Below are positions 1 through 39,856 of a stretch of DNA of 39,856 bases, one piece after another. Source of the stretch: Cyanobacteria bacterium RM1_2_2. GTDB lineage: Bacteria > Cyanobacteriota > Cyanobacteriia > Elainellales > Elainellaceae. The notes under the pieces are model-generated. The model saw only the letters and a list, made by a program, of their open reading frames with translations. It had not been told where the DNA came from and ran no database searches. Position 1 is the stretch's first letter, and each line of letters begins with the position of its first letter. Where the stretch lies: positions 1 to 39,856 of the forward strand of contig JAAUQT010000021.1 of assembly GCA_012033495.1 (NCBI GenBank). The letters are read 5' to 3'. The position numbers were made by a program, and so were the translations under genes.

Positions 1-9
1 GAACGGCGA

Positions 10-69
10 GGTTGAGCGCAGCCGAGGTGGTGAGCGCAGTCAATGGTGGGTTGAGCGCAGCCGAAACCC
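10..69 (+). repeat. Three copies of a short dispersed repeat
   Basis: Three near-copies of a sequence close to GGTTGAGCGCAGCCGAAACC lie at about 10-25, 29-43 and 49-69. The same motif recurs at 7863-7881 (minus) and 27440-27459 (plus), with degenerate copies near 9450-9468 and 27404-27430. All copies are intergenic. It looks like a short interspersed repeat of the kind common between cyanobacterial genes. No function is visible. Confidence 0.6.
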
Positions 70-112
70 GAATTTTAATTAGGTTCTTCTACTTAGAAGC
101 TTAGTTCAGAAA

Positions 113-967
113 TCACAACTTCTGTTCTATTATTTCTTGTTTAGCTTTAGCTTGTTCAACTTTGTAGTTAGCAATAAAAAGCTCATTACCTTTTGCTGCA
201 CTGCCCTGCATATAGTTATTCATGCCGTATTGAAGCTGCCATTCGTATAAGTTAGCAAAGCTGAAGTTCTCTCGAATTTCGGCAGAATCATCATAAGTAA
301 TTAGCCAATCGTGCGGACACTTTTGGAGATTTTGAGCAAACTGATTGTGATCAAAATAAGTATGTAAATCTCCTTTTTTGCCATACAGCTTCGATTTTGT
401 TGCTGCTAAATAAGGCGGATCGAGAAAAATGAAAACCTCATTGCCCGGTGTTTCCAAAGCAACGCTGTAATCCTGATTCGTGATCACAACATCGCTCAAA
501 AGTTCTTTAAGCTGCTGTAACCGTTGAATCGATGAATTGGTGAAGCGAGTCTCAAATGCTTTCTGGGAAAAGCCGCCGCAATCCACCGTTCCAGAAAACG
601 AAATTCGGTTTAGCACAAAAAACCGCACGGCTCGCTCAAACTCAGAAAGTTGATTTACATTCAGCGTTGTTAGCTCAGCAAATAACTCTTTTCCGGTTAT
701 ATTGCTGTTTTGAATTTGCCCAATTTCCTGCACCAATTCATCCATATTGGACTGAGCATATTTCCAAAAGCAAAACAAATCCACGTTCAAATCATTGATC
801 CACACTCGAAGCTGGGGATGTTTTTGCTTTAGGTAGATAAACAGAGAGCCGCCGCCCACAAATGGTTCTCGATATTCAGAAAAATGAGTGGGGATATACT
901 GCAAGATTTGGGCAATTGCCTTCGACTTACCTCCCGGATAACGGAGCGGGCTTTTCAATACTTTCAT
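113..967 (-). CDS. Dam-like D12-class DNA adenine methylase
   Basis: This 284-residue protein has the D12-class N6-adenine methyltransferase layout. The N-terminal LRYPGGKSKA and EPFVGGGSLF motifs (about residues 8-43) match the SAM-binding region, and the catalytic DPPY tetrad lies near residue 184 inside FLDPPYLAATK. The length is close to Dam (about 278 residues). Members transfer a methyl group from SAM to adenine, often in GATC, but the sequence alone does not give the target. No restriction endonuclease lies beside it, so it looks like an orphan methylase. It lies 46 bases downstream of an unknown gene on the same strand, probably in one transcript. Start chosen at the ATG at 967; no clear Shine-Dalgarno sequence is visible. 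Confidence 0.9.
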   Translation of the reverse strand: MKVLKSPLRYPGGKSKAIAQILQYIPTHFSEYREPFVGGGSLFIYLKQKHPQLRVWINDLNVDLFCFWKYAQSNMDELVQEIGQIQNSNITGKELFAELTTLNVNQLSEFERAVRFFVLNRISFSGTVDCGGFSQKAFETRFTNSSIQRLQQLKELLSDVVITNQDYSVALETPGNEVFIFLDPPYLAATKSKLYGKKGDLHTYFDHNQFAQNLQKCPHDWLITYDDSAEIRENFSFANLYEWQLQYGMNNYMQGSAAKGNELFIANYKVEQAKAKQEIIEQKL

Positions 968-1013
968 TCAATAGGTTCAAATCCAGGAGGCACTTTGGTT
1001 AGGAAGCATTTGG

Positions 1014-1619
1014 TTAGGAAGCACTATTGCTATGTTTCATTGCCTCTAGCAACGCCGACAGCGCCCGATCTTCTCCTGAATTAACCTGACGATCAAGTAA
1101 GGCAATCCCAACCGCTTTAGAGAGCACAATCGCCGCTACATCTGGATCAAGTCCTTCCATTAATTGCTCCAACGATTGGGGCACCTTCAGCGCCGCTCGA
1201 ATTCCAGCTAGGATGTCCTCCTGAAAACCCAATGTTTGCAATTGGGGCATGAGCGCTTCCCATTCAATGCCCTGCTCAGGATTGCCCACCTGAATCATGT
1301 AAGCTAGCAATCGCTGCAATTTTCGCTCTTGCTGAGGATTAAGGCTGGTGGCTTGAGCTGCTTCTGGATCAGCGCTACTTTGCTTTAGGTTATCCAGAAT
1401 TTTTTCCCAATCACAGTCGTCGCAGGCGTCGGGTTTGCCCACCGTCAGCGAAAGCTGGATACGGTTGGAGTTAGCGTTTAGCTGGGTTACATTTGCCTGC
1501 ACCCCCAAAAAGCCGAGCCATTGAGAAATGGTTGTAACGAGGGTGGAATAGGTTGCCTGAGTGTTCGCCAGTAACCGAATCTGGGTGCGAACCATCGGAC
1601 GCACAATTTGTGACAGCAT
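1014..1619 (-). CDS. Conserved hypothetical protein
   Basis: I do not recognise this 201-residue protein. The N-terminal half (about residues 1-75) is a mixed helix/strand region with a C-D-D-C-D cluster at about residues 65-69. The C-terminal half is helical and ends in an alanine- and leucine-rich stretch reading IVLSKAVGIALLDRQ, reminiscent of TerB-like helical domains, which is only an impression. There is no signal peptide and no membrane span. The ATG at 1619 has a weak TAAGG-type ribosome site just upstream. The gene precedes the Dam-like methylase by 46 bases on the same strand, so the two are likely co-transcribed. No function is proposed. Confidence 0.7.
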   Translation of the reverse strand: MLSQIVRPMVRTQIRLLANTQATYSTLVTTISQWLGFLGVQANVTQLNANSNRIQLSLTVGKPDACDDCDWEKILDNLKQSSADPEAAQATSLNPQQERKLQRLLAYMIQVGNPEQGIEWEALMPQLQTLGFQEDILAGIRAALKVPQSLEQLMEGLDPDVAAIVLSKAVGIALLDRQVNSGEDRALSALLEAMKHSNSAS

Positions 1620-2435
1620 GGCCTTACCAAATTAGCGAATTGAGCTATTAGAAATATTGCTCTACCCCTAAGAATAGTCAACTCCTTCCGTAAAATCGCA
1701 CAAAAATCGCACAAAAATCACGCCGAACGGCTGAATGGCAGGCGTCGCTAATCCACCTGTTGCCTCAAACTTTGTCTCAAACGCTGCTATCTCCAGCTAA
1801 ATTGCAACCCTCCCTTAAACTCGACCCCAATTTTTTACTAAGATGTGGTTATTTAAATTGCTTCTGTGTTCCCTGGCATAAGTTACATTGAAGCGAGACT
1901 ATGAATTGCACAGCCACCGTCTCGTCTGGGTGCTCTCGTCGCTCATTGTTTTGCAAATAAGATTGCAAATGAGATCTTGCAACTGGTAAAGCTGGATCTA
2001 AGGTTGGCGAATGGGTTGTTATTTCGGTCAGCGATTGCTATCAATTTTTACACGGTTGCCATCCCTGTTGTTTCAAGACAGCTTTTGAGTCACTTCCTGC
2101 TGCACTATCGGATGTCAATGCTTTGGCTGCGACAACAGTACTTTGGCTGTGTAAGGTTGATTGGCTGCGCAAGGTTTGTCAGTTTCCCAGTTTCACGATA
2201 TTTCTGTCAGTTACAACCTAACTCTATGATCCTGATGCTCCTGAAAAATCGCACGCGACTCAGTGTTGAAGACTTTTTCCCACCACCGGAAACTCTTTTC
2301 GCTCAAACTTCGAGACATTCCTAATCCGATTCACCTCGAACCCACAAAAAATTGCTTAAAGTTCACTCGCTCTGAGTCAGTTCTACGGAACTTTTGGGAA
2401 CACTGTACTTTGTAAGGAATCTATTTGCATCAGCT
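1620..2435. other. Intergenic region upstream of pilB, no gene seen
   Basis: About 0.8 kb lies between two divergent genes. It holds three tandem copies of an 11-bp unit (AAAATCGCACA-like) at about 1691-1720. An open frame at 1977-2324 has an unprotein-like composition and no ribosome site, and I do not call it a gene. The region probably carries the promoters for pilB and for the minus-strand pair, but I cannot place them. Confidence 0.5.
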
Positions 2436-4445
2436 ATGGCTAATTCCTCGTCGCAGCGGCGCGCTCTGATCGTTCAACACAATTTTTCTCCCTTCAGCAC
2501 GAAGCTGGTTCAGTCTGGCTTTGTCAACAATGATCAGATGCAGCAAGCGCTGATCGAAAGCCGCAAAACCGGCAGACCTCTCACCGACGTACTGGCTGTC
2601 ATCACCGGGCAGCAGTTGCCACCTGATCTGCTGCGCCAATACAAGAAGCAACAGCTTTTTGAACTCAAAATTCTCTACGGGGTTGAGTCACTTGACCCGG
2701 AACTCAACCAAATCAGCACAACTCAACTCAGTCAACTGATCGATACGCTGATTCCCGTTGATATTTGTCGTCGCTATCGCTTGATTCCCCTGTCGCGGAC
2801 TGAAGGTGAACCGCCCTCAGTGCTCGTGGCGATGGTGAACCCTGACGACCTAGCCGCCCAGGATGACCTTAACCGGATTTTGCGCCCCCAAGGATTAACC
2901 CTCCAGCGGATGGTGATCACCGCCGAGGACTACCAACGGCTGATTTCACAGTTTCTCGATGAACAGGTTGAGCGCCAGAAACAGCTAGATTTTGAATCGA
3001 AAGTTGATGTTAAGTCAGATCTAGATAGCCTAGACTACCTCGATCTAGAAGAACCAGATGAAGATGCCGACGTCAATTTAGATGCAGCCTTAGCCGACGC
3101 AGATGCGGCTCCGATCATTGCCTTAGCCAACAAAATCATCGCTAAAGCTTTGCAAGACGGCGTTTCTGACATCCACATTGAGCCGCAAGAAGAGTCGCTG
3201 CGCGTCCGCTTCCGTAAAGACGGGGTGTTGCGGATTCCACAAGGACTAGAGCCGCTGCCCAAGAAAATTATTCCGGCTGTGACGGCTCGCTTCAAAATCA
3301 TGGCAAACCTAGATATTGCCGAGCGCCGGATGCCGCAAGACGGACGAATTCGCCGCCGATTTGACAACCGTAAAGTAGATTTCCGGGTTAACACACTGCC
3401 GAGCCGTTACGGAGAAAAAGTGGTGCTGCGGATTCTCGACAACTCCGCTACCCAGCTAGGGCTAGATAAGCTGATTGGCGACCCAGAAACGCTGCAAATT
3501 GTGCAGGAGATGGTGTCGCGTCCTTTCGGTTTGATTCTCGTCACCGGCCCGACTGGTTCGGGTAAAACCACCACGCTCTACTCAGCGCTAGCGGAACGCA
3601 ACGATCCGGGCATCAACATCAGTACGGCGGAAGACCCGATCGAATATTCGCTGCCCGGACTGACCCAGGTGCAGGTGATTCGGGAAAAAGGTATGGATTT
3701 TGCCTCGATTCTGCGAGCCTTCCTGCGGCAAGACCCGGATGTGATTCTGGTGGGTGAAACCCGCGACCGAGAAACCGCCAAAACCGCGATCGAAGCCGCC
3801 CTGACTGGACACCTGGTTTTAACCACCCTCCACACGAACGATGCCGCTAGCGCGATTGCCCGCTTGGATGAGATGGGCGTCGAATCCTTCATGGTTTCGA
3901 GTTCGCTGATTGGCGTATTGGCTCAACGACTGATGCGCCGCGTCTGTGCCGAATGCAGCATCCCCTATCACCCTTCCTCAGACGAGTTGGCTCGATTTGG
4001 GCTTTCGGCAGCACGAGAAGCAGACGTTACCTTCTACCGCGCCAATACCCTCACTAACGAGGAACTTCAGCAAGCCGCCACTAATAATACGTTGTGTCCT
4101 GCCTGTAAAGGGTCGGGCTATAAAGGTCGCTGTGGCGTCTACGAAGTGATGCGAGTCACTGAACGTATCCAAACCCTCATTACCGAAGGCGCACCGACTG
4201 AGCGAATCAAAGAAGCCGCTGTCGAGGAAGGAATGAAAACGCTCTTAGCCTACAGCTTGAATCTCGTCCGCCAAGGCGCAACCACCCTAGAGGAAGTCGA
4301 GCGCGTCACCTTTACCGACACTGGCTTAGAAGCCGAACTTAAAGCCAAACGCAAAACCTCGCTGACTTGCCGTAGCTGTAGTGCAGAATTAAAACAGGAA
4401 TGGCTGGATTGCCCCTACTGTACAACCCCTAGGTTCCAAGACTAA
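2436..4445 (+). CDS. pilB: Type IV pilus extension ATPase PilB (GspE family)
   Basis: This is the hexameric cytoplasmic ATPase that powers pilin polymerisation in the type IV pilus, which drives phototactic motility and DNA uptake in cyanobacteria. From the N-terminus it has an MshEN/GspE-N region (about residues 20-170), an acidic linker, and the RecA-like ATPase with Walker A GPTGSGKTT near 371, Walker B ILVGETRD near 435 and the His box TTLHTND near 464. A tetracysteine zinc site is formed by CAEC near 505 and CPAC near 554. A second zinc-ribbon-like pair, CRSC and CPYC, sits at the extreme C-terminus. A TTG 42 bases upstream (2394) keeps the frame open, but the ATG at 2436 gives the usual cyanobacterial N-terminus (MANSSSQRRAL). 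pilT follows after 73 bases. Confidence 0.96.
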   Translation: MANSSSQRRALIVQHNFSPFSTKLVQSGFVNNDQMQQALIESRKTGRPLTDVLAVITGQQLPPDLLRQYKKQQLFELKILYGVESLDPELNQISTTQLSQLIDTLIPVDICRRYRLIPLSRTEGEPPSVLVAMVNPDDLAAQDDLNRILRPQGLTLQRMVITAEDYQRLISQFLDEQVERQKQLDFESKVDVKSDLDSLDYLDLEEPDEDADVNLDAALADADAAPIIALANKIIAKALQDGVSDIHIEPQEESLRVRFRKDGVLRIPQGLEPLPKKIIPAVTARFKIMANLDIAERRMPQDGRIRRRFDNRKVDFRVNTLPSRYGEKVVLRILDNSATQLGLDKLIGDPETLQIVQEMVSRPFGLILVTGPTGSGKTTTLYSALAERNDPGINISTAEDPIEYSLPGLTQVQVIREKGMDFASILRAFLRQDPDVILVGETRDRETAKTAIEAALTGHLVLTTLHTNDAASAIARLDEMGVESFMVSSSLIGVLAQRLMRRVCAECSIPYHPSSDELARFGLSAAREADVTFYRANTLTNEELQQAATNNTLCPACKGSGYKGRCGVYEVMRVTERIQTLITEGAPTERIKEAAVEEGMKTLLAYSLNLVRQGATTLEEVERVTFTDTGLEAELKAKRKTSLTCRSCSAELKQEWLDCPYCTTPRFQD

Positions 4446-4518
4446 ATTCGATTTATCTAGCTTTTTTAGACCCAATCCTAAACAGTACCCAGTCAATTCG
4501 GTTCAAGGAGAGAACAGC

Positions 4519-5637
4519 ATGGAATTAATGATCGAAGATTTGATGGAGCAACTGATCGAAATGGGCGGTTCCGACATGCACCTATCGGCGGGCTTGCCAC
4601 CCTATTTTCGACTCAGCGGACACCTGACCCCGATTGGGGATGAACCCATGACGGCTGAGCAGTGCCAACGGCTGATTTTCAGTATGCTGAACAACACACA
4701 GCGGAAAAACCTGGAGCAGAACTGGGAGCTGGACTGTTCCTACGGTGTAAAGGGCTTAGCGCGTTTCCGTGTCAACGTCTACAAAGATCGGGGAACTTAC
4801 GCTGCTTGTTTACGGGCGCTTAGCTCCAAAATTCCCAGCTTCGAGAAGTTAGGTCTGCCTGATGTGGTGCGCGAAATGTCGGAAAAACCCAGAGGCTTAA
4901 TTCTGGTGACGGGGCCGACCGGTTCGGGCAAAACCACCACGCTGGCAGCCATGCTTGATTTGATTAACCGCACCCGCGCTGAACACATTTTGACGATTGA
5001 AGACCCGATCGAATTTGTCTATGAGCCGATCAAGAGTTTGATCCACCAACGTCAGCTTGGCGAAGACACCAAGAGTTTTTCCAACGCGCTGCGAGCCGCC
5101 CTGCGGGAAGACCCAGATATCATTCTGGTGGGCGAAATGCGGGACTTAGAAACCATTTCGCTGGCAATTTCGGCAGCAGAAACTGGACACCTGGTTTTTG
5201 GAACGCTGCACACTAGCTCAGCCTCGCAAACCGTAGACCGGATGATTGACGTATTTCCCTCGGAGCGGCAGCAGCAGGTGCGGGTGCAGTTGTCTAACTC
5301 TCTAGTAGCAGTCTTTAGCCAAACGCTAGTTTCTCGCAAAAATCCCAAGCCTGGCGAGTTTGGACGGGTCATGGCGCAAGAAATTATGGTGATCACGCCT
5401 GCGATTGCCAACCTGATTCGAGAAGGCAAAACCTCCCAAATTTATTCTGCGATCCAGACGGGAGGTAAACTAGGCATGATCACGCTAGAAAAAGTGCTCG
5501 CTGATCTGTATAAAGCAGGTACTATTTCTTTCGAGGCTGCGATGTCACGAACCTCTCGCCCTGACGAATTGCAGCGTCTGATTGGGGCGGCTCCTACACC
5601 AGGCACAGCAAAACCAGGCGCAACTGCTGCTCGGTAG
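4519..5637 (+). CDS. pilT: Type IV pilus retraction ATPase PilT
   Basis: This 372-residue protein is the ATPase that depolymerises the pilus and generates retraction force. It has the PilT N-terminal PAS-like region opening with a GGSDMHLSAG motif, Walker A GPTGSGKTT near residue 131, Walker B ILVGEMRD near 200, the His box GTLHTSSA near 228, and the PilT-typical AIRNLIREGK-like sequence (here AIANLIREGK) near 294. The ATG at 4519 has an AAGGAG ribosome site at 4505-4510. It lies between pilB and pilC, and a perfect palindrome follows the stop codon, so pilC may be expressed at a different level. The length is normal for the family. Confidence 0.97.
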   Translation: MELMIEDLMEQLIEMGGSDMHLSAGLPPYFRLSGHLTPIGDEPMTAEQCQRLIFSMLNNTQRKNLEQNWELDCSYGVKGLARFRVNVYKDRGTYAACLRALSSKIPSFEKLGLPDVVREMSEKPRGLILVTGPTGSGKTTTLAAMLDLINRTRAEHILTIEDPIEFVYEPIKSLIHQRQLGEDTKSFSNALRAALREDPDIILVGEMRDLETISLAISAAETGHLVFGTLHTSSASQTVDRMIDVFPSERQQQVRVQLSNSLVAVFSQTLVSRKNPKPGEFGRVMAQEIMVITPAIANLIREGKTSQIYSAIQTGGKLGMITLEKVLADLYKAGTISFEAAMSRTSRPDELQRLIGAAPTPGTAKPGATAAR

Positions 5638-5667
5638 GTTATTCAACAGGTTCTAGAAGTTGAATTG

Positions 5668-5689
5668 AGGGCGCAAAGCTTTGCGCCCT
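5668..5689. repeat. Perfect 22-bp palindrome after pilT
   Basis: The sequence is an exact palindrome whose left half is AGGGCGCAAAG. In RNA it folds to a GC-rich stem with an AGCT loop 30 bases past the pilT stop. No T-run follows on the plus strand, so it is a poor intrinsic terminator. It could stabilise the pilBT message 3' end, attenuate read-through into pilC, or be a protein site in DNA. Confidence 0.6.
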
Positions 5690-5911
5690 TCGCCTGTAGG
5701 AACCCGTTCTAAGGCTAGACCTCCACTGATCAACGTCCTGTATTTGTCCCTGTTTGCTGCACTTGAGATGCCGATTGATGCAAAAGCGCTGATAGGTGTG
5801 AAAGTGGCTGCAAATTAAAAAAATCGCTCGCTCTAGAGAAAAAAGTCTAGGATGAACGAAAAATCATTGAAACTTATTGCGCTGATTCCTTCACTTCAAC
5901 ACTTGTAAGCT

Positions 5912-7144
5912 ATGCCTACCTACGTCGTTCGAGCCAGAGACACCAAGGGAAACGCCAGACGGGAGAAAATTACGGCCGACTCCCCCGGAGAAGCCCGTTC
6001 CGCGCTTCGAGAAAAAGGACTATTTGTTCAAGAACTGACTGAGGATCGGGGATTAGTTGATAGACTCAACAACCTCGATCTCCAAGATATTCAAACTGCT
6101 TTAACCAGCGTCACGGTGAAAGACAAAGCCGTTTTCTCGCGGCAGTTTGCAGTATTGATCAACGCGGGGGTTGCAATGGTGCGAGGATTGGGTATTTTGT
6201 CTGATCAGTGCCCCAACCCCAAACTGAAAAAGTCCCTGCAAGAAATTAGTGCGGACGTGCAGCAAGGAACTAACCTTTCTGACTCGATGCGCAAACACCC
6301 TCAGTGTTTCGATGCACTATACGTGAGCATGGTGCAAGCGGGGGAGGTGGGCGGTGTGCTCGATGAGGTGATGAACCGTCTGGCAAAATTGCTGGAAGAT
6401 GTTGCCCGCCTACAAAACCAGATTAAGTCTGCAATGACCTATCCTGTTGCAGTAGGAACGATTGCCGTCCTGATTTTCTTGGGGATGTGTATGTTCCTGT
6501 TGCCCATCTTCGCCAATATTTTTGATGAACTGGACGCAGAGCTACCCGCTTTCACGGCATTCATGATTGGGATCAGCAATTTCCTGCGTAGCCCCTATGT
6601 TTTGATCTTGGTTGTGGCAATCGTTGTACTGCTGTTTGCCTATCGGCAGTATTACAAAACGCGGATTGGGCGCGAAACCATGGATCGGTTTTTCCTAAAA
6701 ATGCCGCTGTTTGGGGACTTAATTCAAAAAACCGCAACTGCTCGGTTTTGTCGCACGTTTGGAGCACTTTCTCGATCGGGGGTTCCCATTCTCACCTCAC
6801 TCGAAATTGTGCGTGATACGGCTGGTAATCAAGTGATTTCTAACGCCGTCGATGAAGCCCGTAAAGAAGTGCAAACAGGCGGCATGATTAGCCTCGCGTT
6901 GCAGCGCGAGAAAGTCTTTCCGATTATGGCGATTCAAATGATTAGCATCGGGGAGGAAACTGGTGAAATTGATACGATGTTGATGAAGGTAGCAGATTTC
7001 TATGAAGATGAAGTTGAACAAGCTGTGAAGGCACTTACCAGCATCATGGAGCCGATTATGATCGTGGTATTAGGCGGCATGGTTGGTTCTATTCTGGTGG
7101 CAATGTATCTCCCCATCTTCGGCATTATGGATGCCATCAAATAG
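5912..7144 (+). CDS. pilC: Type IV pilus inner membrane platform protein PilC
   Basis: This 410-residue member of the GspF/T2SF family forms the membrane platform on which PilB and PilT act. It has two repeated T2SF cytoplasmic domains (about residues 75-200 and 275-395), each followed by membrane segments. The spans are visible near residues 180-208, 227-246 and 380-402, the last ending ILVAMYLPIFGIMDAIK, which is typical of PilC C-termini. The gene follows pilT after a 274-base gap holding a palindrome, so it may have its own promoter. A strong intrinsic terminator lies about 55 bases after the stop. Confidence 0.96.
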   Translation: MPTYVVRARDTKGNARREKITADSPGEARSALREKGLFVQELTEDRGLVDRLNNLDLQDIQTALTSVTVKDKAVFSRQFAVLINAGVAMVRGLGILSDQCPNPKLKKSLQEISADVQQGTNLSDSMRKHPQCFDALYVSMVQAGEVGGVLDEVMNRLAKLLEDVARLQNQIKSAMTYPVAVGTIAVLIFLGMCMFLLPIFANIFDELDAELPAFTAFMIGISNFLRSPYVLILVVAIVVLLFAYRQYYKTRIGRETMDRFFLKMPLFGDLIQKTATARFCRTFGALSRSGVPILTSLEIVRDTAGNQVISNAVDEARKEVQTGGMISLALQREKVFPIMAIQMISIGEETGEIDTMLMKVADFYEDEVEQAVKALTSIMEPIMIVVLGGMVGSILVAMYLPIFGIMDAIK

Positions 7145-7198
7145 GCAAGACCCTTCTGTTCTGTGTAAGTTTGTGCAGAGTGAACAAAAATCTAGAAC

Positions 7199-7227
7199 AC
7201 CCCCTACCTCGGTGGGGGGATTTTTCT
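7199..7227 (+). terminator. Intrinsic terminator after pilC
   Basis: A GC-rich stem formed by CCCCC-ACC (with one bulged T) and GGTGGGGG is followed directly by ATTTTT. It ends the pil block and separates it from the unknown gene starting at 7245. Confidence 0.8.
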
Positions 7228-7244
7228 AAAAGGCAACTGGGCAT

Positions 7245-7841
7245 ATGGCTGTTAAACAAATTCATTACGAAGAAGTTCTGGCAGAATGTAGCGATTATCG
7301 AGGAGCGATTGCGCTGCTCAAACAATTCAGACCCTACTTGGAAATGATTCCTAGTATGCGGCGACCGCAGGAAAGTGTCATTCCTATTCCCTTGCCGTTG
7401 ATTCGCATCCGAAACGCGGTATCCACCGTTGTTGGGAATGCCAATATTACTTCGGGGGAAGTGGTTCGATTACCATCTGATTTGGCCATTTTGATGTGCG
7501 ATCCAGAGTGGAAAATTAAAACAGGCGTAGAGATTTTTATTTTTATTCATCGTCCCCAAGAAGATTTTTCTGATTTATTAGGACGTTGGCGGCAAACCCA
7601 AATTTGGCTCAATCAAGGCTATGAATGGCTGATGCCGAAACCCCACCAGCACATTTTGAGTGAAGGAGCAGAAGCAACCCACCCACTATTTGTAATTTTT
7701 CCAGAAACGCCAGAACGAGTGCGGCGGGGACTCCGAGGAGCCTATTTACCGTTTGTGATCCAAACTGTGTACGCATTAGATGAAGAGTCTGAGGATTTGC
7801 TTGGTTTCCCAACTTCAGAAAACCAACGTGTAGACGATTAA
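7245..7841 (+). CDS. Conserved hypothetical protein downstream of pilC
   Basis: I do not recognise this 198-residue protein. It is soluble, with no signal peptide or clear membrane span. The central part alternates hydrophobic strands and charged turns (SDLAILMCDPEWKIKTG, then a strand IFIFIH), and WKIKTG/WRQTQIW segments give it a high tryptophan content. The C-terminus is acidic. It begins 18 bases after the pilC terminator, so it is probably transcribed separately despite sharing the strand. Coding character and length suggest a real gene. No function is proposed. Confidence 0.7.
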   Translation: MAVKQIHYEEVLAECSDYRGAIALLKQFRPYLEMIPSMRRPQESVIPIPLPLIRIRNAVSTVVGNANITSGEVVRLPSDLAILMCDPEWKIKTGVEIFIFIHRPQEDFSDLLGRWRQTQIWLNQGYEWLMPKPHQHILSEGAEATHPLFVIFPETPERVRRGLRGAYLPFVIQTVYALDEESEDLLGFPTSENQRVDD

Positions 7842-8257
7842 GGCAATGAATTGAGCTGGCGCGTTTCAGCTACGCTCAACCCACATCACGATAGAGTTGG
7901 CGCTGGAAATCAACTGAGCCAAAGGGCTGGTTCATAGAGCAACCCTTGTCTAACCATAGAACGGACGTTGCCATAGAAAAAGACTTATGACAATCTTCAA
8001 AAGAATGAGGAAGTCAAAGCGCAGTTTCTACCCAAAGCATCCTTGACTGGATCAGTGAGTTAGGCGAAACTAACCTAAGAACTGAAGTCTAGCCTCATGA
8101 TTTTGCTAAGTTTTCTAACGTTTTAAATCGGGCTAATTTATTTAGTCAAAGTTAGTTAACATAAAAAACAACCGTGTAATGTTGCATACAGCAGTTTTTC
8201 TGGCGGTTGGGGTAGCTCAGTTGACTGCGATTCACTTCCTGAAGGCTGATTGAAATC
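7842..8257. other. Intergenic region, no gene seen
   Basis: About 0.4 kb lies here. A minus-strand copy of the short dispersed repeat is at 7863-7881 (GTTTCAGCTACGCTCAACC). The stretch at about 8208-8225 looks like the start of a tRNA D-arm but has no anticodon or T-arm after it. The promoter of the DUF2997/ycf35/ferredoxin genes is presumably in this region. Confidence 0.5.
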
Positions 8258-8467
8258 ATGGAAACGCTGGAGTTTGTCATTTATCCAGATGGGCGGGTGC
8301 AGGAAAAGGTGACAGGTATTATAGGAGCGTCCTGCGCTGAGGTTACGGCAGCAATTGAGGCTCAATTAGGACAGGTATTGAGTCAGGAGTCAACTTCTGA
8401 GCATTTTACCCAGCCGTTACAGCAGTCTGCGTCAGCGCAGACTCATGCCACCCATACTAAGTGGTAG
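8258..8467 (+). CDS. DUF2997 family small protein
   Basis: This 69-residue protein carries the DUF2997 signature: an N-terminal strand with IYPDGRV-Q-KV followed by a G-x-x-C helix (GASCAEVTAAIEAQLG), then a low-complexity Ser/Gln/Thr tail. DUF2997 proteins are commonly encoded next to DUF1257/Ycf35, and that pairing is seen here with a 54-base gap. The function of the family is unknown. The conserved Cys at about residue 26 and the ferredoxin two genes downstream hint at a redox or metal-linked role, which is inference. Confidence 0.8.
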   Translation: METLEFVIYPDGRVQEKVTGIIGASCAEVTAAIEAQLGQVLSQESTSEHFTQPLQQSASAQTHATHTKW

Positions 8468-8521
8468 TTTTTTATTCAGTCTGCTTTGTTCAGTCCAAGA
8501 TTATTTAACGAAAATCCTCCC

Positions 8522-8884
8522 ATGTCACACTTTAGCCAAATTAAAACTCAAATTCGAGATCTGACTTCTCTTCAAAACGCTTTGACTGATTTAGGTATCT
8601 CTTGGAAGTCAGGACCACAGCCGGTTCGGGGCTATCGCGGTCAAACCTATAACGCGGAAGTGGTGATCGAGCAAGACAATGGCTACGATATTGGCTTCAG
8701 CCGTAATCAGGAGCAATATGAGCTAGTGGCGGATTTGCAGTACTGGCGGCAGTCTCTTTCCGTAGAAGGCTTCCTGAAGCAAGTCACTCAGCGTTATGCC
8801 TACAATACCATTCTGAAAGAGACAGCCCAGCAAGGCTTCCAGGTGTCTGAGCAGCAGCAAAACCAAGACGATCGATCCGTCTAG
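8522..8884 (+). CDS. ycf35: Ycf35 / DUF1257 protein
   Basis: This 120-residue protein begins MSHFSQIKTQI, which is the characteristic opening of Ycf35, a protein also encoded in red algal plastids. The conserved core includes a region around GYRGQTYNAEVVI and the YELVADLQYW motif, then a helix with LKQVTQRYAYN near residues 85-100. The upstream in-frame ATG at 8486 would add 12 residues; 8522 gives the family's usual start. It lies between the DUF2997 gene and the ferredoxin gene, a conserved cyanobacterial neighbourhood. No biochemical function is established that I know of. Confidence 0.88.
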   Translation: MSHFSQIKTQIRDLTSLQNALTDLGISWKSGPQPVRGYRGQTYNAEVVIEQDNGYDIGFSRNQEQYELVADLQYWRQSLSVEGFLKQVTQRYAYNTILKETAQQGFQVSEQQQNQDDRSV

Positions 8885-8956
8885 TGGTACAACGCTGGAG
8901 CGCTTAACAGTTGGTGACAGCTTGATCGAGATCCTCTTCGTTAGGTTTAAGAAGAC

Positions 8957-9409
8957 ATGAGTGATTTCTCTGCACTGTCTACTGAAGCAATGGCTGCAAG
9001 TCAAATTGCGCTGGAGCTTGCCCCTGAATTGGGTGGACAATTCCGAGAGGCGCCAGAACGTACAGGATTAGAGCCTGAGTTAGGCGGAGTTGTGCGGCAG
9101 AAAGGTGTCTATGTGGACGAAGTAACCTGCATTGGCTGCAAGCACTGTGCCCATGTAGCTCGCAATACTTTCTACATTGAGCCAGATTATGGGCGCTCTC
9201 GCGTCATTCGTCAAGACGGCGACTCTGAGGATGTAATCCAGGAAGCGATTGATACTTGCCCAGTGGACTGCATTCATTGGGTTGATTACACGGAGCTAAG
9301 AAACCTAGAGGAAGAGCGCAAATATCAAGTAATTCCAGTAGCCGGGTTTCCAGTCGATCGGGCAATGGTGGCGGTACGCCGTCGTCAACAGCAGAAAAAG
9401 CGCGATTAG
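8957..9409 (+). CDS. 4Fe-4S ferredoxin-like protein
   Basis: This 150-residue protein has one 4Fe-4S cluster motif: C58-x2-C61-x2-C64, with the fourth ligand C101 in a CPVDC sequence (C105 is an extra cysteine). The ferredoxin core (about residues 50-112) resembles the ferredoxin domain of plastid DnaJ-ferredoxin proteins (CIGCKHC ... FYIEPDYGRSRV). An N-terminal 48-residue extension and a basic C-terminal tail (RRRQQQKKRD) flank it. It likely transfers electrons in the cytoplasm to an unknown partner. It is the last gene of the DUF2997-ycf35-ferredoxin group and is followed by an intrinsic terminator. Confidence 0.9.
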   Translation: MSDFSALSTEAMAASQIALELAPELGGQFREAPERTGLEPELGGVVRQKGVYVDEVTCIGCKHCAHVARNTFYIEPDYGRSRVIRQDGDSEDVIQEAIDTCPVDCIHWVDYTELRNLEEERKYQVIPVAGFPVDRAMVAVRRRQQQKKRD

Positions 9410-9528
9410 CGGCGCGGTTTGGACAGGTGCAAATTTGTAGGCTGGGAAGATTAAGCGCAGTCAAAGCCCTCAGCGAGGCAGGTTTTTTAAGATTGTTTTC
9501 GTTTTATTCGTGACGGAATAACCCAAGT

Positions 9529-9556
9529 AGAGGAGTTCGTGAGGCTCCTCTTTTTT
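9529..9556 (+). terminator. Intrinsic terminator of the ycf35/ferredoxin group
   Basis: AGAGGAG and CTCCTCT form a perfect 7-bp stem with a 9-base loop, followed by a run of six T on the plus strand. It stops transcription before the convergent priA gene. The reverse direction has no T-run after the stem, so it serves the plus-strand genes. Confidence 0.8.
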
Positions 9557-9574
9557 AATGCGATGAGCCGATAC

Positions 9575-12112
9575 TTACAGCAAATGCAGTGGGTCAATGT
9601 CGATCGTTAAACTCACTCCGGGCGGGCAGTGGGATCGCAGTTCGGCTGTATCAGGTAGGGAAAGTGGTTCAGTCGCCCAAGATTTGAGGAGAATTTGCCA
9701 GCGAAACCGACGGGCAACTCGTGGAATCGACGCTGGAGTAGGGCCCAGTAACTCAAACTGCGGTTGATCTCGTAGAGCAGATTGTAAGAACTCGGCAATT
9801 TGCTCAGCCGCCTGCCGAACTGTACTGACCTCCGTGCTGCTGAAGCGTAACAGAATCAGTTGACCGTAAGGCGGATAGCGTAATTCAGCCCGTTGGTGCA
9901 ATTCAGCTTCCACAAAAGCTGGATAATCTTGTCGATCAACCGCTTGAATCACTGGATGCTGCGGTGAGTAAGTCTGTAAAATCACCCGACCCGGATTTTC
10001 GCCTCGCCCTGCTCGCCCTGCCACTTGAGTTAGGGTTTGAAACGCCCGCTCACCTGCCCGATAATCGGCCAAATGCAGCAGCCCATCCGCTGCAACAATT
10101 CCCACCAAAGTCACTTGCGGCAGATCGATCCCTTTCGTTAACATTTGAGTGCCGACCAGCAGATCCGCTTCGCCTTGGGCAAAACGGTTGAGCAACGTGC
10201 GGTGTGCTCCTTTGGTGCGGGTGGTGTCGCTATCAAACCGGATACAGCGTAAATCAGGCAAATAGCGATTCAGGTCTTGGATAATGCGTTGAGTGCCGCT
10301 GCCAAAGTGTTTGAGATAGGGTGAACCGCAAGCCGGGCATTGGGCAGGATGAAGCTGTTGATGTCCGCAATAATGACAGTGCAGAGATTCATGTCCGCCT
10401 TCTCGCGGCTGATGATAGGTCAGCGACACATCACAATGCGGACATTCCATCACATATCCACAGCTTCGACAGGAGACAAACGTGCTGTGCCCGCGTCGAT
10501 GGATAAACAAAATGCCTTGCTGTTGCTGCGCTTTCATGTTTTGCAAGGCTTGCTGAAGTGAGCGGCTAAAAATTGAGCGATTTCCCTGCCGCAGTTCTTC
10601 GCGCATATCTACAATTTCAATCGGCGGCAATGGCTGCGCGTGAATCCGGTCGGGTAGGGTGAGGTAAACAGGTGTTGCAACCGGACTCAGTGCATCAATT
10701 GTGACAGCAGCATGTGTGATAGCAGCATGGTCGGGCAGTAGGTTAGCGGACTGCTGGATATTTAGCCAAGTTTCTAAAGACGGCGTCGCGGAACCGAGAA
10801 CTAACGGGCAGTTTGCCAATTCGGCTCGCCAGTAAGCCACGGTGCGCGCGTGATAGCAGGGGGCAGGCTGATCTTGTTTAAAGCTGTCGTCATGCTCTTC
10901 ATCTAGGATGATCATGCCCAAATCAGCAATCGGGGCAAAAATGGCCGAGCGAGTGCCAATGACAACTTGCGGCGTATGGTTGAGCATTTGCCGCCAAGTA
11001 TCATAGCGTTCGCCTGTTGAGAGCGCACTATGATAAACCCGCACCTGCTCACCAAAACGGGCCCGAAACCGATCGGTAAGCTGCGGTGTTAACCCAATTT
11101 CGGGCACTAATACCAAGGCCGATTTACCTTGCTGCAACAAGGGCGCAATTGCCTGCAAATAAACTTCTGTTTTCCCTGACCCCGTGACTCCATGCAGTAA
11201 TACGGGTGTGAATCCAGTCAAAGTACCGATCGTTTGAAGGGCTTGAGTTTGGGCTGCGGTGAGCGCTTTCGGACGATCTGCCTGCACAGCACTCGCTTCC
11301 AAACGCAGCACTTCTCTCGATTGGATGACCAACGCCCCTCGTTGTGCCAATGTTTTGATGACTGAAGAACTGACATGGCAGGTTTGCAGCAACTCTTGCA
11401 GCCACATTTCGCCGCCTCGTCGTTTCAACACTTCCAAAATTTCCTGCTGACGCGGACTCAAATCTAGCCCTGCCTGAGCCGCCAACATGACAGCCTGCCG
11501 TTGTTTGGGGCGCACCGGAGTTGGCGATTCTAAATAACTTTCCACCCAGCCGCGCTGAAGCAGTTCTTGCAGCCCTTGGCTGGCTCGTCGCACCTGCCGT
11601 TGCAGGTATTGCCAAGAGTAATCTTGCTGTTTTTGCGCTTGCAGTAACGCCAAAATTTGCTGCGCTGTCGGATGGATCAGCAAACTTGGATCAGGCTTTG
11701 AGACACAGAGGCGAATCCGGCGCTGCGATCGGCTCAACAAGCCGGGAGGTAACGCGACTCGAATCACCTGCATGAGCGAAACGCGGTAATAGAGGGCAAT
11801 CCGCTGTAGAAGCGCCCAATACGCAACCGGGAAAAAGCCTCGACTAATCACATCTTCAATCGGGCGAACAGCCGCAGCATCAAGGTCAACCGGCAGGTGA
11901 TCCACCCAACGAATCGCAATTGCCCCAACCTGCTGAGCCCCAAACGGCACGCTCAAAATGTCACCTGCCTGCACAGTGAGGTGAGCAGGGAGCCGATAGG
12001 TGTAAAGCCCCTGTGCGCCCGGACAGTCTACCAAGACCTCGATCCAGGCTGGTCGCGCATTAGGCGAATAGAAGAAACGAGATTCAGCAACAACCGTAGT
12101 CAAGGCGGGCAT
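9575..12112 (-). CDS. priA: Primosomal protein N' (PriA), replication restart helicase
   Basis: PriA recognises stalled forks and D-loops and starts reloading of the replicative helicase. The protein has the N-terminal DNA-binding domain (about residues 1-200), a superfamily 2 helicase core with Walker A GVTGSGKTE, the DEEH box (DEEHDDSFKQD), and the zinc region with paired cysteines CRSC, CPHC, CHYC and CPAC. It continues with motifs V and VI (GTQMLTKGID, QVAGRAGRG) and the C-terminal domain. The frame is open up to 12301, but the upstream 63 residues have non-protein character. I chose the ATG at 12112 (845 residues, MPALTTVV). The ATG at 12136 is the main alternative. Confidence 0.95.
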   Translation of the reverse strand: MPALTTVVAESRFFYSPNARPAWIEVLVDCPGAQGLYTYRLPAHLTVQAGDILSVPFGAQQVGAIAIRWVDHLPVDLDAAAVRPIEDVISRGFFPVAYWALLQRIALYYRVSLMQVIRVALPPGLLSRSQRRIRLCVSKPDPSLLIHPTAQQILALLQAQKQQDYSWQYLQRQVRRASQGLQELLQRGWVESYLESPTPVRPKQRQAVMLAAQAGLDLSPRQQEILEVLKRRGGEMWLQELLQTCHVSSSVIKTLAQRGALVIQSREVLRLEASAVQADRPKALTAAQTQALQTIGTLTGFTPVLLHGVTGSGKTEVYLQAIAPLLQQGKSALVLVPEIGLTPQLTDRFRARFGEQVRVYHSALSTGERYDTWRQMLNHTPQVVIGTRSAIFAPIADLGMIILDEEHDDSFKQDQPAPCYHARTVAYWRAELANCPLVLGSATPSLETWLNIQQSANLLPDHAAITHAAVTIDALSPVATPVYLTLPDRIHAQPLPPIEIVDMREELRQGNRSIFSRSLQQALQNMKAQQQQGILFIHRRGHSTFVSCRSCGYVMECPHCDVSLTYHQPREGGHESLHCHYCGHQQLHPAQCPACGSPYLKHFGSGTQRIIQDLNRYLPDLRCIRFDSDTTRTKGAHRTLLNRFAQGEADLLVGTQMLTKGIDLPQVTLVGIVAADGLLHLADYRAGERAFQTLTQVAGRAGRGENPGRVILQTYSPQHPVIQAVDRQDYPAFVEAELHQRAELRYPPYGQLILLRFSSTEVSTVRQAAEQIAEFLQSALRDQPQFELLGPTPASIPRVARRFRWQILLKSWATEPLSLPDTAELRSHCPPGVSLTIDIDPLHLL

Positions 12113-12380
12113 GACAGGAGGATTAATTGAGTACATATATACTATACATAATAGCGAATGGACGGATGAAATCCAATCCTCAAAATGGAACGAACAGCAG
12201 AACTGGGGCAACCCTGCTGAGGAAGGATTAAAGCATATCGCACGCTTCGTCCGGATTTTGATATAAAGCTCGAAAATTGTACATCTAATCCTAATTTGCA
12301 ATTCGCAATGATGGAGTTCAGCCAGTCTGCCGCCCTAGGGTTTGATGAACTATCCCTTGCTAGGGGTGAGATAACTTGAC

Positions 12381-12460
12381 TGGGTTTGATCTTGACTGAG
12401 TTTGATCTTGATTGGGTTTGATCTTGATTGGGTTTGATCTTGATTGGGTTTGATGTTAAC
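12381..12460 (+). repeat. Five tandem copies of a 16-bp unit
   Basis: The unit TGGGTTTGATCTTGAT repeats at 12381, 12397, 12413, 12429 and 12445. Copies 3 and 4 are identical and the others differ by one to three bases, with a partial copy just before. It is upstream of priA and of the RNA candidate. Sixteen bases is not a multiple of three, and no reading frame spans it. Confidence 0.85.
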
Positions 12461-12654
12461 TGATGGACGCCTAAGCAACCAGTTTTAGCAGGACATCAGC
12501 AACAAATTGTAGATTGCAGGCAAGTCCAATAAAAATCAATGCTAGGCAAATGCTGAGGCAGAGGTTTCAACCGTTTTACTCCGTTTGGTTCGCCTGTCTC
12601 AGCCAACAAAGAAAACAGATGTAAAGCTTTTTTCAAAAATTTTAGGTTAGGTAC

Positions 12655-12682
12655 TTGCCATCAGACGAGAGACTGCTATATT
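12655..12682 (+). promoter_or_regulatory. Sigma-70 type promoter of the structured RNA
   Basis: A TTGCCA -35 box at 12655-12660 and a TATATT -10 box at 12677-12682 are separated by 16 bases. Transcription would start at about 12688-12690, exactly where the 5' arm of the long-range stem begins. That agreement supports both features. Confidence 0.6.
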
Positions 12683-12687
12683 AGACT

Positions 12688-12870
12688 CACCTTCAGCCTA
12701 GTTCTGGGGCGAAAGGGTTTAAGCAATTAGGGGGTTCCCTTACTGGAGTAACAAAAGGACTGTGATTCAGCGCCTTTTGTGTCGGGTAATGGTTGCATTA
12801 GCTGCACTGACCACAAAAGAATCAACTACCCTATTATTGTGTTGATTGGAGGACTGAAATTTTAGGTGTC
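12688..12870 (+). ncRNA. ssaA: Structured RNA, candidate 6S RNA
   Basis: A consensus-like promoter starts this roughly 183-nt stretch. Its ends pair: CACCT-TCAG-CCT at 12688-12699 with AGG-a-CTGA-aatttt-AGGTG at 12850-12868, making a bulged closing stem. Near the centre is a strong hairpin, ACAAAAGG (12751-12758) with CCTTTTGT (12773-12780), extended by CTG/CAG. Another hairpin, AATCAAC/GTTGATT, is at 12820-12847 and a small AGGG/CCCT hairpin precedes the central one. A single rod closed by its own ends, about 185 nt long, with a central open region matches 6S RNA, which sequesters the RNA polymerase holoenzyme. The family call is from shape and length only; it could instead be part of a long leader of the sigma gene. 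Confidence 0.45.
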
Positions 12871-13415
12871 ATAGCGTTGATGAGATCTCTCTGAAGTTAG
12901 GCTTAACGGCAAGAAAAAGTCTTGTAGATTAGCCTTGAGTTGAGTTTATTTCGTTGGGCAGACAAATTTTTAATTGAGCAGAGTTAGCAGAGAATTTCTG
13001 ACGCCATTACGCTAATCAGTTGCCAGTTTTACAATCCTCTCTTGGTTTGATTGAGATCTGATTCTTTAGTCAAAGCTGAGTCAATCGAATTGATGCCAAT
13101 AGGTTTATCTATCGAATGGGTTAATTTGCTCCGATTCGATAAACTGTTTGAATTTGCCCAGTGCTGAGAATTAGGGTTGCGATTGTTCGATCAAACTTGC
13201 TGAAAGTCGATCCCTGAAAGTAAGTAAACGGTGACAAAAACAAAAACTTAATTCTTGAACTTGTATAGCTTGAACTTAGGTTCGGACATTAGCTGGCAAT
13301 TGCTAGATTTTCATCAATTGGTTCTCTCAATCCATTTCTTCCTATGGTAGTGTTCGCGTTGATATGTCTGCATTTCGCTGAATGAGCATCATCACTCTAT
13401 TGATGAAAAGATACG
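12871..13415. other. Long leader region of the sigma factor gene
   Basis: No coding frame is visible. A hairpin can form from GTTT-(4-base bulge)-ATCGAAT at 13103-13117 and ATTCGATAAAC at 13134-13144. A direct repeat CTTGAACTT flanks TGTATAG near 13257-13277. The sigma gene promoter is probably here, but I cannot fix it. Confidence 0.4.
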
Positions 13416-13574
13416 ATGGCGTTACTCAAACACAACTCAAATCAGATAATGAGCAATTCTATTCTTGATTCAACGGATTCGCTACGGCTAGGTTCAATTG
13501 CCGGAGGTGAATTCTTCGATGATGCAGTTACTGATATTCAATCAATGGATATCTCTGAAGCGCACGTGCCGTAG
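13416..13574 (+). other. Displaced N-terminus of the sigma factor (frame 0 fragment)
   Basis: An open frame from ATG 13416 (or ATG 13449) runs to a TAG at 13572-13574 and encodes an acidic, Ser/Asp-rich peptide ending SMDISEAHVP. Adding one C to the CC at about 13569-13570 continues it as HVPVEGNEIASMIGFG, straight into the sigma factor frame. It therefore reads as the acidic N-terminal arm of the same protein. The alternative is a regulatory upstream open reading frame. Confidence 0.5.
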
Positions 13575-13594
13575 AAGGAAATGAAATCGCGTCG

Positions 13595-14617
13595 ATGATT
13601 GGCTTCGGGTCTGAAGAAGATCCAGAAGGGTTAATGGCAAGTCGTGCATCAGGATATAGTAAAACGATTTCAGACGATGCCGTTGGCGCTTTTTTCAAGG
13701 AAATGGCCCGCTATCCGCTCTTGAGACCCGATGAAGAAGTCGAGTTAGCGCGACGGGTGAAGTTTTTGGCAGAAATTGAAGCTCTGCGCGAACAGTTGCT
13801 GCAAGAATTAGAACGCACGCCGACCAAAGCTGACATTGCCCGCAAGCTAGAACTCACCGAACGGCAGCTTGAACATCGGCTGTATCTCAGTCGAGTTGCC
13901 AAGCGAAAGATGATTCGCTCCAATTTGCGCTTGGTGGTGTCGATTGCCAAACGCTACCTCAACCGAGGCGTACCGTTTCTAGATTTGATTCAAGAAGGTG
14001 CGCTGGGGCTGAATCGGGCTACAGAAAAGTTTGATCCAGACAAAGGCTACAAGTTTTCTACCTACGCCTATTGGTGGATTCGCCAAGGCATTACCCGCAC
14101 GATTGCCAATGACGCCCGCACAATTCGGTTGCCGATTCACATTGTTGAAAAACTCAACAAGCTGAAGAAAGCCCATCGAGAACTGCGCAAGGAACTCAAT
14201 CGCAACCCAACGGAAGCTGAATTAGCCGAATCTCTGGATATGACGGCTGATCAACTGCGGAATTTGCAGCAAGTTCGGCGGCGCTCGCTGTCGCTCAATC
14301 ATCGCGTCGGGAAGGGTGAAGACACTGAACTGATGGAGCTTTTGGAAGATAGCAGCACTCAGTCTCCAGAAGCGCAAATGAGCGAAGCAATGATGCGGCA
14401 GGAGATTTACAGCGTATTAGGGGAAGTATTGACGGAACGCGAGCGAGATATTATTGCGCTACGCTATGGGCTAACTACGGGTGAAACCCATACACTCGAA
14501 GAAGTCGGCGGCATTTTTAATCTGTCGCGGGAACGAGTTCGACAAATTCAAACTAAAGCAATGCGTAAATTGCGGCGTCCCCAAGTGGCAGCCCGACTCA
14601 AAACTTGGTTACGCTAG
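13595..14617 (+). CDS. RpoD-family group 2 type sigma factor
   Basis: As read, this is a 340-residue primary-like sigma factor that directs RNA polymerase to promoters. It has region 1.2 (VGAFFKEMARYPLLRPDEEV), region 2 with the -10 recognition helix (YKFSTYAYWWIRQGITRTIA), region 3 (IHIVEKLNKLKKAHREL) and region 4 with the -35 helix-turn-helix (LEEVGGIFNLSRERVRQIQ) near the C-terminus. Sequence differences from SigA and absence of a long region 1.1 suggest an alternative group 2 factor, but I cannot assign a letter. The ATG at 13595 may not be the true start: an acidic N-terminal segment from 13449 joins it with one extra base, giving about 389 residues. The long leader suggests regulated expression. 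Confidence 0.9.
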   Translation: MIGFGSEEDPEGLMASRASGYSKTISDDAVGAFFKEMARYPLLRPDEEVELARRVKFLAEIEALREQLLQELERTPTKADIARKLELTERQLEHRLYLSRVAKRKMIRSNLRLVVSIAKRYLNRGVPFLDLIQEGALGLNRATEKFDPDKGYKFSTYAYWWIRQGITRTIANDARTIRLPIHIVEKLNKLKKAHRELRKELNRNPTEAELAESLDMTADQLRNLQQVRRRSLSLNHRVGKGEDTELMELLEDSSTQSPEAQMSEAMMRQEIYSVLGEVLTERERDIIALRYGLTTGETHTLEEVGGIFNLSRERVRQIQTKAMRKLRRPQVAARLKTWLR

Positions 14618-14824
14618 CCGAGAAATTTTCCTCGAATGGCTGGCATAGCATTGCTGACACAGTTGAGCATATCAATTGAACATTTCGATGGAAAGCATCG
14701 AATCGGTGATTTGCGCTTGTCTGCATCGATCTGGTTAAGTGGATTCGTGAGTCGATATTGAGTAGATTAACTCAGGTCTGCCCAACCAGTTTTGCTAAAC
14801 TAGCCGCCTAAATTCGATGTGATT

Positions 14825-15820
14825 ATGACAGATCCCTCTTCCGATTCTCTTTTGATCCGTGCTGCGCAACCGCAAGAAGCTGCCACCCTATTTGACTTGA
14901 TTGTATCCCTCGCTGACTACGAGCATTTGGTCCATGAAGTAACAGGGAGCGCCGCAACACTAAAGCAGCATTTATTTGGTCAGCATCCCTGCGTTGAAGC
15001 GATTGTGGCTGAAGCAGAGGAGAAATTAGTCGGGTTTGCCCTCTTCTTCATTGTCTACTCAAGCAGTGCGATGCAGCCCAAAATCTATCTAGAAGACCTA
15101 TTTGTGCTGCCACGAGCGCGTGGTAAAGGCATCGGGAAGGCGCTGCTATCCCATTTGGCGAAACTGGCGATTCAGCGAGGCTATGGTGGGTTAGAATGGA
15201 GCGTCTTGGATTGGAACACGCCTGCGATTGGGTTTTATCAAAGCATCGGGGCGCAAGTGCTGACTAATGCGCGTGTTTGCCGCGTGGCAGGAGCAGCCTT
15301 ACCCCAGTTAGCGAGTTGGCAAGAAGCCCTGCAATCAAAATCCCTGCGCCAAGCGGTTCCAAGCGATAGTGCAGCCATCTTTGCGCTCGTAAAAGCCAAC
15401 ATTGAGTATGACGGCGGATTAGAGGCGTTCAGCGGCAGTGAAGCCCAATTAACGGAGCACTTATTCAACTACTCCTACGCAGACGTGATCATCGCCGAGC
15501 AAGACAACCAACCCGTTGGGCTAGCGCTCTTTTGCACCAACTATTCCACCTTTCTGACCAAACCGGGGCTATTTGTTGAAGATTTGTTTGTGCTGCCCGA
15601 CTATCGCGGACAGGGAATTGGCAAAGCGCTGCTATCTGGTTTGGCTCAGCAGGTGATCGATCGCGGTTATGGCAGATTAGAATGGCATGTGCGCCTCTGG
15701 AATCAACCTGCAATCGACTTTTATCAGCGTATAGGTGCTCAAATTCTTCCTGATTGGCGAATCTGTCAGGTGCACCGTAACGCCACTGAGCAGTTAGCTA
15801 CGGCGATGGGTGAGCTGTAA
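14825..15820 (+). CDS. Double-domain GNAT acetyltransferase
   Basis: This 331-residue protein consists of two homologous GNAT domains (about residues 8-155 and 176-325). Each has the acetyl-CoA loop, ARGKGIGKALL in the first and YRGQGIGKALL in the second, preceded by LEDLFVLP or VEDLFVLP and followed by LEW-V-WN-PAI-FYQ-IGAQ. The SLADYEHL opening and the motif order resemble the diamine (spermidine/spermine-like) N-acetyltransferase group, so a polyamine or small amine substrate is possible but unproven. It arose by internal duplication. The ATG at 14825 is preferred over the GTG at 14819. Confidence 0.85.
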   Translation: MTDPSSDSLLIRAAQPQEAATLFDLIVSLADYEHLVHEVTGSAATLKQHLFGQHPCVEAIVAEAEEKLVGFALFFIVYSSSAMQPKIYLEDLFVLPRARGKGIGKALLSHLAKLAIQRGYGGLEWSVLDWNTPAIGFYQSIGAQVLTNARVCRVAGAALPQLASWQEALQSKSLRQAVPSDSAAIFALVKANIEYDGGLEAFSGSEAQLTEHLFNYSYADVIIAEQDNQPVGLALFCTNYSTFLTKPGLFVEDLFVLPDYRGQGIGKALLSGLAQQVIDRGYGRLEWHVRLWNQPAIDFYQRIGAQILPDWRICQVHRNATEQLATAMGEL

Positions 15821-15848
15821 GGAATGGGAATTCAATCAGTTCGATGGC

Positions 15849-15975
15849 AGGGGCGGGTTTTGCTATCAAATCCATTGCCGGCTGCCGATTGATCTGCTAT
15901 GCCTGCCCGTTGGGTAGGGGCGGGTTTTGCTATCAAATCCATCACAGGATGCCCATTGCTCTGCGAAACCCGCCC
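15849..15975. repeat. 27-bp direct repeat pair with an inverted half-copy
   Basis: An exact 27-bp sequence beginning AGGGGCGGGTTTTGC occurs at 15849-15875 and again at 15916-15942. A reverse half-copy, GCGAAACCCGCCC, ends at 15975 and can pair with 15918-15930 as a 13-bp stem allowing one G-U. This is a dispersed intergenic repeat downstream of the acetyltransferase gene. The hairpin may protect or end that transcript. Confidence 0.7.
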
Positions 15976-16095
15976 GTACAGGTTATGGATTGATTTAATC
16001 CACGATCCTCAGTTCGTCAGGCATTACAAAAATAAAAAGCAAATGGTGTAAGGTTAAGTCGAATGGTGAATGGCTCGTGAGCAGGGAGGAAGACT

Positions 16096-16302
16096 GTGGT
16101 TATTTGGGTGAATGAGCAAATTGATCCGTGTGGCATTATTCGCGCTTGTATTGCCTGTTGCGACGAAATGCAGGCTCAGGAATGCTATGAATCTTTTGAC
16201 TCTAACTTGACGGCTGAACAAAAGCAGGAAGGCTGGATCGCGCAAATCAGAACCGTCGCTTCTTGGGATGAAGTGCCTGTCAATGCCCTCAAGCTAGACT
16301 AG
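16096..16302 (+). CDS. Small conserved hypothetical protein
   Basis: This 68-residue protein starts with GTG at 16096, supported by a GGGAGGA ribosome site five bases upstream. It is acidic and cysteine-containing (IRACIACCDEM near residues 15-25), and ends in a helix followed by SWDEVPVNALKLD. The cysteines do not form a standard zinc motif. It stands alone between repeat-rich intergenic regions. I do not recognise a family. Confidence 0.6.
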   Translation: MVIWVNEQIDPCGIIRACIACCDEMQAQECYESFDSNLTAEQKQEGWIAQIRTVASWDEVPVNALKLD

Positions 16303-16336
16303 AAACAGCACTGAGCCAAACTGATTTCCCAAACTG

Positions 16337-16437
16337 GTTTCCCAAACTGAAAGGAGAAGCGGCTAGCAGTTGAAGCTAAATCCGGCGGCGTTTCTGCCCC
16401 ATCTATGTTGCCGCTGCCCCATTTCAGTTTGGGAAAC
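16337..16437. repeat. 16-bp perfect inverted repeat with 69-base spacer
   Basis: GTTTCCCAAACTGAAA at 16337-16352 is matched by its exact reverse complement at 16422-16437. A further direct partial copy (TTTCCCAAACTG) precedes the left arm at about 16325-16336. The block lies between the small gene ending at 16302 and the convergent glgX. It could be a hairpin at the transcript end or a remnant of a small mobile element; no target duplication is evident. Confidence 0.6.
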
Positions 16438-16549
16438 TTAAAGTCCGATTCAGTTCATCTCTATCAGACCATTTTGCCTGTTTTGCCTTGTTCTCGCTAA
16501 TTCAGCTACACCAACCTAGCTGTAGAGATAAGAACTACTTTACCCATCG

Positions 16550-18661
16550 CTACTTTCCAACCAAAATGACCACCGAGCGATCGCCCACCATCATCCAAGC
16601 TTGCTCTTGCAGCATTGGCTCGTCTCCAGGTTCCCAAACATCGTCAGGTGGGTGCATTCCCGTATTTGCGAAAACATGCCAGTTCATGCCAATAGGAAGC
16701 TTAGGCAACTCGAAGCTGTGAGCTTCCCAGTGAACATTCATTGCAACGTAGATAAAATCATCAATTTCATCACCGCTAGCATATTTACCACACAGCATGA
16801 AGGCAAGGGTGTGAGCGTCTTCTGACCAATCGGGATGATAGGCTGTAGTGCCGTGCCAACTCATAGCAGGATAGCCAACGTTCAGATAATCATCTGGCTG
16901 GAAATATTCGCGGTTATGCAAGATTGGGTGAATATGACGGAAGGTAATACAGTTTTTGACAAATCGGAAGAAGGCGGCGTTGGTTTTGAGTAGATTCCAA
17001 TCCAACCAGTTCATCTCAGAGTCATGACAATAAGTGTTGTTATTACCGTTCTGGCTGCGTCCCATTTCGTCACCCATCAGCAGCATCGGCACACCTTGGC
17101 TCACCATCAAAATTGCAACTGCATTTCGCATTTGCCGCCGTCTCAGATCGTTGACTGCTGAATCGTCTGTAATTCCTTCTACACCACAATTCCAACTTTC
17201 GTTATCATTTGCGCCATCGCGGTTATCTTCAGCGTTTGCTTCGTTATGTTTTTGGTTATAGGAAACCAGATCTGCCAATGTGAATCCGTCATGAGCAGTA
17301 ACGAAATTCAGCGAACTATCAACTGATCGTCCAGCCTTAGCATAGAGATCAGGAGAGCCTTGCAATCTTTGTGCTACCCTTCGCACGTCACCCGTACTTT
17401 TAATGAATCTCCGAATATCATCTCGATATTTACCGTTCCATTCTCCCCAGCGATCGTAATCAGGAAATGAGCCGACCTGATACAGCCCACCTGCATCCCA
17501 GGCCTCGGCGATCAGCTTGCATTTGGCCAACACTGGGTCGAACGCCAGCGTTTCTAGTAACGGCGGATTTGCTAGCGGTTCCCCAGTCAGAGAGCGCCCT
17601 AGAATGGAAGCTAAGTCAAACCGGAAACCATCAATGTGATATTCCGAGGCCCAGTAGCGTAAACAGTCTAAGACAAAGACCCGCACAACCGGATGGTTAC
17701 AGTTGAGGGTATTGCCACAACCGCTATAGTTCAGGTAATCACCCGTGGGTGACAGCATATAGTACGTTTTATTGTCCAAGCCGCGAAATGAAATCATTGG
17801 GCCGGTTTCGTTTCCTTCCGCCGTGTGATTAAACACCACATCCAAAATTACTTCGATGCCATTTTTGTGCAGTTCTTTAATAAGTGCTTTTAGTTCGGTG
17901 ACTTGTTTACCTTCGTGTCCAGCAGCAGCATAACCTGCTTTCGGCGCATAAAATCCAATGGTGCTGTATCCCCAATAGTTAAATAGCGGTTCTCCAGTCA
18001 GCGGATTGTGGCGCGGATTGTCTAGCTCATCAAATTCAAAAATCGGCATCAGTTCAATGCAGTTGATGCCTAACTCTTTGAAATAGGGAATTTTTTCCTG
18101 AATGCCAGCAAAAGTGCCTCGGTGATGCGGCTGTACCTGAGAAGAAGGATGGCGTGTGAAGCCGCGCACATGCATTTCATAAATCACCAGATCTTCTTCT
18201 GAAATTTCCAACGGTCGATCGCCTTCCCAGTCGAACTCGTCGCTGACAATTTGACCGCGATAGGGATAGTCGCCATGATCTTTTAACGGCGCGCCCCACA
18301 CATCCCGTCCACCGATGCTTTTGGCATAGGGATCGAGCAGAATTTTGCTGGAGTCAAAGCGGTGTCCTGCTTTGGGGTCGTAAGGGCCATCTACTCGGTA
18401 GCCGTATTCCAGATCTTTGTGATCCAACCCTAAAACAATCATGCTGACCACATTTCCTAAACGAAACTCTCGCAAGAAAGGAATTTCTACAAACGGCTGT
18501 GGTTCTCCTTTCTTAAACAAAACGAGAGTTGCCGCAGTTGCATGATTGGAATAGATGGAAAAATTGATGCCTCCGGGTACAGGGGTTGCACCAAAGGGAA
18601 AGGGTTGTCCATGACGCAGTTTAAAGCTGCCGTAAGTGAAGGTTTTGTGAGTGATAACCAT
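16550..18661 (-). CDS. glgX: Glycogen debranching enzyme / isoamylase (GlgX type)
   Basis: This 703-residue GH13 enzyme hydrolyses alpha-1,6 branch points of glycogen. An N-terminal isoamylase CBM48-like domain (about residues 15-120, with PFPFGATPVPGGINFSIYS) precedes the alpha-amylase barrel. Conserved barrel sites are visible: DVVFNHTAEGN, the nucleophile in DGFRFDLAS near 347, the acid/base glutamate in AEAWDAGG near 384, and the transition-state aspartate in TAHDGF near 457. The NQKHNEANAEDNRDG stretch is typical of GlgX/isoamylases. The gene is divergent from an MscS-like gene across about 300 bases. No other glycogen genes are in the window. Confidence 0.95.
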   Translation of the reverse strand: MVITHKTFTYGSFKLRHGQPFPFGATPVPGGINFSIYSNHATAATLVLFKKGEPQPFVEIPFLREFRLGNVVSMIVLGLDHKDLEYGYRVDGPYDPKAGHRFDSSKILLDPYAKSIGGRDVWGAPLKDHGDYPYRGQIVSDEFDWEGDRPLEISEEDLVIYEMHVRGFTRHPSSQVQPHHRGTFAGIQEKIPYFKELGINCIELMPIFEFDELDNPRHNPLTGEPLFNYWGYSTIGFYAPKAGYAAAGHEGKQVTELKALIKELHKNGIEVILDVVFNHTAEGNETGPMISFRGLDNKTYYMLSPTGDYLNYSGCGNTLNCNHPVVRVFVLDCLRYWASEYHIDGFRFDLASILGRSLTGEPLANPPLLETLAFDPVLAKCKLIAEAWDAGGLYQVGSFPDYDRWGEWNGKYRDDIRRFIKSTGDVRRVAQRLQGSPDLYAKAGRSVDSSLNFVTAHDGFTLADLVSYNQKHNEANAEDNRDGANDNESWNCGVEGITDDSAVNDLRRRQMRNAVAILMVSQGVPMLLMGDEMGRSQNGNNNTYCHDSEMNWLDWNLLKTNAAFFRFVKNCITFRHIHPILHNREYFQPDDYLNVGYPAMSWHGTTAYHPDWSEDAHTLAFMLCGKYASGDEIDDFIYVAMNVHWEAHSFELPKLPIGMNWHVFANTGMHPPDDVWEPGDEPMLQEQAWMMVGDRSVVILVGK

Positions 18662-18958
18662 GTCAATACTAAGTAGCTTTGGAGGATAAATAATGCTTCC
18701 AAGGAGGGGTGATGAATGGAGGCTTGAACAGCGAAACTATGCAAAAGCGCAGCGAATCAAGCATGACGGTGTTTGTTGATCATCAGGCAATTTGCTCTTG
18801 CTTGAGGTTGCTTTCACTACGTCAGGCAATTTTAATGCCGCTCGATTTGATCAAAGATTCTCAGAAACTTCACTTCGGTGAAAGATTTAGTTTCGTCAGA
18901 GAATTTATTGAAGAAGACGATCGGTTTCTTGCTACAGATTCTATACTGATGCAGAGCA

Positions 18959-20659
18959 ATGAGGGTGGGGATAGCTGTGCTGAGAATTGTGAGAAAGCTT
19001 GTGAATTTTACGCAAAAGTGGAATCTGTCTGCTCGTTCTCTTCTCAATACCGGACTGGTAGGCTTATTGGTCTTTGCCCTCCTAACGACCTCAGTTCCAA
19101 CGCTGGCAGGAAACTTGCCCGTACTGCAAATTTGGGAACAGCAGTTGAGATCGTCTGACTACCGAGTGCAGCGGCTCGGCAATCTTGAAGTGACTCCGGT
19201 TGAGTTTGATGGCGCAGAGCTATTTACCCTAGCGGCTCCGACGGTTTGGGATCGAACAAATCCAGGGAATCAGCTACCCGTCGAAATTCGCGCAAAACAA
19301 GTGACTGCCAATCTGGATCGGGTGATTGAGGGCAGCTTTATTCATGGCAAAGCAGACGGCATTCTCACCAATTTTGATCCGAAAACGCTGCAAGTCTCAG
19401 TAATTTCTCTCAATGAAGTACCCGTCATCATTGCTAGCGACAGCTACCACTCTCAGCCACTCAAAATTGTGACGGTGACTCACCTAGATGCTGATTACAA
19501 CGGGCAGCCTGTGGCTCAACTCGCTGAACAGTGGCGATCCATTGTCTACCAAAAACTTTACGAATCATTGATGGAACGCTCGCCGCAAGCTTTGAGTTTA
19601 CGGGGCAAGCTGGGAGAATCGGGGATGACGCTGGCGCTGACGTTGGCTGCGAGTCTGGTGCTGTGGTTCCTCCAAGTGCCGCTCAAACGACGCAACCGCA
19701 AACTGCGCCTCCAGCAAGCAGCAATTGCTGCTACCGTTGCCCCAGATGTGGAGCTAGGCAGTTCAACGGCAGGCTTGCTTCAGTTTCAGGCTTCGTTTCT
19801 AGATGCCTTTCAGCAGCAAATCTCCTTGCAACGACAGCGCGGGATAATTTCCTATCTACGATGGCTGCTTGCCTGGGGACAAATTGCCCTCTGGCTTGGC
19901 GGCTTGGCGCTGGCGCTAACCCTCTTCCCCTGGACAAGACAATACGCTCGACAGCTTCTCGGAATGCCAACCCTGCTGCTGGTAATCTGGTTTCTTACCG
20001 GAGCCGTGAACCGCATGGGCAGCATTCTTCTACACCTGATGGCTGCGGCATGGGTGCGATTTGGCGTTGCTGCCGCTGACGACCCTGAACGCGATCAACT
20101 GCGGATTTTTACGATCCTTTCAGCCGTGAAGCCATTAAAAACCTTCCTGGTCTATTTTGGCGGCGTGGTGGCGATTCTGGTTTATCTAGGCATTCCCCTC
20201 AGCTTGGTGATGACGGTGAGTGCGATCATCGGACTCGCAGTGCTGCTGGTTTGCCAATCTTTAGTCAAGGATTGGATTATGGGACTTTTGATTCTCTGGG
20301 AAAACCAGTATGCGATTGGGGATGTGATTGCAATTCAAAATTACACCGGACTGGTGGAGCGGATGAACCTACGCCTAACGCAGTTGCACAGCCTAACGGG
20401 TGGGCTAGTTTCGCTGGCAAATGGTTCCCTGACTCAGGTAGAAAACCTGACGCGACGCTGGCGTCAGCACAACTCGCAGGTGGCGAGAATGTCTCAGGAA
20501 CCAGAAATTTCTCAGGCAGAAGCCTTCACCAGTCAAACATCGAGCCAGGAAAAATTAGGCAAGGAAAAATCAAGCAAAGAAAGCGGTTTGAACTTGAATG
20601 GCGCAGAAGCCAGCATCAGAGCTACCTCAGTCGAAAGCCAGCTTGGAATGAGCGAATAG
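18959..20659 (+). CDS. MscS-family mechanosensitive channel-like protein
   Basis: This 566-residue membrane protein has an N-terminal signal or membrane segment (about residues 28-50), an extracytoplasmic region of about 160 residues, then several membrane spans (about 225-245, 305-325, 335-350, 390-440). The pore-lining helix and MscS beta domain follow (VCQSLVKDWIMGLLILWENQYAIGDVIAI and GLVERMNLRLTQL, ending VENLTRRW near 500). The family's usual C-terminal alpha/beta cage domain is missing. Instead there is a hydrophilic Ser/Glu/Lys-rich tail of about 65 residues. It probably responds to membrane tension. The alternative frame after RRW does not restore MscS sequence, so the short form seems genuine. 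Confidence 0.8.
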   Translation: MRVGIAVLRIVRKLVNFTQKWNLSARSLLNTGLVGLLVFALLTTSVPTLAGNLPVLQIWEQQLRSSDYRVQRLGNLEVTPVEFDGAELFTLAAPTVWDRTNPGNQLPVEIRAKQVTANLDRVIEGSFIHGKADGILTNFDPKTLQVSVISLNEVPVIIASDSYHSQPLKIVTVTHLDADYNGQPVAQLAEQWRSIVYQKLYESLMERSPQALSLRGKLGESGMTLALTLAASLVLWFLQVPLKRRNRKLRLQQAAIAATVAPDVELGSSTAGLLQFQASFLDAFQQQISLQRQRGIISYLRWLLAWGQIALWLGGLALALTLFPWTRQYARQLLGMPTLLLVIWFLTGAVNRMGSILLHLMAAAWVRFGVAAADDPERDQLRIFTILSAVKPLKTFLVYFGGVVAILVYLGIPLSLVMTVSAIIGLAVLLVCQSLVKDWIMGLLILWENQYAIGDVIAIQNYTGLVERMNLRLTQLHSLTGGLVSLANGSLTQVENLTRRWRQHNSQVARMSQEPEISQAEAFTSQTSSQEKLGKEKSSKESGLNLNGAEASIRATSVESQLGMSE

Positions 20660-20831
20660 ATTGGCAAGTGATTTGGCAACACTTGACTCATCCATGCTTC
20701 ATCAGCTTCAAGCTTGAGATCTCGTATGATGAATGCAATAGCAATGGTGATTGCAATAATCCTTCAAACACGCGACTCAACGCCTTGCTTGCCCTACAAC
20801 CCTACCCGCAAGCCTTACCCGCAAGCGCGCC

Positions 20832-21410
20832 ATGCCACCCCTAATCGTCAATCTAGCGCCTGTGATTGAGTTGACCGACGAAGCCTTCTATCAGCTTTGC
20901 CGCAACAATTCCGATCTGCGGTTTGAGCGAACTGCCAAAGGAGAGTTGATCATTATGCCACCTGTTGGAGGGGAAGGAGGCAAGCGAGAAGCCGATTTGA
21001 TTTTTGAACTGGTTGCATGGAACCGACAAGCCCAACTTGGCGTTGTCTTTAGTTCTTCTGCGGGGTTTAAGCTACCGAATGGATCTGACCGCTCTCCCGA
21101 TGCGGCTTGGGTGAGGCAGGCGCGATGGGATGCCCTACCTCCAGAACAGCGTCGTCGGTTTCCGCCCCTTGCCCCCGACTTTGTGATTGAGTTACGTTCT
21201 GAAACGGATGAATGGGCAACCCTGCAAGCCAAAATGCGGGAATATATGGAAAACGGTGTGCTTTTAGGATGGCTAATCGATCCGCAAAACCGTCGAGTCG
21301 AGATTTATCGCCCCCATCAACCGCCAGAAATTTTGGAGCATCCTAGCTCTCTGACTGAAGACACTCTGCTGCCGGGTTTTGTGCTGAACTTAAGCCGAAT
21401 TTTTGCCTAG
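20832..21410 (+). CDS. Uma2 family (DUF820) putative endonuclease
   Basis: This 192-residue protein belongs to the Uma2/DUF820 family, which is greatly expanded in cyanobacteria and has a PD-(D/E)XK nuclease fold. The hallmarks are FERTAKGELIIMPP near the N-terminus, the SPDAAWV metal-site motif near residue 89, PDFVIELRSETD near 115 and a later Lys (QAKMREYMENG). Biological substrates are unknown, and many copies are associated with mobile DNA. It sits alone, convergent with the broken ABC-2 permease gene 18 bases away. Confidence 0.88.
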   Translation: MPPLIVNLAPVIELTDEAFYQLCRNNSDLRFERTAKGELIIMPPVGGEGGKREADLIFELVAWNRQAQLGVVFSSSAGFKLPNGSDRSPDAAWVRQARWDALPPEQRRRFPPLAPDFVIELRSETDEWATLQAKMREYMENGVLLGWLIDPQNRRVEIYRPHQPPEILEHPSSLTEDTLLPGFVLNLSRIFA

Positions 21411-21428
21411 AAGCCCTGCCCCCAAAAA

Positions 21429-22201
21429 CTACAGCCTGCGTTCAACCTGCAACATGCGGCGGTAGGAGAGCCAGCCAGCCAGCACCATGACCACAGCAAA
21501 GATGCACAAAAACCAGAAATGGGAGGCAATTTCAGTTAAACCATCCCCGGCCGCAGAAACGCCCAATAGCGCTTCGTTCATGTGATAAATCGGGTTATAT
21601 TGCGCCAAATTAAGTAGGCTTTCTGGAAACAGCGAGGCGGGCAGAAATGCGCCCCCTAAAATCAATAGCGGTACACCAAAGGCAGCCACCAGCGAGTTCA
21701 CATCTTCGGTGCGTCGTGCCAACTGCGTTCCTAGCACAAATCCAACCCCCACATAAGCAATAATGCTGAGCAAAATAATGGCGATACCCAACCAAAGATT
21801 GCCATTAAACCCAGCGCCCCAGAAGGCAGCCATTGCATAGACGAGCAGCGTTTGCCCGATGCCAATGAAGCAGTGAGCTAGAAAAATGCCGAGAAAGTAA
21901 GACGTGCCGCTGAGCGGTGAAATAAACAGCCGTTTCAAGGTCAACTGTTCTCGTTCGGAAACCACCGTCGCCACACTGCCACCCAAACAGCTAAAAATAG
22001 AGCGGCTCCCACCAGCGAAGAAGGGGCAGCCGTCTCAAAAGCTTCATCCATCGGCAGTTGAGCGCGTTCTGCAATAATGTAGCCATTGAGTAATAGCACC
22101 GAAACTGGGAAAATACTCCAAAAAATTAAACTGCGACGGCGGCGCAATAGCTCTGTTAAGATGCGTTGAGCTACTGCTAGGGTTTCGTGATAATACTTCA
22201 T
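21429..22201 (-). pseudogene. ABC-2 type transporter permease, frameshifted
   Basis: Two overlapping frames together encode one ABC-2 permease of about 257 residues. The 5' part (from ATG 22201) covers the N-terminal cytoplasmic helix, the first span (LIFWSIFPVSVLLLNGYII) and the start of the second (GAALFLA). The 3' part resumes at CLGGSVATVVSEREQ and carries the remaining spans to the stop at 21429. Adding one A to the A5 run at 21993-21997 (T5 on the coding strand) gives GAALFFSCLGGSV, the expected family sequence. No ATP-binding partner gene is in the window. It is either a sequencing error or a recently broken gene. Confidence 0.8.
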
Positions 22202-22300
22202 TATTTTTTATACAAGTGGAAGAAATCGTTTGGAAACTGGAGAAATGTCCCTTCGTCGTTAGATCCTTAGAGAAGTCTACTGTGAGGAGTACGTGTTCGA

Positions 22301-24295
22301 GTGAGCCAACAGCTTCATCTTTCAGATCTGCCGACTTTTTCTCGTCGGGCAGTGCTACAAATGTTCGGGATTGGCGCAACGGCTGGTCTTTTGGGGTATT
22401 CTCGCTTCACGAAACCCCAGCCCACAGTGCATCAACAGGATACGCTAGATTTGCCGCTTTACCTCTCTCAGCCGAAACGAGTCGTCGTCGTCGGAGCCGG
22501 ACTCGCCGGACTCGCTTGTGCTTATGAACTGAGCCAACGCGGATTTGAGGTCACGCTGCTCGAACGCTCTCCGCAACTGGGTGGCAAAATTGCGAGCTGG
22601 CAAATTCAAGTCGGAGACGATAAGTTCCAAATGGAACATGGTTTTCATGGCTTCTTCCCGCAATACTACAACCTCAAAAGCTTGGTTTCTGAACTTAACA
22701 TTCAGCAGAATTTCGTTGATCTGAAGCGGTATTCGGTGGTGTTTCGTGATCAGCAATATCAACCTGAAGTGTTTCGCCCTAGCCACTCAGCATTCCCCTG
22801 GAATATTGTCGATCTGGCCGTTTCTTCTCCAAATCGGCTGCGTTGGGGCATTAACCTCACCCATCCTAAACATTGGCAGGTTTTTCGGGCTATTACAGGC
22901 TTTAATTCCCAAAGAAGTTATCAACAGCTTGATCACCTTTCGGTCTCACAATGGGTAGCCGATGACTTTCCGCATGGCTTATATGATCTATACTTCCTGC
23001 CGTTCGCAAAGTCGAGCCTGAATGCTCCCGATCTGATGAGTGCGGCTGAACTGATGCAGTTCTTTCACTTCTATTTTTTCGGGAATCCAGAAGGGCTAGC
23101 CTTCAACGGCACCAAGCAAGATATGGGCACTTCGCTGGTCAATCCGATTGCTGAGGCGATTGACAACAAAGGTGGCAAAATTGTGAAAGATGCCACGGTC
23201 AGCCGCATTGAGTGTACTGATGGCAAGATTACCTCACTCAGCTATCAGCAAGGCCAAATTGCAGACAATGTTCCGTTTTGGGTGACGGCAAATCCTTTAT
23301 TTGCCACCAGCGTTGCGGATAGCGTTGCCGATACCGTAGAACCCGCCTCTACTCCCCCGACCACTCAGTATTTTGGGGCAGGCGACCAAATGTTTGCCGT
23401 CCGAGAGGAAACGGCTATTTCGCTGACTTGTACCCATCAAGGCTGTACAGTGCAACCGCAAGCAGACGGTCAGTTTCATTGCCCTTGCCACGGAGCCGTG
23501 TTTGACCAAGAGGGGCGGGTCGTGCGTGGGCCAGCCCAGCAAGATTTGCCGCGCTTCCAAGTGGCTCAAGTGCAAGATGATCAGGTTCAACTCGTTGGAA
23601 CGACTGAAACCGTTGCCGCGAATCTCCATTCAGCCCAAACTATTCAGGCAGACTACTATGTGTTTGCGACCGATGTGCCGGGAGTGCAACAGTTGTTTAC
23701 CCGCATGACGGGTGAAGTGGATGCCGACTTTGACCAACAGGTGAAACAGCTTGCAATTGCTGATCCCTTTGCGGTGTGTCGGTTTTGGTTTGATCGAGAT
23801 TTTGACTGGCAGCACAGCAATTTTGCGTCGCTGTCTGGCTACCGTTTGACGGACAGCATCACGCTATATCACCGGATTCAAAGGCAGTTTATTGAATGGG
23901 CACAGCGCACCGGCGGCAGTGTGGTTGAGCTTCATGCCTACTGCTATAAAGAAAAGGAATTTCCGAATCAAGCCACTCTGCTCTCTACTTTTGAGCAAGA
24001 GCTATATGAAATTGTGCCGAGTTTGCAGCAAGCAACTTTACTGCATCGAGAGTTAGTCAACCAAAAGAACTTCTCTGGCTATCCGCCCAATAGTTATGCC
24101 AATCGTCCTGCCACCTGCACTCCAGTTGCTAACCTGCTGTTTGCTGGAGACTGGGTGAAGATGCCGTTTCCGTGTGGGCTGATGGAGCGAGCCGTCAGCA
24201 GTGGATTGCTGGCAGCAAACGAAGTCTTGCAGCGAGAAGGGCTACAGCGACGCGCCATTTTCTCGGTCAACCCTGAAGGGATTTTGCAAATTTGA
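22301..24295 (+). CDS. FAD-dependent carotenoid-type oxidoreductase with inserted Rieske domain
   Basis: The 664-residue protein opens with a likely Tat signal (TFSRRAVLQMFGIGATAGLL, residues 12-31). An FAD-binding Rossmann motif follows (VVVVGAGLAGLACAYELSQ, near 60-80), with the dinucleotide-associated GGKIASW. The fold matches the phytoene desaturase/CrtU superfamily. A Rieske 2Fe-2S domain is inserted at about residues 350-425 with ligands in CTHQGC and CPCHG. The flavoprotein core then resumes and ends with the FAD-contacting motif LFAGDWVKMPFPCGLMERAV. It most resembles CrtU/CruE-like desaturase-methyltransferases that make aromatic carotenoids. The GTG start keeps the Tat signal; a GAGGAG lies 11 bases upstream. 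The substrate is not determined. Confidence 0.8.
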   Translation: MSQQLHLSDLPTFSRRAVLQMFGIGATAGLLGYSRFTKPQPTVHQQDTLDLPLYLSQPKRVVVVGAGLAGLACAYELSQRGFEVTLLERSPQLGGKIASWQIQVGDDKFQMEHGFHGFFPQYYNLKSLVSELNIQQNFVDLKRYSVVFRDQQYQPEVFRPSHSAFPWNIVDLAVSSPNRLRWGINLTHPKHWQVFRAITGFNSQRSYQQLDHLSVSQWVADDFPHGLYDLYFLPFAKSSLNAPDLMSAAELMQFFHFYFFGNPEGLAFNGTKQDMGTSLVNPIAEAIDNKGGKIVKDATVSRIECTDGKITSLSYQQGQIADNVPFWVTANPLFATSVADSVADTVEPASTPPTTQYFGAGDQMFAVREETAISLTCTHQGCTVQPQADGQFHCPCHGAVFDQEGRVVRGPAQQDLPRFQVAQVQDDQVQLVGTTETVAANLHSAQTIQADYYVFATDVPGVQQLFTRMTGEVDADFDQQVKQLAIADPFAVCRFWFDRDFDWQHSNFASLSGYRLTDSITLYHRIQRQFIEWAQRTGGSVVELHAYCYKEKEFPNQATLLSTFEQELYEIVPSLQQATLLHRELVNQKNFSGYPPNSYANRPATCTPVANLLFAGDWVKMPFPCGLMERAVSSGLLAANEVLQREGLQRRAIFSVNPEGILQI

Positions 24296-24332
24296 GCTTA
24301 ATCTCATCTGAGTTTGTAGATACATCTAGGTC

Positions 24333-24704
24333 CTATCTAACCTCGTTCAACCGATTCATGCTGGTGAGGCTAAAGGCACGGAAGTGTTTGGCTTGTTCTT
24401 CAATTCTGCTAGCCAGCCGATCGCAGACGAGGTTACAAAGCTCATAGCTCAAATCGTCGGCGACGCTATAGTACGCTGAAGTGCCTTCACTGCGTCGGTT
24501 GACCATACCCGCTTGCAGCATCACTTTCAGGTGTTTTGACACGTTGGCTTGGCTGGTTTCAGTCGCTTCCACCAAATCTTGAACGCATTTTTCTCCATCT
24601 CGCAGCAAGTTTAGGATGCGTAACCGCATGGGTTCACTCAACACACTGAAGTAATCAGCAACCTGCTGCACAATCTCGGACGGTACAGTCTCTGCCGATC
24701 TCAT
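24333..24704 (-). CDS. ArsR family winged-helix transcription regulator
   Basis: This 123-residue dimeric repressor-type regulator has the ArsR winged helix: FSVLSEPMRLRILNLL, then KCVQDLV, the recognition helix QANVSKHLKVM and the wing NRRSEGTSAYYSV. Cysteines are at 40, 90 and 94. C40 falls where metal-sensing ArsR proteins have their ELCVC site, but the second cysteine of that site is absent, so a classical arsenic or zinc site is unlikely. A thiol switch between the helix 2 region and the C-terminal helix is possible. An imperfect inverted repeat upstream at 24757-24789 may be its operator. It converges on the Rieske/FAD gene, and its target is unknown. Confidence 0.9.
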   Translation of the reverse strand: MRSAETVPSEIVQQVADYFSVLSEPMRLRILNLLRDGEKCVQDLVEATETSQANVSKHLKVMLQAGMVNRRSEGTSAYYSVADDLSYELCNLVCDRLASRIEEQAKHFRAFSLTSMNRLNEVR

Positions 24705-24756
24705 GCAATCTTACCCCGAAAGGACTGATCCCCAAATTGTAGCACTCAACCCGTCT

Positions 24757-24789
24757 ATACCAATGAAGTAATTTACCTCTCAAAGGTAT
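24757..24789. promoter_or_regulatory. Candidate ArsR operator (inverted repeat)
   Basis: ATACCAATGA at 24757-24766 and TCAAAGGTAT at 24780-24789 form a dyad with 8 of 10 matching positions. The palindromic GTAATTTAC sits between the arms. It lies 53 bases upstream of the arsR start. Size and position suit autoregulation, but no promoter was firmly placed. Confidence 0.3.
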
Positions 24790-25442
24790 CAACGCATGAA
24801 GCGCTAAACACCGCATTCTAGACGCAAATCTAAAAAGTAGCTGAACTTTTCCCAATTTTTCTAATGCGTTAACAAAAAGTCTTCCCTATACCGAGACAAA
24901 CAGCCCCTGATCATATCGATCAACTCTTGGCAGTCGGTAGGCATCAGCAATTCTCAGCTTGATGTACTGAAATCAGCGTTGTCAACGGCTTTCGTCCTCA
25001 ACTTCTTGAACGAAGAATGCGGGTTGTAGCCGATCGAATGGCTTGAAATCAGCGATTTGAGTAAGAATCATTCTCATCCTGAGAATTGCTGTCGAGAAGG
25101 ACTCTTGACTTCTAGGGGCTGTCATCCCTTCCAGCTAAAACCTTGATCATGGCAGGCGACAGCCCCTACCCTGTTGGAACGGGCGCGATCCGGCTGATGC
25201 GACCAGCGTTTGATCCTGCATGGATGACGCGCCCTAGACTACATTATTTCCGATTAAGTCTAGTATATTCTCTAAATTTATGATTGAAGTATGGTAGCGA
25301 CTCCCCTAGGCTGGAAACAATAGCACTGGCTTGTCCAGCAACTTTTGCCCAGCAACTTTTGTCAAGCAATTCAATTATTGACAGGGACTTCCCACCCATC
25401 GACCCATTCACTCCCCAATGAAAAGCTGTAAATGGAGCAAAA
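24790..25442. other. Intergenic region before the aspartoacylase gene
   Basis: The stretch contains an 11-bp perfect inverted repeat (25113-25123 and 25158-25168) and a tandem 14-bp repeat, CCAGCAACTTTTGC then CCAGCAACTTTTGT, near 25336-25364. No coding frame is convincing. Confidence 0.5.
25113..25168. repeat. Inverted repeat hairpin
   Basis: TAGGGGCTGTC and GACAGCCCCTA are exact reverse complements separated by 34 bases. This is the typical form of a dispersed cyanobacterial intergenic repeat. It has no T-run to mark it as a terminator. Confidence 0.6.
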
Positions 25443-26351
25443 ATGATGACCAAACCAGCGCAGCACAGCGATCAGGTCTTAATTAGCCGGGTTTTGATTG
25501 TGGGTGGAACCCATGGCAACGAGTTTACAGGCGCTTATCTGATCAAAAAACTAGAACACTATCCGGCTTTGGCGCATCGAGCCAGCTTCGAGACCCTCAC
25601 GCTATTTGCCAATCCTCAAGCCTTTGCTGCTAAGCGACGCTACATCGACAAAGATCTGAACCGCTGCTTTCGCCGTCCTGATCTGCAAAATCTGAACCTG
25701 ACTAGCTATGAAGACTTGCGGGCACGAGAAATTGATCGACAGTTTGGCGCTAAGGGTGAAACGCCTGTGAATGTAATTGTGGATTTGCATACAACAACCT
25801 CGAACATGGGCTTAACTGTGATGGTAGACGACCATCCTTTTAACTTACGGTTAGCTGCCCATCTAAAGGCAGTGAATCCATCTGTGAACGTTTATGCCCT
25901 ACCCGAATCTCGTCGAGCCGCAGCAGGGCTGCCTTCGATTTGTCCGTTTGGTTGCACGATTGAAGTCGGGCCCATTGCTCAAAGCGTGCTGAATGCAGAG
26001 ATTTTCCAGAAAACAGAAGCTTTGGTGCATACCGTTTTAGATTATTTAGATCAATCTAATCAGGGCAAAAATGTATCGCTCGATCAACCTTTCACTTTTT
26101 ATCGGCATGTGGGCACAATCGACTATCCCCGCAATGGAGCGGGTGAAATTCAAGCAATGGTGCATCCTCAGCTTCAGTTCAAAGACTATCAGCTACTCTG
26201 TCCAGGTGATCCGCTGTTTCTCACCTTTGCGGGTGAAACGTTATCTTACAAGGCATCGACGCCGATTTATCCGGTGTTCATCAACGAAGCTGCCTACTAC
26301 GAAAAAGGAATTGCTATGTGTATTACCGAACAACAGGAAATGCTGATTTAG
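25443..26351 (+). CDS. Aspartoacylase (AspA/AstE family zinc hydrolase)
   Basis: This 302-residue protein matches aspartoacylase, which deacetylates N-acetylaspartate or related N-acyl amino acids. The zinc site motif GGTHGNEFTG is near residue 21, DLNRCF near 75 and the third ligand His in VDLHTTTSNMG near 114. The catalytic glutamate region IEVGP is near 178. The RRYIDKDLNR stretch is characteristic of the aspartoacylase branch rather than AstE. ATG codons at 25443 and 25446 are both possible, with a GGAG site at 25435-25438. It is a single gene in a long intergenic setting; the physiological substrate in cyanobacteria is unclear. Confidence 0.92.
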   Translation: MMTKPAQHSDQVLISRVLIVGGTHGNEFTGAYLIKKLEHYPALAHRASFETLTLFANPQAFAAKRRYIDKDLNRCFRRPDLQNLNLTSYEDLRAREIDRQFGAKGETPVNVIVDLHTTTSNMGLTVMVDDHPFNLRLAAHLKAVNPSVNVYALPESRRAAAGLPSICPFGCTIEVGPIAQSVLNAEIFQKTEALVHTVLDYLDQSNQGKNVSLDQPFTFYRHVGTIDYPRNGAGEIQAMVHPQLQFKDYQLLCPGDPLFLTFAGETLSYKASTPIYPVFINEAAYYEKGIAMCITEQQEMLI

Positions 26352-26484
26352 GGCGTTTCTGTAAATGTTGTTAGCCCAGAAATTATTACAGATTAGTTAT
26401 TTTGAATATTTACACTGACAAAAAAATGATATTAAGAGTGATGTTATTTTTTCTGTTTAATTTGCAGAAGTTCTGCTGTTCGCT

Positions 26485-27120
26485 CTAAAGTGCCTCCAAA
26501 TCTGCTGGTGTGTTGCAGTTGATCAACATTTGCGGATTGTTGAGAGGCAACTCATGGACTGTTTCTCGTGATAACCACCGCTGAAACGAGCGTCCGCTTT
26601 CGCCCACAAATGCTGCCACCCTAGGCTGACAGTTGGCTCGATATAAGCCACAAAGCGGCTCCCACCAACCTTTTGGATTCTTTGGCAAGCAGGCTGTCAC
26701 AGTTTCTGGAATTTGAGGCAAAACTGCAATCCATTCCTGTAAAACGGCAGCCTCTAGGTAGGGTAAATCGCAAGCTAAAAGCAGCACCCAACCCCGCTGA
26801 GACTTAAGCGGAAGCTGACTCAACCCTTGCAAAAAGCCTGTCAATGGGCTGTGCGTGATGTCCTCTGCTGCTCGCGTTTCAGGCAAGAAGCGAATCGCTG
26901 GGTTTGTGGAATGCGCAACAACATGACTGGAAACCAACGGCTGATAGCGGTCAATCCAAGGTGTGATAATGTAGACCTGATCGGTGCATTGTTGAGCGAC
27001 AGAGCAAACTCGTTGCAGTAAAGGAATTCCTTCTACTTTAATCAACGCCTTATCTTGCCCCATTCTTGAACTCAAGCCGCCTGCTAAAATCATTGCACTA
27101 ATAAAGTTAGAACTCATCAT
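26485..27120 (-). CDS. mobA: Molybdenum cofactor guanylyltransferase MobA
   Basis: MobA links GMP to molybdopterin to form the bis-MGD cofactor used, for example, by nitrate reductase. The nucleotidyltransferase signature AMILAGGLSSRMGQDKAL lies at the N-terminus, and LLACDLPYLE (metal-binding aspartate) near residue 100. The tail NINTPADL-like ending (here NCNTPADLEAL) is usual for MobA. The frame is open to a GTG at 27162, but the tandem ATGs at 27120 and 27117 give a start close to the family's. The protein is about 211 residues, normal length. No other molybdenum genes are nearby. Confidence 0.92.
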   Translation of the reverse strand: MMSSNFISAMILAGGLSSRMGQDKALIKVEGIPLLQRVCSVAQQCTDQVYIITPWIDRYQPLVSSHVVAHSTNPAIRFLPETRAAEDITHSPLTGFLQGLSQLPLKSQRGWVLLLACDLPYLEAAVLQEWIAVLPQIPETVTACLPKNPKGWWEPLCGLYRANCQPRVAAFVGESGRSFQRWLSRETVHELPLNNPQMLINCNTPADLEAL

Positions 27121-27708
27121 GATAGACCTGTGAAAATTGCTAAATAGCTGATTCAATTGCACTGAAAGCTTGAGTTTTAGAAGTAGTTGATAAAGTGCTT
27201 GGTTGATAAAGTGCTTGATAGCTGGGTCTACTCCTTAAATTCCCTATTCTGGGCTTTGTTGTGAGCGCTCAAGGACTCGTGTAAGCCTCACCAAGCCTTG
27301 AATAGGGCTTTGAGTAGTAGTTTGGAATATCCGCCGTGGGTAGAAAAATTGAGAGGGCGATTCTGTTAAGGCAACGGACAAAATGAACGGTCAGATGCGT
27401 TTCGGCTCCGCTCTACGCACCAACCTTCAGCATTCGATCGGTTGAGCGCCGTCGAAACCATGATTGAAGCCTCCTTAGGAAACGCAGTTGAAGTTAAGAC
27501 TCTTGTCATAAATTGTCGCCTCAAACTCTTCTCTAAGCTCAATTACGCGATTCTTTAACAATTCTTTGTGAGTGCAAAGAAGCAAATTAGCCTTGCGAGA
27601 TAGAGCATTTAAAAGTGAACAGGTTAAAGTAATTTATAAAGCTTACTTTCGAGCCAAGTTTAATTACATCCTACATTCGTCATATTTATCGTTGATATCA
27701 AGGCAGTT
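27121..27708. other. Intergenic region between mobA and def
   Basis: It contains two exact tandem copies of GTTGATAAAGTGCTTG (27186-27217). A copy of the dispersed repeat GGTTGAGCGCCGTCGAAACC is at 27440-27459, with a degenerate reverse copy at about 27404-27430. The promoters of both divergent genes should lie here. No gene is seen. Confidence 0.6.
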
Positions 27709-28251
27709 ATGGCTACTCCACTCGAAATTTCGCAGCTAGGTAATCCAATCCTGCGTCAAGTTGCTCAACCTGTGTTTAATATTCAAGACGAGTTGCTCCA
27801 GATTTTTATTGACAATTTACTGGCAACCTTGATTCGCTCAAATGGAGTTGGAATCGCTGCACCGCAAGTTGGTAAATCTTGTCGAGTGCTGATCGTTGCA
27901 TCGCGCCCCAACGCCCGTTATCCCCATGCGCCAATCATGGAACCAACAGCCATGATTAATCCACAGTTGGTGAGTCATTCTGGTGAGGTGGTGAAAGATT
28001 GGGAAGGTTGTCTCAGCGTTCCGGGCATTCGCGGGTTGATTCCGCGCTATCGTCAAATTGAAGTGGAATATACAACTCGTGAAGGTCAGCGCATCCGACG
28101 AGAACTCAGCGATTTTGTGGCACGAATTTTTCAGCACGAATGTGATCATCTGAATGGTCTGGTGTTCCTCGATCGGCTGGAAAGTGTGAGAGACATTGTG
28201 ACAGATCAGGAATACCTTAGCCGCCTCGTTCCGACGCAGACAGTTGCTTAA
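27709..28251 (+). CDS. def: Peptide deformylase
   Basis: This enzyme removes the formyl group from nascent protein N-termini. All three signature motifs are present in the 180-residue protein: GVGIAAPQVG near residue 46, EGCLSVP near 99 (metal-ligand Cys) and HECDHLNG near 143 (two metal-ligand His and the catalytic Glu). The length is typical of bacterial deformylases. It is not next to fmt here. It converges on the TSUP gene, 40 bases away. Confidence 0.97.
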   Translation: MATPLEISQLGNPILRQVAQPVFNIQDELLQIFIDNLLATLIRSNGVGIAAPQVGKSCRVLIVASRPNARYPHAPIMEPTAMINPQLVSHSGEVVKDWEGCLSVPGIRGLIPRYRQIEVEYTTREGQRIRRELSDFVARIFQHECDHLNGLVFLDRLESVRDIVTDQEYLSRLVPTQTVA

Positions 28252-28291
28252 AAAGCAGACCGGAAATTGGTTTAGATATCGTTTATTTTGT

Positions 28292-29138
28292 TTAACGCCA
28301 AGCCGCCAAGCCGCGCACTGTCATGTAGACTGATAGACCGATTAAGAAGGCGCGAAACAGCGTTCCTACTATCCGGTCAGGCAGACGGGGCAGCAGTCGC
28401 GTACCGAACTGAGCGCCCAAAATGCCACCCAAACCCAGACAAATTCCCGGAATCCAGAGAACATTGTTATTCCAGGTGTGCTGAGCCAAGCCGGAGATAG
28501 AGATCAGCACGATTGCACCCAAACTGGTACGCACGGCTGACTTAATTGCCTCATCGAGAAATAGCATCTGCAACGGAACCATCACCACGCCACCGCCAAC
28601 GCCAAACAGCCCCGAAAGAAGACCTGCCAATAGCCCAATTGCCGCTGTGGGTGCGACTTTAACGGGCGCAACTTTGAGCGAGGAGAGAGCCTGCACCTCG
28701 CTAACTTGGCGGTTTTCAAGTTCTGTTGGCGTCTGGTGTTGAAGCTTTTGCTTTTGCTTCTGCTGTAATTTTTGCCGCAGATTCATCAAGGAAATCGTAA
28801 CCAACAGCAGGGCTGCAAACGCTAGAGACAGCCAAGCGTCTGGAAGCCGATCTCCCAGCCAAGCCCCCACCTGAGCCGTAATAATGCCAAACCCCGACAG
28901 CAGTAGGGACACGCGCCAATTTAATTCGCCTGCTTTTAAGTTGCGCCAACTGCCCGACAGCGAACTCAGCAGCACACCCACCAAGCTTGTTGCTGTTGCT
29001 TGCACCAGCGGCACCCCCCAATACTGTCAGAGAGGGAACCATGAGCAGCCCACCTCCAATGCCCAGCAAGCCGGATAGCACACCGGTGAAGGTTCCTAAA
29101 ATCAGCAGTAAAACCCAACCTGTGGGCGTTTCTAACAT
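28292..29138 (-). pseudogene. TSUP (TauE/SafE) family permease, frameshifted
   Basis: Two frames together encode a 281-residue permease of the sulfite exporter TauE/SafE family. The 5' part from ATG 29138 (AGGAG ribosome site upstream) has GLLGIGGGLLMVPSLTVLG. The 3' part carries VQATATSLVGVLLSSLSG, a Gln/Lys-rich cytoplasmic linker, and the repeated half with GLFGVGGGVVMVPLQML. Removing one base from the C6 run at 29014-29019 (G6 on the coding strand) gives TVLGVPLVQATATSLVG, the expected family sequence. Such proteins move sulfur or organic anions across the inner membrane. It is an error or a recent frameshift, because the rest of the sequence is well kept. Confidence 0.82.
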
Positions 29139-29208
29139 CAGTGTGGCTCCTGTGCTCCCAACTCCCGTAGTTTACCAGGGCTTCTTCGCCTAGCTCATCT
29201 GACAGTGT

Positions 29209-29892
29209 TTATCCCACAGCGCTACTGTCTACATCTCGTATCACCTTTCCTAACGCTGTATCGCTGAGATGCTCGGTATGAATGCCGTTAAACCAAATTT
29301 CTGAGTTCTGCACGCACAGCTTTAGGATCGAACCATTGGGCACCGAAAAGGCGGTGATCAGAGAGTAAAATTGCCGCATTCGCTTGGCGTTTGCCTCAGT
29401 CGATCGGGTCAACACTGCCCACACAAAGGCGCGAATAAACCGACCGTGGCTAAAGATGGGAACAAACTCTGCTTCTAACTGCATTAGTTTGGTTTGCACA
29501 ATTTCAACGCGAGCTAGCAAATCAGCAAAAGATTCGGCTCCCGCCCCATCGATGTATAGAGGATCATTGCGCTGCCAGTAGGCGTCACTCAGCGGCAGAC
29601 GGTGTTCAATGGTGCTGCCTTGATAGCGGGCAGATGCCAAATAGGTGAATTCCTGCACGGGCCATTCTGCATGGGGCACGTTCGGGAAGCGGGCGCGGGT
29701 TGGCTGAGCGGTTTGTTGAGTTCGTTGATAGGGAGAAGTCACAATCAAATCGGGCGATTGGGTGAACGTCTGCGCGACTTGCTGAGCTTGCCGCTCGCCT
29801 TTGGCAGTAATGGGGGTAATGCTCGGATCGACTGTAGGCAATCCTGCATTTGCTTCGCTTTCACCATGTCGAATGAACCAAACCGTGGACAT
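29209..29892 (-). CDS. Histidine phosphatase family protein
   Basis: The 227-residue protein belongs to the histidine phosphatase (phosphoglycerate mutase-like) superfamily. The catalytic FIRHGESEANAG is at residues 5-16, the second arginine in TSPYQRTQQTA near 60, the acidic region GAGAESFADLL near 116, and the second catalytic His in FSHGRFIRA near 150. The substrate is unknown. The ATG at 29892 places the RHG motif in its normal N-terminal position; the frame is open further up to 29931. It lies 20 bases downstream of a disrupted paralogue and probably arose by tandem duplication. Confidence 0.88.
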   Translation of the reverse strand: MSTVWFIRHGESEANAGLPTVDPSITPITAKGERQAQQVAQTFTQSPDLIVTSPYQRTQQTAQPTRARFPNVPHAEWPVQEFTYLASARYQGSTIEHRLPLSDAYWQRNDPLYIDGAGAESFADLLARVEIVQTKLMQLEAEFVPIFSHGRFIRAFVWAVLTRSTEANAKRMRQFYSLITAFSVPNGSILKLCVQNSEIWFNGIHTEHLSDTALGKVIRDVDSSAVG

Positions 29893-29912
29893 ATGTTGGA
29901 AGTATCTCGCAG

Positions 29913-30778
29913 CTAAGTTTGATCGAGCCACTCATCATCCATCAACGATAAATGAGCAGTGCTCATTCCAGTGAACCAGATTTCTGAAGCCCGAACTTGT
30001 ACTTTAGAGATTGCACCGTTCGGAACTGATGATGCGGCAGCAAAGTGATGCAACCGCCACATTTGCTGAGCACTCAGCTCAGTCGATTGCATCATCAGCG
30101 TCCAGATCACCGCCCGAATAAACCAGGCATGGCTAAACACCAACACCAAAGCATCTGCATTGCCTGCCTCTGTTGCAAGTTGCTGTAACCGATCTTGAAT
30201 CAGCCTGACGCGGATCATTAAACTCGAAAAGGATTCGGCTCCGGCTCCACTCACATATTCTGGGTCGCCCCGCTGCCAATCAGCAATTCCAAATTAGAAA
30301 ACTCTATGGCTCAAAAGCCGTGCTCAGCAAGGGTTTAACTTTTCACAGGAAAACATCTGATCTCTGGAATGACGCAAAATCGTTCCAAATTTGGAATTGC
30401 TGGCTGCCAATAGTCTTGATCGAGCCAGCGGCGCTGTTCTGGGGTGTTGGCGTTCTGATAGCACTCGGCGGCAAGATAGCTAAACTCCTGGACGGGCCAT
30501 TCGGTCTGGGATGCAGTTGGAAATCGCTGGCAGGTTGGTTCAGCCGTTTGCTTGGTGCGCCACAGCGGAGAGGTGACAATCAAATTCGGGCAGTGGGTTA
30601 CAGTTTCAGCGATTCGCATCGACTGACGCTGACCTCGCTGCGTTAAGGTGCCCAAGTTTGAGGCGTGAGCCGTCTGACTTCCCATAGGGACTGTCTGACT
30701 CAATTGAGTCTCTGCCTGGGCCGACATTGCGGCATTGCCTGCGGTTTCACCATGCCGAATTAACCAAAGCGTGAGCAT
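29913..30778 (-). pseudogene. Histidine phosphatase paralogue disrupted by a small mobile element
   Basis: The 5' fragment (from ATG 30778) has LWLIRHGETAGN, the VTSPLWRTKQTA arginine motif and ends its true sequence at LDQDYWQ. The 3' fragment resumes at RGDPEYVSGAGAESF and carries the second catalytic His in VFSHAWFIRA. Between them lies a 122-bp element plus a 9-bp duplicated target (131 bases in total). Removing 131 bases gives an exact 735-base frame (244 residues) reading DQDYWQRGDPEYVSGAG, collinear with the intact paralogue next door. As it stands, the frame hits a stop inside the element, so neither fragment alone has both catalytic histidines. Confidence 0.93.
30272..30411. mobile_element. 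122-bp MITE-like element with 9-bp target duplication
   Basis: The element spans 30281-30402. It has perfect 15-bp terminal inverted repeats, CAGCAATTCCAAATT at 30281-30295 and AATTTGGAATTGCTG at 30388-30402. The 9-bp direct repeat GCTGCCAAT flanks it at 30272-30280 and 30403-30411. It codes for nothing, so it must have been moved by a transposase encoded elsewhere. Nine-base duplications are made by, among others, IS4-, IS1- and IS903-type transposases; the parent is not identified here. Confidence 0.93.
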
Positions 30779-30889
30779 GAGATAAGGGGCTGCCTAAAAT
30801 TCCTTAGAATGGGGAAGTCGGGTTTTGCTGCTAAAGCAACGGAACCTGAGATTAGCATAGACAGGTAGGAGAACCCTAATATAACGGCA

Positions 30890-32356
30890 ATGGATCACCC
30901 CGATCAGCGGGTTCTACTCGGCGGACGCTACCAAATTATCAGTTATTTAGGCGGCGGTGGATTTGGTCAGACTTATCTGGCACAAGATACTCACCTGCCG
31001 GGCCGTCCGACTTGCGTCGTCAAACATCTGAAGCCAAAACTGATCGATCCAGTTAGCCTAGACACTGCCAAACGCCTATTTGAAACCGAAGCTCAGGTGT
31101 TGTATCGCCTCAGCGACTATGCTCAAATTCCGCGCCTGTTGGCTCATTTTGAAGAAGAGCAAGAATTTTATCTCGTTCAGGAATATATCGAGGGCAACAA
31201 TCTGAGCGCTGAGCTACTGCCCGGATTGCGGTTGCCAGAAAGCCGCGTGATACCGCTCTTACAAGACATTTTAGAAGTGCTGGTGTTTATCCATCAGCAA
31301 AATGTGATCCACCGCGATCTCAAACCTTCTAATTTGATCCGGCGTCACCGGGATCAGAAAATGGTGCTGATCGACTTTGGAGCCGTGAAGCAACTCAGCA
31401 GCCAAATCATTCAGGTGCAAGGTCACACCACCCGCACGATTGCGATTGGCTCTCCAGGCTACATGCCGAGTGAACAGATGGCAGGCAGACCAAGGTTTTG
31501 CAGCGATCTCTATGCCGTGGGCATGATTGGGGTGCAGGCGTTGACAGGGGCCCATCCGCGTGAGCTACCGGAAGATCCGCGCACCTGCGAACTGTTTTGG
31601 CACGATCGGGCGGTGGTGAGTCCGACTTTGGCAAAAATCCTCGACAAAATGATTTGCTATGACTTTCGCCAACGCTATCAGTCAGCGCTGGAAGTGCTAG
31701 CCGATTTAAATGCCCTTACCCCTGAGCGACCGTTGCCCTACTCGGTTGATTTCACCGCGATTACCGCCCTAAAATCACCAGACTCGCAAATTCAAATCGC
31801 CAGCACCTCAACCCAGAGTGGTGCAACCCTCTACTCAGAGCGACGTTTAGACTACAGCCGGTTGCAAGAATTTTTGATCGACCAAAACTGGCAAGCCGCT
31901 GAGCAGGAAACCCAACGCTTGCTGCGAACCCTCAGCGGGCAGGAAGCAGGACAGCTACAGGTAGAAGCGATTCGCTGTTTGCCCTGCCTCGATCTACACG
32001 CCATTGACTACTTATGGGTCAACCACAGCAACGGGCTGTTTGGGTTCAGCATCCAGAAAGAAATTTGGCAGAGTGTGGGTGGCGGCAACGATGGCGACTA
32101 TGAAACTTGGAATCGGTTGGCGCAGAGCCGTTCAAAATGGCGCGTTAATACTCCCTGGCATCGGTTTGGCAATCGGGTAGGCTGGCGGATTAAAGATCGC
32201 TGGATTTCCTACCAAAACTATACCTTCTCTTTAGATGCGCCCAAAGGACATTTGCCTTCCTGGCAAGGTGCAGTCACAATTGCCACCCTGTTTGCTCGGT
32301 TGGAAGTGTGTCAGCCCTATGTGCCGCAAAATGATATTACTCGCCAACCTCAGTAG
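30890..32356 (+). CDS. Serine/threonine protein kinase with C-terminal GUN4 domain
   Basis: The 488-residue protein is a Hanks-type kinase fused to a GUN4-like tetrapyrrole-binding domain. Kinase motifs: glycine loop YLGGGGFGQTYLA near residue 19, the ATP-binding Lys in VVKHLKPK near 45, HRDLKPSN near 141, DFGAVK near 162 and GSPGYMPSEQ near 187. The GUN4 domain (about 320-475) shows YSRLQEFLIDQNWQAAEQET, the RCLPCLDLHAIDYLWV stretch (GUN4 usually has FPCxDLxTID here) and FGFSIQKEIWQ. GUN4 normally binds protoporphyrin or Mg-protoporphyrin and activates Mg-chelatase. The fusion suggests a kinase tuned by a tetrapyrrole, which is inference. No membrane span is seen. Confidence 0.93.
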   Translation: MDHPDQRVLLGGRYQIISYLGGGGFGQTYLAQDTHLPGRPTCVVKHLKPKLIDPVSLDTAKRLFETEAQVLYRLSDYAQIPRLLAHFEEEQEFYLVQEYIEGNNLSAELLPGLRLPESRVIPLLQDILEVLVFIHQQNVIHRDLKPSNLIRRHRDQKMVLIDFGAVKQLSSQIIQVQGHTTRTIAIGSPGYMPSEQMAGRPRFCSDLYAVGMIGVQALTGAHPRELPEDPRTCELFWHDRAVVSPTLAKILDKMICYDFRQRYQSALEVLADLNALTPERPLPYSVDFTAITALKSPDSQIQIASTSTQSGATLYSERRLDYSRLQEFLIDQNWQAAEQETQRLLRTLSGQEAGQLQVEAIRCLPCLDLHAIDYLWVNHSNGLFGFSIQKEIWQSVGGGNDGDYETWNRLAQSRSKWRVNTPWHRFGNRVGWRIKDRWISYQNYTFSLDAPKGHLPSWQGAVTIATLFARLEVCQPYVPQNDITRQPQ

Positions 32357-32381
32357 CACTTTGCTCTCATCAATCACTTTC

Positions 32382-32792
32382 TTAATCAATCACAATTTCT
32401 CGAATGGGATCACCTGCCTGCGGACAATCATGCGGCTGATCGGCATCTTCACCAAACCATTCTTGTGCTTTTTGACGAGCCGATGCTTTGACTTCAGGCG
32501 TAATCGACATGGCAACGGCAGACAACGCGCTCAAAATAGCTGTGAGGTCGTCGCTGTAGCCTACAAATGGCGTAAAATCAGGCACTGCATCGGTGGGTAA
32601 AACAAAATAAGCGAGGGAGGAATAGATCACCATTTTTGCCCAAGCCGGTGTTTCTGGACGCTGAGCTGCATAGTACAAAGTGAGAGCACGTTCGACGACT
32701 TGTTTTCCAGCTTGAGCGGCAAATTTTCTCAGTTTGTCCCAAAAGCTTTGCTCAGAATAAGCTGTAGGCTGCTGATCGACTGAATCTGACAT
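32382..32792 (-). CDS. YkvA family (DUF1232) protein
   Basis: The 136-residue protein carries the DUF1232/YkvA core, a helical hairpin around AKMVIYSSLAYFVLPTDAVPDFTPFVGYSDDLTAI (residues about 52-87). The motif Y-x-x-x-P-x-D-x-x-P-D is the family hallmark. One membrane-associated helix is likely. The function is unknown. The ATG at 32792 has a very strong AAGGAGG ribosome site. It is convergent with the kinase-GUN4 gene (26 bases apart). Confidence 0.88.
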   Translation of the reverse strand: MSDSVDQQPTAYSEQSFWDKLRKFAAQAGKQVVERALTLYYAAQRPETPAWAKMVIYSSLAYFVLPTDAVPDFTPFVGYSDDLTAILSALSAVAMSITPEVKASARQKAQEWFGEDADQPHDCPQAGDPIREIVID

Positions 32793-33114
32793 GTTTCCTC
32801 CTTAAAACACCATCCACTCTTTTCCAATACCCAACCCAAAGTTGAGCACTATTCTTTATCTTATAAATTTGATCCGTGAATGTGGGCTGCTGCAATTCTG
32901 CAAGGTTCTAGGACAATGAAGAAGGTAATCGCGTTGAGCAGAACGAACGATCAGAATCGATAAATACCAAACTAGGTGTATGGGTACGAGCAGGCTAAGC
33001 TGCTAGTCTCAGTATGCCTGCCTTTGAGCCAACTGCCGAGAGCATTAATCTGTCCGGGAGCATTAATCTGGCGGAGCCAGCGTCTCTATGGTAGCCACCA
33101 CCTAGACAGGCTAT
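32793..33114. other. Intergenic region, no gene seen
   Basis: It holds a direct repeat GAGCATTAATCTG at 33040-33052 and 33058-33070. The promoter of the DUF1232 gene is probably within the first 150 bases. Nothing else is recognisable. Confidence 0.45.
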
Positions 33115-33873
33115 CTAGACAGAAGGACGGCAGCCAGCTAAAACTTCGTGCATTTGCACTACAGCACCAATCACTGCAATGGCTGGAGCTTCAAACTTTG
33201 CAGCTTCCATTTGGGCTTGAATCGTTTGCAGTGTGCCAATTAGCTCTTCTTGCTCAGGTCGAGTTCCCCAACGCACCAAGGCGATCGGCGTTTCGATCGA
33301 CAGCCCGGCCAAGAGAAGTTGATCAATAATGTGTGGCAAATTGTGAATACCCATGTAAACCACGATCGTTTCGGAACTGTGGGCAATTGCCTGCCAATTA
33401 ACAGCCGGACGATATTTGCCAACCGACTCGTGCCCCGTCACAAACGTTACCGACGAGCTATGAGCACGGTGCGTTAACGGAATCCCTGCATAGGCGGGGG
33501 CTGCAATTCCAGACGTGATGCCCGGCACAACTTCCACTGAAATTCCGGCGGCGATCAGATCTTCCATTTCCTCACCTCCTCGACCAAACACAAACGGATC
33601 GCCCCCCTTCAGACGGACAACCACCGCTGCGGTTTGAGCTTTCTCGATCAGTAGTTGGGTAATTTCAGACTGCTGTAACGAATGGCGACCCCGACGTTTG
33701 CCCGCATTAATTTGCTCAGCATCAGCGTTAATCATGGCTAAAATCGGCGGACTGATCAGCGCATCATAGACCACGACATCCGCAGATTCTAGAAGTGTTT
33801 TACCTTTGAGAGTCATCAAACCTGGATCGCCCGGCCCGGCTCCAATTAAATAAACTTTACCCAAATGCTGCAT
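33115..33873 (-). CDS. cobA: Uroporphyrinogen-III C-methyltransferase
   Basis: This 252-residue SAM-dependent enzyme methylates uroporphyrinogen III at C2 and C7 to form precorrin-2, the branch point to siroheme and cobalamin. Visible motifs are the N-terminal VYLIGAGPGDPGLMTLKG, VVYDALISP, RLKGGDPFVFGRGGEE near residue 90, VPGITSGIAAPAYAGIPLTHR near 120 and the later VVYMGIHNLPHI. It is the short single-domain SumT/CobA form without the CysG dehydrogenase half. The gene lies downstream of the chelatase gene on the same strand (123-base gap), forming a siroheme-type pair. Confidence 0.95.
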   Translation of the reverse strand: MQHLGKVYLIGAGPGDPGLMTLKGKTLLESADVVVYDALISPPILAMINADAEQINAGKRRGRHSLQQSEITQLLIEKAQTAAVVVRLKGGDPFVFGRGGEEMEDLIAAGISVEVVPGITSGIAAPAYAGIPLTHRAHSSSVTFVTGHESVGKYRPAVNWQAIAHSSETIVVYMGIHNLPHIIDQLLLAGLSIETPIALVRWGTRPEQEELIGTLQTIQAQMEAAKFEAPAIAVIGAVVQMHEVLAGCRPSV

Positions 33874-33996
33874 GAAGTTATGAAGTGTAAGTGAAAGATT
33901 TGGCCGCGTCGCCTTCAGCGGTTTTGTTTGCGGTCATCAAGGCTCAGAATGCGCGATCGAATCGACTGAAACAGTATTTGAAGCTGCGACTTTAAC

Positions 33997-34794
33997 TTAT
34001 CTTAACTTTTGTGGGGTGCTTCTGGTCATCAATTCAAAAGCTTGGTCAGCAAGAGCGGATGTTGCTCCAATAGGACGGCTGAAGTGAAGCTGGGCGTAGG
34101 GAAACTGCCCTTTGAGATGCTCAACGGTTTGCCCAATCGCATCAGTAATGCCACCTTCAAATAGAAAATACGGCAAAATCGCAATTTGCTGATATCCGCG
34201 TTTGATCAATTCCGTCACCTGCGTTTCTAAGCTTGGCGCAACAGACCAATAGGCAGGCAAAGCCCCGATCTGAGCCGCAATTTGCTCGATCACCAAATTC
34301 CCCTCGGCTCGCCGACTGCCGTGAGAGACGACCACCTTGCCGCTTTGGGGATCGGTTGTCATTGGTTCTACCGGATTGATCAAGAGTTGCCAGAGTTGCT
34401 CTTGACTGCCGAGATGCATACGGACATGGATCTGAATATTTTTTTGAGCATTTTGAAGCTGCTGTTGGGCAATCCGCACTTCTGCCGGAATGTCTTCCAT
34501 TACATGCACACCTGCCAACAAGAATAGCGGCACGATATCTATAGTTTCGTAGCCGCAAAGCATAGCTTGTTCGGCAAACTGCTGGATTTGCTGATGCAGC
34601 GGTAAGGGAGCCAACTCAAGTACCGCAGTGCCAACCAAAGGCGTCCGTTCAAGTACATGCCCAGCGCCCAGATGGATTGGCGTGGATTCCCGCAGCCGTT
34701 GCGTGACAAGCTGAGCCAAATGTTCCAGCGCAATTTGAGGACGGGGATCACGGCTGCCGTGAGAAACCAGCAGGTAGGCTGAGGAAAAGTGCAA
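33997..34794 (-). CDS. sirB: Sirohydrochlorin chelatase (SirB/CbiX family, two-domain)
   Basis: The 265-residue protein has two homologous chelatase halves. The first begins AYLLVSHGSRDPRPQ near residue 6 and the second VVVSHGSRRAEGN near 149, each with a metal-binding His. LFLLAGVHVMEDIP near 95 and ILPYFLFEGGITDAIG near 200 are the matching distal motifs. It inserts Fe into sirohydrochlorin for siroheme, or Co for cobalamin, and the pairing with the methyltransferase favours one of these. Siroheme is needed by nitrite and sulfite reductases. The two-half architecture is the CbiX-long form. Confidence 0.92.
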   Translation of the reverse strand: MHFSSAYLLVSHGSRDPRPQIALEHLAQLVTQRLRESTPIHLGAGHVLERTPLVGTAVLELAPLPLHQQIQQFAEQAMLCGYETIDIVPLFLLAGVHVMEDIPAEVRIAQQQLQNAQKNIQIHVRMHLGSQEQLWQLLINPVEPMTTDPQSGKVVVSHGSRRAEGNLVIEQIAAQIGALPAYWSVAPSLETQVTELIKRGYQQIAILPYFLFEGGITDAIGQTVEHLKGQFPYAQLHFSRPIGATSALADQAFELMTRSTPQKLR

Positions 34795-34888
34795 GTATGC
34801 CTCCAGTTTTAAAAAATAGGCTCTAGATCAATTAATCCAGGGCCTATCTTCCTCAGTTTAGTTTAAACCAGTCGGGTGTCGATGAGCG

Positions 34889-35446
34889 TTAGTTGCCGTT
34901 GTTGACGCCAACAAAAGCCAGAGTTAGGCTGTCATGCGCTAAGAAGTGGCCGAGGTGAAAAGCCCGATCTTCGGTTTCTAACAAGATTTTTTCGTATAGA
35001 TAGCGAGTGGCACGATCGCCTAGGCTCTCGGCTTGGCTAGCTTGACGCCGGATAACCTGAATCACTGCCTGTTCTGCGACTAAATCATGCTCCACCATGG
35101 CGCGGCAGCCGTAGATGCCATCGGCTTCTGGGGTGAAGCAACACAACTCAGCCAGCTTAGTGAAACTGGCGGCAGGCACGCCTCCTAAGCCGTTCAACCG
35201 TTCGCCAATTTCATGGACATAGCCCTGCACTTTCTCATAGCTGTCGCTGAAGAATTCGTGCAAAGAATAAAACTCTGATCCTTCGACTACAAAATGATGC
35301 TTTTGATACTGCAAATACAACGCCTGAAAACTGGCTAATGCGACATTCAATCCTTCACAAATGGGAGTTGTCACATTCAATTCCAGCATGACTGGATTGT
35401 CGCGCATCTGATCGAATGGCTGCAAAATCGTTTCGGTGGTAGACAT
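34889..35446 (-). CDS. dps: Dps family ferritin-like DNA protection protein
   Basis: This 185-residue four-helix ferritin-like protein stores iron and detoxifies peroxide as a dodecamer. The Dps ferroxidase region is seen in [20 protein letters not shown] (His and Asp/Glu ligands) and [20 protein letters not shown], followed by the LGGVPAASF turn. The last helix holds [21 protein letters not shown]. Many Dps have W at the YQKHHFVV position. The ATG at 35446 has an AGAGGAG ribosome site. Regulation by iron or peroxide sensors is likely, but no clear box was found. Confidence 0.9.
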
Positions 35447-35767
35447 AGTGTTCTCCTCTATGGCTAGGGTGTTATGTCCCTGCCTTTAAGTGCTCTCAGA
35501 AATACGAAATTTACGCATTTTTTATGACTTTATTCATACTGTATCGAGGTTGAATCAGTCAGTCAACTCAACGAATTTGAGTTAGTAGAAGTAATTCTCA
35601 ATATGACTCAAAGACAGCTATGATTGGAGCTTTTTCTTAAAATTGCATATCAATTCTCAATCCATGAATCTGATGTATCTTTCGGTATAGTTAGGCATAA
35701 ATGTCGAGTGAGTTTTTAGCCAGCTATGAGTGGCTTTTGGCGTCACTTTTACTACTCAAAATTGAAG
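35447..35767. other. Intergenic region with the dps promoter
   Basis: This AT-rich stretch of about 320 bases lies between two minus-strand genes. The dps promoter should be here. I could not identify a convincing Fur, PerR or NtcA site or a terminator for the bestrophin gene. Confidence 0.4.
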
Positions 35768-36735
35768 TTATGTACTCAACAGTTGTTTGTCATCCGGCGA
35801 CTCTTTGTACAGCTTTTGCTCGGCTAGGAATAGTTTAGAGTTCCTCGGCTCTAGGGTTGTCAGATCACTGATATTCCGCTTCATTGTTTCACACATTTGG
35901 TCGAGTGGCAGATCGTTTGGATCGCGTCCAAATGGGTTTTCAATTTCAATGCCAATCTCTTCAATTCCAAACAGCGTAAAGCTCATCAAAGCCACAGTTG
36001 GCGCAGTCCACCATCCTAGTTGGCTCACAAATTGAAACGGCAGCGTTAAACAATAAATTAACAGTAATTGCTTGAGATGAATTGCATAGGCAAGCGGAAT
36101 GGGCGTCTTCAAAATTCGTTCACATCCTCCTAAGGCATCCACCATTCGATCAAGCAATTCTTGCATTGCCCCAAGCTGATAAACGTTCACACATTCGCGA
36201 CGATATTGCTGTTGCAAATAATCCTGAATCCAAAAGGCAACTTCCAACGGCGGGTTGTTCATTATTTTCAGGCGTTCGTAGTGGCGAGGCAACAGCAACG
36301 GCTCTAATTCTTCGTTCACCGGATCTTGCCGGAGATGCAATTTAGTTGCAACTGAAAAAGCCACTAATAAATTTAATGCACTAACCTTTGCCTGCCGATC
36401 TAGCTCTTCTTTCTCGAGAATCACGACCCAAATCTGCCGCGCCAGATTGCGAACGGTATTGATCAACCCTCCCCACAGCTTGCGCCCTTCCCAAAAGCGC
36501 TCATAAGCGGTGTTTGTCCGAAAGACGAGCATCAAACCTAGAACGATGTTGGGGATCACGCTAGCCAAGACGGGGAGGGAAACCGGGATACCTCGATAGT
36601 GCAGCACTGAAACGAGTGCCCCAAAGCTCCGCAAAGGAGCGTGCGAAACGAAATCGCCGGAATCACAGAACCCCGCAGTTGAAACGCAAATTGAAACCAG
36701 GAGCGATGACTGAAAAGCGCTCGATGCAGAGACAT
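35768..36735 (-). pseudogene. Bestrophin family (UPF0187) channel, frameshifted near the N-terminus
   Basis: Two frames combine into a 322-residue bestrophin-like chloride or bicarbonate channel. The start is ATG 36735 with a GAGGTGG ribosome site, encoding SWFQFAFQLRGSVIPAIS, a family N-terminus. The main frame continues ALVSVLHYRGIPVSLPVL, then the signature FRTNTAYERFWEGRKLWG, and ends with the IGIEIENPFGRDPNDLPLD region typical of bestrophins. Adding one base in the AAA at 36623-36625 (TTT on the coding strand) gives LLCGAFGALVSV. The longer open frame starting at 36817 has an artificial N-terminus. Cyanobacterial relatives have been linked to bicarbonate movement; its role here is not shown. 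Confidence 0.85.
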
Positions 36736-36858
36736 GATCCACCTCAATTTTGTTGGAAATTTCTATGAGAGTGCCCCAAAAGCCTCCGTTACAGAACCAA
36801 TGGAATTTCTGTTGCAATTCTATACAAAACCGAATGGAACGTCTCGCTCTATCGAAAC

Positions 36859-38013
36859 TTACGCGCTTTTCTGGTAGTCCTGCATCGCCTGGACAAATTT
36901 TTCAAACAGGTAGTCAGCATCGTGCGGGCCAGGGCTAGCTTCAGGGTGGTATTGCACCGAAAATAGCGGCAGCGTCTTGTGTTTCAGTCCAGCGACCGTG
37001 CGATCGTTCAAATTCAAGTGAGTGATTTCTACATCGGCATCTGGTAACGAACCAGCGTCAATTGCAAAGCCGTGGTTTTGGCTGGTGATCTCAATTTGCT
37101 GGCTCAAACCACAGGGCTGGTTTAAGCCACGATGCCCAAATTTCAGCTTGAAGGTTTCTGCACCCAGCGATAGCCCCAAAATCTGATGGCCCATGCAGAT
37201 GCCAAAGACTGGCTTTTGGTAAGTTTTCAGCAGCGCCTTGGTGGTTTCAACGCCTTCTGTCACCGCCGCCGGATCACCGGGCCCATTCGAGAGGAAGATG
37301 CCATCGGGGTTATATTTGAGGATTTCTTCAGCAGATGTGTGGGACGGAACCACAATCACTCGACAGCCATAGCTGGCTAATCGGCGGAGAATGTTGCGCT
37401 TAATGCCAAAGTCGATAGCGACGACTGTAAAAGTAGGCTTGGTCGCCGTTGCAACCGTCGAGCTAAATTCCCACACCGATCCAGTTGGATCTGACCACTC
37501 ATAAATTTCCTGAGTGGTTACTTCTTTCACCAGGTTCAGCCCCTTCATGCTAGGAGCTTCTTGCACCTTCAGCAGCAAATCGGCAGGATCGAGAATTTCT
37601 GTAGAAATCGCTCCGTTCATCGACCCCGTTGAACGAATCTTACGGGTGAGGGCGCGGGTGTCAATTCCATAAATGCCTGGAATGCCGTGCCGTTTCAGAT
37701 AATCGGGCAAGCTCTCCGTAGACCGCCAGTTGCTCGGACGTGCCGAAATGTTGCGGGCAATGGCGCCTTTCACCAACGGCCGCTCGTATTCTTCGTCTTC
37801 TGGGTTCACGCCCGTGTTGCCCAGTTCAGGATAGGTGAACGTGATGATCTGCCCCATGTAGCTGGGATCAGTCAACACCTCTTGATACCCAGTCATGCCC
37901 GTATTAAAAACGACCTCGCCGAACGAAGTGCCGGATGCCCCAAACGACCAACCGTGATAGGCAGTGCCATCTGCTAAAACGAGCAGAGCCGGTTTTGCGT
38001 TAGAAAACAGCAT
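36859..38013 (-). CDS. carA: Carbamoyl-phosphate synthase small (glutaminase) subunit
   Basis: CarA hydrolyses glutamine and passes ammonia to CarB for carbamoyl phosphate, feeding arginine and pyrimidine synthesis. The 384-residue protein has the N-terminal CarA domain ([18 protein letters not shown] near residue 34) and a class I amidotransferase domain with SNGPGDPA near 245, the nucleophile Cys in FGICMGHQ near 273 and the His-Glu pair in [12 protein letters not shown] near 353. The ATG at 38013 has a GGGAGG ribosome site. It is divergent from the CSP41-like gene. carB is not in the window. Confidence 0.97.
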
Positions 38014-38073
38014 TAAATTCCTCCCAGATCAAGAAGCGTTTACTATCCTACGCCCGCAGCAGCAAGATGAATA

Positions 38074-38087
38074 GTCACAGGCGTGAC
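38074..38087. promoter_or_regulatory. Small dyad between carA and the CSP41-like gene
   Basis: GTCAC-AGGC-GTGAC forms a perfect 5-bp inverted repeat with a 4-base centre in the 124-base divergent intergenic region. It could be a protein site or a short hairpin. There is no match to a known regulator consensus. Confidence 0.25.
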
Positions 38088-38137
38088 AGTTGCTATAAGT
38101 TTGGGTTTAGGATGATTTTAGATTTTGGGTGGGATCG

Positions 38138-39076
38138 ATGCGAATTTTGATCATGGGCGGAACTCGGTTTATTGGAGTTTACCTGACGCGGCTGCTGATG
38201 GCACAAGAGGAACATGATGTGGTGCTGTTCAACCGAGGCAATCGTCCGGCTCCTGTTGGCATCGAGAAGCAAATTCAGGGCGACCGTACCGATCTGGCTC
38301 AACTGAAAGAACTTGCGGGTGAAGAATTTGATGCCATTTTTGATAATAATGGCCGCGAACTCAGCGATACTCAGCCATTGGTTGACCTCTTCAAAGACCG
38401 AGTCAAACACTTTATTTATGTTAGCTCTGCCGGAGTTTATTTGAAGTCGGATCAAATGCCCCACCGCGAGATCGATCCCGTTGATCCGCAGAGTCGGCAC
38501 AAAGGCAAGTTTGAAACTGAAACTTACTTATTTGAGCAAGGCATCCCGTTTACCTCGATTCGCCCGGTCTACATTTATGGGCCGCAGAACTACAATGATC
38601 TCGAAGCTTGGTTTTTTGACCGGATTGTGCGCGACCGACCGATTCCAATTCCAGGCAACGGAATGCACCTCACTCAGTTGGGGCATGTCAAAGATTTGGC
38701 GGCTGCCATGATCAGTGTGTTGGGCAATCCGAGAGCCGTCGGGCAAATTTACAATATATCTGGCGATCGCTACGTCACGTTCGATGGGCTGGCTCGCGCC
38801 TGTGCGGTGGCGGCAGGCAAAGCCCCAGAATCGCTCAAAATCGTACATTACGATCCCAAACAGTTTGATTTTGGCAAACGCAAAGCCTTCCCAATGCGGG
38901 TACAGCACTTTTTTGCCGACATTCACAAAGCCCAGAAAGACCTGTACTGGCAGCCAGAATATGACCTGGTTTCGGGGTTAAAAGATTCGTTTCAAACTGA
39001 CTACCTTGCTGCTGGACGCGACACAGCCGAAGTCGATTTTTCGGTAGATGACGAAATTTTGCAAGCCGAAAGTTAA
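38138..39076 (+). CDS. CSP41-like NAD-dependent epimerase/dehydratase family protein
   Basis: The 312-residue protein is an atypical short-chain dehydrogenase/epimerase with the N-terminal Rossmann motif MRILIMGGTRFIGVYL, YVSSAGVY near residue 92 and the RPVYIYGPQNYNDLEAWFF stretch near 140. It resembles chloroplast CSP41 (stem-loop RNA-binding proteins), whose cyanobacterial relatives are common. Whether it binds RNA or acts on a sugar nucleotide is unknown. The GTG at 38129 is possible, but the ATG at 38138 has a GGTGGG just upstream and gives the family's start. Confidence 0.85.
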   Translation: MRILIMGGTRFIGVYLTRLLMAQEEHDVVLFNRGNRPAPVGIEKQIQGDRTDLAQLKELAGEEFDAIFDNNGRELSDTQPLVDLFKDRVKHFIYVSSAGVYLKSDQMPHREIDPVDPQSRHKGKFETETYLFEQGIPFTSIRPVYIYGPQNYNDLEAWFFDRIVRDRPIPIPGNGMHLTQLGHVKDLAAAMISVLGNPRAVGQIYNISGDRYVTFDGLARACAVAAGKAPESLKIVHYDPKQFDFGKRKAFPMRVQHFFADIHKAQKDLYWQPEYDLVSGLKDSFQTDYLAAGRDTAEVDFSVDDEILQAES

Positions 39077-39239
39077 GACGAATTTTGCGACAAGCTTGCG
39101 ATTAACGTCGTTGTTTCGTTACGATAGTTTGTCGGGCTTTGTGCAATTCATCGACTCTAAACAAAGAATTGTACTGCCAAAGGTTTGCCTTCGCGTGACC
39201 GTGCAAATTTGAGTTTCAACAAGAAGTTAGAGAAAGTTC

Positions 39240-39701
39240 ATGGCAAAACGGGTTCAGTTAGTTTTACGTCAAGATATCAATAAACTGGGTCGTTCTGGCG
39301 ACCTGGTTGAGGTAGCGCCGGGCTACGCTCGCAACTATTTATTGCCGAGAGGCATGGCGGTTCACACTACACCAGGCATCCTGAAGCAGGTGGAGCGGCG
39401 TCGGGAAGCGGAACGCCAACGACTGTTGGAATTGAAGAAAGAGGCAGAAGCCCAGAAAGCAGCCCTGGAAAAGGCAGGTCGGCTGGCTATCTCAAAACAG
39501 GTCGGCGAAAACGAGGCCATCTTTGGCACGGTGACAAACCAAGATGTGGTAGATGTGATCCAATCTTCAACTAACCTCGAACTCGACCGTCGCGGACTGT
39601 CCGTACCGGATATCCACAAGCTCGGCTCCTACAAAGTGGAAATTAAACTGCATCCTGAAGTGACTGCAACCGTAGAGATTCAGGTTGTGCCGCTGAATTA
39701 A
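39240..39701 (+). CDS. rplI: 50S ribosomal protein L9
   Basis: The 152-153-residue protein shows the L9 N-terminal 23S-rRNA-binding domain ([20 protein letters not shown], then [13 protein letters not shown]), the long connecting helix rich in Glu, Lys and Arg, and the C-terminal domain with [13 protein letters not shown]. The length is normal. In many cyanobacteria dnaB follows rplI. Here a new gene may begin only at the very end of the window. Confidence 0.98.
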
Positions 39702-39844
39702 TGGCTAGAGATTAGAGGCTGAGGGCCTTAGTGGTGCAGAAATCTCAGACGGTCTCAATATGAGAAGGTGACGACTTTAGAGAACTCAATGCGGCAGTCT
39801 AAAGTGTCACGTTTACGGTGAGAGGCACAAGCAGGAGGCGGATT

Positions 39845-39856
39845 GTGTTTCGGCAG
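39845..39856 (+). CDS. Possible start of the next gene (cut by window end)
   Basis: A GTG at 39845 is preceded by a perfect AGGAGG at 39833-39838 with six-base spacing. Only four codons are in the window, so identity cannot be told. The strength of the ribosome site is the sole evidence. Confidence 0.3.

Follow-up and report, generated by a model that had tools for sequence, protein, structure and literature searches.

Short, non-coding elements with inverted ends, some of them disrupting genes, have been described from cyanobacteria. Among them is Nezha, which is named in passing or in reference lists in PMC10969869 and PMC3733652. The MITEs of Anabaena sp. 90 were placed in PMC3542288 among those without an evident resemblance to insertion-sequence ends of the same genome. 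In this they differ from the MITE described here, whose ends match a resident insertion sequence. The 187-bp MITE of Microcystis PCC 7806 is more alike, as it lies within a gene and its ends match a resident insertion sequence; its ends (GGCTCTTCG), its 8-nt duplications and its ISL3-family parent, as given in PMC11448079, nevertheless assign it to a different group.

Another close system is Tn5/IS50 (IS4 family), since the predicted model of a related transposase, from genome G043, is most similar to Tn5 transposase. IS50 makes a 9-bp target duplication, and the Tn5-type DDE transposase acts as a dimer, with both ends held before cutting. In the IS50 work of Goryshin et al. 1994, activity of artificial donors of 66-174 bp reportedly oscillated with a period of ~10.5 bp. 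These short derivatives were constructs, whereas the length signal described here comes from natural genomes.

The work of Goryshin et al. 1994 is cited among experiments varying the distance between transposon ends in PMC3464196, where a helical dependence on end spacing is also cited for transposition. The same source describes the internal eliminated sequences (IESs) of Paramecium, of which 93% are shorter than 150 bp and whose natural sizes have a ~10 bp period, fitted at 10.2 bp; this period was explained by a looped excision complex with both ends on the same helical face (PMC3464196). Like the elements described here, IESs are short, transposon-derived and of periodic natural size, but they are eukaryotic, are excised by a domesticated piggyBac transposase and are not bacterial MITEs (PMC3464196). 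A MITE inside a gene is the outcome of an ordinary, known process; the length quantisation proposed below is the new part. Among the papers listed by searches of the open-access literature, no report of length quantisation in bacterial MITEs was found, and when the end sequences were searched as four 10-letter strings, the papers among the matches listed looked unrelated by title.

A 122-bp insert in a histidine-phosphatase gene

The window, i.e. the whole stretch of DNA analysed (39,856 bp), is one contig (C154) of a 5.54-Mb draft genome in 335 contigs. The insert and its surroundings comprise the following features:

29209..29931, minus strand: intact paralogue, histidine phosphatase (His_Phos_1, E 2.7e-23), used as collinear reference for the pre-insertion frame
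29913..30271, minus strand: interrupted histidine-phosphatase gene, 3' part (His_Phos_1, E 3.2e-4, just under the cut-off)
30272..30280, no strand: left copy of the 9-bp target-site duplication (GCTGCCAAT)
30281..30402, plus strand (orientation follows alignment A2): MITE of 122 bp, which leaves no room for a transposase gene
30281..30295, plus strand: left terminal inverted repeat, CAGCAATTCCAAATT
30388..30402, minus strand: right terminal inverted repeat (CAGCAATTCCAAATT on the minus strand)
30403..30411, no strand: right copy of the 9-bp target-site duplication
30335..30778, minus strand: interrupted histidine-phosphatase gene, 5' part (Pfam His_Phos_1, E 3e-11)

The terminal inverted repeats are perfect over 15 bp, the right one being the exact reverse complement of the left, and the two copies of the target duplication are identical. 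Both features had been reported in an earlier note made from the sequence alone. The same note gave the non-coding body as 122 bp; this length is correct for the whole element including both 15-bp ends, and the stretch between the ends is 92 bp. When the flanks were joined by script and 131 bases (the element and one duplication) were removed, a frame of exactly 735 bases was obtained, consisting of 244 codons and a terminal stop. Across the junction, LDQDYWQ is followed directly by RGDPEYVSGAG, collinear with the paralogue (...LSDAYWQRNDPLYIDGAG...), and the pre-insertion frame proposed in the earlier note was thereby reproduced. The insert of 131 bases is a frameshift and the protein is truncated: the open frame of the 5' part enters the MITE and stops at 30335.

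Homologues of the interrupted phosphatase were found in four other genomes when 13 genomes, own included, were searched. All four are uninterrupted across the insertion site (YWQRNDP, YWQHADP, YWQQNDP and YWQHNDP). They are distant from the window's gene, with 93-99 identical residues over 233-239 aligned, and therefore do not provide an empty site of the same allele. As the paralogue is still intact, loss of the interrupted gene may be tolerated. A TauE/SafE gene adjoins the tandem histidine-phosphatase genes on the same strand (window positions 28292-30778).

Copies of the element in the same genome

The genome was searched for the 15-bp end with at most one mismatch, and the reversed pattern was used as a control. 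The end was found at 32 places, against 0 for the control. Six of these places are the ends of three elements, namely the window's copy, C254:23869-23990 and C311:9655-9776, and the C254 copy reappears at the start of the joining contig C14, which gives a seventh. Insertion-sequence ends, described below, account for 16 places at contig ends and three further places, while the remaining six are single-mismatch matches unlike element ends.

The window's copy differs by one base from the C254 and C311 copies (121/122 bases identical), and each of the three has its own perfect 9-bp duplication (GCTGCCAAT, TCTTTGAAT and ACGGTTTGC). A chance origin is excluded, because the same 122 bp occurs at two other places, each with a different perfect duplication. 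No open frame of at least 60 codons is interrupted by the C254 copy, which lies 25 bp from a contig end, or by the C311 copy. Since the copies are separated by one substitution and all three duplications are perfect, the view that the 122-bp insert broke the histidine-phosphatase gene recently is supported, in agreement with the earlier note, which had also anticipated related copies. The characteristics of a MITE are found together here: 122 bp without a transposase gene, 15-bp inverted ends, a 9-bp duplication at 3/3 copies, three copies in the genome, and a resident element with the same ends at the 16 contig-end places and at C14, C51 and C274.

Two other elements were observed in this genome. 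The first (24945..25091 of the window, no strand) is decayed and belongs to the same transposon group; it is 147 bp long, with ends CAGCAATTCTCA and unmatched flanks. Its body belongs to a different family from that of the 122-bp MITE and clusters with a 153-154-bp family, and its length is off the grid described below, as expected for a decayed copy. The other (G000:C174:35003-35145) is 143 bp long and has a perfect 9-bp duplication, so that at least two MITE body families have been mobile in this genome.

The parent insertion sequence and its transposase

An insertion sequence with the same ends, which the earlier note had suggested might exist, was located through three ends identical to the MITE end, at C14, C51 and C274, and through the 16 places at which an end with one change, CAGCAATTCTAAATT, runs off the contig end (15 after 124-127 bp, one after 98 bp). 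These 16 places consist of eight of the left type, leading into the transposase start, and eight of the right type, holding the transposase C-terminus. We infer from this at least eight copies of the insertion sequence, with their interiors collapsed in the assembly. The right end exists in two variants (C33 and C101 vs C80, C250, C286, C301, C326 and C333), probably because the genome contains two subtypes of the parent element. None of the collapsed interiors could be located in the draft assembly, which gave one transposase match. The long copy at C51 breaks off where the contig ends, with its transposase split between two frames, and no intact transposase is readable in this draft genome. 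The active parent transposase postulated in the earlier note is accordingly borne out as regards resident insertion-sequence ends, and only in part as regards activity. The opposite case raised there, a genome with neither another copy nor an insertion sequence with these ends, is not what was found, as both are present.

A search of 60 genomes, own included, with the larger fragment of the C51 transposase gave a match in 16. A complete relative in G026 is ~1420 bp long and has ends CAGCAATTCTCA; a 9-bp duplication was seen at each of the three copies compared. Four copies were fetched from this genome, and the size was obtained by comparing two of them with the first. Transposase sequence models gave only weak sub-threshold scores (IS701, IS4, DDE_Tnp_1 and DDE_Tnp_1_assoc), with 13.6-20.6 bits for the NCBIfam IS701/IS4 models against cut-offs of 152-170 and 21.6 for Pfam DDE_Tnp_1 against a cut-off of 23. 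One plasmid relative of the transposase is annotated as ISNCY. Because the curated cut-offs were not reached, we do not file the parent transposase as a member of the IS4 family.

The transposase of G043 was modelled with AlphaFold from a seven-sequence alignment (pLDDT 68, pTM 0.70), and the model was compared with the PDB using Foldseek. The best five matches were Tn5 transposase chains (E 5e-10 to 5e-9), followed by the transposase inhibitor (2.8e-6) and then by piggyBat (1e-4). The structural match to Tn5 is loose, with TM-scores of 0.43-0.49, an rmsd of 8-12 and 13-14% identity. The defining layout of IS4/Tn5-like transposases is an RNase-H fold with a beta-rich insertion before the catalytic Glu, and the Tn5 matches of the predicted model suggest this layout. 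The IS4 transposase signature is Y(2)R(3)E(6)K; in the conserved GRxRWKxENENxNxLK of alignment A1, R(3)E is present, Y is absent and the spacing of K is different. The parent is predicted to resemble Tn5/IS50 by its fold and by its duplication size, while differing from it in the low identity, the TM-score below 0.5 and the absence of any curated IS4 cut-off reached. That the insert is a MITE, and that its parent is of this type, we regard as almost certain.

Relatives in other genomes

When the 122-bp element was used as query against 60 genomes, own included, a match was obtained in one other genome, G013, with up to 88% identity. In a class-wide draw, 19 of 388 genomes had a match, own included, many of these matches being short. 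A contig scan for two exact ends 80-110 bp apart yielded ten contigs from six cyanobacterial genomes.

A gapless alignment over 122 columns was obtained for 19 distinct 122-bp copies from 12 genomes, which carry four end types. These are 19 of 28 rows, picked by length and family, with six palindromic-repeat bodies and three copies of 123 bp omitted; as the alignment set was picked at 122-123 bp, the gaplessness is partly built in. A cluster assembled without regard to length has 27 members: 22 of 122 bp, three of 146 bp and one each of 139 and 152 bp. Columns 10, 11 and 13 co-vary between both ends in all rows, and columns 15-17 do so in part. As this one ungapped body carries four end types, its 122-bp lineage may have followed different transposase subgroups, with both ends changing together.

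Several further types of element were seen in these genomes. G013 contains a high-copy element of ~208 bp with the same ends, situated at many contig ends; the size is uncertain because the sole spanning copy (C518:13987-14194) has a 13-N gap, and it is outside the length range tested for phasing. G007 (81 or 84 matches, depending on the pattern) and G296 contain fold-back elements, in which long palindromic arms change together from copy to copy and the total length is mostly 132 or 131 bp. Palindromic-repeat bodies with extra repeat insertions are found in G316, G269, G379, G361, G376 and G391, and supply many off-grid lengths (137, 145, 148, 149 and 167 bp).

Lengths of the elements

End patterns were applied to 388 genomes at 110-140 bp (looser ends), 142-201 bp and 61-109 bp, giving matches in 53 (some by chance), 32 and 15 genomes, respectively. 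Selected genomes were also scanned at 111-170 bp, and length 141 was covered in these scans only. Since only intact 9-bp ends fit the patterns, decayed copies escape detection, and the element counts, based on the matches listed and fetched per genome, are minimum values. From 166 distinct pattern matches (fetched loci and the window), 18 were judged to be chance matches and excluded from the count; 136 elements of 110-200 bp were retained. The target duplication is perfect in 68 of these 136 elements and agrees in at least 8/9 positions in 84. An insertion shared by two genomes is in some cases counted twice, as for a 146-bp element with agreeing flanks in G196 and G160. Further scans covered 63 genomes (four newly searched) and 42 genomes (none new). 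The sole element from a newly searched genome (G391) is 167 bp long and off grid; these scans also listed further 122-bp elements in G269 and G195 (one each) and two elements of 137 bp in G269.

The lengths show peaks at 122 (30 elements), 131-133 (33), 142-143 (10), 153-154 (19) and 164-165 bp (6), and sparse groups at 175-176 (2) and 182-186 bp (8). The valleys between the peaks are thin and not empty: at least five elements lie at 127-130 bp, six at 134-139 bp and nine at 144-152 bp, the last compared with ten in the 142-143 bp peak. Among the matches listed, 42 of 50 in G007 are exactly 132 bp long, with bodies in several sequence variants, and 17 of 25 in G296 are exactly 131 bp long, the sole copy of another family there being of 141 bp. 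Off-grid lengths with good duplications are 117, 128, 129, 137, 139, 145, 146, 148, 161, 167 and 198 bp. The off-grid 137-bp form has at least four copies in G269, and a perfect duplication accompanies one G379 copy and one of the two copies fetched from G269.

To describe the periodicity, one modal length was taken per body cluster (blastn single linkage), and the resultant length R at period 10.5 was compared with a smooth null. The test was post hoc, as the pattern had been noticed first, and its outcome depends on the clustering. For the 17 clusters with target duplications (modal lengths 122, 122, 123, 131, 131, 131, 132, 133, 133, 142, 142, 144, 154, 164, 175, 176 and 183 bp), R(10.5) was 0.826, a value reached by 0 of 200,000 smooth-null draws. 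The scan-corrected p was ~5e-5, the floor of that simulation, and R remained at least 0.815 when any one cluster was left out. The fitted step was 10.51 bp, with a residual SD of 1.0 bp and a bootstrap range of 10.20-10.93. For 22 clusters, R was 0.589 and the smooth-null p 5e-4, or 0.0065 after the period scan. Phasing per element was nearly equal without (R 0.60) and with a duplication (R 0.68).

Below 110 bp, where 26 of 28 matches were listed, there was no phase (R 0.21, 7/26 on grid). Fifteen of these were fetched, one per genome, and four (71, 80, 83 and 83 bp) have perfect 9-bp duplications. Many of the 26 short elements look like collapsed fold-back bodies, a change that would leave the duplication in place.

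Alternative explanations

The regular lengths could alternatively derive from a few ancient founder elements with inherited size and no transposition rule, which we consider unlikely. Large families do dominate the data, as one cluster holds 27 elements (22 of exactly 122 bp) and another 26, and with the loosest clustering of all elements (n=13) the statistic is weakened to p 0.02, and to 0.32 after the period scan. Common sizes are, however, found in different bodies: the palindromic-repeat family of G316 and G269, with a body of its own, has eight copies of exactly 122 bp. Phasing is moreover retained in the duplication-bearing subset when clustering is loosest (n=8, R 0.855, p 0.0015, scan p 0.013). 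Steps of ~10 or 21 bp also occur inside some families, such as 165/175/184/185 (G195) and 132/143/154; in G131 the within-family sizes are 142/164, but also 161. Among offsets from the family mode, 14/22 are on phase vs 0.38 expected, a modest excess.

A second possibility is that internal deletion in the resident insertion sequence gave rise to the element, whose ends are identical to three insertion-sequence ends over 15-16 bp. The match is confined to these first bases: MITE positions 17-40 agree with the insertion-sequence ends compared in 4-8 of 24 bases, about chance, and the body is instead homologous to the 122-bp elements in other cyanobacterial families. Derivation of the body from the insertion sequence was rejected because the similarity ends after 15-16 bp, and we consider this origin of the element very improbable.

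Marginally less probable still is that the 122 bp are a retained functional part, such as a structured RNA, a regulatory hairpin or an in-frame segment. Families share a conserved body, and pairing between the two ends is possible, but the insert (131 bases) shifts the frame and truncates the protein, and the paralogue and the four homologues in other genomes are without it. Covariation is confined to the end region. An internal hairpin noticed in the body by eye (AACCCTT...AAGGGTT) was rejected, with 74.4% of cells paired vs 77.0% in shuffles and one cell with a double change, and RNAalifold pairs the ends only. Rfam gave no match inside the element even at E up to 1, and two weak matches within 29900-30800 lie outside it, far below the gathering scores.

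An assembly artefact has a negligible probability: the assembly is a draft and the C254 copy near a contig end is seen again at the start of C14, but flanks and duplication are different for every copy, the structure recurs in independent genomes, and the MITE copies, at 122 bp shorter than the 124-127 bp at which most contigs were broken by the longer repeat, could presumably be assembled through.

Proposed mechanism and implications

The best explanation overall, and a very probable one, is a trans-mobilised MITE with a Tn5/IS50-like parent, belonging to a group whose lengths step by ~10.5 bp. The 122-bp non-coding element would be moved in trans by the transposase of the insertion sequence with which it shares 15-16 bp at the ends. 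The same transposase, with a predicted Tn5/IS50-like fold, would make the 9-bp target duplications, and DDE synapsis and cut-and-paste would proceed as in Tn5. In DNA near or below the persistence length, the ends would meet only when bending and twist permit. In-phase lengths would then amplify and others mostly not, so that bodies would be free to differ while lengths would tend to step by ~10.5 bp from 122 bp upward.

We read the length clustering as helical phasing that limits the end synapsis of very short elements, by analogy with the Paramecium IESs, and consider this mechanism likely to underlie the lengths. With slightly less confidence, we propose that MITEs of this Tn5-like group are found preferentially at lengths between 122 and at least 185 bp that follow L ~10.5 x (n + 0.6) bp, since ends separated by so little DNA would need to be in torsional phase for synapsis.

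If this is true, genomes would constitute a natural experiment on helical phasing for a bacterial transposase, and the in-vivo helical repeat and synaptic-complex geometry could be read from them through MITE sizes. End synapsis would also be limited in nature in the way shown for artificial donors, and sizes shared among MITE families with different bodies would be explained. A search rule for such elements would combine the ends with an allowed length, and size, besides sequence, would decide which short derivatives become MITEs.
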